A stretch of 64,000 bases of DNA, from contig NZ_JACBXU010000001.1 of the NCBI RefSeq assembly GCF_013415305.1, positions 558,001 through 622,000 on the forward strand, written 5' to 3'. The notes beneath the pieces were generated by a model. It ran no database searches, was not told the origin of the DNA, and saw nothing but the letters and a program-made list of their open reading frames with translations. Shown here piece by piece: positions 1 through 64,000 of the stretch (the first letter of the stretch is position 1; every line of letters begins with the position of its first letter). The position numbers and the translations under genes were made by a program. This DNA is from Pantoea sp. WMus005 (GTDB lineage: Bacteria > Pseudomonadota > Gammaproteobacteria > Enterobacterales > Enterobacteriaceae).

Positions 1-828
1 GTCGGCATCCAGTTGCAGCAGCGGCGACATATCGCCCGCCAGATCCACCACAATCAGCGCGTTACGGTTATCAGGATGCCAGGCCAGCGGCACGATCCAG
101 CTGGTGTTACCCCGCGCGGCACCGAACATGCCGGAGACATGAACCAGCGGCTTCATCTGCGGGATGTCGATCAGGTTCATCAGCTTGTTTTTGTTACGAT
201 GGGTAAACAAAAACTCAAACAGTTTGGGCTGCTTCTCTTTGACCAGTTTCGCCATCGCCAGCGTAGCGTACACATCGGACATCGCATCATGCGCATTTTC
301 ATGGGATACGCCGTTCGCTTTGGTCAGATGCTCCAGCCGGAAGCTGGGAAAGCCTTCTTCATTTTCCGGCCAGTTGATCCCTTCGGGGCGTAACGCATAA
401 CAGGCGCGCATCACGTCCAGCAGGTCCCAGCGTGAGTTGCCGTTTTGCCAGGCCCAGCCGTAAGGGTCATAAAAGTTGCGATAGAAGATATTACGCGTCA
501 CTTCATCATCGAAACGCACATTGTTGTAGCCCACCACACAGGTTTGCTCCGTGGTGAACAGCCCGTGGATGCGTTCAGCGAACGCTGCTTCGATCACGCC
601 CCGACTCATCGCTATCTGTGGGGTGATGCCGGTAATCATCACGGCTTCAGGCTGGGGCAGATAGTCATCAGGAGGGCGGCAGTAAAACACTTCAGGCTCG
701 CCAACCGGATTAAACTCACTGTCGGTGCGCAGGCCGGCAAACTGGGCTGGCCGGTCACGAGACGGGCTGGTGCCGAAGGTCTCATAATCGTGGAAGAGGA
801 AAGTGGGCTGTACGCGGTCGTTATTCAA
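1..828 (-). CDS. sbcB: Exodeoxyribonuclease I, N-terminal part (runs off window start)
   Basis: 3'-5' single-strand DNA exonuclease of DNA repair and recombination, cytoplasmic. The reading frame is open from a TTG at 828-826 to base 1, giving 276 of roughly 475 residues. An in-frame TGA lies two codons upstream and no ATG precedes the conserved start, so TTG is the only plausible initiator. The N-terminus reads LNNDRVQPTFLFHDYETFGT; the DYETFG segment holds the first Asp and Glu of the DEDD exonuclease site. The last visible part, DLAGDMSPLLQL, matches the middle of E. coli SbcB as recalled. It is transcribed divergently from dacD, as in E. coli. The C-terminal domain is outside the window. 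Confidence 0.95.
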   Translation of the reverse strand, partial: MNNDRVQPTFLFHDYETFGTSPSRDRPAQFAGLRTDSEFNPVGEPEVFYCRPPDDYLPQPEAVMITGITPQIAMSRGVIEAAFAERIHGLFTTEQTCVVGYNNVRFDDEVTRNIFYRNFYDPYGWAWQNGNSRWDLLDVMRACYALRPEGINWPENEEGFPSFRLEHLTKANGVSHENAHDAMSDVYATLAMAKLVKEKQPKLFEFLFTHRNKNKLMNLIDIPQMKPLVHVSGMFGAARGNTSWIVPLAWHPDNRNALIVVDLAGDMSPLLQLDAD

Positions 829-1408
829 ATTTCATATCCGTTCATTGCGTTCACTGACTTTATGAACAGAAAGCGAGTCACCGGCTTTCTGTTCGCTCTG
901 AATCTCTCTGCGCGCAGCAGGGTGCGTTATGATCGTTCTGTCTGATGTGCGCTGACCGGGGTTCAGCCATACAGTGTCATTATAGCGGCCCATGGCTGCG
1001 CCTGACGCCATCCCTGTATGGTAAACCATATTCCGGCACGCCTGAAGTTAAGGGTTTAGCCAGCCTGACATCTGTTTTTGCCGCCAGGCAGCAACAATCG
1101 CAGCTTCAGACGCATAAACCCCTATTGCTGAAGACTGATGCCATTCGGAAACCGGAAGCCGTTTCGCATTTTTTCAATGCCTGGGCTGACTACGCCCAGG
1201 CTATTTCACACGACTACACCTGCATCTTCTCTTTCCTGACGACGCCAGCTGACTGCCGTAAGCTGACAAACCACAGGCATCTGACACCAGCCCGGTTCAT
1301 ACTTTTTTTCAATTTATTCAAACCTTCACAACGCTTTTGCCGTAAAACGTGCGGCTGTTTCCGTTTCGTTTTAGAAATTTTCTCTCCCGTGCAATTAAGG
1401 ATGAAGTG
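829..1408. other. Divergent sbcB-dacD intergenic region
   Basis: About 580 bases separate the divergent starts of sbcB and dacD. Open frames across it have no family resemblance and poor starts, so I call it non-coding. It contains a perfect 8-bp inverted repeat, GCCTGGGC/GCCCAGGC, at 1179-1201 with a 7-base loop and no clear U-tract. I could not assign promoter elements with confidence. Confidence 0.5.
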
Positions 1409-2572
1409 TTGAAAAGGCGTCTGCTGTTCACCGTTACCGTTACTGTTTTCTGGGCCTCGCTGGCACAGGCTGATGCGATCTCCTTTCCTGTGACGCCTCC
1501 GGCCATTGATGCCGCTTCCTGGGTGCTGATGGATGCCACAACCGGACAGGTCCTGACGGCGGGCAATCCCGATGAACGACGCAACCCCGCCAGTCTGACC
1601 AAGCTGATGACCGGTTACGTGGTCGATCGCGCCATCGACCAGAAAAAAATCAGTCGCGATGACATGGTCACGGTCGGAAAAGATGCCTGGGGGGCGGGTA
1701 ATCCGGTGTTCAAAGGCTCTTCGCTGATGTTCCTGAAGCCAGGCGATAAGCTGAGCGTCCGCGATCTCAGCCGTGGTGTGATCATCGATTCCGGTAACGA
1801 CGCCTGCGTTGCGCTGGCTGATTACGTGGCGGGTAGCGAAGCGAACTTCGTCGGCATGATGAATCACTACGTTGAGAAACTCGGTCTTCAGAACACCCAT
1901 TTTGAAACCGTACATGGTCTGGATGCGCCGGGCCAGTTCTCCAGCGCGCTTGATATGGCGAAGCTGTCACGCGCCATTATTGATGGTGAGCCTGACTTTT
2001 ATGCCATGTACAGTGAGAAGACACTGACCTGGAACGGCATCACCCAGAACAACCGTAATGGGCTGCTGTGGGACAATAATCTGCACGTGGATGGCCTGAA
2101 AACGGGTCACACTGAGACCGCAGGCTTTAACATTATCGCCTCGAATGTAGTGGGCAGGCATCGCCTGATCGCCGTCGTTATGGGCGGTAAAAGCGCGAAA
2201 GGCCGGGAAGAGCAGGCGCGTAAACTGCTGGTCTGGGGCCAGAACACCTTTGATACCGTTCAGCTGTTCCATGCCGGTAAAAAGATTGGCACCGAAAACG
2301 TCTGGTATGGCAATCCTCATCAGGTTGATGTCGGCACCGCAGACGATATTTATCTGTCGCTGCCGCGCAGTGAAGTGCAGAACGTGAAGGCGAAGTACGT
2401 TATCGATCGCAAGGATCTGGAGGCGCCGTTGAAAGCCAACGAAGTGATCGGTGAAATTCAGGTGATGGATAAAGATCAGCAGATTGCGCACTATCCGCTG
2501 GTGGCGCTGAGTACGGTTGAACCTGCAGGTGTTATTACCCGCCTGACGGATTATCTCAGGCAGAAGTTCTGA
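1409..2572 (+). CDS. dacD: D-alanyl-D-alanine carboxypeptidase DacD (PBP6b)
   Basis: Low-molecular-weight penicillin-binding protein that removes the terminal D-Ala from peptidoglycan pentapeptides in the periplasm. I choose the TTG at 1409 because AAGGA at 1397-1401 is well spaced and the product (387 aa) starts LKRRLLFTVTVTVFWASLAQ, a signal peptide matching the length of E. coli DacD (388 aa). An ATG at 1349 would add 20 residues with no family counterpart. Motifs in order are SLTK (nucleophile Ser with Lys), SGN and KTG (in GLKTGHT), followed by the PBP5-type C-terminal beta domain and an amphipathic membrane anchor ending DYLRQKF. It sits beside sbcB as in E. coli; sbmC, which follows dacD in E. 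coli, is absent here. Confidence 0.95.
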   Translation: MKRRLLFTVTVTVFWASLAQADAISFPVTPPAIDAASWVLMDATTGQVLTAGNPDERRNPASLTKLMTGYVVDRAIDQKKISRDDMVTVGKDAWGAGNPVFKGSSLMFLKPGDKLSVRDLSRGVIIDSGNDACVALADYVAGSEANFVGMMNHYVEKLGLQNTHFETVHGLDAPGQFSSALDMAKLSRAIIDGEPDFYAMYSEKTLTWNGITQNNRNGLLWDNNLHVDGLKTGHTETAGFNIIASNVVGRHRLIAVVMGGKSAKGREEQARKLLVWGQNTFDTVQLFHAGKKIGTENVWYGNPHQVDVGTADDIYLSLPRSEVQNVKAKYVIDRKDLEAPLKANEVIGEIQVMDKDQQIAHYPLVALSTVEPAGVITRLTDYLRQKF

Positions 2573-2591
2573 TTATCTGATTTGCAGCACT

Positions 2592-2620
2592 AAACGGGTA
2601 GCCTGTGGGCTGCCCGTTTT
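2592..2620 (+). terminator. Rho-independent terminator of dacD
   Basis: A hairpin ACGGGTAGCC/GGCTGCCCGT (one G-T wobble) is followed by TTTT and starts about 20 bases after the dacD stop. Confidence 0.8.
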
Positions 2621-2829
2621 CACATGGATGCGCCATGCAGGTGACTGAGTGCCGATAAAAGTTACAAAGCCGTAGCCAGTTGTTTTTAACTTGCGGGCGG
2701 TTATGTGAGAGGGATGTTGATAATTGTAAGCGAACGTCAAAACTGTTTGAAAAATCCCGCCCGCGCTAAGCCTGAGCCTCGTTCAGGGTTAAGATAGCCG
2801 CAATATGTTACCGCAACCGGAAAGTCACT

Positions 2830-3888
2830 TTGCGTCCTGATAAGCCTATATCAAAACTGGAATTCTGGTTTTATCGCCATTACCGTTCCGTTCACGGCGT
2901 GCGCATCGCCATCGCCTTTATACTCTGCTTTATTTTTGTCCGGGCGACCCATATCCCTGAAGGCACCTGGCCACTGATTACGCTGGTGGTAGTGATGGGG
3001 CCGATTTCCACCTGGGGAAATGTCTTTCCACGCGCGCTGCAACGCATCAGCGGCACGGTGGCGGGGTCCATTTCGGGTCTGATTGCCCTGAAGCTGGAGC
3101 TGATCTCAATGCCGATGATGCTGGCCTGGTGCGGCATCATCATGGTGATCAGCGGCTACCTGACGCTGGGCAAACACCCCTATATGGCACTCTTGATCGG
3201 GATTACGCTGAGCGTGGTCGTGGGGGCGCCAACCGGCGATTTCACGATGGCACTGTGGCGCGGCGGGGATGTGATACTGGGATCGCTGATGGCGCTACTG
3301 TTTACCGCAATCTGGGCGCAGCGGGCCTATATCCACTGGCGTATTCAGCTCTCTGACGCGCTGGCAGAAATGGCGAAGATTTATCACGCCGGTTTTTCGC
3401 CCAACCTGGTTGAAAAGCCGCGTCTCAACAAGCCGCTGGGTAAATTGCTGACCAGCGTGATCAAAATGCGGGCGCTGCTGGAGCCGTCAAGCAAAGAGAC
3501 CCGCATCCCGAAGTCGGTGCTTGAAGCCATCCAGACAATAAACCGTAATATGGTTAACACCATTGAGATGCAGATTAATGCCTGGTGGGCATCACGCGAG
3601 AGTCATCTGATTATGCTTAACGCACCTGCGTTACGCCGCACCCAGCAGATGACCGAAAACACACTGCGGGCGCTGTCAGTGATGGCGATAGAGGGGGAAA
3701 CGGAAGAGGTGATCGCCAACAGCCATGAGCTGAACGAAATCAGCGGCGAACTGCGGCGGCTGATCGCCGAGGCGGGCAGCGACGGCCTCGAAGAAACGCC
3801 GATCTACGGCTACGTCTGGCTGACGCTGGAACTGGCGAAACAGCTGGAACGGATGACCGATCTGATGCGGATGGCGCTGCGCAAATAA
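2830..3888 (+). CDS. yeeA: FUSC-family inner-membrane protein YeeA
   Basis: Predicted inner-membrane protein of the FUSC/aromatic-acid-exporter-like superfamily; its substrate is unknown. The start is TTG at 2830 (product begins LRPDKPISKLEF), matching the E. coli YeeA N-terminus as recalled. The first ~170 residues hold about six hydrophobic segments (IAIAFILCFIFV, WPLITLVVVMGPIS, MLAWCGIIMVISGYL and others). The rest is a cytoplasmic helical domain ending in YGYVWLTLELAKQ and MRMALRK. The length (352 aa) is typical. It lies between dacD and tmaR, matching the E. coli order apart from the missing sbmC. Confidence 0.9.
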   Translation: MRPDKPISKLEFWFYRHYRSVHGVRIAIAFILCFIFVRATHIPEGTWPLITLVVVMGPISTWGNVFPRALQRISGTVAGSISGLIALKLELISMPMMLAWCGIIMVISGYLTLGKHPYMALLIGITLSVVVGAPTGDFTMALWRGGDVILGSLMALLFTAIWAQRAYIHWRIQLSDALAEMAKIYHAGFSPNLVEKPRLNKPLGKLLTSVIKMRALLEPSSKETRIPKSVLEAIQTINRNMVNTIEMQINAWWASRESHLIMLNAPALRRTQQMTENTLRALSVMAIEGETEEVIANSHELNEISGELRRLIAEAGSDGLEETPIYGYVWLTLELAKQLERMTDLMRMALRK

Positions 3889-4048
3889 TCACCTCAGACA
3901 ATGACTTAATGTGAAACCGGGTTTCTTTGCGCTAAGATAAGAGCCAGTCTGAATTTAGCTGTGAAAATTGCTTACCTGGCGGGCTAGCCGCTAAGCTGAT
4001 CGTTTTGACTCTCTCCCTGCGTCAGCAGGCTCAAAGAAAGGTGCCATC

Positions 4049-4372
4049 ATGGAAAATGCCAAGCAGTCATTTCAGGACGTACTGGAGTTCGTGCGTATGT
4101 TCCGCCGCAAAAATAAACTGCAGCGTGAAATTGTCGACAATGAGAAGAAAATCCGCGACAACCAGAAGCGCGTACTGCTGCTCGACAACCTGAGCGAATA
4201 TATCAAACCGGGCATGAGCGTTGAGGCTATTCAGGAAATCATCGCCAGCATGCGTGTGGATTATGAAGATCGCGTGGATGAGTACATCATCAAAAACGCT
4301 GACCTGTCTAAAGAGCGTCGCGAGTTGTCTAAAAAGATCAAGGCGATGGGTGGCGAACACCCGAAAGCCTGA
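4049..4372 (+). CDS. tmaR: PTS system regulator TmaR (YeeX)
   Basis: Small (107 aa) coiled-coil-rich cytoplasmic protein. The E. coli homologue forms polar clusters and sequesters Enzyme I of the sugar phosphotransferase system, which is knowledge of the family rather than something seen here. The sequence starts [20 protein letters not shown] and is nearly identical to E. coli YeeX as recalled; charged heptad-like helices span most of it, ending [16 protein letters not shown]. An AAAGG motif (AAGAAAGGTGCC) precedes the ATG. It is followed by its own terminator and faces lacI convergently. Confidence 0.95.
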
Positions 4373-4406
4373 TTGTGAGGCGCTTGCGCGCCTGACGTCC
4401 GCTGCG

Positions 4407-4439
4407 AACCCGTATCCACTCTGGTGGAGCGGGTTTTTT
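4407..4439 (+). terminator. Terminator between tmaR and lacI
   Basis: The hairpin AACCCGTATCCAC/GTGGAGCGGGTT (one bulge) is followed by TTTTTT on the plus strand. Because lacI converges, it may also stop lacI transcripts. Confidence 0.85.
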
Positions 4440-4460
4440 ATTGCCCGCATAACCGCAGAT

Positions 4461-5522
4461 TTATTTGCCTGCCAGCCTGCGCGCAATCCCCTGTAACTGC
4501 TGTGACAGCGCCACTAAATCGACCTGCTTATCAGCGGGCGGGGCGGTGGTCTCGCGGATCACCAGCGTGGTTTCCAGCCCGATATCTGACGCCTCCTCAC
4601 TCTGAAGCCGGGCCAGCATCCGCTCGACACTTTGCGCGCCAAGAAAATGCAAATCCTGCCGTACTGTCGTCAGCGGCGGCTGATACCAAGCACTCTCGGC
4701 GGTATCGTCATAACCAATGACTGAGATATCGCCCGGTATCGCCACGCCATACTGATGCAATGCCCGCATAGCACCCAGCGCCATCTGATCGTTCGCGACC
4801 AGCAGCGCCTGCGGCAGGTCGTCGGGCAGCGTTGCCAGTAGCGCCTGATAGCCTGACTGCGCGCTCCAGTCACCGCGCAGGGAACAGTGGGGCGTTAACT
4901 GATGCTCGGCCAGCACCTGACGCCATGCGTTTTCACGCTGACGGGCTGAAACAGAGCGCAGCGGTCCGTTTAACAGACCAATCTCACGATGGCCCAGCGC
5001 GACCAGATGCTCGACAGCAGCACGCGCACCAGATTCATTCGGGTACTGACACTGCGCGACCGCCGCCTGAGGTTCGACATCCAGAAACAGCACCGGCTTG
5101 CTGCCACACAGTAACTGGATCTGCTGAGCCTCATCCGCCTCCAGCGGCAGGTTAATCAGCAACCCGTCGACCCGCTGTGCCAGCAATTCATTCACCGTGG
5201 CGGCCGCATCGTTACCGCTGTCCATGGCGATCACCAGATGATAGCCCGCTTCGGCGGCCCGTTGCTGAATCGCCGAGGCGATCTGCGCCGGTGCCATCAG
5301 GGCCAGATCGCTGGTGGCGAGACCTAACGTGCGCGTGGCTTTACCTGCCAGCTGCTGCGCCACCCGATTGGGCACATAATTGAGCTGCTGCATTGCCGCC
5401 TCAACCCTTTCCCGCGTACGGGCAGACACCTGTTCAGAACGATTTAAAACACGTGAAACGGTTTGATATGAGACGCCGGCCAGTTGAGCGACATCATCGA
5501 GGGTCACGGAGCGGGAAGTCAT
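4461..5522 (-). CDS. lacI: LacI-type transcriptional repressor, closely LacI-like
   Basis: DNA-binding repressor of the LacI/GalR family, 353 aa. The start is the ATG at 5522, preceded by GGAGAG; a longer frame to 5603 lacks family support. The N-terminal HTH reads VTLDDVAQLAGVSYQTVSRV and the hinge helix NYVPNRVAQQLAGK, both close to E. coli LacI. The periplasmic-binding-like core follows, with LVANDQMALGAMRAL and ISVIGYDDTAES, and a C-terminal leucine-rich tail (LVALSQQLQGIARRLAGK) resembles the LacI tetramerisation helix. No lacZ, lacY or other sugar gene is adjacent: its neighbours are tmaR (convergent) and a PanE-family gene. It is therefore an orphan here and may act on distant genes. 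Confidence 0.85.
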   Translation of the reverse strand: MTSRSVTLDDVAQLAGVSYQTVSRVLNRSEQVSARTRERVEAAMQQLNYVPNRVAQQLAGKATRTLGLATSDLALMAPAQIASAIQQRAAEAGYHLVIAMDSGNDAAATVNELLAQRVDGLLINLPLEADEAQQIQLLCGSKPVLFLDVEPQAAVAQCQYPNESGARAAVEHLVALGHREIGLLNGPLRSVSARQRENAWRQVLAEHQLTPHCSLRGDWSAQSGYQALLATLPDDLPQALLVANDQMALGAMRALHQYGVAIPGDISVIGYDDTAESAWYQPPLTTVRQDLHFLGAQSVERMLARLQSEEASDIGLETTLVIRETTAPPADKQVDLVALSQQLQGIARRLAGK

Positions 5523-5649
5523 GGAACTCTCCAAAAGATGAAGCGACGAGTGTAGCAAATTTTCCTGCTGCGCTGCTGCTGTCGGGGACACTTTTACCGC
5601 CACGTGGTCGGGGCCATTCCAGCACCCGATCAGCGCAGGCTGCGGTTAT

Positions 5650-6564
5650 TTAACGCTGTTGCAGATAAACCTGCAGATTTACATCCACCGCATTCAGCAG
5701 GGGTGTGGCAAGGCCATTTCTTTTCGCCCGCAGCAACAAATCGCCTATCACCTGATCGGCTTCGATATCAAAACCCTGGGTGAGATCGCGGTACATGGAG
5801 GAGGTCATTGGTGTGGAAGGGTTATTTAACAGCTCATAAATACGGGCGGTAACCGCCGGACGTGGCTGATAACCTTCGGCAGTGATGACAGACAGAATCT
5901 CCGCGAAAATCCCCTGCAACAGCGCTTCGCCACCGTGCGAGGTGAGGATCTGCTGCGTGTTGCCGCGCGCCAGGCAGCAGACTGCGCCGAGCGTGCTCAG
6001 CAGCAGCCACTTTTCCCACAGCTCATCCATGATGTTTTCACTGAACAGGGTATCCACCTGGCTGACGCGCAGCGCCGCATCAACCCGCTGCAGCCGCGCA
6101 TCGTTGTTGCCATCCAGCGCGCCGTATAAGAGCTGATGCAGCGGCGTCATCTGGATCACTTCGCCCTTGTCGCCCAGCGTGGCGTTGATTTTGCACAGTC
6201 CGCCAATCACTTTATCGTCACCGAAACGCTGTTGCAGCGTCGCGATGTGCCGGATGCCGTTGAGAATCGGCATGATCAGCGTGTCCGGGCCGACTGCTGG
6301 TGCAATGTCATCCATCAGCGGATCAAGCGCAAAGCTCTTTACCGTCACGATGATCAGATCATAGTGTCCCGTCAGCGTGCTCGCCTGGGCCAGTTGTGGC
6401 TGTAACGTCTCCGTGCCCGCTGGCGTCTGCAACACCAGACCATTGGCCTGAAGCTGCTGATAACGCCGTGCGCGTACCAGAAAGGTCACATCCTGGCCCG
6501 CCTGAGCCAGTCGGGCACCAAAATATCCACCGGTCGCGCCGGCACCTGCCATCAGAATGCGCAT
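5650..6564 (-). CDS. PanE/ApbA-family 2-dehydropantoate 2-reductase-like protein
   Basis: NADPH-dependent oxidoreductase of the ketopantoate reductase family (304 aa). The N-terminal Rossmann motif is GAGATGGYFGARLAQAGQDV and the family segment VTVKSF follows near residue 75. The C-terminal helical domain contains ENIMDELWEKWLLL and NNPSTPMTSSMYRDLTQG, where PanE has its Lys and Glu active-site residues. It differs from canonical E. coli PanE (different N-terminus), so it is probably a paralogue with another 2-keto-acid substrate. AAAGGGA lies before the ATG. It is transcribed in the same direction as lacI, 128 bases upstream of its start. Confidence 0.75.
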   Translation of the reverse strand: MRILMAGAGATGGYFGARLAQAGQDVTFLVRARRYQQLQANGLVLQTPAGTETLQPQLAQASTLTGHYDLIIVTVKSFALDPLMDDIAPAVGPDTLIMPILNGIRHIATLQQRFGDDKVIGGLCKINATLGDKGEVIQMTPLHQLLYGALDGNNDARLQRVDAALRVSQVDTLFSENIMDELWEKWLLLSTLGAVCCLARGNTQQILTSHGGEALLQGIFAEILSVITAEGYQPRPAVTARIYELLNNPSTPMTSSMYRDLTQGFDIEADQVIGDLLLRAKRNGLATPLLNAVDVNLQVYLQQR

Positions 6565-6690
6565 CTCACTTTCCCTTTGCTGAAAACCTCTACCTTAAAA
6601 CGCCGTGACCAGGCTTACCAGCCTTAGCAGGGCATTGATGATGTTAAGAAATCAGATTTCCCGTTCAGGTGAGCGAAATAGCGCCGGGCA

Positions 6691-7464
6691 TTACAGACGG
6701 GTGACGCCCAGCGTAGCGGCCTGCTGCTCCCACGCCAGCACGCCCTGATAATCGTCCCGCAGTACCGGGCTGAATCCGCCGATCAGGTTATCGTCGCAGA
6801 CGTCACGCCAGGCAGGATCGCTCACCAGCTGACGCAGCGTCGTGCGTAACGTCGCAAGCCAGGCCGCTGACGTCGAAACTGCCGTAATCAGCGGTAATCC
6901 GGGTGCGGCTGGCGTCTCACCGATGATGTGCAGGCCGCGCAGGTCATCCGGCGCATAGCGTGCCAGCAGCGCCCAGCTGACGCAGTCGATAGCCGCGATA
7001 TCCGCCTGTGAATCACGCAGTGCCGCCAGCGACTGACGATGCCCGCCGCTCAGCAACAACTGTGAAAACGCCACACCCTGAAGCGCGGCCATCAGGCGCA
7101 GCGCGTTATAGCCAGAGTGCGAGTCCATGCTGTTAGCCACGGCCCGCTGTCCGTCAAAATCGGCCAGTGTCGCCTGTTTATCCCGCGCCACCAGCCAGCT
7201 GCGATAGTCATGACCGATGCAGCCCGGTGCGTGATAGTGAAATGCGCCGACCAGCTGCACTTCAGGCAACTGACTGACCAGCGGATAGCCGCAGGTCTGG
7301 CTCAGCAACAACCGGTCATCCTGCCAGTGTGTCAGCAGATCGTCAGGCCAGACTGGCTTCGCGGTTATGCCGTGTTGCGCCAGCAGGGCAACCATGGCCT
7401 GCATCAGAGCCTGCGTAGCAGGCGGATGAATCGCATACATTGGCAACGCGAGCAAATTAGTCAT
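6691..7464 (-). CDS. PhnD/SsuA-like substrate-binding-domain protein without signal peptide
   Basis: A 257-aa protein resembling phosphate/phosphonate-type periplasmic binding proteins: the segments LLSQTCGYPLVSQL, GHDYRSWLVARD, RAVANSMDSHSGYNALR and DIAAIDCVSWALL follow the usual two-lobed PhnD order. The N-terminus MTNLLALPMYAIHPPA has no obvious signal peptide, and no ABC permease or ATPase is nearby, so it may be cytoplasmic or have a non-transport role. The start is supported by GGAG seven bases upstream. The ligand is unknown. Confidence 0.6.
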   Translation of the reverse strand: MTNLLALPMYAIHPPATQALMQAMVALLAQHGITAKPVWPDDLLTHWQDDRLLLSQTCGYPLVSQLPEVQLVGAFHYHAPGCIGHDYRSWLVARDKQATLADFDGQRAVANSMDSHSGYNALRLMAALQGVAFSQLLLSGGHRQSLAALRDSQADIAAIDCVSWALLARYAPDDLRGLHIIGETPAAPGLPLITAVSTSAAWLATLRTTLRQLVSDPAWRDVCDDNLIGGFSPVLRDDYQGVLAWEQQAATLGVTRL

Positions 7465-7760
7465 GCGTTTTCTCCGCTGTGTTTCCCGGAAAGTCGTGAT
7501 GCAGTGAAGGGTAGTTCAGATTCAGCCGCCACTGGCGCCCCGGCAATAGAGTGGGCGCGCCAGTGCCTGACAGCGGAAACCCAGAGAGTGACAGTAAAGT
7601 TGGTCAAAAACAGCGTGGATAAGCTGCAGGCTATGTCGAAAATCCTGAACATAGCGCTGAAAGATATTGACTATCAGTGGCCGCGCGGAGGGCGTAACCT
7701 TTCCCTATCAAAAATCGCCTTATGTCCACGGGCGTTTATCGCCTGTCAGGAGAATTAAAG
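7465..7760. other. Divergent intergenic region
   Basis: About 296 bases between the PhnD-like gene (left) and the flavin-dependent oxidoreductase (right). It probably holds both promoters; I see no confident operator or hairpin. Confidence 0.4.
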
Positions 7761-8783
7761 ATGAAAAATATTGGCTTCTTATCCTTTGGTCACTGGACGC
7801 CTTCGTCTCAGTCTGCCACCCGCACAGCGCAGGATGTATTACTGCAATCGATCGACTTAGCGGTCGCCGCCGAAGAGCTGGGCGCTGATGGCGCTTACTT
7901 CCGCGTCCACCATTTTGCCCGCCAGCTCAGCTCACCATTTCCGCTGCTGGCTGCCGTTGCAGCGCGTACCAAAAAGATTGAGATCGGTACAGGCGTTATC
8001 GACATGCGCTACGAAAACCCGCTCTACATGGTGGAAGATGCCAGCGCGGCAGATCTGATCTCCAACGGTCGTCTGCAACTGGGACTGAGCCGGGGTTCAC
8101 CTGAACAGGTGATCGATGGCTGGCGTTACTTTGGCTTTGAACCGAAAGCGGGTGAAAGCGATGCGGATATGGGCCGTCGTCACACCGAAGAGTTTCTGGA
8201 AGTACTGCGTGGCGAAGGTTTTGCGAAGCCGAATCCACAGCCGATGTTTCCGAATCCACCGGGACTGCTGCGCCCTGAGCCGCTCTCTGAAGGTCTGCGT
8301 GACCGTATCTGGTGGGGCTCCGGCTCTAACGCCACCGCTGAATGGGCAGCAAAAATGGGCATGAACCTGCAAAGTTCAACCCTGAAAGATGATGAAACCG
8401 GCGAGCCTTTCCACATCCAGCAGGCGAAACAGATCCGCGCCTACCGTGAGGCCTGGAAAGCGGCGGGGCATCAGCATGCGCCACGCGTCTCCGTCAGTCG
8501 CAGCATCTTTGCGCTGGTGAATGATATGGACCGCGCGTACTTTGGCCGCAGCGGTAACGACCAGGATTCCGTCGGTTTCCTCGACGAGAAAACCCGCGCC
8601 ATCTTTGGTCGCAGCTATGCCGCAGAGCCAGAGGCGTTAATTAAGCAACTGGCGCAGGATGAGGCCATTGCCGAAGCTGACACGCTGCTGCTCACCGTGC
8701 CTAACCAGCTTGGTGTCGCCTACAACGCCCATGTGATTGAGGCGATTCTGAAGTATGTCGCCCCGGAACTCGGCTGGCGTTAA
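7761..8783 (+). CDS. LLM-class flavin-dependent oxidoreductase
   Basis: Luciferase-like monooxygenase, 340 aa, predicted to use reduced FMN to oxidise an unidentified substrate. I take the ATG at 7761 (MKNIGFLSFGHW) with AGGAG at 7748-7752 rather than the upstream frame start at 7722. Family features are ADGAYFRVHHFARQ, EIGTGVIDMRYENPLYMVED and GRLQLGLSRGSPEQ in the first half of the TIM barrel. The length is typical of the family. It stands alone, divergent from the PhnD-like gene. Confidence 0.85.
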   Translation: MKNIGFLSFGHWTPSSQSATRTAQDVLLQSIDLAVAAEELGADGAYFRVHHFARQLSSPFPLLAAVAARTKKIEIGTGVIDMRYENPLYMVEDASAADLISNGRLQLGLSRGSPEQVIDGWRYFGFEPKAGESDADMGRRHTEEFLEVLRGEGFAKPNPQPMFPNPPGLLRPEPLSEGLRDRIWWGSGSNATAEWAAKMGMNLQSSTLKDDETGEPFHIQQAKQIRAYREAWKAAGHQHAPRVSVSRSIFALVNDMDRAYFGRSGNDQDSVGFLDEKTRAIFGRSYAAEPEALIKQLAQDEAIAEADTLLLTVPNQLGVAYNAHVIEAILKYVAPELGWR

Positions 8784-8793
8784 TTGATGACAC

Positions 8794-8813
8794 AGCGCCC
8801 TTAAACGGGCGCT
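8794..8813 (+). terminator. Hairpin after the LLM oxidoreductase gene
   Basis: Perfect stem AGCGCCC/GGGCGCT with a 6-base loop, 10 bases past the stop codon. The U-tract is poor, so termination is likely but weaker than at other sites. Confidence 0.5.
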
Positions 8814-9152
8814 GCAGCCTTGACAGCATCCCGCCATGCCGTGGCCGTTTCATCTCTGTGGCTTTCACGCGTTCTTCTGCACTGCCTTCTCTGATCAGAT
8901 CTGATTACTCCGTTCCTTACCGCCGTCAGGCGAACCCGTTCGGCTCTCCCGCATGTCCGCATTAGTGCCACCTGATTCAGCATGCAGCTGGTTTGCCTGC
9001 GGCGTCACATTCTGCCCACTGGAGAGCGACAAGCTGATTGTGCATCCGGCGCCGTGGGAATAATCTGATGGCAGTCTGTGCCGCTTCGCTGTGGATTACG
9101 CAGGGAATTGCCGGTTATGCCATCGCTGGAAGCTGTTAAAATATTTTTATTC
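8814..9152. other. Non-coding stretch upstream of katG
   Basis: About 340 bases with no convincing gene. Short frames on either strand lack ribosome sites and family resemblance. The katG control region begins at its right end. Confidence 0.4.
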
Positions 9153-9189
9153 AAAGGCATAAGCTATCGAACATATAGGAGCAGACAGG
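9153..9189 (+). promoter_or_regulatory. OxyR-type operator of katG
   Basis: The core CTAT (9164-9167), seven bases, then ATAG (9175-9178) is an exact match to the two central quarter-sites of the OxyR consensus (ATAG-N7-CTAT-N7-ATAG-N7-CTAT). The left outer quarter is AAAG at 9153-9156 (3 of 4); the right outer quarter at 9186-9189 is poor (CAGG). A -10-like TATAGA lies at 9211-9216, so the box would touch the -35 zone, as expected for an OxyR-activated promoter. katG starts at 9249. Confidence 0.7.
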
Positions 9190-9215
9190 TGTGCGATCCT
9201 GAAAATCCTCTATAG

Positions 9216-11468
<2,253 letters not shown>

Positions 11469-11492
11469 TTGCTGTTGACGTGCTGAAATCTG

Positions 11493-11520
11493 AAACCCGC
11501 TGATGCCAGCGGGTTTTTTT
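11493..11520 (+). terminator. Terminator of katG
   Basis: Perfect stem AACCCGCTG/CAGCGGGTT with a short loop and a run of seven T. Confidence 0.9.
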
Positions 11521-11549
11521 ATGGGCTGATTAACGGTTCCGCGTCATGT

Positions 11550-12572
11550 TTAAATTTCGGTCACAGCCAGTAACGTCATTCTTCGGGCAATATAATCAAG
11601 CACGACTACCCGCTGTGATTCAGGCATATGGCTTTCGGTATAGGTGTCGATGATAAGCTGATGATGAGTCACCACCCCGGAAAGCCATTTTCGCGCCAGA
11701 GCCGGATTAATATCCATGCCCTGCGCAAGCAGGATAAAGTCAGCGCCCAGATATTCCCCATATTCTGAATTCATTCCCGGCGCGTTTCCTGCATCCTTTT
11801 CTTCCCGTTCAAGTAGGGGCAAAGCTAAATACTCACCAAATGCTGCAGGGTAGGGCACCACGCTGATAAAGTCATAAATCGGGGCCAGAAAGGGAGAATT
11901 CTTTTCAGGCAGGATGATCCCGATATTGCGCAGATGAAAATCATTGTTGCCCAGCACATACGCATAAACGATGCGCAAAAAGAGGTCTCGCTTACTCTTT
12001 AAACTATTGCTCACTCTGGCATTCAGAAATTTAGCGGCTTTCTCGTAACTGATAGTTTTATTATTATCAACCCTGCCATATTTATCGCCGAGATCCATCG
12101 CGCCATCCAGCTGTTCCTGATGTAATCTCGTTTTACCTGATTCTGTACGGTCATATCTTTTGATAACGAACGCCAGTTCATCTGGCCGATTTTCATCATG
12201 TCTGAATGCCATAAGCCCGAACGGGGAAACATCAAATTTCAGACGCTGCATAACACACATAGTGGCATGCTCGTTTTCTGCAAGATGTGGATATTCTTCC
12301 GGAGAGGGTTTCAGAATATAGGTGCCGTCATTGCTGACGACCACCAGCTCGCCTTTTTCCAGGCGAAGGGACAGCTTAGGCTGATAGCCTGAAATGCTCA
12401 TCCCTTTCTGACGTTCGGGGAGTTCCTGAATAAACTGACTGCGCGTGAAAGGCAGCTTAAGAGCCACGTTAAGGCTGCCCAGCAGATGCCGGATGCCTTT
12501 TGAAGAGTAGCCGGTTTTCAACTCCGATTCTTTAAGCAGGTTCAACGTGATCAGGCAGCGCTGTGTATTCAT
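11550..12572 (-). CDS. hipT: HipT-type serine/threonine kinase toxin
   Basis: Kinase toxin of a HipBST locus, 340 aa; the E. coli O127 homologue phosphorylates tryptophanyl-tRNA synthetase and blocks translation (family knowledge). It lacks the N-terminal subdomain of HipA, which here is a separate gene (hipS). The Gly-rich loop carries the two-serine motif S59-I-S61 in KGMSISGYQPKLSLR, the site of autophosphorylation in HipT. The catalytic loop is GNNDFHLRNIG (Asp211, Asn216), and the metal-binding motif is Asp234 in PIYDFISVV. Its ATG overlaps the hipS stop by four bases, implying translational coupling. All catalytic motifs appear intact. Confidence 0.88.
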   Translation of the reverse strand: MNTQRCLITLNLLKESELKTGYSSKGIRHLLGSLNVALKLPFTRSQFIQELPERQKGMSISGYQPKLSLRLEKGELVVVSNDGTYILKPSPEEYPHLAENEHATMCVMQRLKFDVSPFGLMAFRHDENRPDELAFVIKRYDRTESGKTRLHQEQLDGAMDLGDKYGRVDNNKTISYEKAAKFLNARVSNSLKSKRDLFLRIVYAYVLGNNDFHLRNIGIILPEKNSPFLAPIYDFISVVPYPAAFGEYLALPLLEREEKDAGNAPGMNSEYGEYLGADFILLAQGMDINPALARKWLSGVVTHHQLIIDTYTESHMPESQRVVVLDYIARRMTLLAVTEI

Positions 12573-12880
12573 GATGTTATCTCTTTGAAGACGACGGCCC
12601 CAAGCATATCGTTACCATTTTTCATCAGTAAACCGAAGAAATCGTTATCATCAATTTTTTGAATTTCAGAATAGCGTTTTCGCAGCCAACCCTCCGGCGC
12701 TAAACCTTTAAAGAAGGGATGTAGCTCTTCACTTAAATAGGGCTCTGACCTTACCGGCATGCTGAGGGATATCGCACAGCCGGTATAGGCTGGCAGGTAG
12801 CAGAAAGTATAACCATTTTGTTCTTCACTCAACGTACCTGCCAGTTTGTTGTAAAGCCATACTTCTATTTTTCGAGCCAT
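12569..12880 (-). CDS. hipS: HipS, split HipA N-terminal subdomain (antitoxin component)
   Basis: A 103-aa protein equivalent to the N-terminal subdomain-1 of HipA (MARKIEVWLYNKLAGTLSEE, then PVRSEPYLSEELHPFFKGLAPEG). In the described HipBST system HipS, rather than HipB, neutralises the HipT kinase. The gene overlaps hipB by 16 bases upstream and hipT by 4 bases downstream, so the three are one operon read leftward. The order hipB-hipS-hipT is that of the E. coli O127 locus as recalled. Confidence 0.85.
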   Translation of the reverse strand: MARKIEVWLYNKLAGTLSEEQNGYTFCYLPAYTGCAISLSMPVRSEPYLSEELHPFFKGLAPEGWLRKRYSEIQKIDDNDFFGLLMKNGNDMLGAVVFKEITS

Positions 12881-13209
12881 ACTTTTATACCCATTTCTTT
12901 AAGCAAAGCATGAAGATTGATTGCTTTTGCAGAAGATGGCTTAGCGATCAGTCGTTTAAATGTTGAGAGTGATACACCGATCTGAATCGCCATCTCTTCA
13001 TAGGTGATGTTTTGTCGTTTGAGTTCACTGCTCAGTAGTTCTGGCAGTGTCTGAAAAGTCAGAGCACTCAAAACAGATCGGGTGTCCGGTTCGACCGTTT
13101 TTATCGCCCCTCTTGCGGCCTCCTCACTGAACGCTAACCCAGCCAGTATCTCTCTCCGCTCTGACTCAGAAAGGCTTATCAGCGAAGATTTAATTTCATT
13201 AAGGTTCAT
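12865..13209 (-). CDS. hipB: HipB-type HTH regulator
   Basis: DNA-binding component of the hipBST operon, 114 aa from the ATG at 13209, preceded by AAAAGG; the ATG at 13235 has no ribosome site. An N-terminal helical part (ISLSESERREILAGLAFSEE) precedes an XRE-type HTH (ITYEEMAIQIGVSLSTFKRL) and a short C-terminal strand (GIKVWLEK). Four copies of a GTCA-N4-TGAC-type dyad lie over and upstream of its start, which suggests autoregulation. The N-terminal extension before the HTH makes it longer than the shortest HipB proteins. Confidence 0.75.
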   Translation of the reverse strand: MNLNEIKSSLISLSESERREILAGLAFSEEAARGAIKTVEPDTRSVLSALTFQTLPELLSSELKRQNITYEEMAIQIGVSLSTFKRLIAKPSSAKAINLHALLKEMGIKVWLEK

Positions 13210-13218
13210 TTTTGACCT
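13203..13218 (-). promoter_or_regulatory. HipB operator O1 (overlaps hipB start)
   Basis: GGTTCATTTTTGACCT is an imperfect dyad matching the GGTCA-N4-TGACC pattern of O3. It covers the hipB initiation codon. Confidence 0.6.
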
Positions 13219-13258
13219 TTTCTGTGTTTTCAGCATGATTTTGATACGGGATAATCCG

Positions 13259-13287
13259 ACTATAGAGCGAAATGGGTCATTTTTGAA
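13259..13287 (-). promoter_or_regulatory. hipBST promoter
   Basis: Read leftward: TTCAAA (-35, 13287-13282), 17 bases, TATAGT (-10, 13264-13259). It lies about 50 bases upstream of the hipB start. Operator O2 occupies the spacer and -35 region. Confidence 0.65.
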
Positions 13288-13289
13288 CC
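13275..13289 (-). promoter_or_regulatory. HipB operator O2 (within the promoter)
   Basis: GGTCATTTTTGAACC is an imperfect version of the O3 palindrome lying between and over the promoter elements, well placed to block RNA polymerase. Confidence 0.6.
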
Positions 13290-13341
13290 GTTGGCTTATC
13301 TGGTTCTAAAATTGTACAGCTGCAGGATAAATTGCGCTAAT

Positions 13342-13363
13342 AAAAGGTCATTTATGACCTTTT
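13342..13363. promoter_or_regulatory. HipB operator O3 (perfect palindrome)
   Basis: A 22-bp perfect inverted repeat: AAAAGGTCAT, TT, ATGACCTTTT. It defines the consensus shared by O1, O2 and O4. It is about 67 bases upstream of O2. Confidence 0.7.
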
Positions 13364-13407
13364 AAGCGATTATTGGTTCTTTTGATTAAAGGAGTAAGAA
13401 GTTAAGT

Positions 13408-13420
13408 GTCAGAAATGACC
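13408..13420. promoter_or_regulatory. HipB operator O4 (weaker copy)
   Basis: GTCAGAAATGACC has the same GTCA-N4-TGAC core and spacing as O3. It is about 65 bases upstream of O3, making a ladder of sites with roughly equal spacing. Confidence 0.45.
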
Positions 13421-13536
13421 CTTTCAGTCATGGCTGAATTGAATAGTTGAGCATCAGTTAGATAACGAAAGGACCGTTAATTTTAGGGATAAAAGTCTTC
13501 ACAAGACACAGGCATTTTATCAGGAGAAGAAAAAGC

Positions 13537-13570
13537 AAAAAGCCCGCTTAGTTTCCTAAGCAGGCTTTTT
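13537..13570 (-). terminator. Terminator of tRNA-Asn copy 1
   Basis: Hairpin AAAAAGCC-GCTTAG/CTAAGC-GGCTTTTT (one C-A mismatch) just 3' of the tRNA, with T-runs on both strands. Confidence 0.85.
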
Positions 13571-13575
13571 TAATT

Positions 13576-13651
13576 TGGCTCCTCTGACTGGACTCGAACC
13601 AGTGACATACGGATTAACAGTCCGCCGTTCTACCGACTGAACTACAGAGGA
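13576..13651 (-). tRNA. tRNA-Asn (GTT), copy 1
   Basis: 76 nt on the minus strand, from TCCTCTGTAGTTCAGTCGGT to AGTCAGAGGAGCCA; the anticodon loop is CTGTTAA with anticodon GTT, and CCA is encoded. The acceptor stem is TCCTCTG/CAGAGGA. Its mature sequence is identical to copy 2 at 40736-40811. Confidence 0.98.
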
Positions 13652-13669
13652 ATCGTTTGAACGGGGCGC

Positions 13670-13698
13670 ATAGTAACGGCCACGCCGGGCCATGTCAA
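13670..13698 (-). promoter_or_regulatory. Promoter of tRNA-Asn copy 1
   Basis: Leftward TTGACA (13698-13693), 17 bases, TACTAT (13675-13670), followed by the GC-rich discriminator GCGCCCC typical of stringently controlled stable RNA promoters. Confidence 0.85.
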
Positions 13699-13984
13699 AG
13701 CTCTTTTTCATAAATTAGCGTGACTGCTGAAATAGTCGCCACAATGGTGTGTTAAGCCTCGAAAGCACGGCTCGCAGGACGTGTGGGAACAGCAATAAAC
13801 GTCAGCCAAAACTGAGGTGTTTATGAGGTGTTCTGGTGAGCCATAGCCCTTGTCAGACGGCAGTGCGCGTGATTTAACCGGATAGTTTTTTATGGCCGTC
13901 ACAAAGTCCCGATTCTGGCTTTGTCAGCAACCAGAACGAAACGTAGATTTCATTTCAACCCTGAACAGAATCTCTGGAGTTGAA

Positions 13985-15106
13985 ATGAACAAAGTCAGAA
14001 TCGGCATGATCGGCAGCGGTTATATCGGGCGCTGCCACGCGATTGCTTATGCCCAGGCGCCCACCGTGTTTGCGCTGAAAGGCGAAATCGTAAGGGAGAT
14101 GCTGGCTGAAGTGAATCCTGAACTGGCGGCCCGTCAGGCGGCGACCTTTGGTTTTGCGCGTTCCACCGGCGACTGGCACGCGCTGGTGAGCGATCCGGCC
14201 ATTGATGTGGTGGATATCTGCGCGCCGAATTTCCTTCACAAAGAGATGGCGCTGGAGGCGATACGCCACGGCAAACACGTCTATTCAGAAAAGCCGCTGT
14301 CGCTGACCGTGGCGGATGCGCAGGAGATGGTGGCGGCCGCCGAAGCGGCAGGGGTGAAAACCCTGGTCGGCTTCAACTATATGAAAAACCCTACCAGCCA
14401 ACTGGCGAAAGAGATCATTGCAGGCGGCGAGATTGGTGATGTGGTGCATTTTTACGGCACCCATAACGAGGACTATCTCGCCAGACCGGAAACGCCGCTC
14501 GACTGGCACTGCCAGAAAGCGCTGGCCGGTCTTGGTGCATTGGGCGATTTGGCAGCGCACATCGTCAATATGGCGCACTACCTGGTGGGGGACATTGCAG
14601 AAGTGAGTGGCGATATGATGACGGTCATCACTTCACGGCCCGACCCGAAAGAGCCTGCCCGGCAGTTACCTGTAGAGAACGAAGATCAGGCCAGCGCGCT
14701 GCTACGCTTCTCGAATGGCGCGCATGGCGTCATTGAAACCTCTCGCATCGCCTGTGGTGCAAAGATGGGGCTGACCTACGTCGTCACCGGCACCAAAGGT
14801 ACGCTGCGCTACACCCAGGAGCGCATGGCGGAGCTGGCGCTTTATCTGCATGACGATCCCTCCGGACGGCAGGGTTTCAAAACAATCCTGACCGGACCGG
14901 CCCATCCGGACTACGCGAACTTCTGTGTTTCTGCCGGACACGGCATCGGGTTTAACGATCAGAAAACGGTAGAGATCCGTGACCTGATTAATGGTATCGC
15001 GGCAGGTGACCGCATGTGGCCCGATTTCTCAGAGGGATTACAGGTGCAGAAGGTGCTTGAAGCGATTGCCCACTCAGCAGAGCAGCGACGCTGGATTGAG
15101 GTGTAA
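13985..15106 (+). CDS. Gfo/Idh/MocA-family NAD(P)-dependent dehydrogenase
   Basis: Sugar or cyclitol dehydrogenase of the Gfo/Idh/MocA family, 373 aa. The start at 13985 (MNKVRIGMIGSGYIGRCHA) is set by GGAG upstream and the Rossmann motif; the frame extends back to 13892 without support. The family EKP motif is in VYSEKPLSLT, and the catalytic-region His lies in ALGDLAAHIVNMAHYLVG. The substrate cannot be read from sequence. It is transcribed alone and converges on the glycosyltransferase gene. Confidence 0.85.
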   Translation: MNKVRIGMIGSGYIGRCHAIAYAQAPTVFALKGEIVREMLAEVNPELAARQAATFGFARSTGDWHALVSDPAIDVVDICAPNFLHKEMALEAIRHGKHVYSEKPLSLTVADAQEMVAAAEAAGVKTLVGFNYMKNPTSQLAKEIIAGGEIGDVVHFYGTHNEDYLARPETPLDWHCQKALAGLGALGDLAAHIVNMAHYLVGDIAEVSGDMMTVITSRPDPKEPARQLPVENEDQASALLRFSNGAHGVIETSRIACGAKMGLTYVVTGTKGTLRYTQERMAELALYLHDDPSGRQGFKTILTGPAHPDYANFCVSAGHGIGFNDQKTVEIRDLINGIAAGDRMWPDFSEGLQVQKVLEAIAHSAEQRRWIEV

Positions 15107-15160
15107 TGCAGAAGCAAAGGCAGAGACTGTTGCTGCTCTCTTGATTAACGCAGGCGGGCA

Positions 15161-15185
15161 GGGCGGGAACACGGGTTTCCCGCCC
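15161..15185. terminator. Hairpin between convergent genes
   Basis: Perfect 9-bp stem GGGCGGGAA/TTCCCGCCC with a 7-base loop between the dehydrogenase and glycosyltransferase genes. There is no strong U-tract. Confidence 0.5.
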
Positions 15186-15193
15186 GGACCGAA

Positions 15194-16024
15194 TCAGATC
15201 AGGCCGCTTTTTTCCCACCACAACTTATCCAGCGCATAAAAGCGATCGCGCTGGCTCTCGGGCTGGTTGAGATCGCGCTTCCACGGTTTCGCCAGAATGT
15301 AGTGCAGGTTCTTGACCTCCTCATCCTGCCAGAGTCCCCGGTGCTGGAAGGGCAGCGTTTTTAACGCATTGTAGATATAAGAGAGCGGTTTCCAGCGTTC
15401 CGCGAACACTTCATTCAGCAGATCCTGTTCAGAGAAAGGATAAGCGCTGAGATCATCAATCGCGGCAATACGCTTTTCCAGTGCGTCGAACGTGGCATTG
15501 TCAGGCTTCAGCACCAGAAAACCGCCGTTCAGATAATAGTCGACGCTTTCCGGAGCCTGCTCACCCCGTGCCTGCCAGGTGTAGTGACACTGCTCAGGCT
15601 GCCATTCTGGCGGATAAGAAGCAATCTGGTTGGGGTTACAGCGGCAGGCGTGACAGGCAGCCAGCGGGTTATCACCCAGATCCAGGGTAAACAGCTCGTC
15701 CATGTTCTGCAGCACCAGCATATCGGCATCCAGAAACACCACGCGCTGATAATCGGTAAGCTGCCAGGCGCGCAGCTTGGTCCAGACTTCACCGAACTGC
15801 GCCGAGGCGTAATGCTGATCCAGATCGTCGCGCGGATAGAGGGGGTCGACCGGTTTAATCACACAGCCTTCATTCTGCAGAATCTGACAATCAGCGTCTG
15901 AAATCGCCGAGGTGGTCATCACCACCAGCGGCCACTGGCTCTGGCTCTCTTTCAGCGAACGGTGCAGCGCTTTCACGCCCACCAGATAATCGGGTTGTGT
16001 TAACAGCGTTACCCAGGCAAACAT
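15194..16024 (-). CDS. Glycosyltransferase family 8 protein
   Basis: Nucleotide-sugar-dependent glycosyltransferase of the glycogenin/galactinol-synthase type (GT8), 276 aa. The ATG at 16024 has GAGG at the right distance. The metal-binding DxD is in VVFLDADMLVLQNMDELF, and the family segments YLNGGFLVLKPD and NALKTLPFQHRGLW follow. There is no signal or membrane segment. It begins 13 bases after the stop of the oxidase gene, so they are co-transcribed. The acceptor is unknown. Confidence 0.8.
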   Translation of the reverse strand: MFAWVTLLTQPDYLVGVKALHRSLKESQSQWPLVVMTTSAISDADCQILQNEGCVIKPVDPLYPRDDLDQHYASAQFGEVWTKLRAWQLTDYQRVVFLDADMLVLQNMDELFTLDLGDNPLAACHACRCNPNQIASYPPEWQPEQCHYTWQARGEQAPESVDYYLNGGFLVLKPDNATFDALEKRIAAIDDLSAYPFSEQDLLNEVFAERWKPLSYIYNALKTLPFQHRGLWQDEEVKNLHYILAKPWKRDLNQPESQRDRFYALDKLWWEKSGLI

Positions 16025-16036
16025 AGTTTTCCTCAA

Positions 16037-17419
16037 TCAGTCAAAAAGTGGCGTGATGTAGTCGTTACCCAGTCGGCCCTTCGGGTCGAGCTGGCTGCGC
16101 AGGGCGCGGAAGGCATCCCACTGCGGATAGATTTCACGCCAGTTGTAGCGTTGTTCGTCGTAATACTTGCCCCAGTGCGGGCGTCCACCCTCTTCGGCCA
16201 GCAGTTTTTCCACTTCGGTCAGGAAGTGCAGTCCATCCTGTGACAGAGAACCATCGTCGGCGTAATAGACCACAAAGCCGAAAAAGCAGGTTGGCTGCCC
16301 GGCAGCCGGACTGAGCCAGGCCGACGAGGCGCCGGTGCAGCGCAGGATAATCGGATAGTGCATATGCGGACGGCTTTCGGCATACCATTGCTTGATGCGG
16401 CGAATGATCGCCGGGGTTTTTGCCAGCGGCACGCCGATTTCCACATTGATCTGCGGCACCGCAATGCCGCGACAGAAGAGCTGGTAAATGTCACCGGTAA
16501 CATCGGTGAAGTCGCGAAAGCGAGTAACCGTACGAAATTGTTTTCCACCTTTTCCCTGGATCTGGGTGTCGCGGTGCATATGCGCCAGCGTCTGGTCGAT
16601 GGTATCGTTAAGACTTTCATCAACGTCGCCGTCATGCTCGACCACCTGGCGGCCCTCTGCTTCATAGCGCTGACGCTCTTCGTCACTTGCCTCATGAGCG
16701 TTCCAGACGTGCATCAGATTATCGTCAACAAACCACCAGGCTTTGCTCAGCGGATAGTCGTTGTTCCAGCGCAGAAGATCGTCTTCCAGCGTATCGGCTG
16801 ACACGGCATTTTTGTGGCAGGTGAAGATCTGAAACGGCTGGGTACGCAGGGTGACCGCGGTCACAATACCCAGTGCCCCCAGTGAAACCTGTGCCGCCGG
16901 GAAGTCAGCGTCGCCACGGACAAACTCGCGCACGCTGCCGTCGGCCAGCACCATTCTGATTGCCAGCGCTTCATCAGCAATCGAACTCTGCTGCAAACCC
17001 TGACCGTGCGTGCCCGTCGCCATCGCGCCCGCCAGCGTCTGAATGGCAATCACGCCTGGCGATGAAGCCAGCATGCGGTTCATTTCGGTCAGGCTGCAAT
17101 AAACCTGCTCAAGCGGGGTCGCGCCACCAAAGGTCACACTCTCTTCATCACTGGCGAGCTGGCCACTCAGAGCGCTGAGATCGAGCAGCACATCGTCATC
17201 CGCGACATGCAGCATCCGGCCTGGCGACAGCTTGCTGCCGATCACCCGTATCTGGCCGTGTGACTCCCGGATAAGTCTCTGTAATTCCGCTTCACTGGCA
17301 GGACGCTGAACCTGCTGACGACGGCCGATCTGCGCGTTCTGCGCCCAGTTCCACAGCGCATCATCATCGGGTCTTATATGTGTCTGGCGAAGCGGATAGA
17401 GGCGTGCATCTCTGCTCAC
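16037..17419 (-). CDS. FAD-linked D-arabinono-1,4-lactone oxidase-type protein
   Basis: FAD-dependent oxidase of the aldonolactone/alditol oxidase group (460 aa). The FAD-binding (PCMH/VAO-type) half has IRVIGSKLSPGRMLHVADDD and the pyrophosphate-binding stretch LAGAMATGTHGQGLQQSSIADE. The C-terminal half has the aldonolactone-oxidase pattern RPHMHYPIILRCTGA and ends with HWGKYYDEQRYNWREIYPQW. Lactone or sugar-alcohol oxidation is inferred. It sits between a TetR regulator and the GT8 gene on the same strand. Confidence 0.8.
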   Translation of the reverse strand: MSRDARLYPLRQTHIRPDDDALWNWAQNAQIGRRQQVQRPASEAELQRLIRESHGQIRVIGSKLSPGRMLHVADDDVLLDLSALSGQLASDEESVTFGGATPLEQVYCSLTEMNRMLASSPGVIAIQTLAGAMATGTHGQGLQQSSIADEALAIRMVLADGSVREFVRGDADFPAAQVSLGALGIVTAVTLRTQPFQIFTCHKNAVSADTLEDDLLRWNNDYPLSKAWWFVDDNLMHVWNAHEASDEERQRYEAEGRQVVEHDGDVDESLNDTIDQTLAHMHRDTQIQGKGGKQFRTVTRFRDFTDVTGDIYQLFCRGIAVPQINVEIGVPLAKTPAIIRRIKQWYAESRPHMHYPIILRCTGASSAWLSPAAGQPTCFFGFVVYYADDGSLSQDGLHFLTEVEKLLAEEGGRPHWGKYYDEQRYNWREIYPQWDAFRALRSQLDPKGRLGNDYITPLFD

Positions 17420-17502
17420 AACAGCATTCCTTATTATTGCATTTAAAAGACAAGTATCACTAAGCGTAGACTATGGAAAAGCGGAGCCCGACTGGCGGGC
17501 AT

Positions 17503-18135
17503 TTATTTGCGGATATAGCGTAAGGTTGCGGTGACAGCCAGCTGACGATTGCGGCGGATACTCTCTTCTTCGCTGTTGTCAGGGCTGAACAGGGCATTGA
17601 AGGTGTAGCGGTTTGAGACGTGATGAACACAGATACTGCTGATAAGGCGATGGACATCGATGGTCTGCACATCAGCAATGAATACACCCTGCTGCTGACC
17701 GCGTGCCAGAATGTCATCCAGCAGATCCAGCGCACTGCGGTTAAGTGCTTTAATCTGCGGCGACTGGGATATATAACGACCGCGCAGGAGGTTCTCACTG
17801 CAGACCAGCCGCATAAAATCGGGATGGGCAACGTGATAGTCAAAGCTGGCTTCCACCAGGCGCGTCATCGCCAGTTCCGGCGCCATCGCCGCCAGATTCA
17901 GGCCGGTTTCATGCTGACGAATCTGCTGATAAACCTGCTCCAGCACCTCGATATAAAGCTGCTCTTTGCTGCCAAAGTGATAGACGACCATGCGTTTCGT
18001 GGTTTGCGCATGTTCCGCAATCTGCTCCAGTCTGGCGCCCTGCATGCCAAACTCAGCAAAGGCTTTCAGCGCCCCTGCAATAATGCGTTTCTTCAGCCCT
18101 TCGGGGTCATTTTTACGTTTTGTTAGTTCTGACAT
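17503..18135 (-). CDS. TetR-family transcriptional regulator
   Basis: 210-aa regulator. I use the ATG at 18135 (MSELTKRKN); a TTG nine bases upstream is possible. The HTH region is RLEQIAEHAQTTKRMVVYHFGSKEQLY; the C-terminal ligand domain contains HHVSNRYTFNALF. It lies 83 bases upstream of the oxidase gene on the same strand and probably regulates the oxidase-GT8 pair and itself. The effector is unknown. Confidence 0.85.
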   Translation of the reverse strand: MSELTKRKNDPEGLKKRIIAGALKAFAEFGMQGARLEQIAEHAQTTKRMVVYHFGSKEQLYIEVLEQVYQQIRQHETGLNLAAMAPELAMTRLVEASFDYHVAHPDFMRLVCSENLLRGRYISQSPQIKALNRSALDLLDDILARGQQQGVFIADVQTIDVHRLISSICVHHVSNRYTFNALFSPDNSEEESIRRNRQLAVTATLRYIRK

Positions 18136-18286
18136 GGTACTCAATAAGGTGATTCTGACCGGGGAATGTTAGCACAGTGTTGGGAGGCTGCCCGCAACCG
18201 CGAGCGCAGCAAATGCGGCAACCTGGCACACGCCGGACGATTGCAGGTATAATCCCGGACAATATTTAACAGGTTCAGAGACGACA

Positions 18287-18826
18287 ATGACAAAACTCAC
18301 CTTGCAAGAGCAGATGCTGAAAGCGGGATTAGTATCCAGCAAAAAAATGGACAAGGTTCAGCGGACAGCAAAGAAATCCAGGGTTCAGGCGCGCGAAGCC
18401 AGAGCGGCAGTGGAAGATAACAAGAAAGCGCAGCTTGAGCGGGATAAGCAGCTGAACGAGCAGCAGAAGCTGGCTGTGCTGTCGAAAGAGTACAAAGCGC
18501 AGGTCAGGCAGCTGATTGAAATGAACAAAATGGTCGTAGAGAGAGGCAACATCAGCTTCAATTTCACCGACAATAACCTGATTAAAAAGATCATGGTGGA
18601 TAAGCCGACGCAGACTCAGTTAATCAATGGCCGTCTCGCGATTGCCCGCCTGGCGGCTGACGCGAAAGGTGAGCACCAGTACGCTATCATCCCGGCCAGC
18701 GTGGCGGATAAAATTGCCCAGCGTGATGCCAGCGCCATCGTATTAAACAGCGCGTTAAGCGAAGAAGCCCAGGACGAAGATGATCCTTATGCGGATTTCA
18801 AAGTGCCTGATGATTTGATGTGGTAA
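18287..18826 (+). CDS. yaiL: DUF2058-family protein YaiL
   Basis: Conserved cytoplasmic protein, 179 aa, near-identical to E. coli YaiL as recalled: start MTKLTLQEQMLKAGLVSSKK, a long basic coiled-coil stretch (KKSRVQAREARAAVEDNKK), then ISFNFTDNNLIKKI and the conserved acidic tail DDPYADFKVPDDLMW. Function is unproven; family members are annotated as nucleoprotein or polynucleotide-associated. A TATAAT lies at 18248-18253 upstream. Confidence 0.92.
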   Translation: MTKLTLQEQMLKAGLVSSKKMDKVQRTAKKSRVQAREARAAVEDNKKAQLERDKQLNEQQKLAVLSKEYKAQVRQLIEMNKMVVERGNISFNFTDNNLIKKIMVDKPTQTQLINGRLAIARLAADAKGEHQYAIIPASVADKIAQRDASAIVLNSALSEEAQDEDDPYADFKVPDDLMW

Positions 18827-18842
18827 TGACACGTTAACGCAT

Positions 18843-19541
18843 TCAAAACGGGCTGTCGGCAGAGAGATGCATTACCTCGCCGCTGACAGGATGAACAAAC
18901 GTCAGCGCACTGGCGTGCAGCATCAGTCTTTCCGCCTGCTCAGCACCAGGCATCAACAGCCCGCCGTAAAGATCACAGCCCAGAATCGGGTGCCCCAGCT
19001 GCTGACAGTGAATGCGCAGCTGGTGGGTGCGTCCGGTTTCTGGTGTCAGTTCAACCCGTGTAACCGGCAACGCCTTTCCCTTTTTTCCCTGATAATCACT
19101 GCGCTCAATGACCCTGTAGCGTGATCGCGCAGGTTTGCCCTGGATCGCGCATATCACCATCCGGGGAAACTGCGCCGGATCTTTGGCTATCGCGGCATCA
19201 ATCATCCCTTCGTCAGCGGCAAGGTGTCCGCACAGCAGTGCCTGATAGGTTTTGCTCACGCTGCGCTGGCTGAACTGCTGGCACAGAGCAGCGTTAATCG
19301 CCTTGTTGCGTGCGACGACCATCAGCCCGGAGGTGCCAAAATCGAGCCGATGAACCAGCGTGCAGCCGGGAAAAAGCGTCACCAGCCGATGATGCACTGA
19401 ATCGAGGTTTTGTGGGTTTTTGCCGGACAGGCTCAGCAGCCCGCTGGGTTTGTTGATGACCAGCAGATGCGCGTCCTGAAAGAGGAGTGTGATTTCATCA
19501 AAGCAGGGTGGGGCGATAAACGTATCGATAATGGCAGACAT
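18843..19541 (-). CDS. RluA-family RNA pseudouridine synthase
   Basis: Pseudouridine synthase, 232 aa from the ATG at 19541 (MSAIIDTFIAPP). The catalytic Asp is in LVHRLDFGTSGLMVVARN, the family motif I is VINKPSGLLSLSGKN, and the C-terminal motif is TGRTHQLRIHCQQLGHPILG. There is no S4 domain, as in RluA and TruC. It is related to but distinct from E. coli RluA, so the rRNA or tRNA target cannot be named. It converges on yaiL with only 16 bases between. Confidence 0.85.
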   Translation of the reverse strand: MSAIIDTFIAPPCFDEITLLFQDAHLLVINKPSGLLSLSGKNPQNLDSVHHRLVTLFPGCTLVHRLDFGTSGLMVVARNKAINAALCQQFSQRSVSKTYQALLCGHLAADEGMIDAAIAKDPAQFPRMVICAIQGKPARSRYRVIERSDYQGKKGKALPVTRVELTPETGRTHQLRIHCQQLGHPILGCDLYGGLLMPGAEQAERLMLHASALTFVHPVSGEVMHLSADSPF

Positions 19542-19613
19542 CGGGTATCCGGCAGGTAAAGGGCACAGGATCATAACCGATTACCCGGTTACTGACGACG
19601 CCGGGCCACGCGA

Positions 19614-19748
19614 TCATTCTTCTGTCATGGTTTCGCCGCTTTGCGTGGAGAGCCACTGGCTGGCCTGATGCGTTGCGAATCCGCCATTGGCAGCAAATAC
19701 CGAACATACCGTTGCGGCTAACAACGTGAGAAGAACAGAGAGTTTCAT
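19614..19748 (-). CDS. Possible small secreted peptide
   Basis: A 44-aa frame beginning MKLSVLLTLLAATVCSVFAANG, which looks like a full signal peptide (basic residue, hydrophobic core, AxA-like VFA site), then GFATHQASQWLSTQSGETMTEE. The ribosome site is weak. No family is recognised; the signal-peptide shape is the only evidence. Confidence 0.4.
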   Translation of the reverse strand: MKLSVLLTLLAATVCSVFAANGGFATHQASQWLSTQSGETMTEE

Positions 19749-19947
19749 GGTGGCATCCAGGGCTGATAAGACCCGCCAGTCTGGCAGGAAGGACGGCAGA
19801 GACAAACAGAACAATCCGGAAAAAAACATTAAGTACATTTGATCAGTAGCTTGCATGATTTTCAGTGATTAATTCGGGCAGTTCTCACTTTTACGACTAC
19901 AGTCTCTGGTGAGGTTGTCATCAATTCGTACTAATGGAGGATTTTCT

Positions 19948-20214
19948 GTGTTATTTCAAAACAACGAGAAAGGCCACGTCATTATTGGCGAAGCGGCACT
20001 CAGCCTTGCCCTGGGTGAGAAAGAAATCAGTATCGCAACACTCTTTACTCAGCTGGGTTGTATGGCGAAATCCGAAAGCAACGCGAAGCGACTGGCGCAA
20101 ATCACCGAGGCCAGAAACTGGCTGACGAGTTTTGAGTCACCGACAGCTGCGCTGAAACAGGTGCCGTACCTGCAGACGCTTGCAGGCCTGAACGAAGAGT
20201 TGAACTACCAGTAA
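19948..20214 (+). CDS. Small conserved-looking protein of unknown function
   Basis: 88-aa protein starting at GTG 19948, chosen because TGGAGG at 19935-19940 is at ideal distance. The product begins VLFQNNEKGHVIIGEAALSL and is predicted all-helical, with ALGEKEISIATLFTQLG and a C-terminal TAALKQVPYLQTLAGL. I do not recognise the family. It has no signal peptide. It stands alone after an AT-rich leader, so it could be a small regulator, but that is speculation. Confidence 0.6.
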   Translation: MLFQNNEKGHVIIGEAALSLALGEKEISIATLFTQLGCMAKSESNAKRLAQITEARNWLTSFESPTAALKQVPYLQTLAGLNEELNYQ

Positions 20215-20831
20215 GAGAACTGATGCCAGTGGACGTAGTCCGGCTCCGGCCGGAAAACGACGAAGCGGATGACCTCAACGGTTGCGCGAAAGCGTATACC
20301 GGCCGGAGAAAATGTCAGGGACGACACTTCCTCCTGTCCACCCATCCGCTAAGCTGGCCGGTGGCTTTCATACCCCTCCCTTTGATTTCTCAGCGCCGGC
20401 ATACCCGCCGTATTTAACCTGCTCCCAATTCAGAAACCTTATTCGTTTCAACGTGGCCTGGGGTCAGCCCTGTTCCGCGAAGAAAGAGGGCATCTGGCAG
20501 GTGCTGATCCATGCCCCGGTGCGTAAAGATGACGTCGGCAGTTCCTGAGAAAAATGCGCATGACTAAATCATACTTTGGTCACTCAATTTCCATCATCCT
20601 GCAACACCATTACCCGTAAAACCCCTGGCATTTTACTTAACCTCTCCGTCGAAACCTGACTGTTTTACGGGTGAGCAAAGGCAGTAGAGTGCATAGCAAC
20701 GGTTTCATCGGTTGATCCTGTCGGGTTGAGAACGTACTCAGAAGTGGATTCACCAGAGTTGTGACTGTTGACATTATTGGTCACTGGTCTGAGAATGCGC
20801 TGACTCTCTTCATGAATGCGAAAGGTAAACC
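20215..20831. other. Intergenic region upstream of the RND operon
   Basis: About 620 bases. The open frames (for example 20282-20548) have no ribosome site or family resemblance. It presumably contains the RND-operon promoter near its right end; no operator is recognised. Confidence 0.4.
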
Positions 20832-21947
20832 ATGCTCAGGCTCAAACCTGCCCTCCTTGCTGTTAGCTTATTGCCGCTGGCTCTGGTGGCCTGTAATGAC
20901 TCCTCGGGTACGCAGGATCCGCGTAATCAACCGCCGTTGGTCAGGACGGCGACGGTGATAAGTGCCGGGGCGGAGAGTCGCTCAAAGGCCTATACCGGGG
21001 TCGTGGTTGCACGGACTCAAAGCGATTTAGGATTCAGGGTTCAGGGAAAAATTCTTGAACGTCTGGTGGATACCGGCCAGAGCGTGAAACGCGGTCAGCC
21101 GCTGATGCGTCTGGATCCGGTCGATCTGGGCCTGCAGGCGCAGGCGCAACAACAGAATGTCGCCGCAGCGCGGGCTCGCGCCAGACAGGCGATCAATGAT
21201 GAAGCGCGCTACCGCGGGCTGGTTGCTACGGGTGCAGTTTCCGCGTCGGCGTATGACCAGATTAAAGCAGCGGCAGAGACGGCCCGTGCAGAGCTCAGCG
21301 CGGCCCAGGCCCAGGCAAGCGTAGCGCAGAATGCTACCGGCTATGCGGTGTTGCTGGCAGATGCAGATGGGGTGGTTGTGGACACGCTGGCAGAACCCGG
21401 CCAGGTTGTTGCGGCGGGTCAGGCGGTCGTGCGTTTAGCCAGGGCAGGGCAGCGTGAGGCGATCGTGCAACTGCCGGAAACGCTGCGCCCTGCGCCCGGC
21501 AGCGCAGCGCTGGCCACCCTGTATGGCACCGGACAACCACCGGTTGCCGCGACACTGCGGCTGCTTTCTGACGCTGCTGATCCGGTAACGCGCACCTTTG
21601 AAGCGCGCTATGTGCTGGCTGGCACGCTGGCCAATGCCCCTTTAGGGTCCACCGTCACGCTTCGTATTGCCGAAGAGAAGGATGCCCATCCGGTGATGCA
21701 GGTTCCATTAGCGGCCCTCTATGATGCAGGTAAAGGCCCCGGTGTCTGGCGCATTTCCGATCAGCCCGCTAAGGTCTCGTGGCTCCCGGTTCATGTACTC
21801 AGTCTGGGAGATGATGCGGCACAGGTGACCGGCAACCTTAAATCGGGTGAACAGGTGGCCGCACTGGGGGCACATCTGCTGCATGAGGCTGAAGTTGTCC
21901 GGACTGCCCGGCAGGGTGATGGCAGCATTGCAGGAGGCCAGCCATGA
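20832..21947 (+). CDS. RND efflux periplasmic adaptor (membrane-fusion) lipoprotein
   Basis: 371-aa adaptor that links an inner-membrane RND pump to an outer-membrane channel. The signal peptide ends in a lipobox LVAC (Cys21), giving a lipid-anchored N-terminus. The barrel-sandwich half reads DLGFRVQGKILERLVDTGQ, a coiled-coil hairpin of Ala/Gln-rich helices spans roughly residues 95-160, and the second lipoyl half is DADGVVVDTLAEPGQVV. AAAGGT precedes the ATG. Its stop overlaps the pump start by four bases. There is no neighbouring tolC-type gene or local regulator. Confidence 0.9.
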   Translation: MLRLKPALLAVSLLPLALVACNDSSGTQDPRNQPPLVRTATVISAGAESRSKAYTGVVVARTQSDLGFRVQGKILERLVDTGQSVKRGQPLMRLDPVDLGLQAQAQQQNVAAARARARQAINDEARYRGLVATGAVSASAYDQIKAAAETARAELSAAQAQASVAQNATGYAVLLADADGVVVDTLAEPGQVVAAGQAVVRLARAGQREAIVQLPETLRPAPGSAALATLYGTGQPPVAATLRLLSDAADPVTRTFEARYVLAGTLANAPLGSTVTLRIAEEKDAHPVMQVPLAALYDAGKGPGVWRISDQPAKVSWLPVHVLSLGDDAAQVTGNLKSGEQVAALGAHLLHEAEVVRTARQGDGSIAGGQP

Positions 21948-24900
21948 GCCATGGACGCTTCAATCTTTCCGCGCTGGCGGTTCGCGAGCGCTCGATCACC
22001 CTATTTCTTATCATCCTGATCACCGTCGCCGGTATCCTCTCCTTCTTTGGGCTGGGACGGGCAGAAGATCCCCCTTTCACCGTCAAACAGATGACGGTGA
22101 TCACCGCCTGGCCGGGTGCCACCGCGCAGGAGATGCAGGATCAGGTAGCGGAGCCACTTGAGAAGCGAATGCAGGAGCTGAAGTGGTATGACCGCAGCGA
22201 AACTTTTACCCGTCCGGGTCTGGCTATTACTCTGCTCTCGCTACAGGACAGTACACCTCCGTCAGACGTGCAGGAGGAGTTTTACCAGGCGCGTAAAAAG
22301 CTCAACGATGCCACGACAAGCCTGCCAGCCGGTGTTATTGGTCCCATGGTCAATGACGAATTCTCTGATGTGACCTTTGCGCTGTTTGCGCTCAAAGCGA
22401 AAGGCGAGCCGCAGCGCATGCTGGTGCGCGATGCAGAATCCCTGCGCCAGCGCCTGCTACACGTGCCCGGGGTCAAAAAGGTCAATCTGATTGGGGAACA
22501 GTCAGAGCGCATCTTTGTCTCTTTCTCTCACGATCGCCTGGCGACGCTGGGCATCACGCCTCAGGATATTTTTTCAGCGCTTAACAGCCAGAATGCGCTG
22601 ACCCCTGCCGGGTCGATAGAGGCAAAAGGCCCGCAGATCGCTATCCGTCTGGATGGTGCCTTCAACAAGCTGGAGAAAATCCGTGAAACGCCCATTGTGG
22701 CACAGGGCAGAACGCTGAAACTTTCTGACGTGGCGAGCGTTGAGCGGGGCTATGAGGATCCGGCCACCTTCCTGGTGCGTAATCAGGGAGAGCCAGCGCT
22801 GCTGCTGGGCATCATCATGCGTGAAGGCCGGAACGGGCTGGATCTCGGCAAAGCGCTGGATGCTGAAACCGCCCGTATCAATGAGAGTATGCCGCTGGGC
22901 ATGTCACTGACCAAAGTCACCGATCAGGCGGTCAATATCAGCGCTTCGGTTGATGAGTTCATGATCAAGTTCTTTGTGGCATTGCTGGTGGTGATGGTGG
23001 TCTGCTTCGTCAGCATGGGCTGGCGCGTCGGCGTGGTTGTTGCTGCCGCCGTGCCCTTAACCCTGGCGATTGTCTTTGTGATTATGGAGGCAACCGGAAA
23101 AAACTTTGACCGGATTACGCTGGGCTCACTGATCCTGGCGCTGGGACTGCTGGTCGATGATGCCATTATCGCCATTGAAATGATGGTGGTTAAAATGGAG
23201 GAGGGGTATGACCGCATCAAAGCCTCTGCCTATGCCTGGAGCCACACGGCCGCCCCGATGCTGGCGGGAACCCTGGTCACGGCGGTGGGCTTTATGCCGA
23301 ATGGCTTTGCCCCCTCGACGGCCGGTGAATACACCAGCAACATGTTCTGGATTGTGGGCATCGCCCTCATCGCCTCCTGGATCGTTGCCGTGGTCTTTAC
23401 GCCCTATCTGGGCGTGAAAATGCTGCCGGCCATCAGGGCTGTTGAGGGTGGCCATGCGGCTATCTATAACACCCGTCACTACAACCGTTTCCGTGGCGTA
23501 CTGTCACGCATCATTGCCCGGAAGTGGTGGGTAGCCGGAAGCGTTATTGTTCTTTTTACGCTGGCGATTGTCGGAATGGGCGCGGTGAAAAAGCAGTTCT
23601 TCCCGGCCTCAGATCGTCCTGAAGTGTTAATCGAAGTGCAGATGCCTTATGGCACGGCGATTGAACAGACCAGTGCTGCCGCAGCCAAAGTGGAAAACTG
23701 GCTGAAAAACCAGAAAGAAGCAAAAATCGTCACTACCTATGTCGGCCAGGGCTCACCCCGTTTCTATCTGGCAATGGCGCCTGAGCTGCCCGATCCCTCT
23801 TTCGCGAAAATTGTGGTACTGACTGACAGTCAGGATGCGCGTGATGCGTTGAAAGTGCGACTGCGTCAGGCGGCGGCAGAGGGGCTGGCACCTGAAGCGC
23901 GTATTCGTGCAACGCAGCTGGTGTTTGGGCCTTATTCACCTTATCCGGTTGCTTACCGGGTGATGGGGCCAGATCCTGCTGTGTTGCGCGACATCGCCAG
24001 CAAGGTCGAAAGCATTATGCTTGCCAGCCCGATGATGCGGACAGTTAACACAGACTGGGGTCCGCGCGTGCCCGTGTTGCACTTCACACTGAATCAGGAT
24101 CGCCTGCAGGCGGTGGGGCTGACATCCAGTACGGTCGCGCAGCAACTGCAGTTCCTGCTATCAGGCGTGCCGATCACCGCGGTGCGGGAAGATATCCGTT
24201 CGGTGCAGGTCATGGGACGTGCCGCGGGAGATATCCGGCGCGATCCCGCCAGAATCGCGGACTTTACGCTGGTTGGCTCAGCGGGGCAGCGCATTCCGCT
24301 GTCGCAGATTGGCAACGTAAAGGTAGAGATGGAAGATCCGCTGCTGCGCCGCCGTGATCGTACGCCGACCATTACGGTGCGCGGTGATATCGCCGATCAT
24401 CTTCAGCCACCGGATGTCTCCACCGCCATCCTGAAACAGCTTCAGCCGGTCATCGATGCGCTGCCTCCGGGCTACCGGATTGAGCAGGCGGGTTCGATTG
24501 AAGAGTCAGGTAAAGCAACCAAAGCGATGGTGCCGCTGTTCCCGATTATGATTGCGCTGACGCTGCTGATCATCATTCTGCAGGTGCGTTCGATGTCAGC
24601 GATGATCATGGTGTTCCTGACCTCACCACTGGGGTTGATAGGCGTGGTGCCGACGCTGTTATTGTTTAATCAGCCATTTGGAATTAATGCACTGGTGGGG
24701 TTAATTGCACTGTCAGGCATTCTGATGCGCAACACCCTGATTCTGATTGGGCAGATCCATCACAACGAGCAGGAGGGGCTGGACCCGTTTCATGCCGTGG
24801 TTGAGGCGACAGTGCAGCGTGCCAGACCGGTTCTTCTCACTGCACTGGCGGCCATTCTGGCGTTTATCCCGCTGACCCATTCTGTGTTCTGGGGCACGCT

Positions 24901-25042
24901 GGCTTACACGCTGATTGGCGGCACATTAGTCGGCACGCTCATTACGCTGGTGTTCCTGCCTGCCATGTATGCCATCTGGTTCAGAATCCGTCCGGGCGCA
25001 CAGCAGGAGCATGACGCCCATCGGCAGATCATTAATCGCTAA
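21944..25042 (+). CDS. RND efflux pump, HAE1-type inner-membrane transporter
   Basis: 1032-aa proton-driven exporter with twelve predicted membrane helices and two large periplasmic loops. The proton-relay aspartates are in LGLLVDDAIIAIEMMVVKME, and the first helix is ITLFLIILITVAGILSFFGL. The second half repeats the fold (ALTLLIIILQVRSMSAMIMV). It belongs to the branch of small-operon pumps with a lipoprotein adaptor; the substrate cannot be predicted. It is translationally coupled to the adaptor. Confidence 0.93.
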   Translation: MSHGRFNLSALAVRERSITLFLIILITVAGILSFFGLGRAEDPPFTVKQMTVITAWPGATAQEMQDQVAEPLEKRMQELKWYDRSETFTRPGLAITLLSLQDSTPPSDVQEEFYQARKKLNDATTSLPAGVIGPMVNDEFSDVTFALFALKAKGEPQRMLVRDAESLRQRLLHVPGVKKVNLIGEQSERIFVSFSHDRLATLGITPQDIFSALNSQNALTPAGSIEAKGPQIAIRLDGAFNKLEKIRETPIVAQGRTLKLSDVASVERGYEDPATFLVRNQGEPALLLGIIMREGRNGLDLGKALDAETARINESMPLGMSLTKVTDQAVNISASVDEFMIKFFVALLVVMVVCFVSMGWRVGVVVAAAVPLTLAIVFVIMEATGKNFDRITLGSLILALGLLVDDAIIAIEMMVVKMEEGYDRIKASAYAWSHTAAPMLAGTLVTAVGFMPNGFAPSTAGEYTSNMFWIVGIALIASWIVAVVFTPYLGVKMLPAIRAVEGGHAAIYNTRHYNRFRGVLSRIIARKWWVAGSVIVLFTLAIVGMGAVKKQFFPASDRPEVLIEVQMPYGTAIEQTSAAAAKVENWLKNQKEAKIVTTYVGQGSPRFYLAMAPELPDPSFAKIVVLTDSQDARDALKVRLRQAAAEGLAPEARIRATQLVFGPYSPYPVAYRVMGPDPAVLRDIASKVESIMLASPMMRTVNTDWGPRVPVLHFTLNQDRLQAVGLTSSTVAQQLQFLLSGVPITAVREDIRSVQVMGRAAGDIRRDPARIADFTLVGSAGQRIPLSQIGNVKVEMEDPLLRRRDRTPTITVRGDIADHLQPPDVSTAILKQLQPVIDALPPGYRIEQAGSIEESGKATKAMVPLFPIMIALTLLIIILQVRSMSAMIMVFLTSPLGLIGVVPTLLLFNQPFGINALVGLIALSGILMRNTLILIGQIHHNEQEGLDPFHAVVEATVQRARPVLLTALAAILAFIPLTHSVFWGTLAYTLIGGTLVGTLITLVFLPAMYAIWFRIRPGAQQEHDAHRQIINR

Positions 25043-25103
25043 AGAGGCAAAGGCTATACGGCATAACTGAAATGAGTGCGCCGGGCATGGACCAGCAGAC
25101 CAG

Positions 25104-25135
25104 GCAGCCAGCCTTATTGACACCAGGCTGGCTGC
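25104..25135. terminator. Hairpin between the RND pump and chemoreceptor genes
   Basis: Perfect 11-bp stem GCAGCCAGCCT/AGGCTGGCTGC with a 10-base loop between convergent genes. It lacks a clear T-run on either side. Confidence 0.55.
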
Positions 25136-25167
25136 TCGCCGCATCTTTACGGCAGGATTAAAGACGG

Positions 25168-27081
25168 TTAAAAGCTTTCCCAGCTGGCATCTGCGGATGC
25201 CGTCACGGGCAATGCAGGCACTAAACGAGGTGCCTGGGCAGGAGCGACCCGATTTTGCCCTGGAGAGAGACGGAACACGGCTACCGTTTTTTCCAGTTCG
25301 TCTGCCTGAGACTCCAGTGAGCTGGCAGCAGCGGAAGACTCTTCAACCAGCGCCGCGTTCTGCTGCGTGGTGGTATCCATCTCGGCCATTGCGGTGGCGA
25401 TCTGGGAAATGCCGCGATTTTGCTCGTCGGATGCGGCAGCAATTTCACCCATAATGTCTTTGACCTGACTGACAGAGCGGACGATGTCATCCATCGTGGT
25501 TCCGGCGCGCTCCACAAACTCAGAACCGTCATGAACCCGATCCAGTGACTCGCGTATCAGCGTTTCAATCTCTTTGGCGGCCAGTGAACTGCGCTGGGCC
25601 AGATTCCTGACTTCACCAGCCACTACCGCAAACCCGCGACCCTGTTCACCGGCACGTGCTGCTTCAACGGCGGCGTTAAGCGCCAGGATATTTGTCTGGA
25701 AAGAGATGCTGTTGATGACGTTAATGATTTCGCCGATTTTGCCTGAACTCTGGCTGATGCTGTTCATGGTGACGATAACGTCACGGATAATCTCTCCACC
25801 GCGTCCGGCATTTACCGACGCATCTGTCGCCAGCTGACTTGCATGATGGGCATTCTCCGCATTCTGTTTCACCGTCGAGGAGAGCTCTTCCATACTGGCA
25901 GCCGTCTGAACCACGGCAGCAGATTGCTGTTCAGTGCGGGATGACAGGTCGGTGTTGCCCGCTGCGATTTCTGCCGAAGCACGCGCCACGCTACTGACAC
26001 CATCGCGCACGTTGGCAATGATGTTTTGCAGGCTGAGGTTCATGGCATCCACTGCCTGCATCAACTGACCAAACTCATCGCCACGCGTGGTTTTCAGCGA
26101 GGTTGTTAAATCACCGCTGGCAATACGTTGCGCAGCGCTCAGCGTTTCTTTAAGAGGTAGCGTTATGCTGCGGGTAATCCGCCAGGCAATCAGCAGGCTC
26201 AGAACGACACCAATCAGCGCAGCAAACGCAATGCGCCACTCTGCCTGTTTGATAAATTCGGCCGAGAGCTGGGACTGGAAGGCAAAGGTCTCAGTGACCG
26301 CCGTATTGAGCCGTTCTGCAGAAGCCGTCAGGCCTGCAGATTCACCCTTTTCTTTTTCCGAAGCATCAACATAGCGTGTTAAAGCCTGGCGTTGCTGCGC
26401 AAGCGTGTTGATCACATTGCGCGTGGCGTCATTAAGACTGGGCTGGGCAAAACTGTCCAGTTTCTCACTCAGGGTGTTGAGTGCCGTGTATTCCTCAATG
26501 ACGGCATCTCTGCTGGCTTGAGTGGGTTTATCGAGAAACGCTTTTTCAACATTAGTTGCATCAAACAGCGCGGCAGCCATGTGCATCACCGGTAGCGCTG
26601 CATCGGGTGCCAGACTCATATCAAGCGATTCAAACTGATGCGCAAGCGTGAACAGGGCATCCGGTTTAATGGCACTAAGGGCGGCGGATGTCGCTTCCGC
26701 TGAAGTCACGAACTTCTGACGCTGGTTCTGATAATCGGTGAGCAACTGTCCCATCAGCGTGACTTTCTGCTGACCAATCTCATCCCACTTGAATTTATCC
26801 AGTCGTTTATAAAGGACATCTAACGCCTGCAGGGCCTGAGCGTTCAGCGAAGCAAATTTCGGGTCTTTGGTGTACTGGTAGAGGGTGCGATTGAGGCGTG
26901 CCTTGCTTAATGTATTCACCATCTCCACGGTAATTGTGCGGCGGGCAGAGTTGTCTTTAATACTGCGGAAACAATCGAAAGCAATAAAGGTAATGGCAAG
27001 CGAGGCAGCAATGACGACGATAAAACCGACGCCCAGTTTCTTCCCTATCTTAATATTGGAGATGTGTTGAGCAAGACCCAT
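25168..27081 (-). CDS. Methyl-accepting chemotaxis protein
   Basis: Membrane chemoreceptor, 637 aa from the ATG at 27081 (AAAGGTG upstream; a GTG at 27090 is possible). Order: TM1 near residues 15-35, a helical periplasmic sensor of about 250 residues, TM2 ([17 protein letters not shown]), a HAMP domain ([20 protein letters not shown]), then the signalling helices with the conserved tip [20 protein letters not shown]. The C-terminus is ASWESF, matching the xWxxF tether for CheR/CheB seen in high-abundance receptors. The ligand is unknown. A near-consensus sigma-28 promoter lies upstream, placing it in the flagellar regulon. Confidence 0.95.
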
Positions 27082-27147
27082 GAGGTTCACCTTTAATGAG
27101 GTTTCAGAAATAGAAAAAAGGAAATTAACTAATCTAAGATGATCTTC

Positions 27148-27174
27148 TTATCGACCAGGTGGGATGAAGCTTTA
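27148..27174 (-). promoter_or_regulatory. Sigma-28 (FliA) promoter of the chemoreceptor
   Basis: Leftward TAAA (27174-27171), exactly 15 bases, then GTCGATAA (27155-27148); the FliA consensus is TAAA-N15-GCCGATAA, so only one base of the -10 differs. It is 67 bases upstream of the start codon. Confidence 0.85.
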
Positions 27175-27558
27175 ATTTTATTTATGATTGCATGGGACGC
27201 TAATTAATTCACCAGAAACTATTCTGGTAAGCAATCATTGGGTTTCAAAGTAAGAGGTTTGATGCTTAATTTTTTGAAAAAAATACTGTTTTTTCGGGTT
27301 CGTTATTTTTTTGAAATTATATGAATATTTATTGATCCTGATCAAATCTAAAAGTTCGTGGCTCGTAGTGACGCTTATTGTTGAAGTAAATGGTTTTTCA
27401 GGGATAACTATTCAATAGTGTTAAACCAACCAAAGCATTGCACAGGCATAAATGTCAGAACCCAATATCGTGACTGGCTCTGTTGCATAATCACTGCTAC
27501 CGATTACGGGTCCTATCCGATAGAGTAGAAATCCGACTATTAAGGGAGAGCATAGCCA
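27175..27558. other. AT-rich intergenic region
   Basis: About 380 bases, clearly AT-rich, between the chemoreceptor promoter and the next small gene. No gene, hairpin or operator is recognised. Confidence 0.4.
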
Positions 27559-27831
27559 ATGCCAGACTACTGTTTCTATACGCAGGGAAAACAGACCGTT
27601 GCCCTGGCACGATCAGACGTGAACCGTGCCACTGATCTGCTGGCGCAGGGATATAAGAAAGAAGATGAGGAAGTGCATGCTGCCGATGAAAAGCAGGCCG
27701 CTGCACGGTTTGCAGATATCAGAAAAGAGAATGCCATTGATCGACATAACTTTCTGGCAGGTGCGGGTACGATGCCGTTGATTGGTGTGCTCACCGCGCT
27801 GGCTGCCTTTCTCTTCTGGCGTAAAAAATAA
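27559..27831 (+). CDS. Small protein with a C-terminal membrane anchor
   Basis: 90-aa protein of unknown function. The N-terminal part is charged and helical (DLLAQGYKKEDEEVHAADEK); the C-terminus is a single hydrophobic segment TMPLIGVLTALAAFLFWRKK ending in a basic cluster, as in tail-anchored proteins. AGGGAG lies upstream of the ATG. It is monocistronic and just outside the left boundary of the genomic island. Confidence 0.6.
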   Translation: MPDYCFYTQGKQTVALARSDVNRATDLLAQGYKKEDEEVHAADEKQAAARFADIRKENAIDRHNFLAGAGTMPLIGVLTALAAFLFWRKK

Positions 27832-27940
27832 CCCTGATTGCAGGCAGATTTTCAGAAAATAATCGACTGACGATCTACTCCAGCCGGGCACCGCATCAAC
27901 ACAGGACGTCTTGCCCGGTCATGACCTTAAAAAGACTTAT

Positions 27941-28342
27941 ATGAAAACGATCACCCTGATACTGCTCTCTGTTGCTTTGGCAGGCTGCACGCCTCTTGCT
28001 CCCCGCGAATGTGATAAAAAGACCGCGCTCGAAAGCTGCAGCTATAAACGATCAGGTAAAGTGGGGGACAAGGATAGTTATGGTCAGCAGGCGTCGGGCA
28101 TCAAGAAAGCACTGGATGCCGCGCTGTCAAAGCCACATGCCTGGAATGGAAAACGCTGTAATGCGCATCTGGATTTCAACATTGATGGCACCCTGGATAA
28201 TTTCATCGTGAAAGGGGGCGACAAAGATTACTGTCAGGCACTGACAGAGGCCGCAAAACGTGCCCGGTTCCCGGCGTTCACCGACCAGCATGTTTTCGAT
28301 GTGATGGGATCGGCTCGCTGGAATATGGAAGGGCAACCCTGA
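27941..28342 (+). CDS. Lipoprotein with a TolA C-terminal-like domain
   Basis: 133 aa from the ATG at 27941. The signal peptide ends in the lipobox LAGC (Cys16). The remainder resembles TolA domain III: SGIKKALDAALSKPHAWNGK, then CNAHLDFNIDGTL and VKGGDKDYCQALTEAAKRA, with the two Cys in the same places as the disulphide-forming pair of E. coli TolA. It lacks the TolA membrane helix and long central helix, so it would be a lipid-anchored stand-alone copy of the colicin/phage-binding and TolB-binding domain. A role in envelope integrity or as a decoy for phage or colicins is inference. Confidence 0.75.
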   Translation: MKTITLILLSVALAGCTPLAPRECDKKTALESCSYKRSGKVGDKDSYGQQASGIKKALDAALSKPHAWNGKRCNAHLDFNIDGTLDNFIVKGGDKDYCQALTEAAKRARFPAFTDQHVFDVMGSARWNMEGQP

Positions 28343-28562
28343 GCCTGTAGAGGTCGTTTTCACCATCAGAACGTTAATTATCGTCGCGGGCCGTTCATGC
28401 CTCGCCGATAATTAAACCACATTGATGTCCTCTCTCATCAAACGGATCCCCTTTAAGCGACAGCACCGCGATAACACACTCACCTTGCGCTACGTCGTTG
28501 CGATGGAGGCTACGCGGCGGCGGCGCTGCCGGACGGCTCGCCCTGACTGAAAACAGAAATGC
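28343..28562. other. Intergenic stretch left of the island
   Basis: About 220 bases with no gene that I can support. It ends at the ancestral tRNA-Asn terminator. Confidence 0.4.
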
Positions 28563-28599
28563 AAAAAGCCCGCTCGGGTTTCCCTGAGCGGGCTTTTCT
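28563..28599. terminator. Ancestral tRNA-Asn terminator at the left island end
   Basis: Hairpin AAAAAGCCCGCTC/GAGCGGGCTTTT with T-runs on both strands, nearly the same as the hairpin at 40694-40728 next to the intact tRNA. It now lies downstream of the leftward defence-like operon and could end its transcript. Confidence 0.8.
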
Positions 28600-28604
28600 A
28601 ATTC

Positions 28605-28620
28605 TGGCTCCTCTGACTGG
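28605..28620. repeat. Left island attachment site: truncated tRNA-Asn 3' end
   Basis: TGGCTCCTCTGACTGG is the complement of the last 16 bases (including CCA) of tRNA-Asn, with the tRNA terminator beside it but no rest of the tRNA. The matching copy is the 3' end of the intact tRNA at 40736-40751. This is the signature left by tRNA-directed integration. Confidence 0.85.
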
Positions 28621-28758
28621 GATCGCCTTTGCCATTAACTGGCTGAATATCAAGTTAAATTAAAAAAAACTGATTTGTCAAGACCACCAAAATGACCCCC
28701 TAAAATGATTGCTATGACGTTATTGGTTACCATCCTGCAATTTACGGAAACTAAATGA

Positions 28759-31700
28759 TCACTCCTGCCCCTTGTTTGCGATATTGCTAACTACACCCAA
28801 AAGAAGATGATTACGGAGTTGCTCAGGATCGCCCATTGAGTACTTTATCAATTCATCATTAGACAGAACGTCCCGATAGTTTTGTGATAGGCGGTCAATC
28901 AGGGAATTGCATTCGTCCTGTATTGATATTATGGCGTTTTCAACCTTGGGCGCTTTTGTGAAGAGTTGCAACCTACTGGACAATGCAAAAATCCACAAAT
29001 TCACAAAATGTGAGTAACTATAAATTCTCCAGTCCACCTGAGCTGAAATAGGTTTTCTGATATTACGAGCCATCTTATCAGCTACTTTCTCGATGTTATT
29101 AATAATTCTCAACTGATCTATTTCGTTTAAGCAACTGAAAATAATCGCCAACTCATCAGTGAAAGCACCTTCACGTTTCATATCGAAAAATATATGCTGT
29201 TCCGGTCTCCATTGTACAATTAGGTCTTCCAGCCACTGGCTGGCTATCTGGCGTGGATTAACTACCCCTTGTTCCAGCATTGGAACAAGCAGTGCCTCCA
29301 AAATCCATGCTGTCATATGATGCAACCTTCCAGAATGGCCGCGAACAGGCTCGAGCAGTTCCTGAAATTCCTGATCCGCTAATGGTTGCTGAATTAACGT
29401 TCCCAAGTGTTTAACGAGTGCTTCGCGACTATCTGATTGAAAATAATTCGCCTCATTAATCAGCCAACAAAGGATGTAGAGTTTTTCCTTGGTACTGAAA
29501 CAATCTAATTTGTCAAAATGTTGTATTGCATCATCATTATTCTTTATTTGGTCGCTCAGAAAATGCAGGCCAATCCATTGTAAAATAGGGGTGCCACTTG
29601 ATATAAGTGCGTTTACGGATTCCTGACGATTCCCGTGATATGGGTCAACACATATATGGCGGAGGGCTGTCGTGATAAGGTCATACAGGCGAACTTGAGA
29701 TTTAGCCCACTCAACATTACCACGTGGCCATGCGTTGATTTGTTCAGAAAGCCACCTGATAAACCTAACTGGTGATTTCATCCACATGAGTGTAATTGCG
29801 TAATAATCTCCATACAGGTAACTTCCGGGGGAATAGCTAAAAATTCGCTCCGGTGAACCGCCATCTTTGAGCCAAAAGTGAAGATCTTTATCAAGGTATC
29901 TGTCATAGTCTATGAGTAACCTTGAGTGCTTCCTGTGATCAAGATGTATTTGCCTGTTAGCGTCAAGGTATTGAACAAGTTTATCCTCTAGGGATGACAG
30001 TAACGGTCTATTACCCATTCTGTACAATTCACCTGCAGGTAAATTGGCTAGAATATTACCAAAAGCATCCCAAGTGCTGTTGAATGGTTCCAGATCAAAT
30101 CCCTTTTCCCAGAAGTGTGAAGGAATGTCGCCAAATTTCTGCTCATTGAGGCTATCATCTTTGTACAAATCCAGTTTTTCAGCCGTTTCTCTAAGCTTTT
30201 CACCGTACAATCCCTTCATCTCAGGGAGATTTAGCCACCAGAAAAAAACATCACCACTGTGATTAAAATCAAACGGTGTCAAATACTTGAAGTTAGCTGT
30301 TCCGGGATTAGTATCATGATTCCTCGAATCGAAAATCACTTTCTCGATTTTTGATTCTTCCGCCGTATGTAGTGACGATTCAATAAGATCATCCATATAA
30401 CGGAAAACATCTGGCAGTACATCTCCGGGAATAGATGTTACCAGCAATGGATTATTCTCATTTGCCAGTTGTATAGAGTTTGAGACATGGTAACCCACAA
30501 CAGGGAGACCTTGAGGAGAACGAACAAGAATCATACGATCATGTATTTTTTCTGCAGGCAGTGCAACAACACGCAGATGCACGTTACCAAAAGAAGAATT
30601 TCCCCATTCCTGGCATTTCTGAATTAGTTTTTGGATACGATCTTGCGTGGCTTGAGAGTCTGTAATTTGTTGGGAGCTTTCATTAATTTCTTTACTGACA
30701 TCGACCTGTATTATGGCATTGATTTTCTGCAAATTGGTAGAACTCTGCGGCTTTTCGGAAGTAAAAACTAAATAGTCCCCAGCTTCCGTCCCCATACGAT
30801 TGAGTAGGTCTATACCCACATCCTCCATGTATGGATCAAACCAGGCAATTTGTGCGGCGGGATATGCATCGAAAGTCTTGCGGAGCCACGCCACCAGTTC
30901 CAGACGGCTCATGCCTCTACTGTCGGAAAGTTTAGGAAAGAATTGAGATTCTGATTTTTTCGGGAGCAAACGAGTCAGAGACCTTGCAATAGAATAATTA
31001 AGATCAACCCATTGGTCGTCCTGATAATCACCGTAAACGTGTCGTGAATGTGTGGTTGAACGACTTACCTCCCATGCACTTTCAAGTCTGTGTAGTTCTC
31101 CTTTGGGGACCTGTTTTGCCAGCCAGTCAGTCTTACCTGCGGTTCTAATTGTCTGATGTACATTTAAATTCATATTCATGCTGCGATTAAATGTATATCC
31201 ATTTAAAACACACATAAATGCTTCGTTGGTATCATCTGGTTGTGCCAAGATTTCAAGAGTACAGGCAGTAGCGGTTTGTTTTTTAAATGAATCCACATCA
31301 AATCGCTTCGTGATAGGGTAGGTTTCGTTTTTGTCTATGGTTGTTACATGCGTCGATTGCAGGCAGCCGCCACTGAAGGATTTAATAATTACAAGAAGCT
31401 TGGCTGGAAAGTGTGTAAGTGATTCAAAAAGTGTCAGTGAAGCAAACTCACCTTTAGCTTTAAAAGAAACTCGAGAGGTTTCTTTACGGTTGAGTGCTGG
31501 TGCACAAAGGAATTCAAAATCACCAAAACGCCAGGCGTCATATTCAGCGAATGCCATACCGGTATCGGCATCAATTGAATCACAAGCAATTCTTGCAACA
31601 TGAACTGCATTCCTACTGCCGAAACTCTCAAACAGAGATGCTTTACTTACTAAGGAGATGGCCCCACTGTCGTAACTGGCATATGAACTGGGACTGAGTC

Positions 31701-32145
31701 TTTTTGTCACGGATTTGAAATGATCACGTGTCGGTAAATGCATTACGGGCCGAACACATATGTCTGGTTTAAAAGTTACGAACTTAAAAATTTTAACAGT
31801 TCTTTCATCGGCATTGATGTTTGCAGCGATGCTGGCATCGTGGAGCGTTGAACCTTTAATTAAGCTCTCAGCAAAGTGTTTCAGAGAACTAGCTGAAATA
31901 TAAACAGTAAATGGGAGGACGCGAACAGAATCTTGTTCTGACAGTTTTATCATTTTTCCATTAACATTACCTCTCCATTGGCTACCAATAAAATCTGCTG
32001 GAAGCGCACGGCCATAAAGCCATTTAACCTGTGTTTCCTCAGCACTCTTGAATTCCATAAGCCAAATCTGGAGAGCGCAGGCTTGCTTGTCCGCTCCAAA
32101 TATGTCATACAAACGCGGATCTGATATTAAATTATCAAAATTCAT
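28759..32145 (-). CDS. Large island protein with a PLD-like HDR motif
   Basis: 1128-aa protein, third gene of the island operon. I do not recognise a characterised protein, though VPA1262-type large proteins come to mind from memory. Around residues 430-560 it has a phospholipase-D-like pattern: AAQIAWFDPYMEDVGIDLL (strand ending DPY), then EKIHDRMILV (H535-D536-R537) and GYHVSNSIQL, i.e. the HDR...GxxxSN form common in bacterial immune proteins, with Arg where HKD enzymes have Lys. The N-terminal 400 residues look like mixed alpha/beta and the C-terminal 500 helical. GAGGGA precedes the ATG. It may be a nuclease or ligand-binding effector; that is inference. Confidence 0.7.
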   Translation of the reverse strand: MNFDNLISDPRLYDIFGADKQACALQIWLMEFKSAEETQVKWLYGRALPADFIGSQWRGNVNGKMIKLSEQDSVRVLPFTVYISASSLKHFAESLIKGSTLHDASIAANINADERTVKIFKFVTFKPDICVRPVMHLPTRDHFKSVTKRLSPSSYASYDSGAISLVSKASLFESFGSRNAVHVARIACDSIDADTGMAFAEYDAWRFGDFEFLCAPALNRKETSRVSFKAKGEFASLTLFESLTHFPAKLLVIIKSFSGGCLQSTHVTTIDKNETYPITKRFDVDSFKKQTATACTLEILAQPDDTNEAFMCVLNGYTFNRSMNMNLNVHQTIRTAGKTDWLAKQVPKGELHRLESAWEVSRSTTHSRHVYGDYQDDQWVDLNYSIARSLTRLLPKKSESQFFPKLSDSRGMSRLELVAWLRKTFDAYPAAQIAWFDPYMEDVGIDLLNRMGTEAGDYLVFTSEKPQSSTNLQKINAIIQVDVSKEINESSQQITDSQATQDRIQKLIQKCQEWGNSSFGNVHLRVVALPAEKIHDRMILVRSPQGLPVVGYHVSNSIQLANENNPLLVTSIPGDVLPDVFRYMDDLIESSLHTAEESKIEKVIFDSRNHDTNPGTANFKYLTPFDFNHSGDVFFWWLNLPEMKGLYGEKLRETAEKLDLYKDDSLNEQKFGDIPSHFWEKGFDLEPFNSTWDAFGNILANLPAGELYRMGNRPLLSSLEDKLVQYLDANRQIHLDHRKHSRLLIDYDRYLDKDLHFWLKDGGSPERIFSYSPGSYLYGDYYAITLMWMKSPVRFIRWLSEQINAWPRGNVEWAKSQVRLYDLITTALRHICVDPYHGNRQESVNALISSGTPILQWIGLHFLSDQIKNNDDAIQHFDKLDCFSTKEKLYILCWLINEANYFQSDSREALVKHLGTLIQQPLADQEFQELLEPVRGHSGRLHHMTAWILEALLVPMLEQGVVNPRQIASQWLEDLIVQWRPEQHIFFDMKREGAFTDELAIIFSCLNEIDQLRIINNIEKVADKMARNIRKPISAQVDWRIYSYSHFVNLWIFALSSRLQLFTKAPKVENAIISIQDECNSLIDRLSQNYRDVLSNDELIKYSMGDPEQLRNHLLLGVVSNIANKGQE

Positions 32146-32431
32146 AGTTCCCTCAAAAGATAAGTGAAGTAGACAACTTCTTAGTGATGATGTGTCAGTT
32201 TTATGCCGGTTTTAGTTCAATGTGCTTTTTTGAGATTTCCGTTTTTCAGTCATTATTCGGTACTCTATCAATATCGAGTAAATCAGGAAATTATGAAGTT
32301 GCGGGCTTTTGTATTCCGTCAATCAGCATTTCGTGCTCCCCAGAGCTTCATTCAGCATTCAGAACAGATAAAAAGTAAGATTGTTAAATTGTTGCCTTAC
32401 TAAGCCGTACTAATCATTAAAATTAGTAATG
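32146..32431. other. Gap inside the island operon
   Basis: 286 bases between the second and third genes. No hairpin terminator or strong promoter is recognised, so read-through is possible, but a weak internal promoter could sit here. Confidence 0.35.
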
Positions 32432-33223
32432 TCAAAAAGTTGTATCATCTTCTGTTTGCGCATCTTCAATTGCTGGTAGGGCTTCAAGTTGTGATTTTAG
32501 TTGTACGTCTAACTGAGTGGCCAATGAAAGAAATGCTGCAAGTTTTTTTTGCCGTTTCTCTAAGATTCGCCTTTGCACATTATTGGGATTACTTTTGTTG
32601 GACGGATTGCCGCGTAATTGAAAAACACGAAATTCAATTAGATCGATATCTTCGTCTAACCCAGCTTTTTGTGCCAGTTCCACCCATTCTTGAGATTTAT
32701 CAATAGCATTTTCTGCGGCTAAAGAAAGACAATAATCAATCAGGATTTTGGATGTCGAATCGATGCTTTCTGCGGTTTTTAACCATTTTTGTGACTCAGT
32801 AGATTCTTTTTCTATATTAGCTTGTCCTGGGTAGGGGAAGAAATATCTCGGTTGCTGATTTTCAGGGTCAAGACTTCTTAAAGCCCGTAGGATGGGCTCA
32901 AGTTCCTTAAATGGTTTATTACCAATCGGCAGTTCATAGCGGTTAGCCCAGAAGGCCCAAACAGAGTCCCTGATCTTCAACTGTTTCGCGATGCGCGCAG
33001 TTTCATCTGTGGTATTTTCTGCGTCGTAAATCAGTTCCGCGATATGGTGTGCCATCCAACGGCCTAATGTATCAACAGAGTCATTTAACGCAAGTTCTTC
33101 AACCAGCTTTTTCCCCAGCTTTATAATTGCCGTATAACGTTCTGAAGGTTCCGTCATGCTTGATGAGGAAGATTCTAGTACTTGTGGGGATATTCTCGAG
33201 CTCATCTTCATTACTCCGTCCAT
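32432..33223 (-). CDS. Accessory protein overlapping the NTPase gene
   Basis: About 263 aa, mostly helical, unknown family. It overlaps the 3' end of the 2092-aa gene in another frame. The start is uncertain: ATGs at 33223 and 33205 each have GGAG eight bases upstream, a GTG at 33232 lacks one, and an ATG at 33157 (MTEPSERYTAIIKLGKKLV) lacks one but begins the best-structured part. Visible segments include LGRWMAHHIAELIYDAENT and RRILEKRQKKLAAFLSLATQ (basic coiled-coil). No catalytic motif is seen; a structural or regulatory partner of the two large proteins is inferred from the overlap. Confidence 0.65.
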   Translation of the reverse strand: MDGVMKMSSRISPQVLESSSSSMTEPSERYTAIIKLGKKLVEELALNDSVDTLGRWMAHHIAELIYDAENTTDETARIAKQLKIRDSVWAFWANRYELPIGNKPFKELEPILRALRSLDPENQQPRYFFPYPGQANIEKESTESQKWLKTAESIDSTSKILIDYCLSLAAENAIDKSQEWVELAQKAGLDEDIDLIEFRVFQLRGNPSNKSNPNNVQRRILEKRQKKLAAFLSLATQLDVQLKSQLEALPAIEDAQTEDDTTF

Positions 33224-36200
33224 ATCTGTCACTCCGCGAGTAGCGATTTACATCAACCTCTATAATGAGATCCATGTTTAATGTTGTTAACACGTTTTTG
33301 ATAAAATCCACCGAGGCGCAAAGTCTGTAACCACTTGGTTTCTCGGTTTCATTTTTTTCTGATAGATGGCCCCATATACTGGATATCATATCTGGCTCGG
33401 TATTATGGGCTGAGAGCCACACTCTACGATCTTCATCCGTAGCCAATTTCATTGCTTTAATAATAAATGGTGCAGGCTCTGGCACTGGAAATTTCACATC
33501 GCCTGCCCAAGGATCGTATTCGTCAATCCCATTGTATTTATCGGTATCTGTGACCCATCCCTTTAATTGAAAAAGGGGATGTTTAATTTCCAAATGATCT
33601 CCTGCGTCAGGAATTTTGTAGTCATATGCATTTTCAGTAGTTTGCAATGCCCTAAGCAAAGAGAATGAACTTTCCGGTGATACAAGTGCAGTATAAACCG
33701 CGACAGATTCTCTTCTGTCAGAGCAGCTTTCTGACCAGTGCCCCCATACGGTCAACAATCCAGCAGCGGGATTTAGTGCTTTGTCAAAAATGTTTTCTGA
33801 AATTGATCCTAGCCATTCATTGAGATTACCAGAAGTGTCATTAATCCAGCTTGGCCTGATTTCGGGTTGTGGATCTCGCCGATCGGCTAACCAGCGCCCA
33901 TCACTACGTGAAATATCATGCCTTTTTAGCCAATCCTGAAAAACGTCATCTATTTCATCGTAACGGCTATCCACTAATGGCTTGGTTGCCAATAGTTTTC
34001 CAGCCGAGATGAACATTGCATGGTAGGAGAGGTAAAAATGGTAATCATCAACACGTGGATAGGAACCATGGCTGTGATAATTATCTCTGTCTCGATAATA
34101 ACGCCGTTTGTTCCGCTCATCTTCTTCCCAGTTACGGGTTCCTTTAAAATCAAAATCATCGCGAATAATGCGTAACATTTCGGGTTCAAGCTGTTTTTGA
34201 GATACTCCAAAACAGCGGCCTAAAGGTTCCAGCCAATATGGGCCAAAATCAATACCAAAAATGTATGAATCCTCGCCCACTAAACTTTCAGAGTCACTCA
34301 CTGTTGGATCATACGTTGACCGGTTTATGTTGGAAAGGTTGTCTCTTTCTTGAGCGGTTATAGATATCAATCCAGCTTCATTAAGCGCGAGCAGGGCTCT
34401 GGCGGCAAAAAGGCGGATTAATACATGTGGTTGTTCAGTTGTCGCGTAGCGATAAAAATAATCGGTATAGGGTATCAGCGCTTTTCCGTCATATTGCGCG
34501 GCACGTGCAACAGCAATTAATAACCATAATTGAGCATGGAGGTTATAGAAGGGAAGATTGCGATCGCAAAAGGGCTGTGTTGAGCAATTTTCAGCATGTT
34601 GAAATATTGCTTGAAGCACTTCGGAACGTTCTAATCGGCAGAGCATAAAAACGGCATGAGCGGCTTCCCAGCGAACAGTTGATTCTGGCGACGCTAGCCT
34701 GGCCCATATATACCCCGCAAGAGAATCCTCTACCTGAGTTGGGGGAATTAATGTTGGTCCCCATGGACCATCACCATCTTCCTCTTTCAATACTTCATTG
34801 AATAAGTCCAGCCCATAAGATAGGACATTTAATGCTTCTTCTGGGGGCAACTTATTAACCAAAAGCCCTACTAGGCTAAACAGTTGTCGTGAATCTGATG
34901 GTTCTGGTGATTCAGATGTCGCATTTAGAACAATACTGATTAACTCATCTTCATTGAGCCCGGAAAGTTCGCTGGCAACCTTAAAAGGGAACACTTCGTA
35001 GTAGCGATGCTTTCTAATAAGCATGCAGAAACGCTGGCAGTAACTTTTGGTTACTGAAGCAATAGCTGTTTTTATGCTTAACCGGGTTGTCCATTCCTCA
35101 GGGATGGATTCAAGAAAAGCCCCGAAGCTATAAAGGCTGATCTCAGATAATTTACCAAAAGCGTTAATAAAGTCTTTTTCTTTGCCAAAACTAATACGAG
35201 TTATCGCCTCTTGAATAAATAACTCGGTTGAATAGAGATCAGGTTCATGACGGAAGTTTTGGTATGCAATAGAAATCCCTTGGGATGTAGATAAATCAAA
35301 CATGTTGAAAACTCTTTGCCATGCTGCTTTAGATTTTTCGTCAGTTTCAGTGGTGTGGTCGCTTGTTGATTCCAAATCTGATCTGGACTGATCTTCAACT
35401 GAAATGTTTATATTAAGATCAGTGATATTTATTCCGATGGACAAAGCTATGGTTTTAATTCGTGTTAATTTTTCTGAACGCGGTGAGGTGAATTGGATGT
35501 AATTATAAACCCATTGAAAAAGCGTTTGTTTGTCCTGATCGCTTTTACATAAAGGCAGAGCAGCTATTAGTAACTTATCTTCGTCCCACTCTTCCCGGAA
35601 GGGGATTAATGCTGTTGCATCAAGTGGATTGATTTTATTTTTCTTTACTAGTTGTTCTATCGTTAACGCCAGTATACTTCGGTGATCACCAAACGTACGA
35701 TCTCGCCAACGACTAATGATGGCCAGAGTGGAAGATGGGCATAATTCAGACAACGCTTTGATCGTATCGTTCCATGCGAAATGTTTATCACGATCAACAT
35801 ATTCTCGAGTTACTTCGGCACAGCGTGAGAATTTATAGGCCATTTCTGGTGATGCTATGTTTTTGTCGGCAATGTATTCCGCCAGATCAAGTAATGCTCC
35901 CCATCGTTCCAGATTTTCATCACCGAGTTTATTGGTGACTTCAATAGCGTGGTTAAAATATTCTTGAGCTTCTGACTTATCGAGTAAAATAAGCGATCTA
36001 GCTATATCGATATAGTTCTCAGCCTTGGTTTGTGCGTCAGTGTGGTCATCCTTCCACAAAGATAGTGCCTGTTGCGCGAAGATAAATGAAAATTTTTCAA
36101 GCCCAGTTATCTGCGAGCAAAGACGGGAAAATCTGTGCAATGTCGGTGTAAAGATCCTGTTGTCCTTATGTTGATACCATGCAGTGATTTGTTCGATATC

Positions 36201-39200
36201 AGCACAACTAATATCTCCGACTTCAGATAAAATATCGAACCAGATATTAGCTATTTCATCACTGCTAAAAGAATGCTCCGAGTATGAATATCCTTTTATT
36301 TCCGCTGATAACTTTTTTGCATCCGCGAGTTGATTGTCTAACTCAGCCTTGAATACTTTCCCTAAAAGAGCTTTAGCCCATAAGTTATACCAAGGAATTA
36401 ACACACCACTATATTGCTTTAATTCGCGAAGTTCCTGTGATTCACTATGCTTTCTTTCAGCGTTTATCTCTTCAATGACCTTTTCAGATGCAATATCACT
36501 CAAACTTAATGGTGAGTTAGTTAATGTCGCGCGTAGCGCATACATTCGTATATATTGCACACGTTCTTTACTGTGTTTAGAGGACAGGGCATTCGGAGCG
36601 GATTGGGGTAAATAGCGGTTTAAAAGTGTTATAGCTTCGTTGTCATTACAGACATTAAGCTGTAGCGCCATTTCAATCATGCTGGTTATTGCTGCTATTT
36701 TCTGATTATCAAATGAGTATCTGATTTTGATTTTCAGATGAGAGCTAGCTAATAAACGATAGCCTCTCTTTATAGATTGTTCAGGTAATTGGTAATGGAA
36801 TTTTCTGGCAATCAATACAATAGCTAAAATTAATCCAAGATCATTTCCTGCCGCGATAGATAACTGGTTCAGCTCTGTATAACGGCCGTGATCCAGTAAT
36901 TGTTTGGCAATGATTATGCCGGCACTGAAAGATAATTCTCGAGGTCGCCATCGGCGAAGGCTTCTTGACGCTTCATCAGCCCCATGAATATTCAGATAGG
37001 CGATCGCCATAACAGCCCTGTCCTGAGCGGTTACGTTTTCTCTGCTGCGTTCATCATCGTTTAGTGAACTCCAATTATCTAACCATTCCAGAGCAATACG
37101 TAGTCGGCTACGGGCGTCACCAGAGAGCTCTGGAAATTCCGATAAAAGCGCAGAGTTATAGACGTTTTGTGACCCAACCCAACCAGTATCAGAAAAGGCA
37201 CGACGTGAAATAAGCTCCTGAACACTGTGGCTGCCCATAAATTTTGCAGTCAGATCAAGATTATCCTGCAATAATTTTCGCTGCCTGCTGTCGCCTGCAC
37301 TTTCTCCACCTGCTTTGAGCGCAAGTTTTGCCGCATCCTGATACTTCTCAAGGCGTAACGCAGCTTTCAGGGCGAACTGCAGTCTTTGAAGTTCAACATC
37401 TCGGCGTTCGATAGGACTCGTTTCTGGTAACCCTTGGGATGTCATTGCCAGAGTGACGAGTTCCGAAAATTGCCCAGCCTCAAGCATTAGCGGTGGTAAT
37501 ACTGACGCAGCGTAGGCACTATTTTTTGTTAATGGCGTCAGTCGGGCAATAAACTGACGAAGCTCTTTTTCTTTAGGGTGATATCGTTCCTGAAACCACG
37601 TTTCAGCAGGTTCATCAAAGAACTGGATAGTATCCCCATTGACGATTAGCGGCCGCCCAAGATCCAACGCAAAACTTTTTATTGCGGATTGATCAATTTC
37701 GGCGATGGCAGACAAAATAGCGATAGGAATGAGTGGGCGAAGTACCGCCAGTGCTGCACAAATAAAATCGATCTGCGTACGTTCTGTATGCCCAGTCGCA
37801 TCTTTCAACTGGCCGATGGCGGCTTCGAGTACTTCTCCGATAGTATCTTCCACCGTTTTGGGATTAGGACCTAATAATCTCAATGTTTCTGGCAGTGATA
37901 AACGTCGCGAAAGTGACAGTGCCTGAACTCTGGGGTTATGAGAGCTCAGTCTATGGAATTCATCCACATCCTGCTCATTTGCATCCGGGAATATTCCACG
38001 CAGGTGTGCGGCAGTTTCGTTACGATCGAAAGGTTGTAACGTCAGGCTGGGCGTGCCGGGGCGTGGATCGAGCAGACTCTGCCTATGTGGTCTGCATAGT
38101 GCAACAATACAAACTCCTGAGGGAATATTCTCTCTGAGTAGATCTCTTATAAATGAACGTGATTCGTTGATTTCCTCTGCAGCCATTTGAGCATTATCTG
38201 CGGCATCAACAATAATGCACAATATTGCCTCAGGATGTGACGCTCGAAGCGTGGAAATTCCCTGAGAAATACGATGCATAAATGCACGCATATAGTGAGA
38301 AATGTCAGTACTGGCGTTCGGAATTAAAGGATGACATAGGCCATGTGACGCTATCTCATTGGCAATCTGCACTAATGCGGTTCGGTGGTGATGACGATAG
38401 GCCGAAGCATTGCGGTATTGTCCATTACCAAAGCAGTCATACAGAATACTGACTGACCCCTCAGGCAGGTGTTGATGAATGCGGGTTGAGAAAATTGATT
38501 TGCCTACACCTGCGTCAGCATGAACGATGATAGGTGAGTCCATAGACTCAACAATATTTTTGACGAGTGAAATCTCTTGTATTCGAGGTATCACATTTTC
38601 AATTTTCTCTATCAGACAAGGTGCGGGGAATAGATCTGTTTCGTCTACCCCTAACGCACGTAAAACATCCATTCTGGTAATCGCTGGATCTGATGCACTT
38701 TCTGATAGCGCCTTCCTAGTAATAAGTTCTTTTAGATTCAGTGGGGCTTGGGTGTCAAGATCAGGGAGATATCCGTTAGATTCTCTCAGGAGAATATTTC
38801 GCTGTTCCCAGTAACCATCCTGTCGTTCTTCAATGTGAAGCATTTGGCAAAAGGATACCAACCCTTGATCATCCAGACCTGTAAATTTTTTAAGTTTAGC
38901 AAGTTCGTCTGGATGGCGAGGAGGGTGTTGATTTGCCATATCGGTAATCGCTTCACTGAAACTAGTACTCACAGGACGGTTAGTGACAAACCATAATTCC
39001 AGCTTACTATGCAAGGATTCAGTAGGAAATCGCTTCAAAAGTTCTTTATAGCGTTTGGTGAATCCTTCTATCGTTTTCTGTAATCCGCTAGGGGGCCATG
39101 CTGTTTCAGCATGTAATGTTGAATGCTTCAATTGCATATATCTGACAGTAGTCGCTTGCTCGAACTCATTACTGCCATAGTATTCGGCAATATCAATGAT

Positions 39201-39377
39201 CTCTTCGCCTTCCTCCACCGATGGTTGTGATCCCATTTCCGCTGTCGAAGCACCTTCAATTGTAATTGCAGCTAAAGACGCTTTAGGGTCTAACAATCGG
39301 AGGGCTCGGCGGGCAGCCCAAAGATAGTGAAATTGATCTCCATCCCTACTGGCTCGAACAAGCAAGCTGTCTGACAT
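33099..39377 (-). CDS. Giant Cap4-like nuclease-STAND NTPase protein (Avs-like)
   Basis: 2092-aa protein, first gene of the island operon. Residues 1-90 fit a Cap4/DUF4297-type PD-(D/E)xK nuclease: RDGDQFHYLWAARRALRLLD, E41 in ITIEG, D62 in EIIDIAEYYG, and Q82-L-K84 in YMQLKHST. A STAND-type NTPase follows: Walker A HADAGVGKS (286-294) and Walker B ILCIIVDAAD (385-394). The remaining ~1500 residues are helical, resembling TPR/ARM-type sensor repeats (QDRAVMAIAYLNIHG, AENYIDIARSLILLDKSEAQ). The layout nuclease-STAND-repeats is that of Avs phage sensors. AAGGA precedes the ATG. All nuclease and NTPase residues look intact. Sensing of a phage protein followed by DNA cleavage is inferred. Confidence 0.8.
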   Translation of the reverse strand: MSDSLLVRASRDGDQFHYLWAARRALRLLDPKASLAAITIEGASTAEMGSQPSVEEGEEIIDIAEYYGSNEFEQATTVRYMQLKHSTLHAETAWPPSGLQKTIEGFTKRYKELLKRFPTESLHSKLELWFVTNRPVSTSFSEAITDMANQHPPRHPDELAKLKKFTGLDDQGLVSFCQMLHIEERQDGYWEQRNILLRESNGYLPDLDTQAPLNLKELITRKALSESASDPAITRMDVLRALGVDETDLFPAPCLIEKIENVIPRIQEISLVKNIVESMDSPIIVHADAGVGKSIFSTRIHQHLPEGSVSILYDCFGNGQYRNASAYRHHHRTALVQIANEIASHGLCHPLIPNASTDISHYMRAFMHRISQGISTLRASHPEAILCIIVDAADNAQMAAEEINESRSFIRDLLRENIPSGVCIVALCRPHRQSLLDPRPGTPSLTLQPFDRNETAAHLRGIFPDANEQDVDEFHRLSSHNPRVQALSLSRRLSLPETLRLLGPNPKTVEDTIGEVLEAAIGQLKDATGHTERTQIDFICAALAVLRPLIPIAILSAIAEIDQSAIKSFALDLGRPLIVNGDTIQFFDEPAETWFQERYHPKEKELRQFIARLTPLTKNSAYAASVLPPLMLEAGQFSELVTLAMTSQGLPETSPIERRDVELQRLQFALKAALRLEKYQDAAKLALKAGGESAGDSRQRKLLQDNLDLTAKFMGSHSVQELISRRAFSDTGWVGSQNVYNSALLSEFPELSGDARSRLRIALEWLDNWSSLNDDERSRENVTAQDRAVMAIAYLNIHGADEASRSLRRWRPRELSFSAGIIIAKQLLDHGRYTELNQLSIAAGNDLGLILAIVLIARKFHYQLPEQSIKRGYRLLASSHLKIKIRYSFDNQKIAAITSMIEMALQLNVCNDNEAITLLNRYLPQSAPNALSSKHSKERVQYIRMYALRATLTNSPLSLSDIASEKVIEEINAERKHSESQELRELKQYSGVLIPWYNLWAKALLGKVFKAELDNQLADAKKLSAEIKGYSYSEHSFSSDEIANIWFDILSEVGDISCADIEQITAWYQHKDNRIFTPTLHRFSRLCSQITGLEKFSFIFAQQALSLWKDDHTDAQTKAENYIDIARSLILLDKSEAQEYFNHAIEVTNKLGDENLERWGALLDLAEYIADKNIASPEMAYKFSRCAEVTREYVDRDKHFAWNDTIKALSELCPSSTLAIISRWRDRTFGDHRSILALTIEQLVKKNKINPLDATALIPFREEWDEDKLLIAALPLCKSDQDKQTLFQWVYNYIQFTSPRSEKLTRIKTIALSIGINITDLNINISVEDQSRSDLESTSDHTTETDEKSKAAWQRVFNMFDLSTSQGISIAYQNFRHEPDLYSTELFIQEAITRISFGKEKDFINAFGKLSEISLYSFGAFLESIPEEWTTRLSIKTAIASVTKSYCQRFCMLIRKHRYYEVFPFKVASELSGLNEDELISIVLNATSESPEPSDSRQLFSLVGLLVNKLPPEEALNVLSYGLDLFNEVLKEEDGDGPWGPTLIPPTQVEDSLAGYIWARLASPESTVRWEAAHAVFMLCRLERSEVLQAIFQHAENCSTQPFCDRNLPFYNLHAQLWLLIAVARAAQYDGKALIPYTDYFYRYATTEQPHVLIRLFAARALLALNEAGLISITAQERDNLSNINRSTYDPTVSDSESLVGEDSYIFGIDFGPYWLEPLGRCFGVSQKQLEPEMLRIIRDDFDFKGTRNWEEDERNKRRYYRDRDNYHSHGSYPRVDDYHFYLSYHAMFISAGKLLATKPLVDSRYDEIDDVFQDWLKRHDISRSDGRWLADRRDPQPEIRPSWINDTSGNLNEWLGSISENIFDKALNPAAGLLTVWGHWSESCSDRRESVAVYTALVSPESSFSLLRALQTTENAYDYKIPDAGDHLEIKHPLFQLKGWVTDTDKYNGIDEYDPWAGDVKFPVPEPAPFIIKAMKLATDEDRRVWLSAHNTEPDMISSIWGHLSEKNETEKPSGYRLCASVDFIKNVLTTLNMDLIIEVDVNRYSRSDRYGRSNEDELENIPTSTRIFLIKHDGTFRTLYGNYKAGEKAG

Positions 39378-39412
39378 TGAAATGTATCCTTAGATTCCGA
39401 TAGGCTTTTGGG

Positions 39413-39441
39413 ATTATAACCCCTGATATTTTAAGTGACTA
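39413..39441 (-). promoter_or_regulatory. Promoter of the island operon
   Basis: Leftward TAGTCA (39441-39436), 17 bases, TATAAT (39418-39413); the start codon at 39377 is 35 bases from the -10, giving a short leader. Confidence 0.7.
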
Positions 39442-39900
39442 TCTGCACGATGGAGTTGATGCGAAATAGACCTTAGCGGCGTAAACGCTCCCGTCTTAAT
39501 CGGCACTGATGACCATTTATCTACGTTTATCACGAAGAACTAAAATCATTCGCCCAAACCCCAAACCCCAAACCCCAAACAATTTCACCTCTGCGAACCA
39601 AGGGGCGCTACGCCCGGCTATGCATGGGGCAGTTTTTTCTCCCGTGCGTTTTTCGTTCTTCTTATCTGCTTCCGCTTAATCGTTTCCCAATACAACCCGT
39701 CCCGCAAGGGTAAATGGCACGCATTCTCGGCCCTTGCTGGCCAGAACGATATAGAGAAAGCGACTGTCAGGCGATACGAAGGCGAAAATCGCACTACTGA
39801 CGAAGAAAAAACCATAACGATTTCCCTGCATATCCAGACTGGCGCCCCTAATACCGCAGCGGCGACCAGCGGATCCCCGCTGGAGCAGTCAGGCTCCTCA
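39442..39900. other. Island stretch upstream of the broken ardC gene
   Basis: About 460 bases. The plus-strand frame 39544-39981 is open and runs into the ArdC-like segment, with a readable stretch WHAFSALAGQNDIEKATVRR; it may be a fragment of another decayed mobile-element gene fused to ardC. It also holds the heptamer repeat. Confidence 0.4.
39553..39580 (+). repeat. Four tandem CCCAAAC heptamers
   Basis: Four perfect head-to-tail copies of CCCAAAC (28 bp) between the island operon promoter and the broken ardC. It is outside any gene I can support. Confidence 0.9.
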
Positions 39901-40680
39901 AAAACGAAATTTTCTCAAACCAGAACAGATATTTATCAGACCGTCACCTACAACATCATTGCATCACTTGAGCCAGTGTAAAACCGTGGTCTTGCCCGTG
40001 GCAACGAGCGCCGGGCATGTCTGGGTTGCCTCCAACTTCGCAACCGATGGCGCGTATAGCGGACAAGTACGTATGGGAGAGCATGGCACTACCGCGATTC
40101 TCTATTCCATGTTGGAAAAGAAAAATGACGACGGAGAAACTTGCTATATCCCGATGCTGAAGACGTTCACCGTGTTTAATATTGAGCCAATTGACGGTTT
40201 GCCCCTGAGTGAGGAAGCAGTTTGCTCGGCAGAGACCTTTGAGTCGTTACCGCGTGCGGAAGCGCTTTTCCGTAAAAGCGGTGTAACCATCATTGAGAAG
40301 GGACAGAATGCCTTTTTTGTACCGTCAATCGACGAAAACCTTTTACCGAAACGATATCTGATTGCCAATACTGCCAATTTCTACGCAACTGGCCTGCATG
40401 AGCTTGTTCGCTGGAATGGGGTAAAAGTCGGCTGAACCTTGATATGAAAGGGAAATTTGGTAGTAAGGGGTATGCGTTTGAAGAGTTGATCGCAGAGTCG
40501 GGGATCGCATCCTTGATGGCAGAACTGTGGATTGATAGAAAGGTACAGCATGAAAGCTATATCACTTCCTGTCTGAAAGCACTGAAGAACGACAAACACT
40601 ATATTTTCAAGGCTGCCAGTGCGGCGTCCATAGAGCATCTTTATTTGGTGGATAAAATCCAAGTCAGTAAGAGATTCACC
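39901..40680 (+). pseudogene. ArdC-type antirestriction protein, broken
   Basis: Remnant of an ArdC-like protein (single-strand DNA-binding N-domain plus zincin metalloprotease domain) as found on conjugative elements. Fragment 1 ends RTDIYQTVTYNIIASLEPV and stop at 39979. Fragment 2 (frame of 39959-40435) reads GQVRMGEHGTTAILYSMLEK through ANFYATGLHELVRWNG. Fragment 3 continues in another frame, KSRLNLDMKGKFGSKGYAFE to IFKAASAASIEH. The join between 1 and 2 lacks the conserved middle (deletion), and a one-base shift near 40419 separates 2 and 3. The zinc motif expected as HELVH is HELVR, so catalysis would be lost even without the frameshifts. Confidence 0.8.
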
Positions 40681-40693
40681 AATCGTACCAAAG

Positions 40694-40728
40694 CAAAAAG
40701 CCCGCTCAAGTTTCCTTGAGCAGGCTTT
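40694..40728 (-). terminator. Terminator of tRNA-Asn copy 2
   Basis: Hairpin AAAAAGCC-GCTCAAG/CTTGAGC-GGCTTTT with a mismatch, just 3' of the tRNA; carried in with the island if the integration model holds. Confidence 0.85.
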
Positions 40729-40735
40729 TCTAATT

Positions 40736-40811
40736 TGGCTCCTCTGACTGGACTCGAACCAGTGACATACGGATTAACAGTCCGCCGTTCTACCGACTGA
40801 ACTACAGAGGA
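40736..40811 (-). tRNA. tRNA-Asn (GTT), copy 2, island integration site
   Basis: 76 nt, same sequence as copy 1 (13576-13651): acceptor TCCTCTG/CAGAGGA, anticodon GTT, encoded CCA. Its 3' 16 bases are duplicated at 28605-28620. Confidence 0.98.
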
Positions 40812-40829
40812 ATCGCTTGAACGGGGCGA

Positions 40830-40858
40830 ATATTAGCGGCGCTAATCCCGCTTGTCAA
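40830..40858 (-). promoter_or_regulatory. Promoter of tRNA-Asn copy 2
   Basis: Leftward TTGACA (40858-40853), 17 bases, TAATAT (40835-40830), followed by TCGCCCC as discriminator. It parallels the copy 1 promoter. Confidence 0.8.
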
Positions 40859-41316
40859 AGCCCTGTTTACTGAATTGCGTTCAGATGCTCGTAAAAGCAG
40901 CGGATTGGTGATTTTTACCTGATTCTGCTGGATTTTCAAACTGCCAGCAGGATCTCACTTTGCGGGCATTTCTCAGTAGATGTTAGAGGCATGTCAAAGT
41001 TTTGTTATTTGCCGATGTTAAAACAAGCGTTTCAGTGCTTTTATGATAAAAATTTCAAAAAGAGATTAGATGGAATAAATAAACTGCTTATCATCACGTT
41101 CGTTATCATCGTCCGAAAATGAAAGCGCGTATTGAAACTAACTGTCGGTAGATCAAGTGATTGTGAAAAGGAGTGGTCGATCACAAAAATAGCCAGAACC
41201 TAAAGTCTTACCTCAAATTTCCCGAAACAGACGCCAGACAGGCTGGGTGAATGTAAAAGATATTTTTCATTCGCAGTCACAGCCGCTGAGCAAGTTAACA
41301 AATAAGAAGGGTCCCT
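40859..41316. other. Control region of the sugar ABC operon
   Basis: About 460 bases, AT-rich in its middle. It probably holds the operon promoter. TGTGA at 41161 and TCACA at 41181 resemble CRP half-sites but are 14 bases apart instead of 6, so I do not call a CRP site. Confidence 0.4.
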
Positions 41317-42240
41317 ATGAACATTAAAAAAACGATTGTCGCCTCACTGTTAGCCTGCATGTTACCTGCCGCGGTTATGGCAAAAGATATTTCCGTTGGC
41401 GTCTCGATGGCGCTGTTTGATGACAACTTCCTCACCATTCTGCGTACTTCAATGCAGAAAGAGATGCAGAAAGATGGCGTCAAAGGGCAGGTTGAGGATG
41501 CAAAGGGCGACGTTTCACAGCAGCTGCAGCAGGTTCAAAACTTCATCGGTCAGGGTGTTGATGCCCTGATCGTCAACCCGGTCGACACCAATGCGGTGAA
41601 ACCGATTATGGATCAGGCGAGCAAAGCGGGGATTCCGCTGATCTTCGTAAACCGCCGTCCACAGGCTGAACTGACGGGCAAAATGGCCTATGTCGGTTCT
41701 GATTCAGAACTGGCCGGGCGCTTACAGATGGAAGCACTGGCTAAAGCAATGAACGGCAAAGGCAACGTTGCGATTCTGATGGGTGACCTTGCGAATGAAG
41801 CGACCCGCGACCGTACCAAGGGCGTGGAAGAAGTTGCGGCTAAATTCCCTGGTATCAAAATCGTGCAGAAACAGACTGCCAAATTTACCCGTAACGACGC
41901 GGTGGATGTGGTCAGTAACTGGATGACGGCGGGTGATCAGATCAATGCCATTGCCTCAAACAACGATGAAATGGCAATCGGTGCGCTGCAGGCCCTGGGT
42001 AAAAACCCGGACAAAATCCTGATCGCTGGCGTCGATGGTACCCCGGATGCGCTGCAGATGCTGAAGCAGGGCAAGATGGTCGCCACGGTATTCCAGGATG
42101 CGCAGGGTCAGGGTGAAGGTGCGGTGCAGACGGCAGTAAAACTGGTGAACGGTGAGAAAGTGCAGAAAGTGATCAACATCCCTTACCAGCTGATTACCAA
42201 AGATAATATGGAACAGTTTGCTAACCGTAACCTGAAATAA
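41317..42240 (+). CDS. Sugar ABC transporter periplasmic binding protein (ribose/inositol class)
   Basis: 307-aa binding protein with a Sec signal peptide (MNIKKTIVASLLACMLPAAVMA, cleaved after AMA). Family segments are GVSMALFDDNFLTILR, GVDALIVNPVDTNAVKPI, IPLIFVNRRPQ and DEMAIGALQALGKNPDKILIAGVDG. The class binds pentoses, hexoses or cyclitols; myo-inositol or a related compound is possible from resemblance to IbpA-type proteins, but this is not proven. It is first gene of a binding protein-ATPase-permease operon. Confidence 0.85.
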   Translation: MNIKKTIVASLLACMLPAAVMAKDISVGVSMALFDDNFLTILRTSMQKEMQKDGVKGQVEDAKGDVSQQLQQVQNFIGQGVDALIVNPVDTNAVKPIMDQASKAGIPLIFVNRRPQAELTGKMAYVGSDSELAGRLQMEALAKAMNGKGNVAILMGDLANEATRDRTKGVEEVAAKFPGIKIVQKQTAKFTRNDAVDVVSNWMTAGDQINAIASNNDEMAIGALQALGKNPDKILIAGVDGTPDALQMLKQGKMVATVFQDAQGQGEGAVQTAVKLVNGEKVQKVINIPYQLITKDNMEQFANRNLK

Positions 42241-42272
42241 TCGTTCCCGACCCAGCTGTACGGAGGTGATGT

Positions 42273-43757
42273 ATGAACGCGTTTGCGCTTGAAGCCGAAG
42301 GCATCAGCAAGTTCTTCCCCGGCGTTAAAGCCCTCGACAATGTGTCGTTGCGGGTGCGTCCGGGAACGGTACATGCCTTGATGGGCGAAAATGGCGCGGG
42401 CAAATCCACTTTAATGAAGTGCCTGATCGGGATGTATCGTCCCGATCAGGGCACGATTAAAATTAAAGGGGAGCCAGTGCAGTTTCAGGACACGATGGAC
42501 GCGTTGCGTTCCGGCATTTCAATGATCCACCAGGAACTCAATCTGGTGCCTTACATGACCGTCGCTGAAAATATCTGGCTGGGTCGTGAGCCGATGAGAT
42601 TTGGTTTTGTCGATCACGCCCGCCTTAATCAGAAAACTCAGGAACTGCTCAACCGCCTGAATATTCGTCTGAAAGCCGAACAGATGGTGGGCGAACTCAG
42701 CATCGCGTCACAGCAGATGGTCGAGATTGCCAAAGCGGTCTCCTGGGATTCAGACATCGTCATTATGGATGAACCGACCTCAGCGCTGACGGAAACTGAA
42801 GTGGCGCACCTGTTTACTATCATTCGTGACCTGCGGGAGCAGGGCAAAGCGATCATCTACATCAGCCACAAGATGGATGAAATTTTCACCATCACTGATG
42901 AAGTCAGTATCTTCCGCGACGGCACCTGGATCGCCAGCGATCAGACGGCGAAATATACCCGCCAGTCGCTGATTACCCAGATGGTAGGGCGCGAACTGAC
43001 CCAGCTGTTCCCGAAATTCAACAATGCCATCGGGGAAGAGGTGCTGACGGTGCGTAATCTCACCTGTAAGGATCGTTTCACCGATGTCAGCTTCAGTGTG
43101 CGCAGGGGGGAGATCCTCGGCGTTGCCGGACTGGTGGGTGCCGGTCGCAGTGAGGTGATGGAGAGCCTGTTCGGCATGGAGAGTTTCGACAGCGGCGAAA
43201 TCTTAATTGATGGTGTTCCGGTGACGATCGACTCACCTTCAACGGCGATTGAAAAGGGCATGGCGTTCCTCACTGAGGACCGTAAAAAGTCCGGGCTGTT
43301 TCTGGTGTTATCGGTGATGGAGAACATGAGCATCGTCAACATGCCGGAGTACAGCGGCAAAAGCGGTTTTGTCAGCCATGTGAAGATGGCGCAGGACTGC
43401 ATGGATCAAATCCGCCGCCTTAACATCAAAACCCCGACCATGGATCAAATCATCAACAACCTCAGCGGCGGTAATCAGCAGAAAGTCCTGATTGCCCGCT
43501 GGCTGCTGGCACAACCCAAGATTCTGATTCTGGACGAACCGACGCGCGGCATTGACGTCGGTGCAAAAGCGGAGATTTACCGCTTAATCAGTGAACTCGC
43601 CAACCGTGGCGTGGCTATCATCATGGTCTCTTCTGAATTGCCGGAAATCCTTGGCATGAGCGACCGGGTGATGGTGATGCACGGCGGGCGTATAACCGGC
43701 ATCCTCAATAAAGAAGAAGCCGATCAGGAAACCATTCTGTCGTTGGCATCCGAGTGA
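42273..43757 (+). CDS. Sugar ABC transporter double ATPase (RbsA/MglA class)
   Basis: 494-aa protein with two ABC domains that powers sugar import. Domain 1 has Walker [15 protein letters not shown] and Walker [13 protein letters not shown]. Domain 2 has the degenerate P-loop [16 protein letters not shown] and signature [15 protein letters not shown] with Walker [15 protein letters not shown], the pattern typical of RbsA. A strong GGAGGTGAT ribosome site precedes the ATG. Confidence 0.93.
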
Positions 43758-43771
43758 GGCGCGAGAACACT

Positions 43772-44806
43772 ATGAGCAATATGAAAGCCACTGCCACCCC
43801 GGCAGCCCCGCAGCAACCCTCTTTTTTTGCCAGCCTGCGTCATAAATTGCCGAAAGACACCGGCATTTTTGTGGTGATGGTGGGGATTGCGTTGATTTTT
43901 GAAATGTTCGGCTGGTACGTGCGTGACCAGTCTTTTCTGCTCAACACCAACCGTCTGATCCTGATTGTCCTGCAGGTGGCGATTATCGGGATTATCGCCG
44001 TTGGCGTAACGCAGGTCATCATCACTACGGGTATCGATCTCTCCTCGGGTTCCATCATCGCCCTTGCGGCGGTAGTGGCCGCGAGCCTGGCACAGACCTC
44101 TGACAGTCTGTCGCCGATGTATCCGTCGCTGGTAAATATGCCTGCGGTAATCCCTATTGCGGCTGGTGTTGGCGTCGGTTTGCTGGCGGGTGTGGTCAAT
44201 GGTGTGCTGATTACCCGAACCGGTATTCCGCCTTTCATCGCCACGCTCGGCATGATGGTATCGGCACGCGGTCTGGCGCAGTATTACACCCAGGGCAATC
44301 CGATCAGCTTCCTTTCCGATGGCTTTACCTCAATCGGACAGGGTGCTATGCCTGTGGTGATTTTCCTGGTGGTGGCGCTGCTGTTCCACATCGCCCTGAA
44401 ACACACCCGCTACGGTAAATATGTTTACGCCATCGGCGGCAACATGACCTCGGCGAAAGTCTCCGGTATCAACGTTAACAAGTATCTGATCATTGTTTAC
44501 ACCATTGCCGGCGCACTCTCTGGCCTGGCAGGTGTGGTACTGGCGGCGCGTGTCAGCAGTGGCCAGTCGAGTATGGGGATGTCCTACGAGCTGGATGCGA
44601 TTGCCGCAGCTGTTATCGGCGGTAGCAGCCTGATGGGTGGCGTGGGACGGATCACCGGTACACTTATTGGCGCAGTGATCCTCGGCCTGATCAAAAGCGG
44701 CTTCACCTTCGTGGGTGTCGATGCGTATATTCAGGACATCATTAAAGGGATGATCATTGTGGCTGCGGTCTCTATCGACATGCACCGTAACCGTAAAAAA
44801 CGTTAA
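43772..44806 (+). CDS. Sugar ABC transporter permease (RbsC/inositol class)
   Basis: 344-aa inner-membrane permease from the ATG at 43772; a GTG at 43754 overlapping the ATPase end is an alternative. About eight to ten membrane segments, including VGIALIFEMFGWYV and QVAIIGIIAVGVTQVIITTG; the conserved loop GIDLSSGSIIALAAVVAAS and the EAA-like stretch GGSSLMGGVGRITGTLIGA are typical. The loop resembles inositol-type permeases (IatP). Confidence 0.9.
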   Translation: MSNMKATATPAAPQQPSFFASLRHKLPKDTGIFVVMVGIALIFEMFGWYVRDQSFLLNTNRLILIVLQVAIIGIIAVGVTQVIITTGIDLSSGSIIALAAVVAASLAQTSDSLSPMYPSLVNMPAVIPIAAGVGVGLLAGVVNGVLITRTGIPPFIATLGMMVSARGLAQYYTQGNPISFLSDGFTSIGQGAMPVVIFLVVALLFHIALKHTRYGKYVYAIGGNMTSAKVSGINVNKYLIIVYTIAGALSGLAGVVLAARVSSGQSSMGMSYELDAIAAAVIGGSSLMGGVGRITGTLIGAVILGLIKSGFTFVGVDAYIQDIIKGMIIVAAVSIDMHRNRKKR

Positions 44807-44814
44807 GCAGCAGG

Positions 44815-44857
44815 CGTTGCCTTCTTCCACATGCGGGAGAAGGCAACGATGACTTTT
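44815..44857 (+). terminator. Terminator of the sugar ABC operon
   Basis: Perfect 11-bp stem CGTTGCCTTCT/AGAAGGCAACG, then a T-run at 44852-44857 slightly downstream. Confidence 0.75.
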
Positions 44858-44976
44858 TACCCTTCAGTATTTGTCAGCGATAAGAAATCCCGCTGATAAC
44901 GGTTACATCATTACCCCCCTTCATCACGCTTCGCTTCAGGCCCCGCAGGCTTTCATCAGGTGCAATGCGTTTCCAC

Positions 44977-44993
44977 TGCACTAAAACTGTACA
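44977..44993 (+). promoter_or_regulatory. NtrC-type site 1 upstream of nac
   Basis: TGCACTAAAACTGTACA contains GCAC-N7-GTAC, seven of eight bases of the GCAC-N7-GTGC NtrC consensus. It is about 200 bases upstream of the sigma-54 promoter. Confidence 0.6.
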
Positions 44994-45032
44994 GACTGTC
45001 ATCACTTTTCTGCACGTCTGACTCGCAGCATC

Positions 45033-45049
45033 TGCACTATCACAGTGCG
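45033..45049 (+). promoter_or_regulatory. NtrC-type site 2 upstream of nac
   Basis: TGCACTATCACAGTGCG is a perfect GCAC-N7-GTGC dyad, about 145 bases upstream of the sigma-54 promoter: a typical enhancer position. Confidence 0.75.
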
Positions 45050-45178
45050 CCCGACACCGTCACCCAACCTGATGAGGCATTCCTGATGCTTATTAACTCT
45101 TAAGAGGTAATCAGAAACGCTTATTTTCCGGGCCGTTAGGAAAAATCTGGCTGGCGAAAAGCGGGTGTCATTTAAACC

Positions 45179-45194
45179 TGGCCTGCATCTTGCA
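45179..45194 (+). promoter_or_regulatory. Sigma-54 promoter of nac
   Basis: TGGCCTGCATCTTGCA: GG at 45180-45181 and GC at 45192-45193 with exactly ten bases between, close to the consensus TGGCACG-N4-TTGCA. Transcription should begin near 45205, giving a leader of about 57 bases to nac. Confidence 0.85.
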
Positions 45195-45261
45195 AAATTT
45201 CCGTTATCAGGGCGATGGGATCAGACCCATTTCGCTATTCGGGGTGAGTGACGGAGGCAAG

Positions 45262-46179
45262 ATGAATTTAAGACGACTGAAGTACTTTGTGAAAATCGTC
45301 GATATCGGCAGTCTGACGCAGGCGGCAGAAGTGCTGCACATCGCACAGCCTGCACTCAGTCAGCAGGTCGCGACGCTGGAGAATGAGCTGGATCAGCAAT
45401 TACTGATCCGCACCAAGCGCGGCGTCACGCCAACGGAAGCCGGTAAGATTCTCTATGGCCATGCGCGTACCATTCTGCGTCAGTGTGAGCAGGCCCAGAC
45501 AGCGGTCATTAACGCCGGTCAGGTGCTGAGTGGTCAGGTATCCATTGGTCTGGCACCGGGCACGGCAGCCTCATCGCTGACTATGCCGCTGCTGCAAACC
45601 GTCCGCGATCAGTTTCCTGAAGTGCTGGTCTACCTGCACGAAAACAGCGGCAGCGTGCTGAATGAGAAAGTGATGAACGGTCAGCTGGATATGGCAGTGT
45701 TGTACGATCGCGCACCGACTGCCGGCATCAACAGCATGCCGCTGATGAAAGAGGACCTCTTCCTGGTGGGTGCCACCGACTACCCGGGTGCCAGCGTGGA
45801 TCTGGCCGATGTGGCGCAGATGAGCCTGTTCTTACCGCGTGACTACAGTGCCGTGCGCAAGCGGGTTGATGAGGCGTTTTCTCTGCGTCGCCTGAGTGCG
45901 CGAATCATCGGTGAGATCGAATCAATTTCAACCCTGACCTCAGCCATTTCCAGCGGCATGGGTGTCACCGTATTACCTGAATCTGCCGCCCGTTCGCTGG
46001 TGGGTTCAACGGATGCCTGGATGTCACGCATCAATAGTCCGTCACTGAGCCTGCCGCTGTCGCTGAATATCTCTGCCCGTTTACCGTTGTCGCCTTCCGC
46101 ACAGGCAGTAAAAAATATCCTGCTGTCGCTGCTGAATAAACCGCTGAGCGAGGAGCGGGAGTTGATGTTAGTCGGTTAG
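45262..46179 (+). CDS. nac: Nitrogen assimilation control protein Nac
   Basis: LysR-family regulator that, under nitrogen limitation, couples NtrC/sigma-54 activation to sigma-70 genes for use of alternative nitrogen sources. 305 aa from the ATG at 45262 (GGAGG upstream), starting MNLRRLKYFVKIVDIGSLTQ; the upstream frame to 45190 is leader. The winged HTH (AAEVLHIAQPALSQQVATLE) and effector domain (GQVSIGLAPGTAASSLTMPL) match E. coli Nac as recalled. It is followed by cbl, as in E. coli, but with ~890 bases of odd GC-rich repeats between. Confidence 0.95.
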   Translation: MNLRRLKYFVKIVDIGSLTQAAEVLHIAQPALSQQVATLENELDQQLLIRTKRGVTPTEAGKILYGHARTILRQCEQAQTAVINAGQVLSGQVSIGLAPGTAASSLTMPLLQTVRDQFPEVLVYLHENSGSVLNEKVMNGQLDMAVLYDRAPTAGINSMPLMKEDLFLVGATDYPGASVDLADVAQMSLFLPRDYSAVRKRVDEAFSLRRLSARIIGEIESISTLTSAISSGMGVTVLPESAARSLVGSTDAWMSRINSPSLSLPLSLNISARLPLSPSAQAVKNILLSLLNKPLSEERELMLVG

Positions 46180-46263
46180 AGGAGGCGCTTGCAGCGGGCT
46201 GGCAATTAAAAGGTTTCTCATTACAGCGTGTTAGCATTGAGCGGGTTACGCCCGCCAGGCGGT

Positions 46264-46503
46264 GGGCAGTTTCAGGTCGTCCGTGCAGGCGGACGCGTCA
46301 AGGGGCGGACGCCCGCCCCTTAACAATCCCGGCGTCCGGCTGCCTGCGCGCCCCGCTGTGCGGGGTGCCTTCGTCACGTCCTGCGGCCCACGGACCGTCC
46401 GGACGCGCCCTCCCTGGCGCGAGCCGTCCTTTCGCCGACGTCCTGTCGGCTCATCCTGGCCTCCGGTTGTTCCTCAGCGCTTCGGATGCCTCTCCCAACC
46501 CCC
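46264..46503 (+). repeat. GC-rich repeat, left arm of an inverted pair
   Basis: About 240 bases, beginning GGGCAGTTTCAG and rich in nested hairpins (AAGGGGCGG..CCGCCCCTT, CCCCGC..GCGGGG). The best-conserved core is at 46391-46423. It is inverted and divergent relative to 46618-46858. Open frames through it have the biased composition of GC-rich repeats and are not credible proteins. Confidence 0.7.
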
Positions 46504-46617
46504 GTCTGAATTTTCTTTAAGTTTTCTGTCATAAAGAGCTGCCTGCGGGTTCAGGAAGTTAATCCCTGATACTCACAGCGATAAATCACCCAACATAAAA
46601 ATTAAGAGATAACCACG

Positions 46618-46858
46618 TGGGGTTCAGGGAGGCCGTCAGAACCGCTGAGCGGATGAGGGATTTCAGGACGAGCGGCAGGGATGCCGCGAAGAGGCGGGTT
46701 CGCGCCAGGGATGGCGCGTCCCGGCGGTCCGTAAGAAATCCGGAAGAGGCGAAGGAACCGCGAAGCGGCGGTGAAGCAGGCCGGAGCGCGGGGTCAAGGG
46801 GGCGCGGCGACTGGCGCCCCCTTGTTGGTCGCCTGCAGAGGCGTGTCTGAAACTGCCC
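46618..46858 (-). repeat. GC-rich repeat, right arm of an inverted pair
   Basis: Ends CTGAAACTGCCC (46847-46858), the exact complement of the left-arm start. Its core 46701-46731 pairs with 46391-46423: both contain GGCGCG/CGCGCC flanking a CTCCCT or ATCCCT loop and ACGGACC. It includes the hairpin AAGGGGGCG..CGCCCCCTT near 46796-46823. Confidence 0.7.
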
Positions 46859-46893
46859 GGCTCACCAGGCGAACGAAACCTTCTCATAGCCCC

Positions 46894-46953
46894 GTTCGCG
46901 CAGCGAACAAACATCAGCTTCAGCTCCGCAGCAAGCCCGTTCGCGCAGCGAAC
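46894..46953. repeat. Two copies of the palindrome GTTCGCGCAGCGAAC
   Basis: Identical 15-bp palindromes at 46894-46908 and 46939-46953, 45 bases apart (about four helical turns), each preceded by CCC. They lie 114 and 159 bases upstream of cbl. Confidence 0.8.
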
Positions 46954-47066
46954 AATCCCACCCATTTATTCCCTAAAGTCATAAAGCCAAATTTTTTAGT
47001 ATTTCCGGTTATCAATAATAGTTCTTACCATCAGGAAATCAGATTAGGTAGAGGGAGGTAAATATC

Positions 47067-48026
47067 TTGAATTTCCAGCAGCTTAAAATCATCCGCGAGG
47101 CGGCCCGCTGTGAGTTTAACTTAACGGAAGTCGCTAACACGCTGTTTACCTCCCAGTCGGGTGTCAGTCGGCACATCCGTGATCTGGAAGATGAGCTGGG
47201 CGTGGAAATCTTTATCCGGCGTGGCAAGCGACTGCTGGGGATGACAGAACCAGGCAAAGCGCTGCTGACGATTGCTGAACGTATACTGGACGAAGCGGGG
47301 AAAGTACGACGTCTTGCTGATGTTTTTACCAATGAAACCAGCGGCATCCTGACCATCGCCACCACCCATACTCAGGCACGCTACAGCCTGCCTAAAGTGA
47401 TCAAAGCGTTCCGTCAGCTCTATCCCAACGTCCGTCTTGAGTTGAATCAGGGATCGCCGCAGGAAATCGTCACCATGCTGCTGGCGGGTGAAGCGGATAT
47501 CGGCATCGCCAGTGAAATGCTGGTCAATAACAGCAGTCTGGCCGCATTCCCGTGGTTCAGCTGGCATCACGCCCTGCTGGTGCCTGAAGGGCATGAGCTG
47601 GTGCAGAACCAGCCGGTCTCGCTCAGCACCCTCGGCCGCTATCCACTTATTACCTACCGGCAGGGCATTACGGGGCGTTCGCGGGTTGACCGCGCCTTCC
47701 AGGCGGCGGGCTTAAAACCCGATATCGTGCTTAGCGCTCAGGACTCTGACGTGGTGAAAACCTATGTAAAACTCGGTCTGGGCGTCGGGATACTGGCCGA
47801 TCAGGCGTGTGAAACCGAAGAGAATGAAGATCTGGAACGCCTGGATGCCACGCATCTGTTCGATGCCAGCACCGTATGGCTCGGCCTCAAACGCGGTCAG
47901 CTGCAGCGCAATTACGTCTGGCAGTTCCTGGAGCTCTGCAACGCCAACCTGTCGCTGGAGGAGATCAAACGCCAGGCACTCTCATACGGCAGTGACGACG
48001 AACCGGTTATCGACTTCCAGATTTAA
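47067..48026 (+). CDS. cbl: CysB-like LysR regulator Cbl
   Basis: LysR-family activator of sulfonate and other organosulfur utilisation genes; in E. coli it is CysB-dependent and responds to adenosine phosphosulfate. 319 aa starting at TTG 47067 (GGAGG eight bases before), LNFQQLKIIREAARCEFNLT, with HTH TEVANTLFTSQSGVSRHIRD and the effector domain (TIATTHTQARYSLPKVIKAF, LITYRQGITGRSRVDRAF) close to E. coli Cbl as recalled. The nac-cbl order is conserved. Confidence 0.94.
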   Translation: MNFQQLKIIREAARCEFNLTEVANTLFTSQSGVSRHIRDLEDELGVEIFIRRGKRLLGMTEPGKALLTIAERILDEAGKVRRLADVFTNETSGILTIATTHTQARYSLPKVIKAFRQLYPNVRLELNQGSPQEIVTMLLAGEADIGIASEMLVNNSSLAAFPWFSWHHALLVPEGHELVQNQPVSLSTLGRYPLITYRQGITGRSRVDRAFQAAGLKPDIVLSAQDSDVVKTYVKLGLGVGILADQACETEENEDLERLDATHLFDASTVWLGLKRGQLQRNYVWQFLELCNANLSLEEIKRQALSYGSDDEPVIDFQI

Positions 48027-48033
48027 TCACACT

Positions 48034-48053
48034 GCGCATCCCGCCGGATGCGC
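48034..48053 (+). terminator. Hairpin after cbl
   Basis: Perfect 8-bp stem GCGCATCC/GGATGCGC with a 4-base loop, 8 bases after the stop. No T-run follows, so termination is uncertain. Confidence 0.5.
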
Positions 48054-48186
48054 CCCCGTTCCCGCACGGCATAAAATTTCAAATCACTGCAAAAAACTCC
48101 TTCACGGACCTTTCTCATCCCGCATAACAACATCCTGCGCTGACCCGGCACGATAAAGTGGAATTAACTGACCACAAGGGGATGCT

Positions 48187-49644
48187 ATGTCGCGATTAAC
48201 ACTTACAGACAGCGATCTGCTGCGCCAGCAGGCGCTGTTTGCCGGGCACTGGCAGGATGCGCATCAGGGCGCTACGCTGCCGGTCACCGATCCTGCTACA
48301 GGTGAAACGCTGGCCACCATTCCGGCACTTGGCCGGGCGGAGACGGAGCAGGCGATAGCCTATGCGGAAACGGTGCGCATCAGCTGGGGCAAAACCCCCA
48401 ATGCCAGCCGTGCCGCGCTACTGGAAAAATGGCATCAGCTGATTGTTGAACATGCTGATGATCTGGCGATCATCATGACTGCCGAGCAGGGCAAGCCGCT
48501 GGCGGAAGCCAGAGGCGAGGTGCTCTACGGTGCCAGCTTTGTGAAATGGTTCGCAGAAGAGGCGCGCCGCATCTACGGCGACACCATTCCCGCGCCCAGC
48601 GAGGACCGCCGCATTCTGGTGCTGAAACAGCCAGTGGGGGTTGCCGCCGCCATCACGCCGTGGAACTTCCCGATTGCAATGATCACCCGCAAAGTTGCGC
48701 CAGCGCTCGCCGCCGGATGCCCGATTATCGTTAAACCTTCAGAGTTAACGCCGCTTTCAGCGCTGGCACTGGCAGTGCTGGCAGAACGTGCGGGTTTTCC
48801 GTCAGGCGTGCTGCAGGTGCTGACCGGCCTGCCCACGGAGATTGGTGCGGCGCTGACTGAAAGCCGCACGGTACGTAAAATCTCCTTTACCGGTTCGACC
48901 CGCATCGGGCAGCTATTAATGCAGCAAAGTGCTAACAGCATAAAGCGCCTGAGCCTGGAGCTGGGCGGCAACGCGCCGCTGATTGTGTTTGATGACGCCG
49001 ATATTGAGATTGCGGTCGCCGGCGTCATGCTCAGCAAGTTCCGCAACGCCGGACAGACCTGCGTTTGTGCGAACCGCATTCTGGTGCAGAAAAGCATCTA
49101 TCCACGCTTCACTGCCCGACTGCTGGAAGCGGTTGCGACGCTGAAAGTGGGCGATGGCTTTGCGCCGGACAGCACCATTGGTCCGCTGATCAACAGCCGC
49201 GCAGTGGAGAAAGTGAATGGTCACATCGACGATGCGCTGAGTCAGGGGGCAACCCTGCTGACGGGCGGCATCAGCCAGGGTAATGGCACGTTCGTAGAGC
49301 CCACGGTGCTCGGTGGGGTCACGTCCAGTATGCGGATCGCCCATGAAGAGACATTCGGCCCGGTCGCGCCGCTGTTTGTCTTTGGTGATGAAGAGGAGGC
49401 GATCGCGATGGCGAATGACACCCCTTACGGGCTGGGTGCCTATTTCTTTACCGAGAATATCCGGCGGGCATGGCGGGTCGCGGAAGCGCTGGAGTTTGGC
49501 ATGGTCGGCTTTAATACCGGTGCTATTTCCCTGGAGGTCGCGCCGTTTGGCGGTGTGAAACTCTCTGGTATTGGCCGGGAAGGTTCCCGCTACGGAATGG
49601 ATGAATATCTGGAACAGAAGACATTTCACATTGGCAGTCTGTAA
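48187..49644 (+). CDS. gabD: Succinate-semialdehyde dehydrogenase-like (GabD-type)
   Basis: NAD(P)-dependent aldehyde dehydrogenase, 485 aa. The general base Glu258 is in LSLELGGNAPLIVFDDAD and the catalytic Cys292 in NAGQTCVCANR; the CxC pair (292/294) is the arrangement known in GabD enzymes. The fold motifs AAITPWNFPIAMITRK and KISFTGSTRIGQLLM are present. It is monocistronic, with a strong terminator before the next operon. Together with gabT at the right end of the cluster it would turn 4-aminobutyrate into succinate. A related semialdehyde is equally possible. Confidence 0.82.
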   Translation: MSRLTLTDSDLLRQQALFAGHWQDAHQGATLPVTDPATGETLATIPALGRAETEQAIAYAETVRISWGKTPNASRAALLEKWHQLIVEHADDLAIIMTAEQGKPLAEARGEVLYGASFVKWFAEEARRIYGDTIPAPSEDRRILVLKQPVGVAAAITPWNFPIAMITRKVAPALAAGCPIIVKPSELTPLSALALAVLAERAGFPSGVLQVLTGLPTEIGAALTESRTVRKISFTGSTRIGQLLMQQSANSIKRLSLELGGNAPLIVFDDADIEIAVAGVMLSKFRNAGQTCVCANRILVQKSIYPRFTARLLEAVATLKVGDGFAPDSTIGPLINSRAVEKVNGHIDDALSQGATLLTGGISQGNGTFVEPTVLGGVTSSMRIAHEETFGPVAPLFVFGDEEEAIAMANDTPYGLGAYFFTENIRRAWRVAEALEFGMVGFNTGAISLEVAPFGGVKLSGIGREGSRYGMDEYLEQKTFHIGSL

Positions 49645-49661
49645 TTAAATAGTAATAGCAC

Positions 49662-49692
49662 GCCAGCCGGGAAAACCGGCTGGCTTTTTTTT
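49662..49692 (+). terminator. Terminator of the gabD-type gene
   Basis: Perfect 9-bp stem GCCAGCCGG/CCGGCTGGC, 5-base loop, then eight T. Confidence 0.92.
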
Positions 49693-49831
49693 GTCTGATG
49701 CTCAGGATAAATTCTTCGGCGTCAAATAATAGTCTTAAAAAAAGAAAGAATTTATCAGGGTTGTGATGTGCATCGGTAAAGCGGCGGGGACCTGGCACTG
49801 TAATGAGCAGCCTGACCCGGAATATCCGCTG

Positions 49832-49859
49832 TGGTGCAATATCCGTGCAGGTTGCACCA
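49832..49859. promoter_or_regulatory. Inverted repeat, candidate enhancer of the catabolic operon
   Basis: TGGTGCAA, 12 bases, TTGCACCA: a perfect 8-bp dyad 130-157 bases upstream of the sigma-54 element, a usual position for a bacterial enhancer-binding protein. It does not fit the NtrC spacing (GCAC-N7-GTGC). Confidence 0.55.
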
Positions 49860-49988
49860 GCAAGGCGCATAAATTTTGTGAAGTAAATCATCTGTTTAAT
49901 TGTTCGGCAATTCCGCAAAAAAACGCCTGACAATACGGCAGAAAATTTTTTTGCGCTGTTTTAAACGCATTTTTATTTTTTGCCCGGC

Positions 49989-50004
49989 TGGCATACTTTC
50001 TGCA
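49989..50004 (+). promoter_or_regulatory. Sigma-54 promoter of the catabolic operon
   Basis: TGGCATACTTTCTGCA: GG at 49990-49991 and GC at 50002-50003 with ten bases between; only one -12 base departs from TTGCA. Transcription would start near 50015. Confidence 0.78.
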
Positions 50005-50089
50005 TTAGCTTATTAACACCGCAGAAACCGGCCGCTGAAAACGCTAATTAGGCAGCAACTTATGGGTGTAACAAATAAGGAATTCTTCC

Positions 50090-51559
50090 ATGTTAAGTTT
50101 CGACCCTGAAAAAGTTTCTCTTCCGGCTGGCCATTATATTGGCGGCCAGCACTGCCAGAGCCAGGGCGCAGCCTTTGAGGTTAAACGCCCCTCTGATGGC
50201 AGCGTCTATGCCACGCTGCAGGACGCCACGCCGCAGGATGTTGATCGCGCTGTTACCGTCGCGCATCAGGCACTGAAAACCAGCGGCTGGTCCGGCTGTC
50301 CGCCGCGCGAACGCGGCCGTGTGTTACGCCGCTGGGCCGATCTGATTGAGCAGGACACCCTGCTGGCACAGCTCGAAGCGCTGGGCTCCACCCGGCCAAT
50401 CAGCGACGTGGTGCTGCACGAAATTCCGTTTACCGCCGAAGCGATTCGCTTCTATGCCGAATGCGCCGACAAATACAGCGGCGACCTCTTTCCTACCCGC
50501 GACAGCAGCCTCGGCATGCTGATTGCCGAACCTTATGGCGTCATCGCCGCGATTACCCCGTGGAATTTCCCGCTGTCGATGGCGTCGTGGAAATGCGGAC
50601 CGGCGCTGGCGGCGGGTAACGCAGTGGTGCTGAAACCCTCTGAACTGACCCCGTTTTCAACCGTGCGCATGGCCGAACTGGCGATCCAGGCAGGCTTGCC
50701 GGCGGGCGTGCTGAACATTGTACAGGGCAGCGGTGCGGTGACCGGCAGCGCGCTGGTGACCCATCCGCTGGTGCGAAAAGTCTCCTTTACCGGCTCGACC
50801 GTGACCGGAAAACGCATCATGAGCGATGCCGCGCAGCACGGTATGAAACCGGTGACGCTGGAGCTGGGCGGGAAAAGCCCGCAACTGGTGTTTGATGACG
50901 CGGGTGACCTTGAGGTGCTGGCTCAGCGCATCTTGCGCGGCTTTACCGCCAACGGCGGCCAGGCCTGTGTGGCGGGCACCCGTCTTATTGTGCAGCGCAA
51001 TATTGCCGATCCGCTGGTTGAGCGGCTGGCCCAGCTCTGCCGCGAACTCAAACCGGGCGTCACCTGGCAGGAAGAGAGCCGCTATGCGCCGCTGATCGAC
51101 GAACGTCAGGGTAACAAAGTCTGCTCGGTGATTGAGGCGGCTAAAGCGCAGGGCGCAGAGGTGCTGGTGGGCGGAGAGCGTTTTGCCCATACCGGTGATG
51201 GCTGGTTCTGGCAGCCCACGCTGCTGAGCCACGTGGCACAGGATAATCCGGCGGTGCAGCAGGAAATTTTTGGTCCGGTGCTGACGGTACAGACGTTTGA
51301 CGACGAAGAGCAGGGACTGGCGATGGCCGCCCATGACACTTACGGCCTCTGCGCCGGTGTCCACACGCTGAGCCTGCCACGTGCTATGCGGGCGATGCGG
51401 GCCATTGACGCGGGCACCGTCTGGATCAACCGCTATGGCCGCTCCGGTGACTTCATCATTCCGACCGGTGGTTTTCTCGGTTCCGGCATTGGGAAAGATT
51501 TAGGGCGTCAGGCGTTTCAGGCCTGCCAGCGCCAGAAGAGTGTACTCATCGATTTCTAA
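50090..51559 (+). CDS. Aldehyde dehydrogenase (PuuC-like)
   Basis: NAD(P)-dependent aldehyde dehydrogenase, 489 aa, first gene of the sigma-54 operon. The general base is in VTLELGGKSPQLVFDDAG and the nucleophile in NGGQACVAGTR. Other motifs: AAITPWNFPLSMASWKCG and KVSFTGSTVTGKRIM. It probably oxidises the aminoaldehyde released by the FAD oxidase encoded two genes on, in the way PuuC follows PuuB in putrescine degradation. AAGGAA precedes the ATG. Confidence 0.85.
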   Translation: MLSFDPEKVSLPAGHYIGGQHCQSQGAAFEVKRPSDGSVYATLQDATPQDVDRAVTVAHQALKTSGWSGCPPRERGRVLRRWADLIEQDTLLAQLEALGSTRPISDVVLHEIPFTAEAIRFYAECADKYSGDLFPTRDSSLGMLIAEPYGVIAAITPWNFPLSMASWKCGPALAAGNAVVLKPSELTPFSTVRMAELAIQAGLPAGVLNIVQGSGAVTGSALVTHPLVRKVSFTGSTVTGKRIMSDAAQHGMKPVTLELGGKSPQLVFDDAGDLEVLAQRILRGFTANGGQACVAGTRLIVQRNIADPLVERLAQLCRELKPGVTWQEESRYAPLIDERQGNKVCSVIEAAKAQGAEVLVGGERFAHTGDGWFWQPTLLSHVAQDNPAVQQEIFGPVLTVQTFDDEEQGLAMAAHDTYGLCAGVHTLSLPRAMRAMRAIDAGTVWINRYGRSGDFIIPTGGFLGSGIGKDLGRQAFQACQRQKSVLIDF

Positions 51560-51587
51560 GCGCAACTGACAATGACGAGGGTGTTAT

Positions 51588-52256
51588 ATGGCACTGTTTA
51601 AACCGAAATTCATCACGTTTGACTGTTACGGCACGCTGATTCGCTTCGATATGGCGGGCGCGGCACAGCGCTGTTTCAGCGACCGCGTCGACCCGGAAGC
51701 AATGGACGCCTTTACCACTGATTTTTCCAGCTACCGGCTGGATGAGGTGCTCGGCGCATGGAAACCCTATTATGACGTCGTCAGTAATGCGATTCAGCGC
51801 ACCTGCAAAAAGTGGGGCGTGAAGTGGGATAAAGCCGACAGCGACTTTATCTACACCGACTGCGCCAGCTGGGGACCGCATCCCGACGTGCCCGCCGGGC
51901 TGGCAAAAGTCGCTAAAGAGTTTCCGCTGGTGCTGCTGACCAATTCGATGAAAGACCTGATTCCGCACCACGAACCGCGTCTGGGCGCACCCATTTACCT
52001 GACCATCACGGCGGAAGAGGCGGGCGCTTACAAGCCACAGATGAAAGGTTTTGAGTACATGCTCGATAAGCTCGGCTGCGGTCCGGAGGAGATCCTCCAT
52101 GTCTCCTCCAGCTTCCGCTATGACCTGATGACCGCCCACGATCTCGGCATCAAAAACAAAGTCTGGGTCAATCGCGGTCATGAACCCGCGAATCCGTACT
52201 ACCAGTACACCGAAATCAAAGATATCGGCGGCCTGCCTGGCGTCGTCGGACTCTGA
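51588..52256 (+). CDS. HAD-superfamily hydrolase, (S)-2-haloacid dehalogenase type
   Basis: 222-aa hydrolase of the type II haloacid dehalogenase group. The nucleophile Asp12 is in FITFDCYGTLIRF; motif 2 is VLLTNS, the Lys of motif 3 in EEAGAYKPQMKGFE, and the motif 4 region is HVSSSFRYDLMTAHDLG. It follows the aldehyde dehydrogenase by 28 bases and precedes the FAD oxidase by 10, so it belongs to the operon. Real halide substrates are unproven; in such clusters it may act on another 2-substituted acid or phosphate. Confidence 0.82.
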   Translation: MALFKPKFITFDCYGTLIRFDMAGAAQRCFSDRVDPEAMDAFTTDFSSYRLDEVLGAWKPYYDVVSNAIQRTCKKWGVKWDKADSDFIYTDCASWGPHPDVPAGLAKVAKEFPLVLLTNSMKDLIPHHEPRLGAPIYLTITAEEAGAYKPQMKGFEYMLDKLGCGPEEILHVSSSFRYDLMTAHDLGIKNKVWVNRGHEPANPYYQYTEIKDIGGLPGVVGL

Positions 52257-52266
52257 GGAACACCCC

Positions 52267-53544
52267 ATGAAACTGGAATCGTTCTGGCAGACCACCGCTC
52301 CGGCCTTTACCGGTGCCGCCCGCGAGCCGCTGCCCGCCCAGGCGGATGTGGTGGTAATCGGCGGCGGCTTCACCGGCGTCTCAACGGCCCTTAGCCTGGC
52401 GCGTAGCGGCATCAGTGTGGTGCTGCTGGAGAGTGGCGACGTGATGAGCCAGGCCTCAGCGCGCAACGGCGGCCACTGCAACACCGGTGTGGCGCAGAAC
52501 TTCGCCTCGCTGGTGGCAAGCCAGGGTCTGGAGCAGGCCAGCCGCTTCTACCGGGCATTTGACGATGCGGTGAGCTACGTCCAGCAACTGATCCAGGATG
52601 AAGTGATCGACTGTGACTTCCGGCTGTGCGGCAAGCTCAAACTCGCCAGCAAAGCGTCGCACATGGCGGGGCTGCGGGAGGCGTATGAACTGATGCGCCG
52701 CACTGTCGACCCTGAGATTGAACTGCTCGACAAAACGGCGGTGCGCGACGAGATCGCCAGCGACGACTTCCACGGCGGCCTGCTGCAGAAGCGTGGCGGC
52801 CAGATGCACATGGGTAAGTTTGGCATCGGGCTGGCGGAAGCCGCCGCCCGCAGCGGCGCGAAGATTTTCCCACATCATGCTGTGACGAAGTTAGACCGCC
52901 TGCAGGGCTATCAGCATCGGATACACACCGCGCAGGGTACGATTCTGGCGGATAAAGTGCTGATGGCGACCGGCTGCTCCAATGTCGGTCCTTTTCCCTG
53001 GTTCCAGCGCCGCATCGTGCCGGTCGGCAGCTTTATTGTGGTGACCGAAGCCCTCGACCCGGCGTTGCTGCGCCAGGTGCTGCCCAATAATCGGACTTAC
53101 GTCACCTCGCTGAATATCGGCAACTACTTCCGGACGACGGCTGACAGCCGTCTGGTGTTTGGTGGCCGCGCCCGGTTTGCCGTCAGTAACCCGACATCAG
53201 ATTCGCGCAGCGGCGAAATTCTGCGCCACGCGATGACGCAGATGCTGCCGCAGCTTGGGCAGGCAAAGGTGGATTACTGCTGGGGCGGCATGGTCGACAT
53301 GACTGCGGATCGTCTGCCACATGCGGGTGAACAGGATGGCCTGTTCTATTCGCTGGGCTACAGCGGTCACGGCACCCAGATGTCGGTGTGGATGGGGCGG
53401 GTGATGGCCGATCTGCTGGCCGAAAAACGCACTGAAAATCCCTGGCAGCGCGACGCATGGCCCGCGCTGCCCGGTTATCACGGCAAGCCCTGGTTTTTAC
53501 CGCTCGCAGGACTCTATTACAAAGCAAAGGATCGCCTTTCATAA
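52267..53544 (+). CDS. FAD-dependent amine/amino-acid oxidoreductase 1 (PuuB-like DAO)
   Basis: 425-aa flavoprotein of the DAO family from the ATG at 52267. The ADP-binding motif is DVVVIGGGFTGVSTALSLAR; ARNGGHCNTGV resembles the PuuB segment SGRNGGQ, and the C-terminal FAD loop is GLFYSLGYSGHGTQMSVWMG. The overall order matches gamma-glutamylputrescine oxidase PuuB as recalled. Predicted to oxidise a primary or secondary amine to an aldehyde, feeding the dehydrogenase two genes upstream. Confidence 0.83.
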   Translation: MKLESFWQTTAPAFTGAAREPLPAQADVVVIGGGFTGVSTALSLARSGISVVLLESGDVMSQASARNGGHCNTGVAQNFASLVASQGLEQASRFYRAFDDAVSYVQQLIQDEVIDCDFRLCGKLKLASKASHMAGLREAYELMRRTVDPEIELLDKTAVRDEIASDDFHGGLLQKRGGQMHMGKFGIGLAEAAARSGAKIFPHHAVTKLDRLQGYQHRIHTAQGTILADKVLMATGCSNVGPFPWFQRRIVPVGSFIVVTEALDPALLRQVLPNNRTYVTSLNIGNYFRTTADSRLVFGGRARFAVSNPTSDSRSGEILRHAMTQMLPQLGQAKVDYCWGGMVDMTADRLPHAGEQDGLFYSLGYSGHGTQMSVWMGRVMADLLAEKRTENPWQRDAWPALPGYHGKPWFLPLAGLYYKAKDRLS

Positions 53545-53627
53545 CATCCCGTCGGGTGCTGGCCGCCAGATGTCCAGCACTGCCTGAAAAATGATCCCCG
53601 GTTCGCCTGACTATTGAGGGTACAGAG

Positions 53628-55235
53628 ATGAGTAAATTTGATAATAACGACGCTGATGCGGTAAATCCGGCACTGACGCGCATGATCACCGAAGGCTCAC
53701 TGTCACGTCGCAGCCTGATGAAAATCCTCTCCGCAGGCGCGGTGATGAGCAGCGGGATGATCGGTTTTTCCGGGGCGGCACTGGCAGACGACAAGCCGGT
53801 CAAAGGCGGTAAACTGCGTGCGGCGATGTCGAATGCTTCAGCCACCGATACGCTCGATCCGGCCAAAAGTAACAACAGCGCGGACTACACCCGGCAGTTC
53901 ATGTTTTATAGCGGGCTGACCGAACTGGATAAAAACCTGATGGCGCAACCCGCGCTGGCCGAATCGCTGGACTCCAGCGACGGGATCACCTGGCATATCA
54001 AGCTGCGTAAAGGGGTGACCTTTCATGACGGCAAACCGCTGACCGCCAAAGATGTCATCTTTTCGCTCAGCCGCCACAAAGATCCGGCCATCGCCTCGAT
54101 CGCCTTTAAGCTGGCCGATCAGTTCAAAACCTTCAGTGCCATCAACGATAACGAAGTGCAGCTGGAGCTGAACAGCGCCAATTTCGACGTCCCTTATATG
54201 CTGGCGACGCCACCGTTTTTGATCGTGAAGGACGGCACGACCGACTTCAGTAAAGGCATCGGCACCGGGCCGTTTGTCTGCAAAACCTTTATGCCGGGAA
54301 CGCGCACCATCGGCACCAAAAATCCCAACTACTACAAGTCTGGTCTGCCGCATCTGGATGAGGTGGAGCTGATTGGCGTCACCGACGGCGCAGCACGCGT
54401 CAATGCCCTGATGTCGGGCGATCTGCAGATGGTCTCAACCCTGACCGCCGCTGACTGCAAGCGCATTAAAGCCAGCGGTGAGTTTGGGGTGCTGGAGAGT
54501 AAATCGGGCATGTATACCAATCTGATTATTCGTACCGACGTGAAGCCAGGTAATAACGAAGATTTTGTTCTGGCGATGAAATACCTGCAGCCGCGCGAAA
54601 TGCTGGTGAAAACGGTGCTGCAGGGCTACGGCGACGTCAGTAATGACACCCCGGTGCCGCCGTGGCATCCGCTCTACAACGCCGACCTCAAACCCCGTCC
54701 GCTCGACGTGGAAAAAGCGAAGTTCCACATTAAAAAAGCGGGCATGGCTGGATCCACAGTAGAGATCATCACCACACCGAATATCGAAGGGGCCAACGAA
54801 GGCGGTCAGCTGATCCAGCAGATGGCGCGCGGGGCCGGGCTAAACGTGAAAGTGCGACGCGTACCGTATGATGGTTACTGGTCTTCGCACTGGATGAAAG
54901 ATCCTGTGGGATACGGCTCGATAAACCCGCGTCCGACGCTCGACATGCTCTTCTCACAGTTTTATCTCTCTACCGCACCGAACAACGAGTCGGGCTGGAA
55001 AAATCCCCAGTTTGATCAGCTGGTGGTCGCCGCACGCGGTGAACGCGATCAGGCAAAACGCAAACAGATGTATGGCGACATGCAGACGCTGATTTATGAC
55101 CACTGCGGCACGATCATCCCGACCTTTATCAGCTCCACCGATGGTTACAGCAAAAAGGTCAAAGGTGTCGAAGCCTGGCCGTCAGGCATGATGATGGGCT
55201 ATCGCTTCCATGAGTTTGCGTGGCTGACCGCCTGA
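53628..55235 (+). CDS. Peptide-class ABC binding protein with Tat signal
   Basis: 535-aa periplasmic binding protein of the dipeptide/oligopeptide (family 5) type. The N-terminus carries a twin-arginine motif SRRSLMK (26-32), a hydrophobic stretch and ALA/DD cleavage near residue 53, so it is probably exported folded. Family segments are WHIKLRKGVTFHDGKPLTAKDV and GTGPFVCKTFMPGTRTI. It is followed directly by two permeases and a fused ATPase. The ligand is unknown; the surrounding enzymes suggest an amino-group-containing compound. Confidence 0.88.
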   Translation: MSKFDNNDADAVNPALTRMITEGSLSRRSLMKILSAGAVMSSGMIGFSGAALADDKPVKGGKLRAAMSNASATDTLDPAKSNNSADYTRQFMFYSGLTELDKNLMAQPALAESLDSSDGITWHIKLRKGVTFHDGKPLTAKDVIFSLSRHKDPAIASIAFKLADQFKTFSAINDNEVQLELNSANFDVPYMLATPPFLIVKDGTTDFSKGIGTGPFVCKTFMPGTRTIGTKNPNYYKSGLPHLDEVELIGVTDGAARVNALMSGDLQMVSTLTAADCKRIKASGEFGVLESKSGMYTNLIIRTDVKPGNNEDFVLAMKYLQPREMLVKTVLQGYGDVSNDTPVPPWHPLYNADLKPRPLDVEKAKFHIKKAGMAGSTVEIITTPNIEGANEGGQLIQQMARGAGLNVKVRRVPYDGYWSSHWMKDPVGYGSINPRPTLDMLFSQFYLSTAPNNESGWKNPQFDQLVVAARGERDQAKRKQMYGDMQTLIYDHCGTIIPTFISSTDGYSKKVKGVEAWPSGMMMGYRFHEFAWLTA

Positions 55236-55260
55236 TTTTATCTGAGTAAGGAGTACGCCG

Positions 55261-56217
55261 ATGAACCGATACATGCTGTTCCTGATTGCCCGGCGGATTG
55301 GCGCGGGCATCCTGACTTTGCTTATCGTCTCGGCGGTGGTGTTTTTCATCACCAGCCTGCTGCCGGGTGACGCGGCGCAGATGATCCTCGGCCAGAACGC
55401 CACGCCGGAAACGGTGGCGGCGTTACGGCAGCAACTGGGTCTCGATCAGCCTTTGCTGATGCGCTATATCCACTGGCTGACAGGCATGGTGCAGGGTGAC
55501 TTTGGCACCTCGTTTGCCAGCCATCTGCCCGTCTCGCAGCTGGTGGCGCAGCGTATTCCCGCCACCTTTGAACTGGCGGGTATCACCACGCTGATCTGCG
55601 TGCCGATGGCGCTAATCATCGGCATTATCGCGGCAATGCATCGCGGTTCCCGGCTCGATCGGGCGCTGGTCATCGGCACCATGGCCACAGTCGCCGTGCC
55701 GGAGTTTCTGGTGGCGACGGTGGCGGTGCTGATTTTCGCCGTGAAGCTGCACTGGGTGTCGGCGATGTCGTTCGGCAGTCCGGATAGCGGCCTGCTGAGC
55801 TACCTCAAAGCGTATGCGCTGCCAGTGCTGACCCTCTGTTGCGTCCTGGTCGCGCAGATGGCACGCATGACGCGGGCCGCCATTATCAACCAGCTCGACA
55901 GCCCCTATCTGGAGATGGCGTTGCTGAAAGGGGTGTCACCGCTTCGCGCCGTGCTGCGTCACGCCTTGCCCAACGCCGTCGGACCCATCGCCAACGCGAT
56001 CTCACTCAGCCTCTCCTATCTGTTTGGCGGGGTGATCATCATCGAAACTATCTTCAGCTATCCCGGACTGGCCAGCCAGCTGGTGGATGCGGTCAGTAAC
56101 CGCGACCTGCCGGTGGTGCAGCTCTGCGTGATGCTGTTTGCAGCCTGCTACCTGGTACTGCTGCTGGCGGCCGACATTCTGACTATTGCCTTTAACCCGA
56201 AATGGAGAAGCGCATGA
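55261..56217 (+). CDS. Peptide-class ABC permease, DppB type
   Basis: 318-aa inner-membrane permease. It starts with a membrane helix (IGAGILTLLIVSAVVFFITSL) followed by the DppB hallmark LPGDAAQMILGQNATPETV and the EAA-type loop LKGVSPLRAVLRHALPNAVG. About six membrane segments. Its end overlaps the next permease by four bases. Confidence 0.9.
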   Translation: MNRYMLFLIARRIGAGILTLLIVSAVVFFITSLLPGDAAQMILGQNATPETVAALRQQLGLDQPLLMRYIHWLTGMVQGDFGTSFASHLPVSQLVAQRIPATFELAGITTLICVPMALIIGIIAAMHRGSRLDRALVIGTMATVAVPEFLVATVAVLIFAVKLHWVSAMSFGSPDSGLLSYLKAYALPVLTLCCVLVAQMARMTRAAIINQLDSPYLEMALLKGVSPLRAVLRHALPNAVGPIANAISLSLSYLFGGVIIIETIFSYPGLASQLVDAVSNRDLPVVQLCVMLFAACYLVLLLAADILTIAFNPKWRSA

Positions 56218-57065
56218 ATACTCTCTTGTTGCCCTGGCGTTTCTTACAGTCACTCTCCTGGTCGGGTCGGCTGGGTCTGATGATGTCGCTGTTCTGGCTG
56301 CTGATGGCCCTGTTCGGCACCTCGCTGGCGCCGCACAGCATTGATGACATCGGCGGCGGCCCGCTGATGGGCGGCCTGACGGCGGATAACCTGCTGGGCA
56401 CCGACTATCTGGGACGCGACATGCTGAGCCGTATCCTTTATGGCGCGAAATTCTCTATCGGCCTGGCACTCAGTGCGGCGCTGCTGGCCAGCCTGATCGG
56501 CACGCTTCTGGCCTTGCTGGCGGCGGTGACGGGACGCTGGCTGGAGGAGTTACTCGGTCGCGTCAACGATGCCCTGCTGGTGCTGCCAGGCAAAGTCCTG
56601 TCGCTGATGATCGTTGCGGTGTTTGGCTCCTCGCTGCCGATGCTGATCCTGACGGCGGTGTTCACCTACTGGCCGGGCGCATTCCGCATCGCGTTTGCCA
56701 TGGCCAGTTCGCTGCGCAGCATGGATTATGTTCGCGCTTCACGACTGCGGGGCGAAAGCCGTTGGTATATCGCCATACACGACATCCTGCCCAACATGGT
56801 GCATCCGATGCTGACGGACTTCGGCCTGCGCTTTGTCTACATCGTGCTGCTGCTGAGCGGCCTGAGCTTCCTGGGGCTGGGCGTGCAGCCGCCGTACGCC
56901 GACTGGGGCACGCTGGTACGTGAAAACATGCAGGGGCTGTTTGACGGTTCGCCTGCGGTACTGATGCCCGCGCTGGCGATTGCCAGCCTGACCATTGGTG
57001 CCAACCTGTTTATTGACAGTCTGCAGGCGATGCGTCCGATGACGCTGGCGAGGGAGGGAGCATGA
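56214..57065 (+). CDS. Peptide-class ABC permease, DppC type
   Basis: 283-aa inner-membrane permease from the ATG at 56214 (GGAG six bases upstream; the frame begins at 56202). The DppC-type segment is DNLLGTDYLGRDMLSRILYG and the EAA loop RLRGESRWYIAIHDILPNMV; SFLGLGVQPPYADWGTLV near the end is characteristic. It overlaps the neighbours by four bases on each side. Confidence 0.9.
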   Translation: MNTLLLPWRFLQSLSWSGRLGLMMSLFWLLMALFGTSLAPHSIDDIGGGPLMGGLTADNLLGTDYLGRDMLSRILYGAKFSIGLALSAALLASLIGTLLALLAAVTGRWLEELLGRVNDALLVLPGKVLSLMIVAVFGSSLPMLILTAVFTYWPGAFRIAFAMASSLRSMDYVRASRLRGESRWYIAIHDILPNMVHPMLTDFGLRFVYIVLLLSGLSFLGLGVQPPYADWGTLVRENMQGLFDGSPAVLMPALAIASLTIGANLFIDSLQAMRPMTLAREGA

Positions 57066-58726
57066 ACGTGACACCACATACTGCTATGCCGGTGATTTCG
57101 GTCGATAAACTGCGTGTCACCGCGCAGACCGATCGCGGTGAAGAGATCGACCTGGTTTCTGACATTCATTTTACCGTGCAGAAAGGTGAGGTGCTGGCGC
57201 TGATAGGCGAATCCGGCTCCGGTAAAACCACCATCGCCATGGCGGTAATGGGCTATGCCCGCAGCGGCTGCCGCATTGCCGAAGGGAATATTCACGTTGC
57301 TGGCACGGATGTTAACAGCCTGACGCCGGGCCAGCTGCGCGCCTTTCGCGGCAACAAAGTCGCCTATATCGCCCAGAGTGCGGCGGCGTCCTTTAATCCG
57401 GGGATGAAAATTCTCGACCAGGTGATTGAGCCGGTGGTTATTCACGGCACCCTGACGCGCAAAGCGGCGAAAGAGAAGGCGATAGGCCTGTTTCGCGAAC
57501 TGGCTCTGCCGAACCCCGAGACCATTGGCGATCGTTTCCCGCACCAGGTATCGGGCGGCCAGCTACAGCGTCTGATGACGGCGATGGCGCTGATTGGCGA
57601 TCCGGATGTGGTGATCCTGGATGAACCGACCACCGCACTGGATGTGACCACCCAGGTAGAAGTGCTGAAAGCGTTTCGACGCGTGGTGGTGCAGCGTGGC
57701 GTTACCGCGATTTACGTCAGCCATGACCTGGCCGTGGTGGCACAGATGGCCGACCGGATTCTGGTGCTGTTGCGCGGCAAAATGGCGGAGTATGGCAGCA
57801 CTGAGCATCTGATTGGCGCCCCAAAGGCGGAGTACACCCGCTTACTGATGGATGCCGCGCGGCAGAAAGAGCGGCCCAGCAACTGGTGCCCGGCCGCTGC
57901 CGATATTCAGCCGCTGCTGGAAGTGCGCGACCTCAACGCAGGTTATGGCCCGCGCGACAGCGAAGGCCATTCGAAAGTGCGCATTCTTGAGGAGATTAAC
58001 CTCAAACTGTGGAAGGGGCAGGCGATTGGCATTATCGGTGAATCAGGCTCGGGCAAAACCACCCTGGCGCACGCCATTGCCGGACTTAACGCCCCCAGTC
58101 ACGGCCACATCCTGTTTAACGGCCACTACATCGCGGGCGATATGCAAAAACGCCCTGACAACGAGCTGCGGCGCATTCAGTATGTGTTCCAGATGGCGGA
58201 TACCGCACTGAATCCGGCCCACAGTGTTGAACGTATCCTGTCGCGACCGCTGACGCTGTTTCATGGCCTGAGCGGGGCAGCCCGCCAGCAGCGACTTTAT
58301 CAGTTGCTGGATCTGGTCAAGCTGCCACGCAGTGTGCTGTGGCGACGTCCCTGGGCGCTTTCCGGTGGACAGAAGCAGCGCGTCAATCTGGCGCGTGCGC
58401 TGGCGGCAGAACCGGACCTGATTCTGTGTGATGAAGTGACCTCGGCGCTCGATACCGTGGTTGCCGCCGCCGTGCTCGACTTAATCAGCGAACTGCGCCG
58501 CGAGCTGGGACTCTCGGTGATCTTCATCAGCCACGACATGCATGCCGTTCGCGCGGTGTGTGACGAAATTGTGGTAATGAAGAGTGGTCGCATCGTCACC
58601 CAGCTGGCACGTAACGACTACGACAAGCCGACCAGTGAGTTGTATTTCGAGCGGCTGAAGCGCGCGGTGCCGGAGCTGCGTCAGGGCTGGCTGGATGAGC
58701 ATGAAGAGATTTTAAAAGCAGAGTGA
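57062..58726 (+). CDS. Fused double ATPase of the peptide-class ABC importer (DppD-DppF fusion)
   Basis: 554-aa protein combining two ABC ATPase domains usually encoded separately. Domain 1: Walker A GESGSGKTTIAMAVM, signature VSGGQLQRLMTAMAL, Walker B VVILDEPTTALD. Domain 2: Walker A GESGSGKTTLAHAIA, signature LSGGQKQRVNLARAL, Walker B LILCDEVTSALD. Both sets look functional. The four-base overlap with the permease makes a tight operon. Confidence 0.92.
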   Translation: MNVTPHTAMPVISVDKLRVTAQTDRGEEIDLVSDIHFTVQKGEVLALIGESGSGKTTIAMAVMGYARSGCRIAEGNIHVAGTDVNSLTPGQLRAFRGNKVAYIAQSAAASFNPGMKILDQVIEPVVIHGTLTRKAAKEKAIGLFRELALPNPETIGDRFPHQVSGGQLQRLMTAMALIGDPDVVILDEPTTALDVTTQVEVLKAFRRVVVQRGVTAIYVSHDLAVVAQMADRILVLLRGKMAEYGSTEHLIGAPKAEYTRLLMDAARQKERPSNWCPAAADIQPLLEVRDLNAGYGPRDSEGHSKVRILEEINLKLWKGQAIGIIGESGSGKTTLAHAIAGLNAPSHGHILFNGHYIAGDMQKRPDNELRRIQYVFQMADTALNPAHSVERILSRPLTLFHGLSGAARQQRLYQLLDLVKLPRSVLWRRPWALSGGQKQRVNLARALAAEPDLILCDEVTSALDTVVAAAVLDLISELRRELGLSVIFISHDMHAVRAVCDEIVVMKSGRIVTQLARNDYDKPTSELYFERLKRAVPELRQGWLDEHEEILKAE

Positions 58727-58746
58727 GTTAGCGCGCTCTGATTTAC

Positions 58747-58779
58747 CCGCCTGAACAGCCTTTATTGCTGTGCAGGCGG
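58747..58779 (+). other. Hairpin between the ABC importer and second oxidase
   Basis: Stem CCGCCTG-aa-CAG/CTG-tg-CAGGCGG within the 123-base gap. No T-run; it may protect mRNA ends or reduce read-through within the operon. Confidence 0.45.
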
Positions 58780-58849
58780 CGCGGGTCAGCGTTCGGCGGC
58801 GATGCCGCTCTGCGCCAGACCAGAGAATGACAACAGAGGTTATTGTGTT

Positions 58850-60181
58850 ATGCCTGCACCGATTCGTTATGTACAGGACAGTGCGAATTTCCCCGAGTCC
58901 GCTGATGTGGTGGTGATTGGCGCCGGTATCGCCGGTGCCGCAGCCACCTGGGAGCTGGCGAAGCAGGGATTGAAGGTTGTGCTGATTGAAAAAGGCCTGG
59001 TAGGCGCAGAGCAATCAAGCCGCAACTGGGGCTGGTGTCGCCAGCAGAACCGCGATGAGCGTGAACTGCCGTTGATTATCTATGCGCTGCAACGCTGGGG
59101 TGAGCTGAACGATGAAACCGGCGAAGAGCTGGGGTTCCGCCGCAGCGGGCTGGTTTATGCCACGCAGGAAGAGTCGGACATCGCGGCCTGGGATAAGTGG
59201 ATCCAGATGGCAAAAGGCTATGGCGTAAACAGTGCGATTCTCACGGCGGAGCAGGCCAAAGCGATGACGCCCGGCAGCACCACAAACTGGCGGGGCGGTC
59301 TCTCAGCGCCGACTGACGGTCATGCTGAGCCACGTCTGGCCGCGCCAGGGCTGGTGGCGGGCGCGCTGAAAAAAGGTGCGCTGCTGTTTCAGCAGTGCGC
59401 GGTGCGTGGGCTGGATACCGCCGGCGGCAGAGTCAGTGGCGTCTGGACTGAACGCGGTCTGATCAAAACCAGCCGGGTCATCTGCGCCGCCGGGGCCTGG
59501 ACCTCGATGTTCTGCCGTCGTCATGGCATCGATCTGCCGCTGGGCAATGTGATTGGCACTGCTTTCCGTACGCAGCCCATTGAGCAGGCGATCGCCATGC
59601 CGCTCTACACGCCGGGCTTCGCCTGTCGGCCGCAAATGGACGGTAGTTACACCGTCTCAGTGTCAGGGCGCGGGCGTCTGGAGCCGGGCGCGCAGGGCCT
59701 GCGTTATGCCCGCCAGTTCTATCCGACCTTTAAAAGCCGCCGCAAGAATCTCACCCTGAATCTTGGCCTTTCGCCGTTCTTCAACGGCCCGGAAGCGATG
59801 GGCGGCTGGGCATTTGACCGCGAGTCGCCGTTTGAGCGCATGCGTATTCTTGATCCGGCTGCCGATGCAAACATCGTGGAAGAGGGCCTGGCGGCGATGC
59901 GGCGTGAATACCCGGCACTGGCAAATCTCCGGCTGGCGCAGTCATGGGGCGGCATGATTGACAGCACCCCGGACGCGATTCCGGTGATCTCTACCGTGGC
60001 GAAACTGCCGGGGCTGGTGCTCTCGGCGGGTTACAGCGCCCACGGCTTTGGTATTGGACCGGGTGCCGGACGACTGGCAGCCGACCTTGCCACCGAAGCC
60101 ACACCGATTGTTGATCCGACACCTTACCGCTACAGCCGTCTGGTTGACGGCAGCGGACTTGAAACGCCAGGCATGATGTAA
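58850..60181 (+). CDS. FAD-dependent amine/amino-acid oxidoreductase 2 (DAO family)
   Basis: 443-aa flavoprotein from the ATG at 58850 with GAGG upstream. The ADP-binding motif is DVVVIGAGIAGAAATWELAK, the second glycine-rich part SSRNWGWCRQQNRDE, and the C-terminal loop VLSAGYSAHGFGIGPGAG. It is a paralogue of the oxidase at 52267, so the pathway probably has two separate oxidative deamination or demethylation steps. Confidence 0.83.
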   Translation: MPAPIRYVQDSANFPESADVVVIGAGIAGAAATWELAKQGLKVVLIEKGLVGAEQSSRNWGWCRQQNRDERELPLIIYALQRWGELNDETGEELGFRRSGLVYATQEESDIAAWDKWIQMAKGYGVNSAILTAEQAKAMTPGSTTNWRGGLSAPTDGHAEPRLAAPGLVAGALKKGALLFQQCAVRGLDTAGGRVSGVWTERGLIKTSRVICAAGAWTSMFCRRHGIDLPLGNVIGTAFRTQPIEQAIAMPLYTPGFACRPQMDGSYTVSVSGRGRLEPGAQGLRYARQFYPTFKSRRKNLTLNLGLSPFFNGPEAMGGWAFDRESPFERMRILDPAADANIVEEGLAAMRREYPALANLRLAQSWGGMIDSTPDAIPVISTVAKLPGLVLSAGYSAHGFGIGPGAGRLAADLATEATPIVDPTPYRYSRLVDGSGLETPGMM

Positions 60182-60192
60182 GGAGACCTGTA

Positions 60193-61035
60193 ATGAGCCT
60201 GATAATACGCGCAATGACGCCAGACGATATCGAGCAGTGTTACGCCTTAACGCAGGCGCTGAAATGGCCCCACCGACGCGAAGACTGGCAGCTGGCGCTG
60301 CAACTGGGCGAGGGCACGGTAATTGAAGAGCAGGGCAGGCTGATTGGCAGCGCCGTACTCTGGCGCTGGGGAGACAGGGCCGCCACGCTGGGAATGATTA
60401 TTGTCGATAATCAGCAGCAGGGGCGCGGCCTGGGAAAACAGCTGATGCTGGCGCAACTGGAGAAACTGCCCGACTGTAATGTGCGTCTGCACGCGACTGA
60501 AATGGGCAAAGGTTTGTATGAAAAGCTTGGCTTTGTCAGCTGCGGTGAGATTCGCCAGCACCAGACCCGAGCAGTGACGACACTGCCGGACATGGTGATC
60601 CCGGCGGGAATGCAACTGCGACCCGCGACTCAGGCCGATCACGCCACGCTGGTGACACGGGATCAGCAGGCAAACGGTATGCATCGTCCTGCGCTTATTG
60701 CGCATTTACTGCGCGACTGCCAGACGGTGCTTTTAGAGGACGCGGCACAGCAGATTCAGGGCTTCGCCAGCCTGCGCCGCTTTGGTCACGGCTGGGCGAT
60801 AGGCCCGGTCATCGCGGCGGACTTCCCGATCGCTCAGGCGCTGGTCGCCTCGCTGATGCAATCGCTGCAGGGTGAATTCCTGCGCATCGACACGGATGCA
60901 ACGCTGCCGATGGCCGCCTGGCTTGAGAGCCTGGGCATCCCTCAGGTCGATGCCCCCCCCACTATGGTGCGCGGCACGCCCTGGACGCCAAAGGGGATGC
61001 AGGCGTTTGGACTGATGACGCAGGCAATGGCCTGA
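60193..61035 (+). CDS. GNAT-family N-acetyltransferase, two-domain
   Basis: 280-aa predicted acetyltransferase. The N-terminal GNAT domain has the acetyl-CoA pyrophosphate loop in IIVDNQQQGRGLGKQLM and MGKGLYEKLGFVSCG; the C-terminal ~140 residues look like a second, degenerate GNAT-like half (TVLLEDAAQQIQGFASLRR). It may acetylate the pathway amine; a deacylase (M20) lies two genes on. The last base of its stop codon is the first base of the next start. Confidence 0.78.
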   Translation: MSLIIRAMTPDDIEQCYALTQALKWPHRREDWQLALQLGEGTVIEEQGRLIGSAVLWRWGDRAATLGMIIVDNQQQGRGLGKQLMLAQLEKLPDCNVRLHATEMGKGLYEKLGFVSCGEIRQHQTRAVTTLPDMVIPAGMQLRPATQADHATLVTRDQQANGMHRPALIAHLLRDCQTVLLEDAAQQIQGFASLRRFGHGWAIGPVIAADFPIAQALVASLMQSLQGEFLRIDTDATLPMAAWLESLGIPQVDAPPTMVRGTPWTPKGMQAFGLMTQAMA

Positions 61036-61961
61036 TGCATATCGTCTATAAATCGGAGCCGGAACGTGGCCGGATCTGGCAACGCTGGCTGGCAGAGCAT
61101 GCGCCTGACATTCAGCTGCATATCTGGCCTGAAACCGGCGATCCAGAGCAGGTTGAGGCGCTGGTTGCCTGGCAGCCACCCGCTGACATTCCGGCGCTGT
61201 TTCCCCGGCTGAAATTGCTGTTCTCGGTGGGTGCGGGCGCCGATCAGTTTGACTTCAGGGCGCTGCCACCGGACCTGCCAGTGATCAGGATGATCGAGCC
61301 TGGCCTGACGCAGGGCATGGTGGAATATGTCACTTTCGCCGTGCTTGGTCTGCATCGCGACATGCCACGCTATTTCCATCAGCAGCGCCAGCAGCAGTGG
61401 CTGACCCACGCGGCAAAACCGGCCGCGCAGCGTCGGGTAGGCGTGATGGGCCTGGGTGAACTGGGTCAGGCCGCATTAGCGCAGCTGGTGGCGCTGGGCT
61501 TTGACTGCGCAGGCTGGAGCCGCACACCACGCCAGATTCCCGACGTCCGCTGCTGGCACGGTAACGACCAACTTGAGGCGTTTCTGGCACACAGCGAGAT
61601 TCTGGTCTGCCTGCTACCGCTGACTAACACCACACACGGTTTACTTAACCGCAGCCTGTTTAATCAGTTGCCACAGGGCGCGGCGCTGGTGCAGGCCGGG
61701 CGCGGCCCGCAACTGAATCATGACGATCTGCTCGACGCGCTGGAGAGCGGTCAGCTCCGTGCTGCCGTGATCGATGTCACCGACCCGGAGCCGTTACCGG
61801 CGGGTCATCCCTTCTGGCACCATCCCGCCATCTGGCTCACACCCCACATCGCCAGCCAGACGCAGAACGAGAGCGCCATTGCGGCCCTGCTGGAAAACCT
61901 GCGGCGTTACCAGCGTGGCGAGCCGCTGCACGGTGAGATTGATCGTTCGCGAGGATATTAA
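61035..61961 (+). CDS. D-2-hydroxyacid dehydrogenase (GhrA-like)
   Basis: 308-aa NAD(P)-dependent reductase of 2-keto acids such as glyoxylate or hydroxypyruvate. The Rossmann motif is GVMGLGELGQAALAQL; the catalytic Arg is in VQAGRGPQL, Glu in DVTDPEPLP, and His in LTPHIASQT. The C-terminus IDRSRGY resembles GhrA. It is translationally coupled to the acetyltransferase. Confidence 0.85.
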   Translation: MHIVYKSEPERGRIWQRWLAEHAPDIQLHIWPETGDPEQVEALVAWQPPADIPALFPRLKLLFSVGAGADQFDFRALPPDLPVIRMIEPGLTQGMVEYVTFAVLGLHRDMPRYFHQQRQQQWLTHAAKPAAQRRVGVMGLGELGQAALAQLVALGFDCAGWSRTPRQIPDVRCWHGNDQLEAFLAHSEILVCLLPLTNTTHGLLNRSLFNQLPQGAALVQAGRGPQLNHDDLLDALESGQLRAAVIDVTDPEPLPAGHPFWHHPAIWLTPHIASQTQNESAIAALLENLRRYQRGEPLHGEIDRSRGY

Positions 61962-61962
61962 G

Positions 61963-63096
61963 ATGGAACATTTAGTGGCACTGCGCCGCGATCTGCATGC
62001 GCACCCGGAGCTGGGCTTTCAGGAGCAGCGCACCAGCGACATCGTGGCGAATTTCCTGCAACAGCTGGGCATTGAAGTGCATCGCGGTATCGGTAAAACC
62101 GGCGTGGTCGGGATACTGAAGAAGGGCAGCAGTGAACGCATGATCGGCCTGCGCGCCGACATGGATGCGCTGCCGATGCAGGATCAGAGCGGCACCGACT
62201 GGCAAAGCCAGGCAGAGCAGGTGAGTCACGCCTGCGGCCACGACGGTCACACCGTGATGCTGCTGGGGGCCGCCGAAAAACTGGCGCGCGATATCAGCTT
62301 TGATGGCCGCGTCTGTTTTATCTTCCAGCCCGCCGAAGAGGGGCTGGCAGGCGCGAAAGCGATGATCGATGACGGCCTCTTCAGCCGCTTCCCCTGCGAA
62401 GCAGTCTACGCCATTCATAACTGGCCGGAACTGCCGCTCGGGCAGGTACAGACCCGGCCCGGCGCCATCATGGCGGCGGCTGACCGCTTTGATATCCGGG
62501 TGCTGGGCGGAGGCGGTCACGCCGCACAGCCTCACCTGACTCACGATACGCTGCTGGCGACCAGTGAGCTGGTGGTGCAGCTGAATACGCTGGTCGCGCG
62601 CGCCCTGGATCCGTGCGAAACGGCACTGCTCACCGTCACCCGAATGCAGGGCGGTTTTTCGCACAACATGATCCCGGCAGAGGCAAATATCACCGGCACG
62701 GTGCGCACTTTCAGCCCGGCGGCACAGAATACGATTGAAACGCGGCTGCGCCAGATGGCGGAGCACATCACCGCCGCCCATGGCCTGCGCACAGAAGTGA
62801 ACTATCTGCGTTACTACCCGGCAACCCTTAACAGCGCGGCGGAAGCGCAGTTTTGCCTGGAGGTGCTGAAGCAGGCGGGCATTCCTGCGGAGGCCGCGCC
62901 CAGACCCGCGCTCACGTCGGAAGATTTTGCTTTTATGTTGCAGGCGCGGCCCGGTGCCTATCTGTGGCTGGGATCGGCACCCTGCAAGCCGCTGCACCAT
63001 GCTGCTTATGACTTCAACGATGCGCTGATCCCGCATGGCATTAACGTTTTTGTCACGCTGATTCGTCAGGCGCTGGCAGAGAAATTTCCCTGCTGA
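61963..63096 (+). CDS. M20-family amidohydrolase (hippurate hydrolase type)
   Basis: 377-aa metal-dependent amidohydrolase from the ATG at 61963 (GAGGA upstream; the longer frame from 61774 overlaps the previous gene). The metal site motifs are HACGHDGHTVMLLGAAEKL and IFQPAEEGLAGAKAMIDDG, with LRADMDALPM before. Such enzymes cleave N-acyl amino acids. In this cluster it could release an amino acid or diamine from an acyl or glutamyl conjugate (inference). Confidence 0.88.
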   Translation: MEHLVALRRDLHAHPELGFQEQRTSDIVANFLQQLGIEVHRGIGKTGVVGILKKGSSERMIGLRADMDALPMQDQSGTDWQSQAEQVSHACGHDGHTVMLLGAAEKLARDISFDGRVCFIFQPAEEGLAGAKAMIDDGLFSRFPCEAVYAIHNWPELPLGQVQTRPGAIMAAADRFDIRVLGGGGHAAQPHLTHDTLLATSELVVQLNTLVARALDPCETALLTVTRMQGGFSHNMIPAEANITGTVRTFSPAAQNTIETRLRQMAEHITAAHGLRTEVNYLRYYPATLNSAAEAQFCLEVLKQAGIPAEAAPRPALTSEDFAFMLQARPGAYLWLGSAPCKPLHHAAYDFNDALIPHGINVFVTLIRQALAEKFPC

Positions 63097-63209
63097 ATGC
63101 AGCGGGATTTTGACAGGAAATGCCGCTGCCCGGGCAATTACGGCAGCGTGAGAAACCAGCAGATTGCGATACTTGAACCAACCGAACGATACGTGGATGA
63201 GGGTTTAAA

Positions 63210-64000
63210 ATGCAGAATGTCATGGCAGAACAGCAAGCATATTCCGATAACAGCCTGTTACTGGATGCACGCGAGCAGAATGTGCCGCGCGGTGTCGTTA
63301 CCGCCCATCCGCTGGTGATCGAACGCGCCAGAGGCAGTGAAGTGTGGGATGTGGAGGGTAATCGCTATCTCGACTTTGTCGGCGGGATTGGCGTGCTGAA
63401 CGTCGGCCACAATCACCCGGCGGTGGTCAATGCGGTGACCCGCCAGCTCGGGCTGGTGTCTCACGCCTGTTTTCAGGTGGTGGCTTATCCGGGCTACATC
63501 GAGCTGGCGCAGCGGCTGAACAAACTGGTCGGTGGCGATGAAGCGTATAAAAGCGTCTTCTTCACCAGCGGCGCTGAAGCGGTAGAAAACGCGGTGAAGA
63601 TTGCCCGTTCACACACCCAGCGCCCCGGCATCATTGCTTTTGATGGGGCATTTCATGGACGCACCCTGCTGGGGGTCACCCTGACCGGCATGTCCGCGCC
63701 TTACAAACAGAATTTTGGCCCGTTCCCTGGCGATATCTACCGTCTGCCGTTCCCGAACCCGCTGCACGGCATTACCGAAGCAGACTGCCTGAAGGCGATG
63801 GATCAGCTGTTCGCGGTGCAGATCCTGCCGGAGCGCGTCGCGGCCATTATCATCGAGCCCGTGCAGGGCGATGGCGGCTTCCTGCCCGCCGGGCCAGCCT
63901 TTATGCAGGCGTTACGCCGTATCACCAGCCAGCACGGCATTCTGCTGATCTGTGATGAAGTGCAGTCCGGCTTTGGACGCACCGGCACGATGTTCGCCTT
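63210..64000 (+). CDS. gabT: 4-aminobutyrate aminotransferase (GabT-type), cut by window end
   Basis: PLP-dependent class III aminotransferase; the first 263 codons are visible. The ATG at 63210 has GAGG seven bases upstream. Family segments: VWDVEGNRYLDFVGGIGVLN, TSGAEAVENAVKIARSHTQR (PLP phosphate site), FDGAFHGRTLLGVTLTG and ICDEVQSGFGRTGTMFAF (Asp near the PLP pyridine). The catalytic Lys lies beyond the window. It would transfer the omega-amino group of 4-aminobutyrate or a homologue to 2-oxoglutarate, giving the semialdehyde used by the GabD-type enzyme. Confidence 0.85.
   Translation, partial: MQNVMAEQQAYSDNSLLLDAREQNVPRGVVTAHPLVIERARGSEVWDVEGNRYLDFVGGIGVLNVGHNHPAVVNAVTRQLGLVSHACFQVVAYPGYIELAQRLNKLVGGDEAYKSVFFTSGAEAVENAVKIARSHTQRPGIIAFDGAFHGRTLLGVTLTGMSAPYKQNFGPFPGDIYRLPFPNPLHGITEADCLKAMDQLFAVQILPERVAAIIIEPVQGDGGFLPAGPAFMQALRRITSQHGILLICDEVQSGFGRTGTMFA

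Follow-up and report, generated by a model that had tools for sequence, protein, structure and literature searches.

In the excerpted text of PMC12931631, Avs1-4 are described as proteins that recognise the terminase or the portal and kill through a nuclease, and an excerpt of PMC11291478 describes SeAvs3 as a tetramer in which the nuclease domains are brought into pairs. A different protein family, VPA1262, was first named from the Vibrio parahaemolyticus island VPaI-6, and this island does carry a member of the family (PMC1464126, in the part of the text available). No function is given for VPA1262 in the literature naming the family, within a search largely confined to papers readable without subscription. 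Our analysis connects the family to the PLD enzymes, for which the canonical motif is H-x-K-x4-D. PLD enzymes with half-sites, Nuc and BfiI among them, work as dimers.

The locus discussed here lies in a 64,000-nucleotide stretch of DNA from Pantoea sp. WMus005, and we refer to the whole of this stretch as the window. An earlier sequence-only reading had listed three minus-strand frames in it, all of which are present, and had proposed them as a single candidate immune system. We consider it probable that the locus instead holds the two genes of the known Avs3 system and, after them, an independent VPA1262 gene, the latter encoding a predicted PLD-fold nuclease, and that the two stand side by side on a tRNA-Asn island and do not make up a conserved three-gene system. 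The features of the locus are as follows.

33099..39377, minus strand: avs3a, encoding a Cap4-like PD-(D/E)xK nuclease, a NACHT/STAND NTPase and a C-terminal sensor, 2092 aa (profiles and match to 8DGC)
32432..33157, minus strand: avs3b, 241 aa from ATG 33157 (frame 32432-33232, 266 aa from GTG; profiles, start by comparison)
28759..32145, minus strand: VPA1262-family gene, 1128 aa, likely a PLD-type nuclease (NF040699, NF040700)
30271..30948, minus strand: predicted PLD-fold domain, VPA1262 residues 400-625, with H535-D536-R537 and S555-N556-S557-x-Q559
32146..32431, no strand: spacer separating avs3b from the VPA1262 gene, 286 bp, GC 0.353
39413..39441, minus strand: promoter-like site 5' of avs3a, TAGTCA-17-TATAAT, 10 of 12 consensus bases
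28558..28603, no strand: left island boundary, a repeat of the tRNA-Asn 3' flank with a terminator-like hairpin, continuing as far as about 28620 if a 1-nt indel is allowed
40690..40735, no strand: right island boundary, the second repeat copy, adjoining tRNA-Asn
40736..40811, minus strand: tRNA-Asn (GTT), likely the integration target of the island (ARAGORN)

The Avs3a and Avs3b genes

In the largest protein, the earlier reading had seen a Cap4-like nuclease joined with a STAND NTPase on the plan of the Avs phage sensors, and the profile and structure matches bear this out. Avs3a scores 3133.3 bits against NF041816 over residues 7-2081 (NCBIfam cut-off 2800), 3724.8 bits against the PADLOC Avs3a profile and 33.3 bits against Pfam NACHT (cut-off 26.7). 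Its residues 1-2091 match the solved SeAvs3 (PDB 8DGC); the nuclease region is ungapped in the portion of the alignment examined, and the P-loop HADAGVGKS is the same in both proteins. The overlapping helper gene had also been noticed correctly. It is encoded directly 3' of avs3a and overlaps its 3' end, and its product is identified as Avs3b by NF041817 (273.8 bits, cut-off 200) and by the PADLOC Avs3b profile (380.7 bits). A search for solved structures related to Avs3b gave no match at E <= 1, and the names “Avs3b” and “AVAST type 3” had no match in a literature search that covered few subscription papers.

Judged by their profiles, the first two genes are Avs3a and Avs3b, a known and described pair, and the suggestion of an arrangement outside the named systems is not supported. 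The profile search of each protein, which had been proposed as a check, places the first two in this described system and the third in the VPA1262 family (NF040699). Like the AVAST type 3 system of SeAvs3, the locus has a full-length Avs3a, a NACHT NTPase, a Cap4-like nuclease and an overlapping Avs3b; of the Avs3a loci examined, only this one has a VPA1262 gene next along. By analogy with SeAvs3, the C-terminal sensor of Avs3a would bind the large terminase subunit of a phage and the protein would then tetramerise via its NTPase domain. The N-terminal Cap4-like nucleases would meet in this assembly, cut phage and host DNA, and so stop the infection.

The start of avs3b may be ATG 33157 or a codon upstream of it. 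The frame counts 266 aa from GTG 33232 and 263 aa from an ATG three codons later, and the two Avs3b profiles match only from residues 29 and 39 onwards. ATG 33157 is the start annotated in E. coli PS10-3 and gives a 59-bp overlap with avs3a; the annotations of Klebsiella variicola pKPN692_2 and E. coli JNEC-KY175 place the start 16 codons further upstream. As for transcription, the promoter that had been proposed at 39413-39441 is present as a site, but such sites are no commoner in the region than in shuffled sequence (23 against 26.8), so that the site is no evidence on its own. The 286 bp that separate VPA1262 from avs3b have no listed terminator-like site, and the three genes may or may not share one transcript.

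Occurrence of Avs3 and VPA1262, and the tRNA-Asn island

A gene-neighbourhood survey had also been suggested as a check on whether the three genes form one system, and it speaks against this idea, since VPA1262 is found with Avs3 in no other locus examined. Within the DNA available around them, none of the 49 VPA1262 loci in genome contigs encodes Avs3a or Avs3b, where the flanks exceed 8 kb on both sides in 29 loci and are short in 20, and neither do any of the five VPA1262 loci on plasmids. Sixteen other Avs3a loci were examined as well: Avs3b is present in 11 of them and VPA1262 in none, and eight of the 16 come from seven genomes, have 1.5-kb flanks and score below the Avs3a cut-off, one being a 39-position fragment. 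A whole-genome search of those seven genomes found no VPA1262, and the same query does match in the window's own genome. Among plasmid records, 19 have an Avs3a relative and five have VPA1262, with no accession common to both. The survey excludes the loci of the closest relatives of the window's VPA1262 protein, which are P0001 (90%) and P0002 (88%), both full length.

The same separation is seen at closer range. Across 61 genomes of the genus, Avs3a is above its cut-off in one, the window's own, and VPA1262 in two, the window's own and G1158; the G1158 copy is 38.7% identical to that of the window, and the genome has no Avs3a match. Avs3a relatives at 89-93%, in E. coli PS10-3 and on an IMG/VR contig, come without VPA1262. 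A conserved Avs3a-Avs3b-VPA1262 system was thus rejected for want of recurrent co-occurrence in the loci examined (0/49, 0/5 and 0/16), for want of any widely recurring neighbour of VPA1262, and in view of the VPA1262 gene of G1158. Since the trio is met together in no other locus examined, the locus most likely holds two adjoining defences, and their meeting on one island is most likely a coincidence.

The repeats that bound the island are 46 nt long, 89% identical and 12,132 bp apart, giving an island of about 12.1 kb, and the repeat reaches into the tRNA-Asn 3' end with a 1-nt indel. An empty site is seen in the relative G1099 (L098), where the window's flanks join at one repeat copy; the search covered six relatives of the same genus, and the remaining five have a left flank that is non-contiguous or falls outside the piece of DNA used. 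The GC content of the island genes is 0.413-0.430, against 0.548 and 0.561 in the flanks. For a chemotaxis gene in the neighbourhood, the best match with a name is in P. agglomerans, at 90%, in keeping with a Pantoea host. Between tRNA-Asn and avs3a lies a broken ArdC-like gene in two adjoining pieces, and no integrase was seen among the ORFs of the island. In two E. coli genomes, Avs3 genes are carried on an integrase-bearing island at tRNA-Asn.

The VPA1262 protein and its surroundings

The Avs3 pair was already known, and the third gene adds a member to the named VPA1262 family. Its product scores 952.3 bits against NF040699, over profile positions 1-1025 of 1026 (cut-off 325), and 321.7 bits against NF040700 (cut-off 80). 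The window copy matches no Pfam family and no PADLOC profile at E <= 1, and a sequence search for solved relatives gave two chains only, at E 0.36-0.45, which is not meaningful. In the predicted plan of the protein, an alpha/beta and beta-sandwich region at the N terminus is followed by a PLD-fold domain, and a helical solenoid forms the C-terminal part.

The PLD fold of residues 400-625 is seen in the predicted structure and is indicated by related proteins as well; the short VPA1262_N proteins match Pfam PLDc_2 above its cut-off, and none of the 29 VPA1262 members scanned matches a PLD model. The HDR-type PLD motif reported earlier in the 1128-aa protein is real. It occurs once in the domain and is unchanged in 48 of 48 alignment rows, in which all of the residues H, D, R, S, N, S and Q are invariant. 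The canonical H-x-K-x4-D motif is absent from these 48 rows, which have H-x-R instead, and the fifth residue after the R of H-x-R is R, M, V, I, L or another residue, not D. The top-ranked structural matches of the domain include the nucleases SauUSI, NucT and Nuc, and its fold matches also include FAM83A, PPK1 and TrmB, which are not nucleases; Foldseek, run on the complete model and on the domain by itself, returned nothing at E <= 0.001. The gene likely encodes a PLD nuclease. A 639-aa protein encoded beside the short VPA1262_N proteins was considered as the C-terminal half of a split VPA1262 and was rejected, as the profile comparison gave a probability of 0.24%.

VPA1262 shares the PLD fold, here over residues 400-611, and one H-centred motif with Nuc, NucT, BfiI, the NgoAVII R protein and SauUSI. 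It differs from these single-motif nucleases in having H-D-R without the usual aspartate and in adding a large N-terminal region and a long helical C-terminal half, and no methyl-DNA or DNA-recognition domain was identified in it. DISARM DrmC, compared here by its description in an excerpt of PMC9142583, is likewise a PLD nuclease in a defence setting, but no DrmA or DrmB adjoins the VPA1262 gene and the domain plan is different. On VPaI-6, VPA1262 is an accessory island gene as it is here; the present copy stands beside Avs3.

The family is spread over Enterobacterales, Vibrio, cyanobacteria, Bacillota and an archaeal bin, on both islands and plasmids. It is above its cut-off in 3 of 394 Enterobacterales genomes and in 1 of 369 genomes of the class sample. 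A distant blastn search of 5426 E. coli genomes gave no match to VPA1262, and avs3a DNA was found in four of these genomes. Phage records gave none (0/50,697), and of 28 stretches in IMG/VR that fit a pattern none was confirmed.

No conserved partner emerged from the VPA1262 loci, as the largest recurring neighbour family occurs in only 5 of 55 clustered loci; in 5 of 47, an ORF on the same strand lies no more than 60 bp upstream. PADLOC, which has no model for the VPA1262 family, was also used on the neighbours. At E <= 1e-10, 180 PADLOC families were matched by 111 neighbour proteins and 39 by 111 controls, a comparison that counts families rather than genes, with families overlapping on one protein. 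The neighbour matches include Drt4, DpdF, QatC, PglW, Mokosh and type I restriction, and several of the 39 control families are housekeeping look-alikes. The neighbours scanned were 111 of the 160 nearest proteins, from 47 loci and with 49,497 residues, and the controls were 111 of 174, with 41,086 residues, taken from 18 chromosome stretches at round coordinates in nine genomes and not random. Given the overlapping families and the crude, smaller control, the tendency of VPA1262 to occur among defence genes is suggestive only.

Readings of VPA1262 and their meaning

We put forward, tentatively and at somewhat less than even odds, a reading in which the VPA1262 gene alone would supply a complete anti-phage machine that needs no NTPase and no partner. 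It would combine a helical-repeat sensor with a half-site PLD nuclease set off when two copies dimerise, and at this locus it would back up Avs3 on one mobile island. Our main reading of the locus already holds, by analogy with other half-site enzymes, that one copy likely joins a second, and the single H-D-R half-site of each would then contribute to one shared PLD active site. The position of the helical half next to the nuclease suggests that the C-terminal half is a sensor; the nuclease would be restrained until this half meets a phage cue and, once triggered, VPA1262 would cut nucleic acid.

Several other accounts have to be weighed against our main reading of a known Avs3 pair beside a separate, probable PLD nuclease. 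VPA1262 could be a PLD-fold protein that is not a nuclease and acts on phospholipids or only binds DNA, for example as membrane-active or regulatory island cargo. We find this rather unlikely, considering SauUSI, NucT and Nuc among the top-ranked structural matches, the invariance of H, D, R, S, N, S and Q in all 48 rows, and neighbourhoods that seem rich in defence genes. The gene could also be inert or decaying cargo, on an island that carries a broken ArdC-like gene and on which no integrase was seen. Its 1128-aa frame, however, is intact with no internal stop, every invariant residue of the family is retained and the relatives at 88-90% are full length, and we give hardly any credence to this account.

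A further account supposes a partnership with Avs3. VPA1262 would here be a second effector, or a regulator, that this lineage has added to Avs3, and it would be both co-transcribed and co-activated with avs3a and avs3b. The genes all run in one direction on one island at a similarly low GC (0.413-0.430), and the 286-bp gap has no listed terminator-like site, features that would be compatible with co-transcription and a local partnership. Such recruitment is nevertheless improbable in our view, because the combination recurs in neither the VPA1262 loci (0/49 and 0/5) nor the other Avs3a loci (0/16), the 89-93% Avs3a relatives of E. coli PS10-3 and the IMG/VR contig do without VPA1262, and VPA1262 occurs without Avs3a in G1158 of the same genus. 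Moreover, avs3a and avs3b overlap, whereas VPA1262 lies 286 bp apart.

With our preferred reading of a known Avs3 pair beside a separate VPA1262 gene, one claimed new system is struck off and a better candidate is put in its place: VPA1262 itself, a widespread and named family with a predicted PLD nuclease and seemingly defence-rich surroundings. The tRNA-Asn site is shown taking up Avs3, and the remaining interest of the locus is in what VPA1262 does.

Island boundaries and a broken gene at its right end

The island is bounded by direct repeats, of which the right copy lies at a tRNA-Asn gene (40736-40811); between them are 12.1 kb of low GC. The same-genus relative G1099 has an empty site with a single copy of the repeat.

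28558-28603, left direct repeat
40690-40735, right direct repeat
39959-40435, + strand, ArdC-like zincin gene, first piece
40444-40719, + strand, ArdC-like zincin gene, adjoining second piece, in a different frame

The two ArdC-like pieces match positions 2-58 and 67-125, respectively, of the MPTase-PolyVal profile and make up a broken mobile-element gene.

Another tRNA-Asn (GTT) is found in the window at 13576-13651. Immediately 3' of avs3b there is a 7-bp perfect inverted repeat, TACTAAT...ATTAGTA (32408-32428), which may be a chance occurrence.

Avs3 genes in other replicons

In two E. coli genomes (L123:97-14407 and L124:96-14407) the avs3 genes sit on an island with an integrase at tRNA-Asn; one of these loci has its avs3a region annotated as two frames. 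The Klebsiella variicola plasmid NZ_CP089387.1 (10.4 kb) carries avs3a and avs3b among six annotated genes, and the pair spans more than two thirds of its length. Both genes (avs3a, 89%; avs3b, 82%) also occur close to one end of an IMG/VR contig (L103:303-7242), from which VPA1262 is absent.

Short VPA1262_N proteins

Two further genomes encode short VPA1262_N/PLDc_2 proteins.

L137:6687-11057, gene set with the 604-aa protein
L136:5581-10026, gene set with the 591-aa protein

The gene order is common to both, and two other proteins accompany the short one: a small PLD-like (HDRF) protein (57% across 168 aa) and a 639/647-aa protein (78%), the latter without a match in PADLOC or NCBIfam. It is possible that this gene set constitutes a separate defence-like operon, seen in two genomes.
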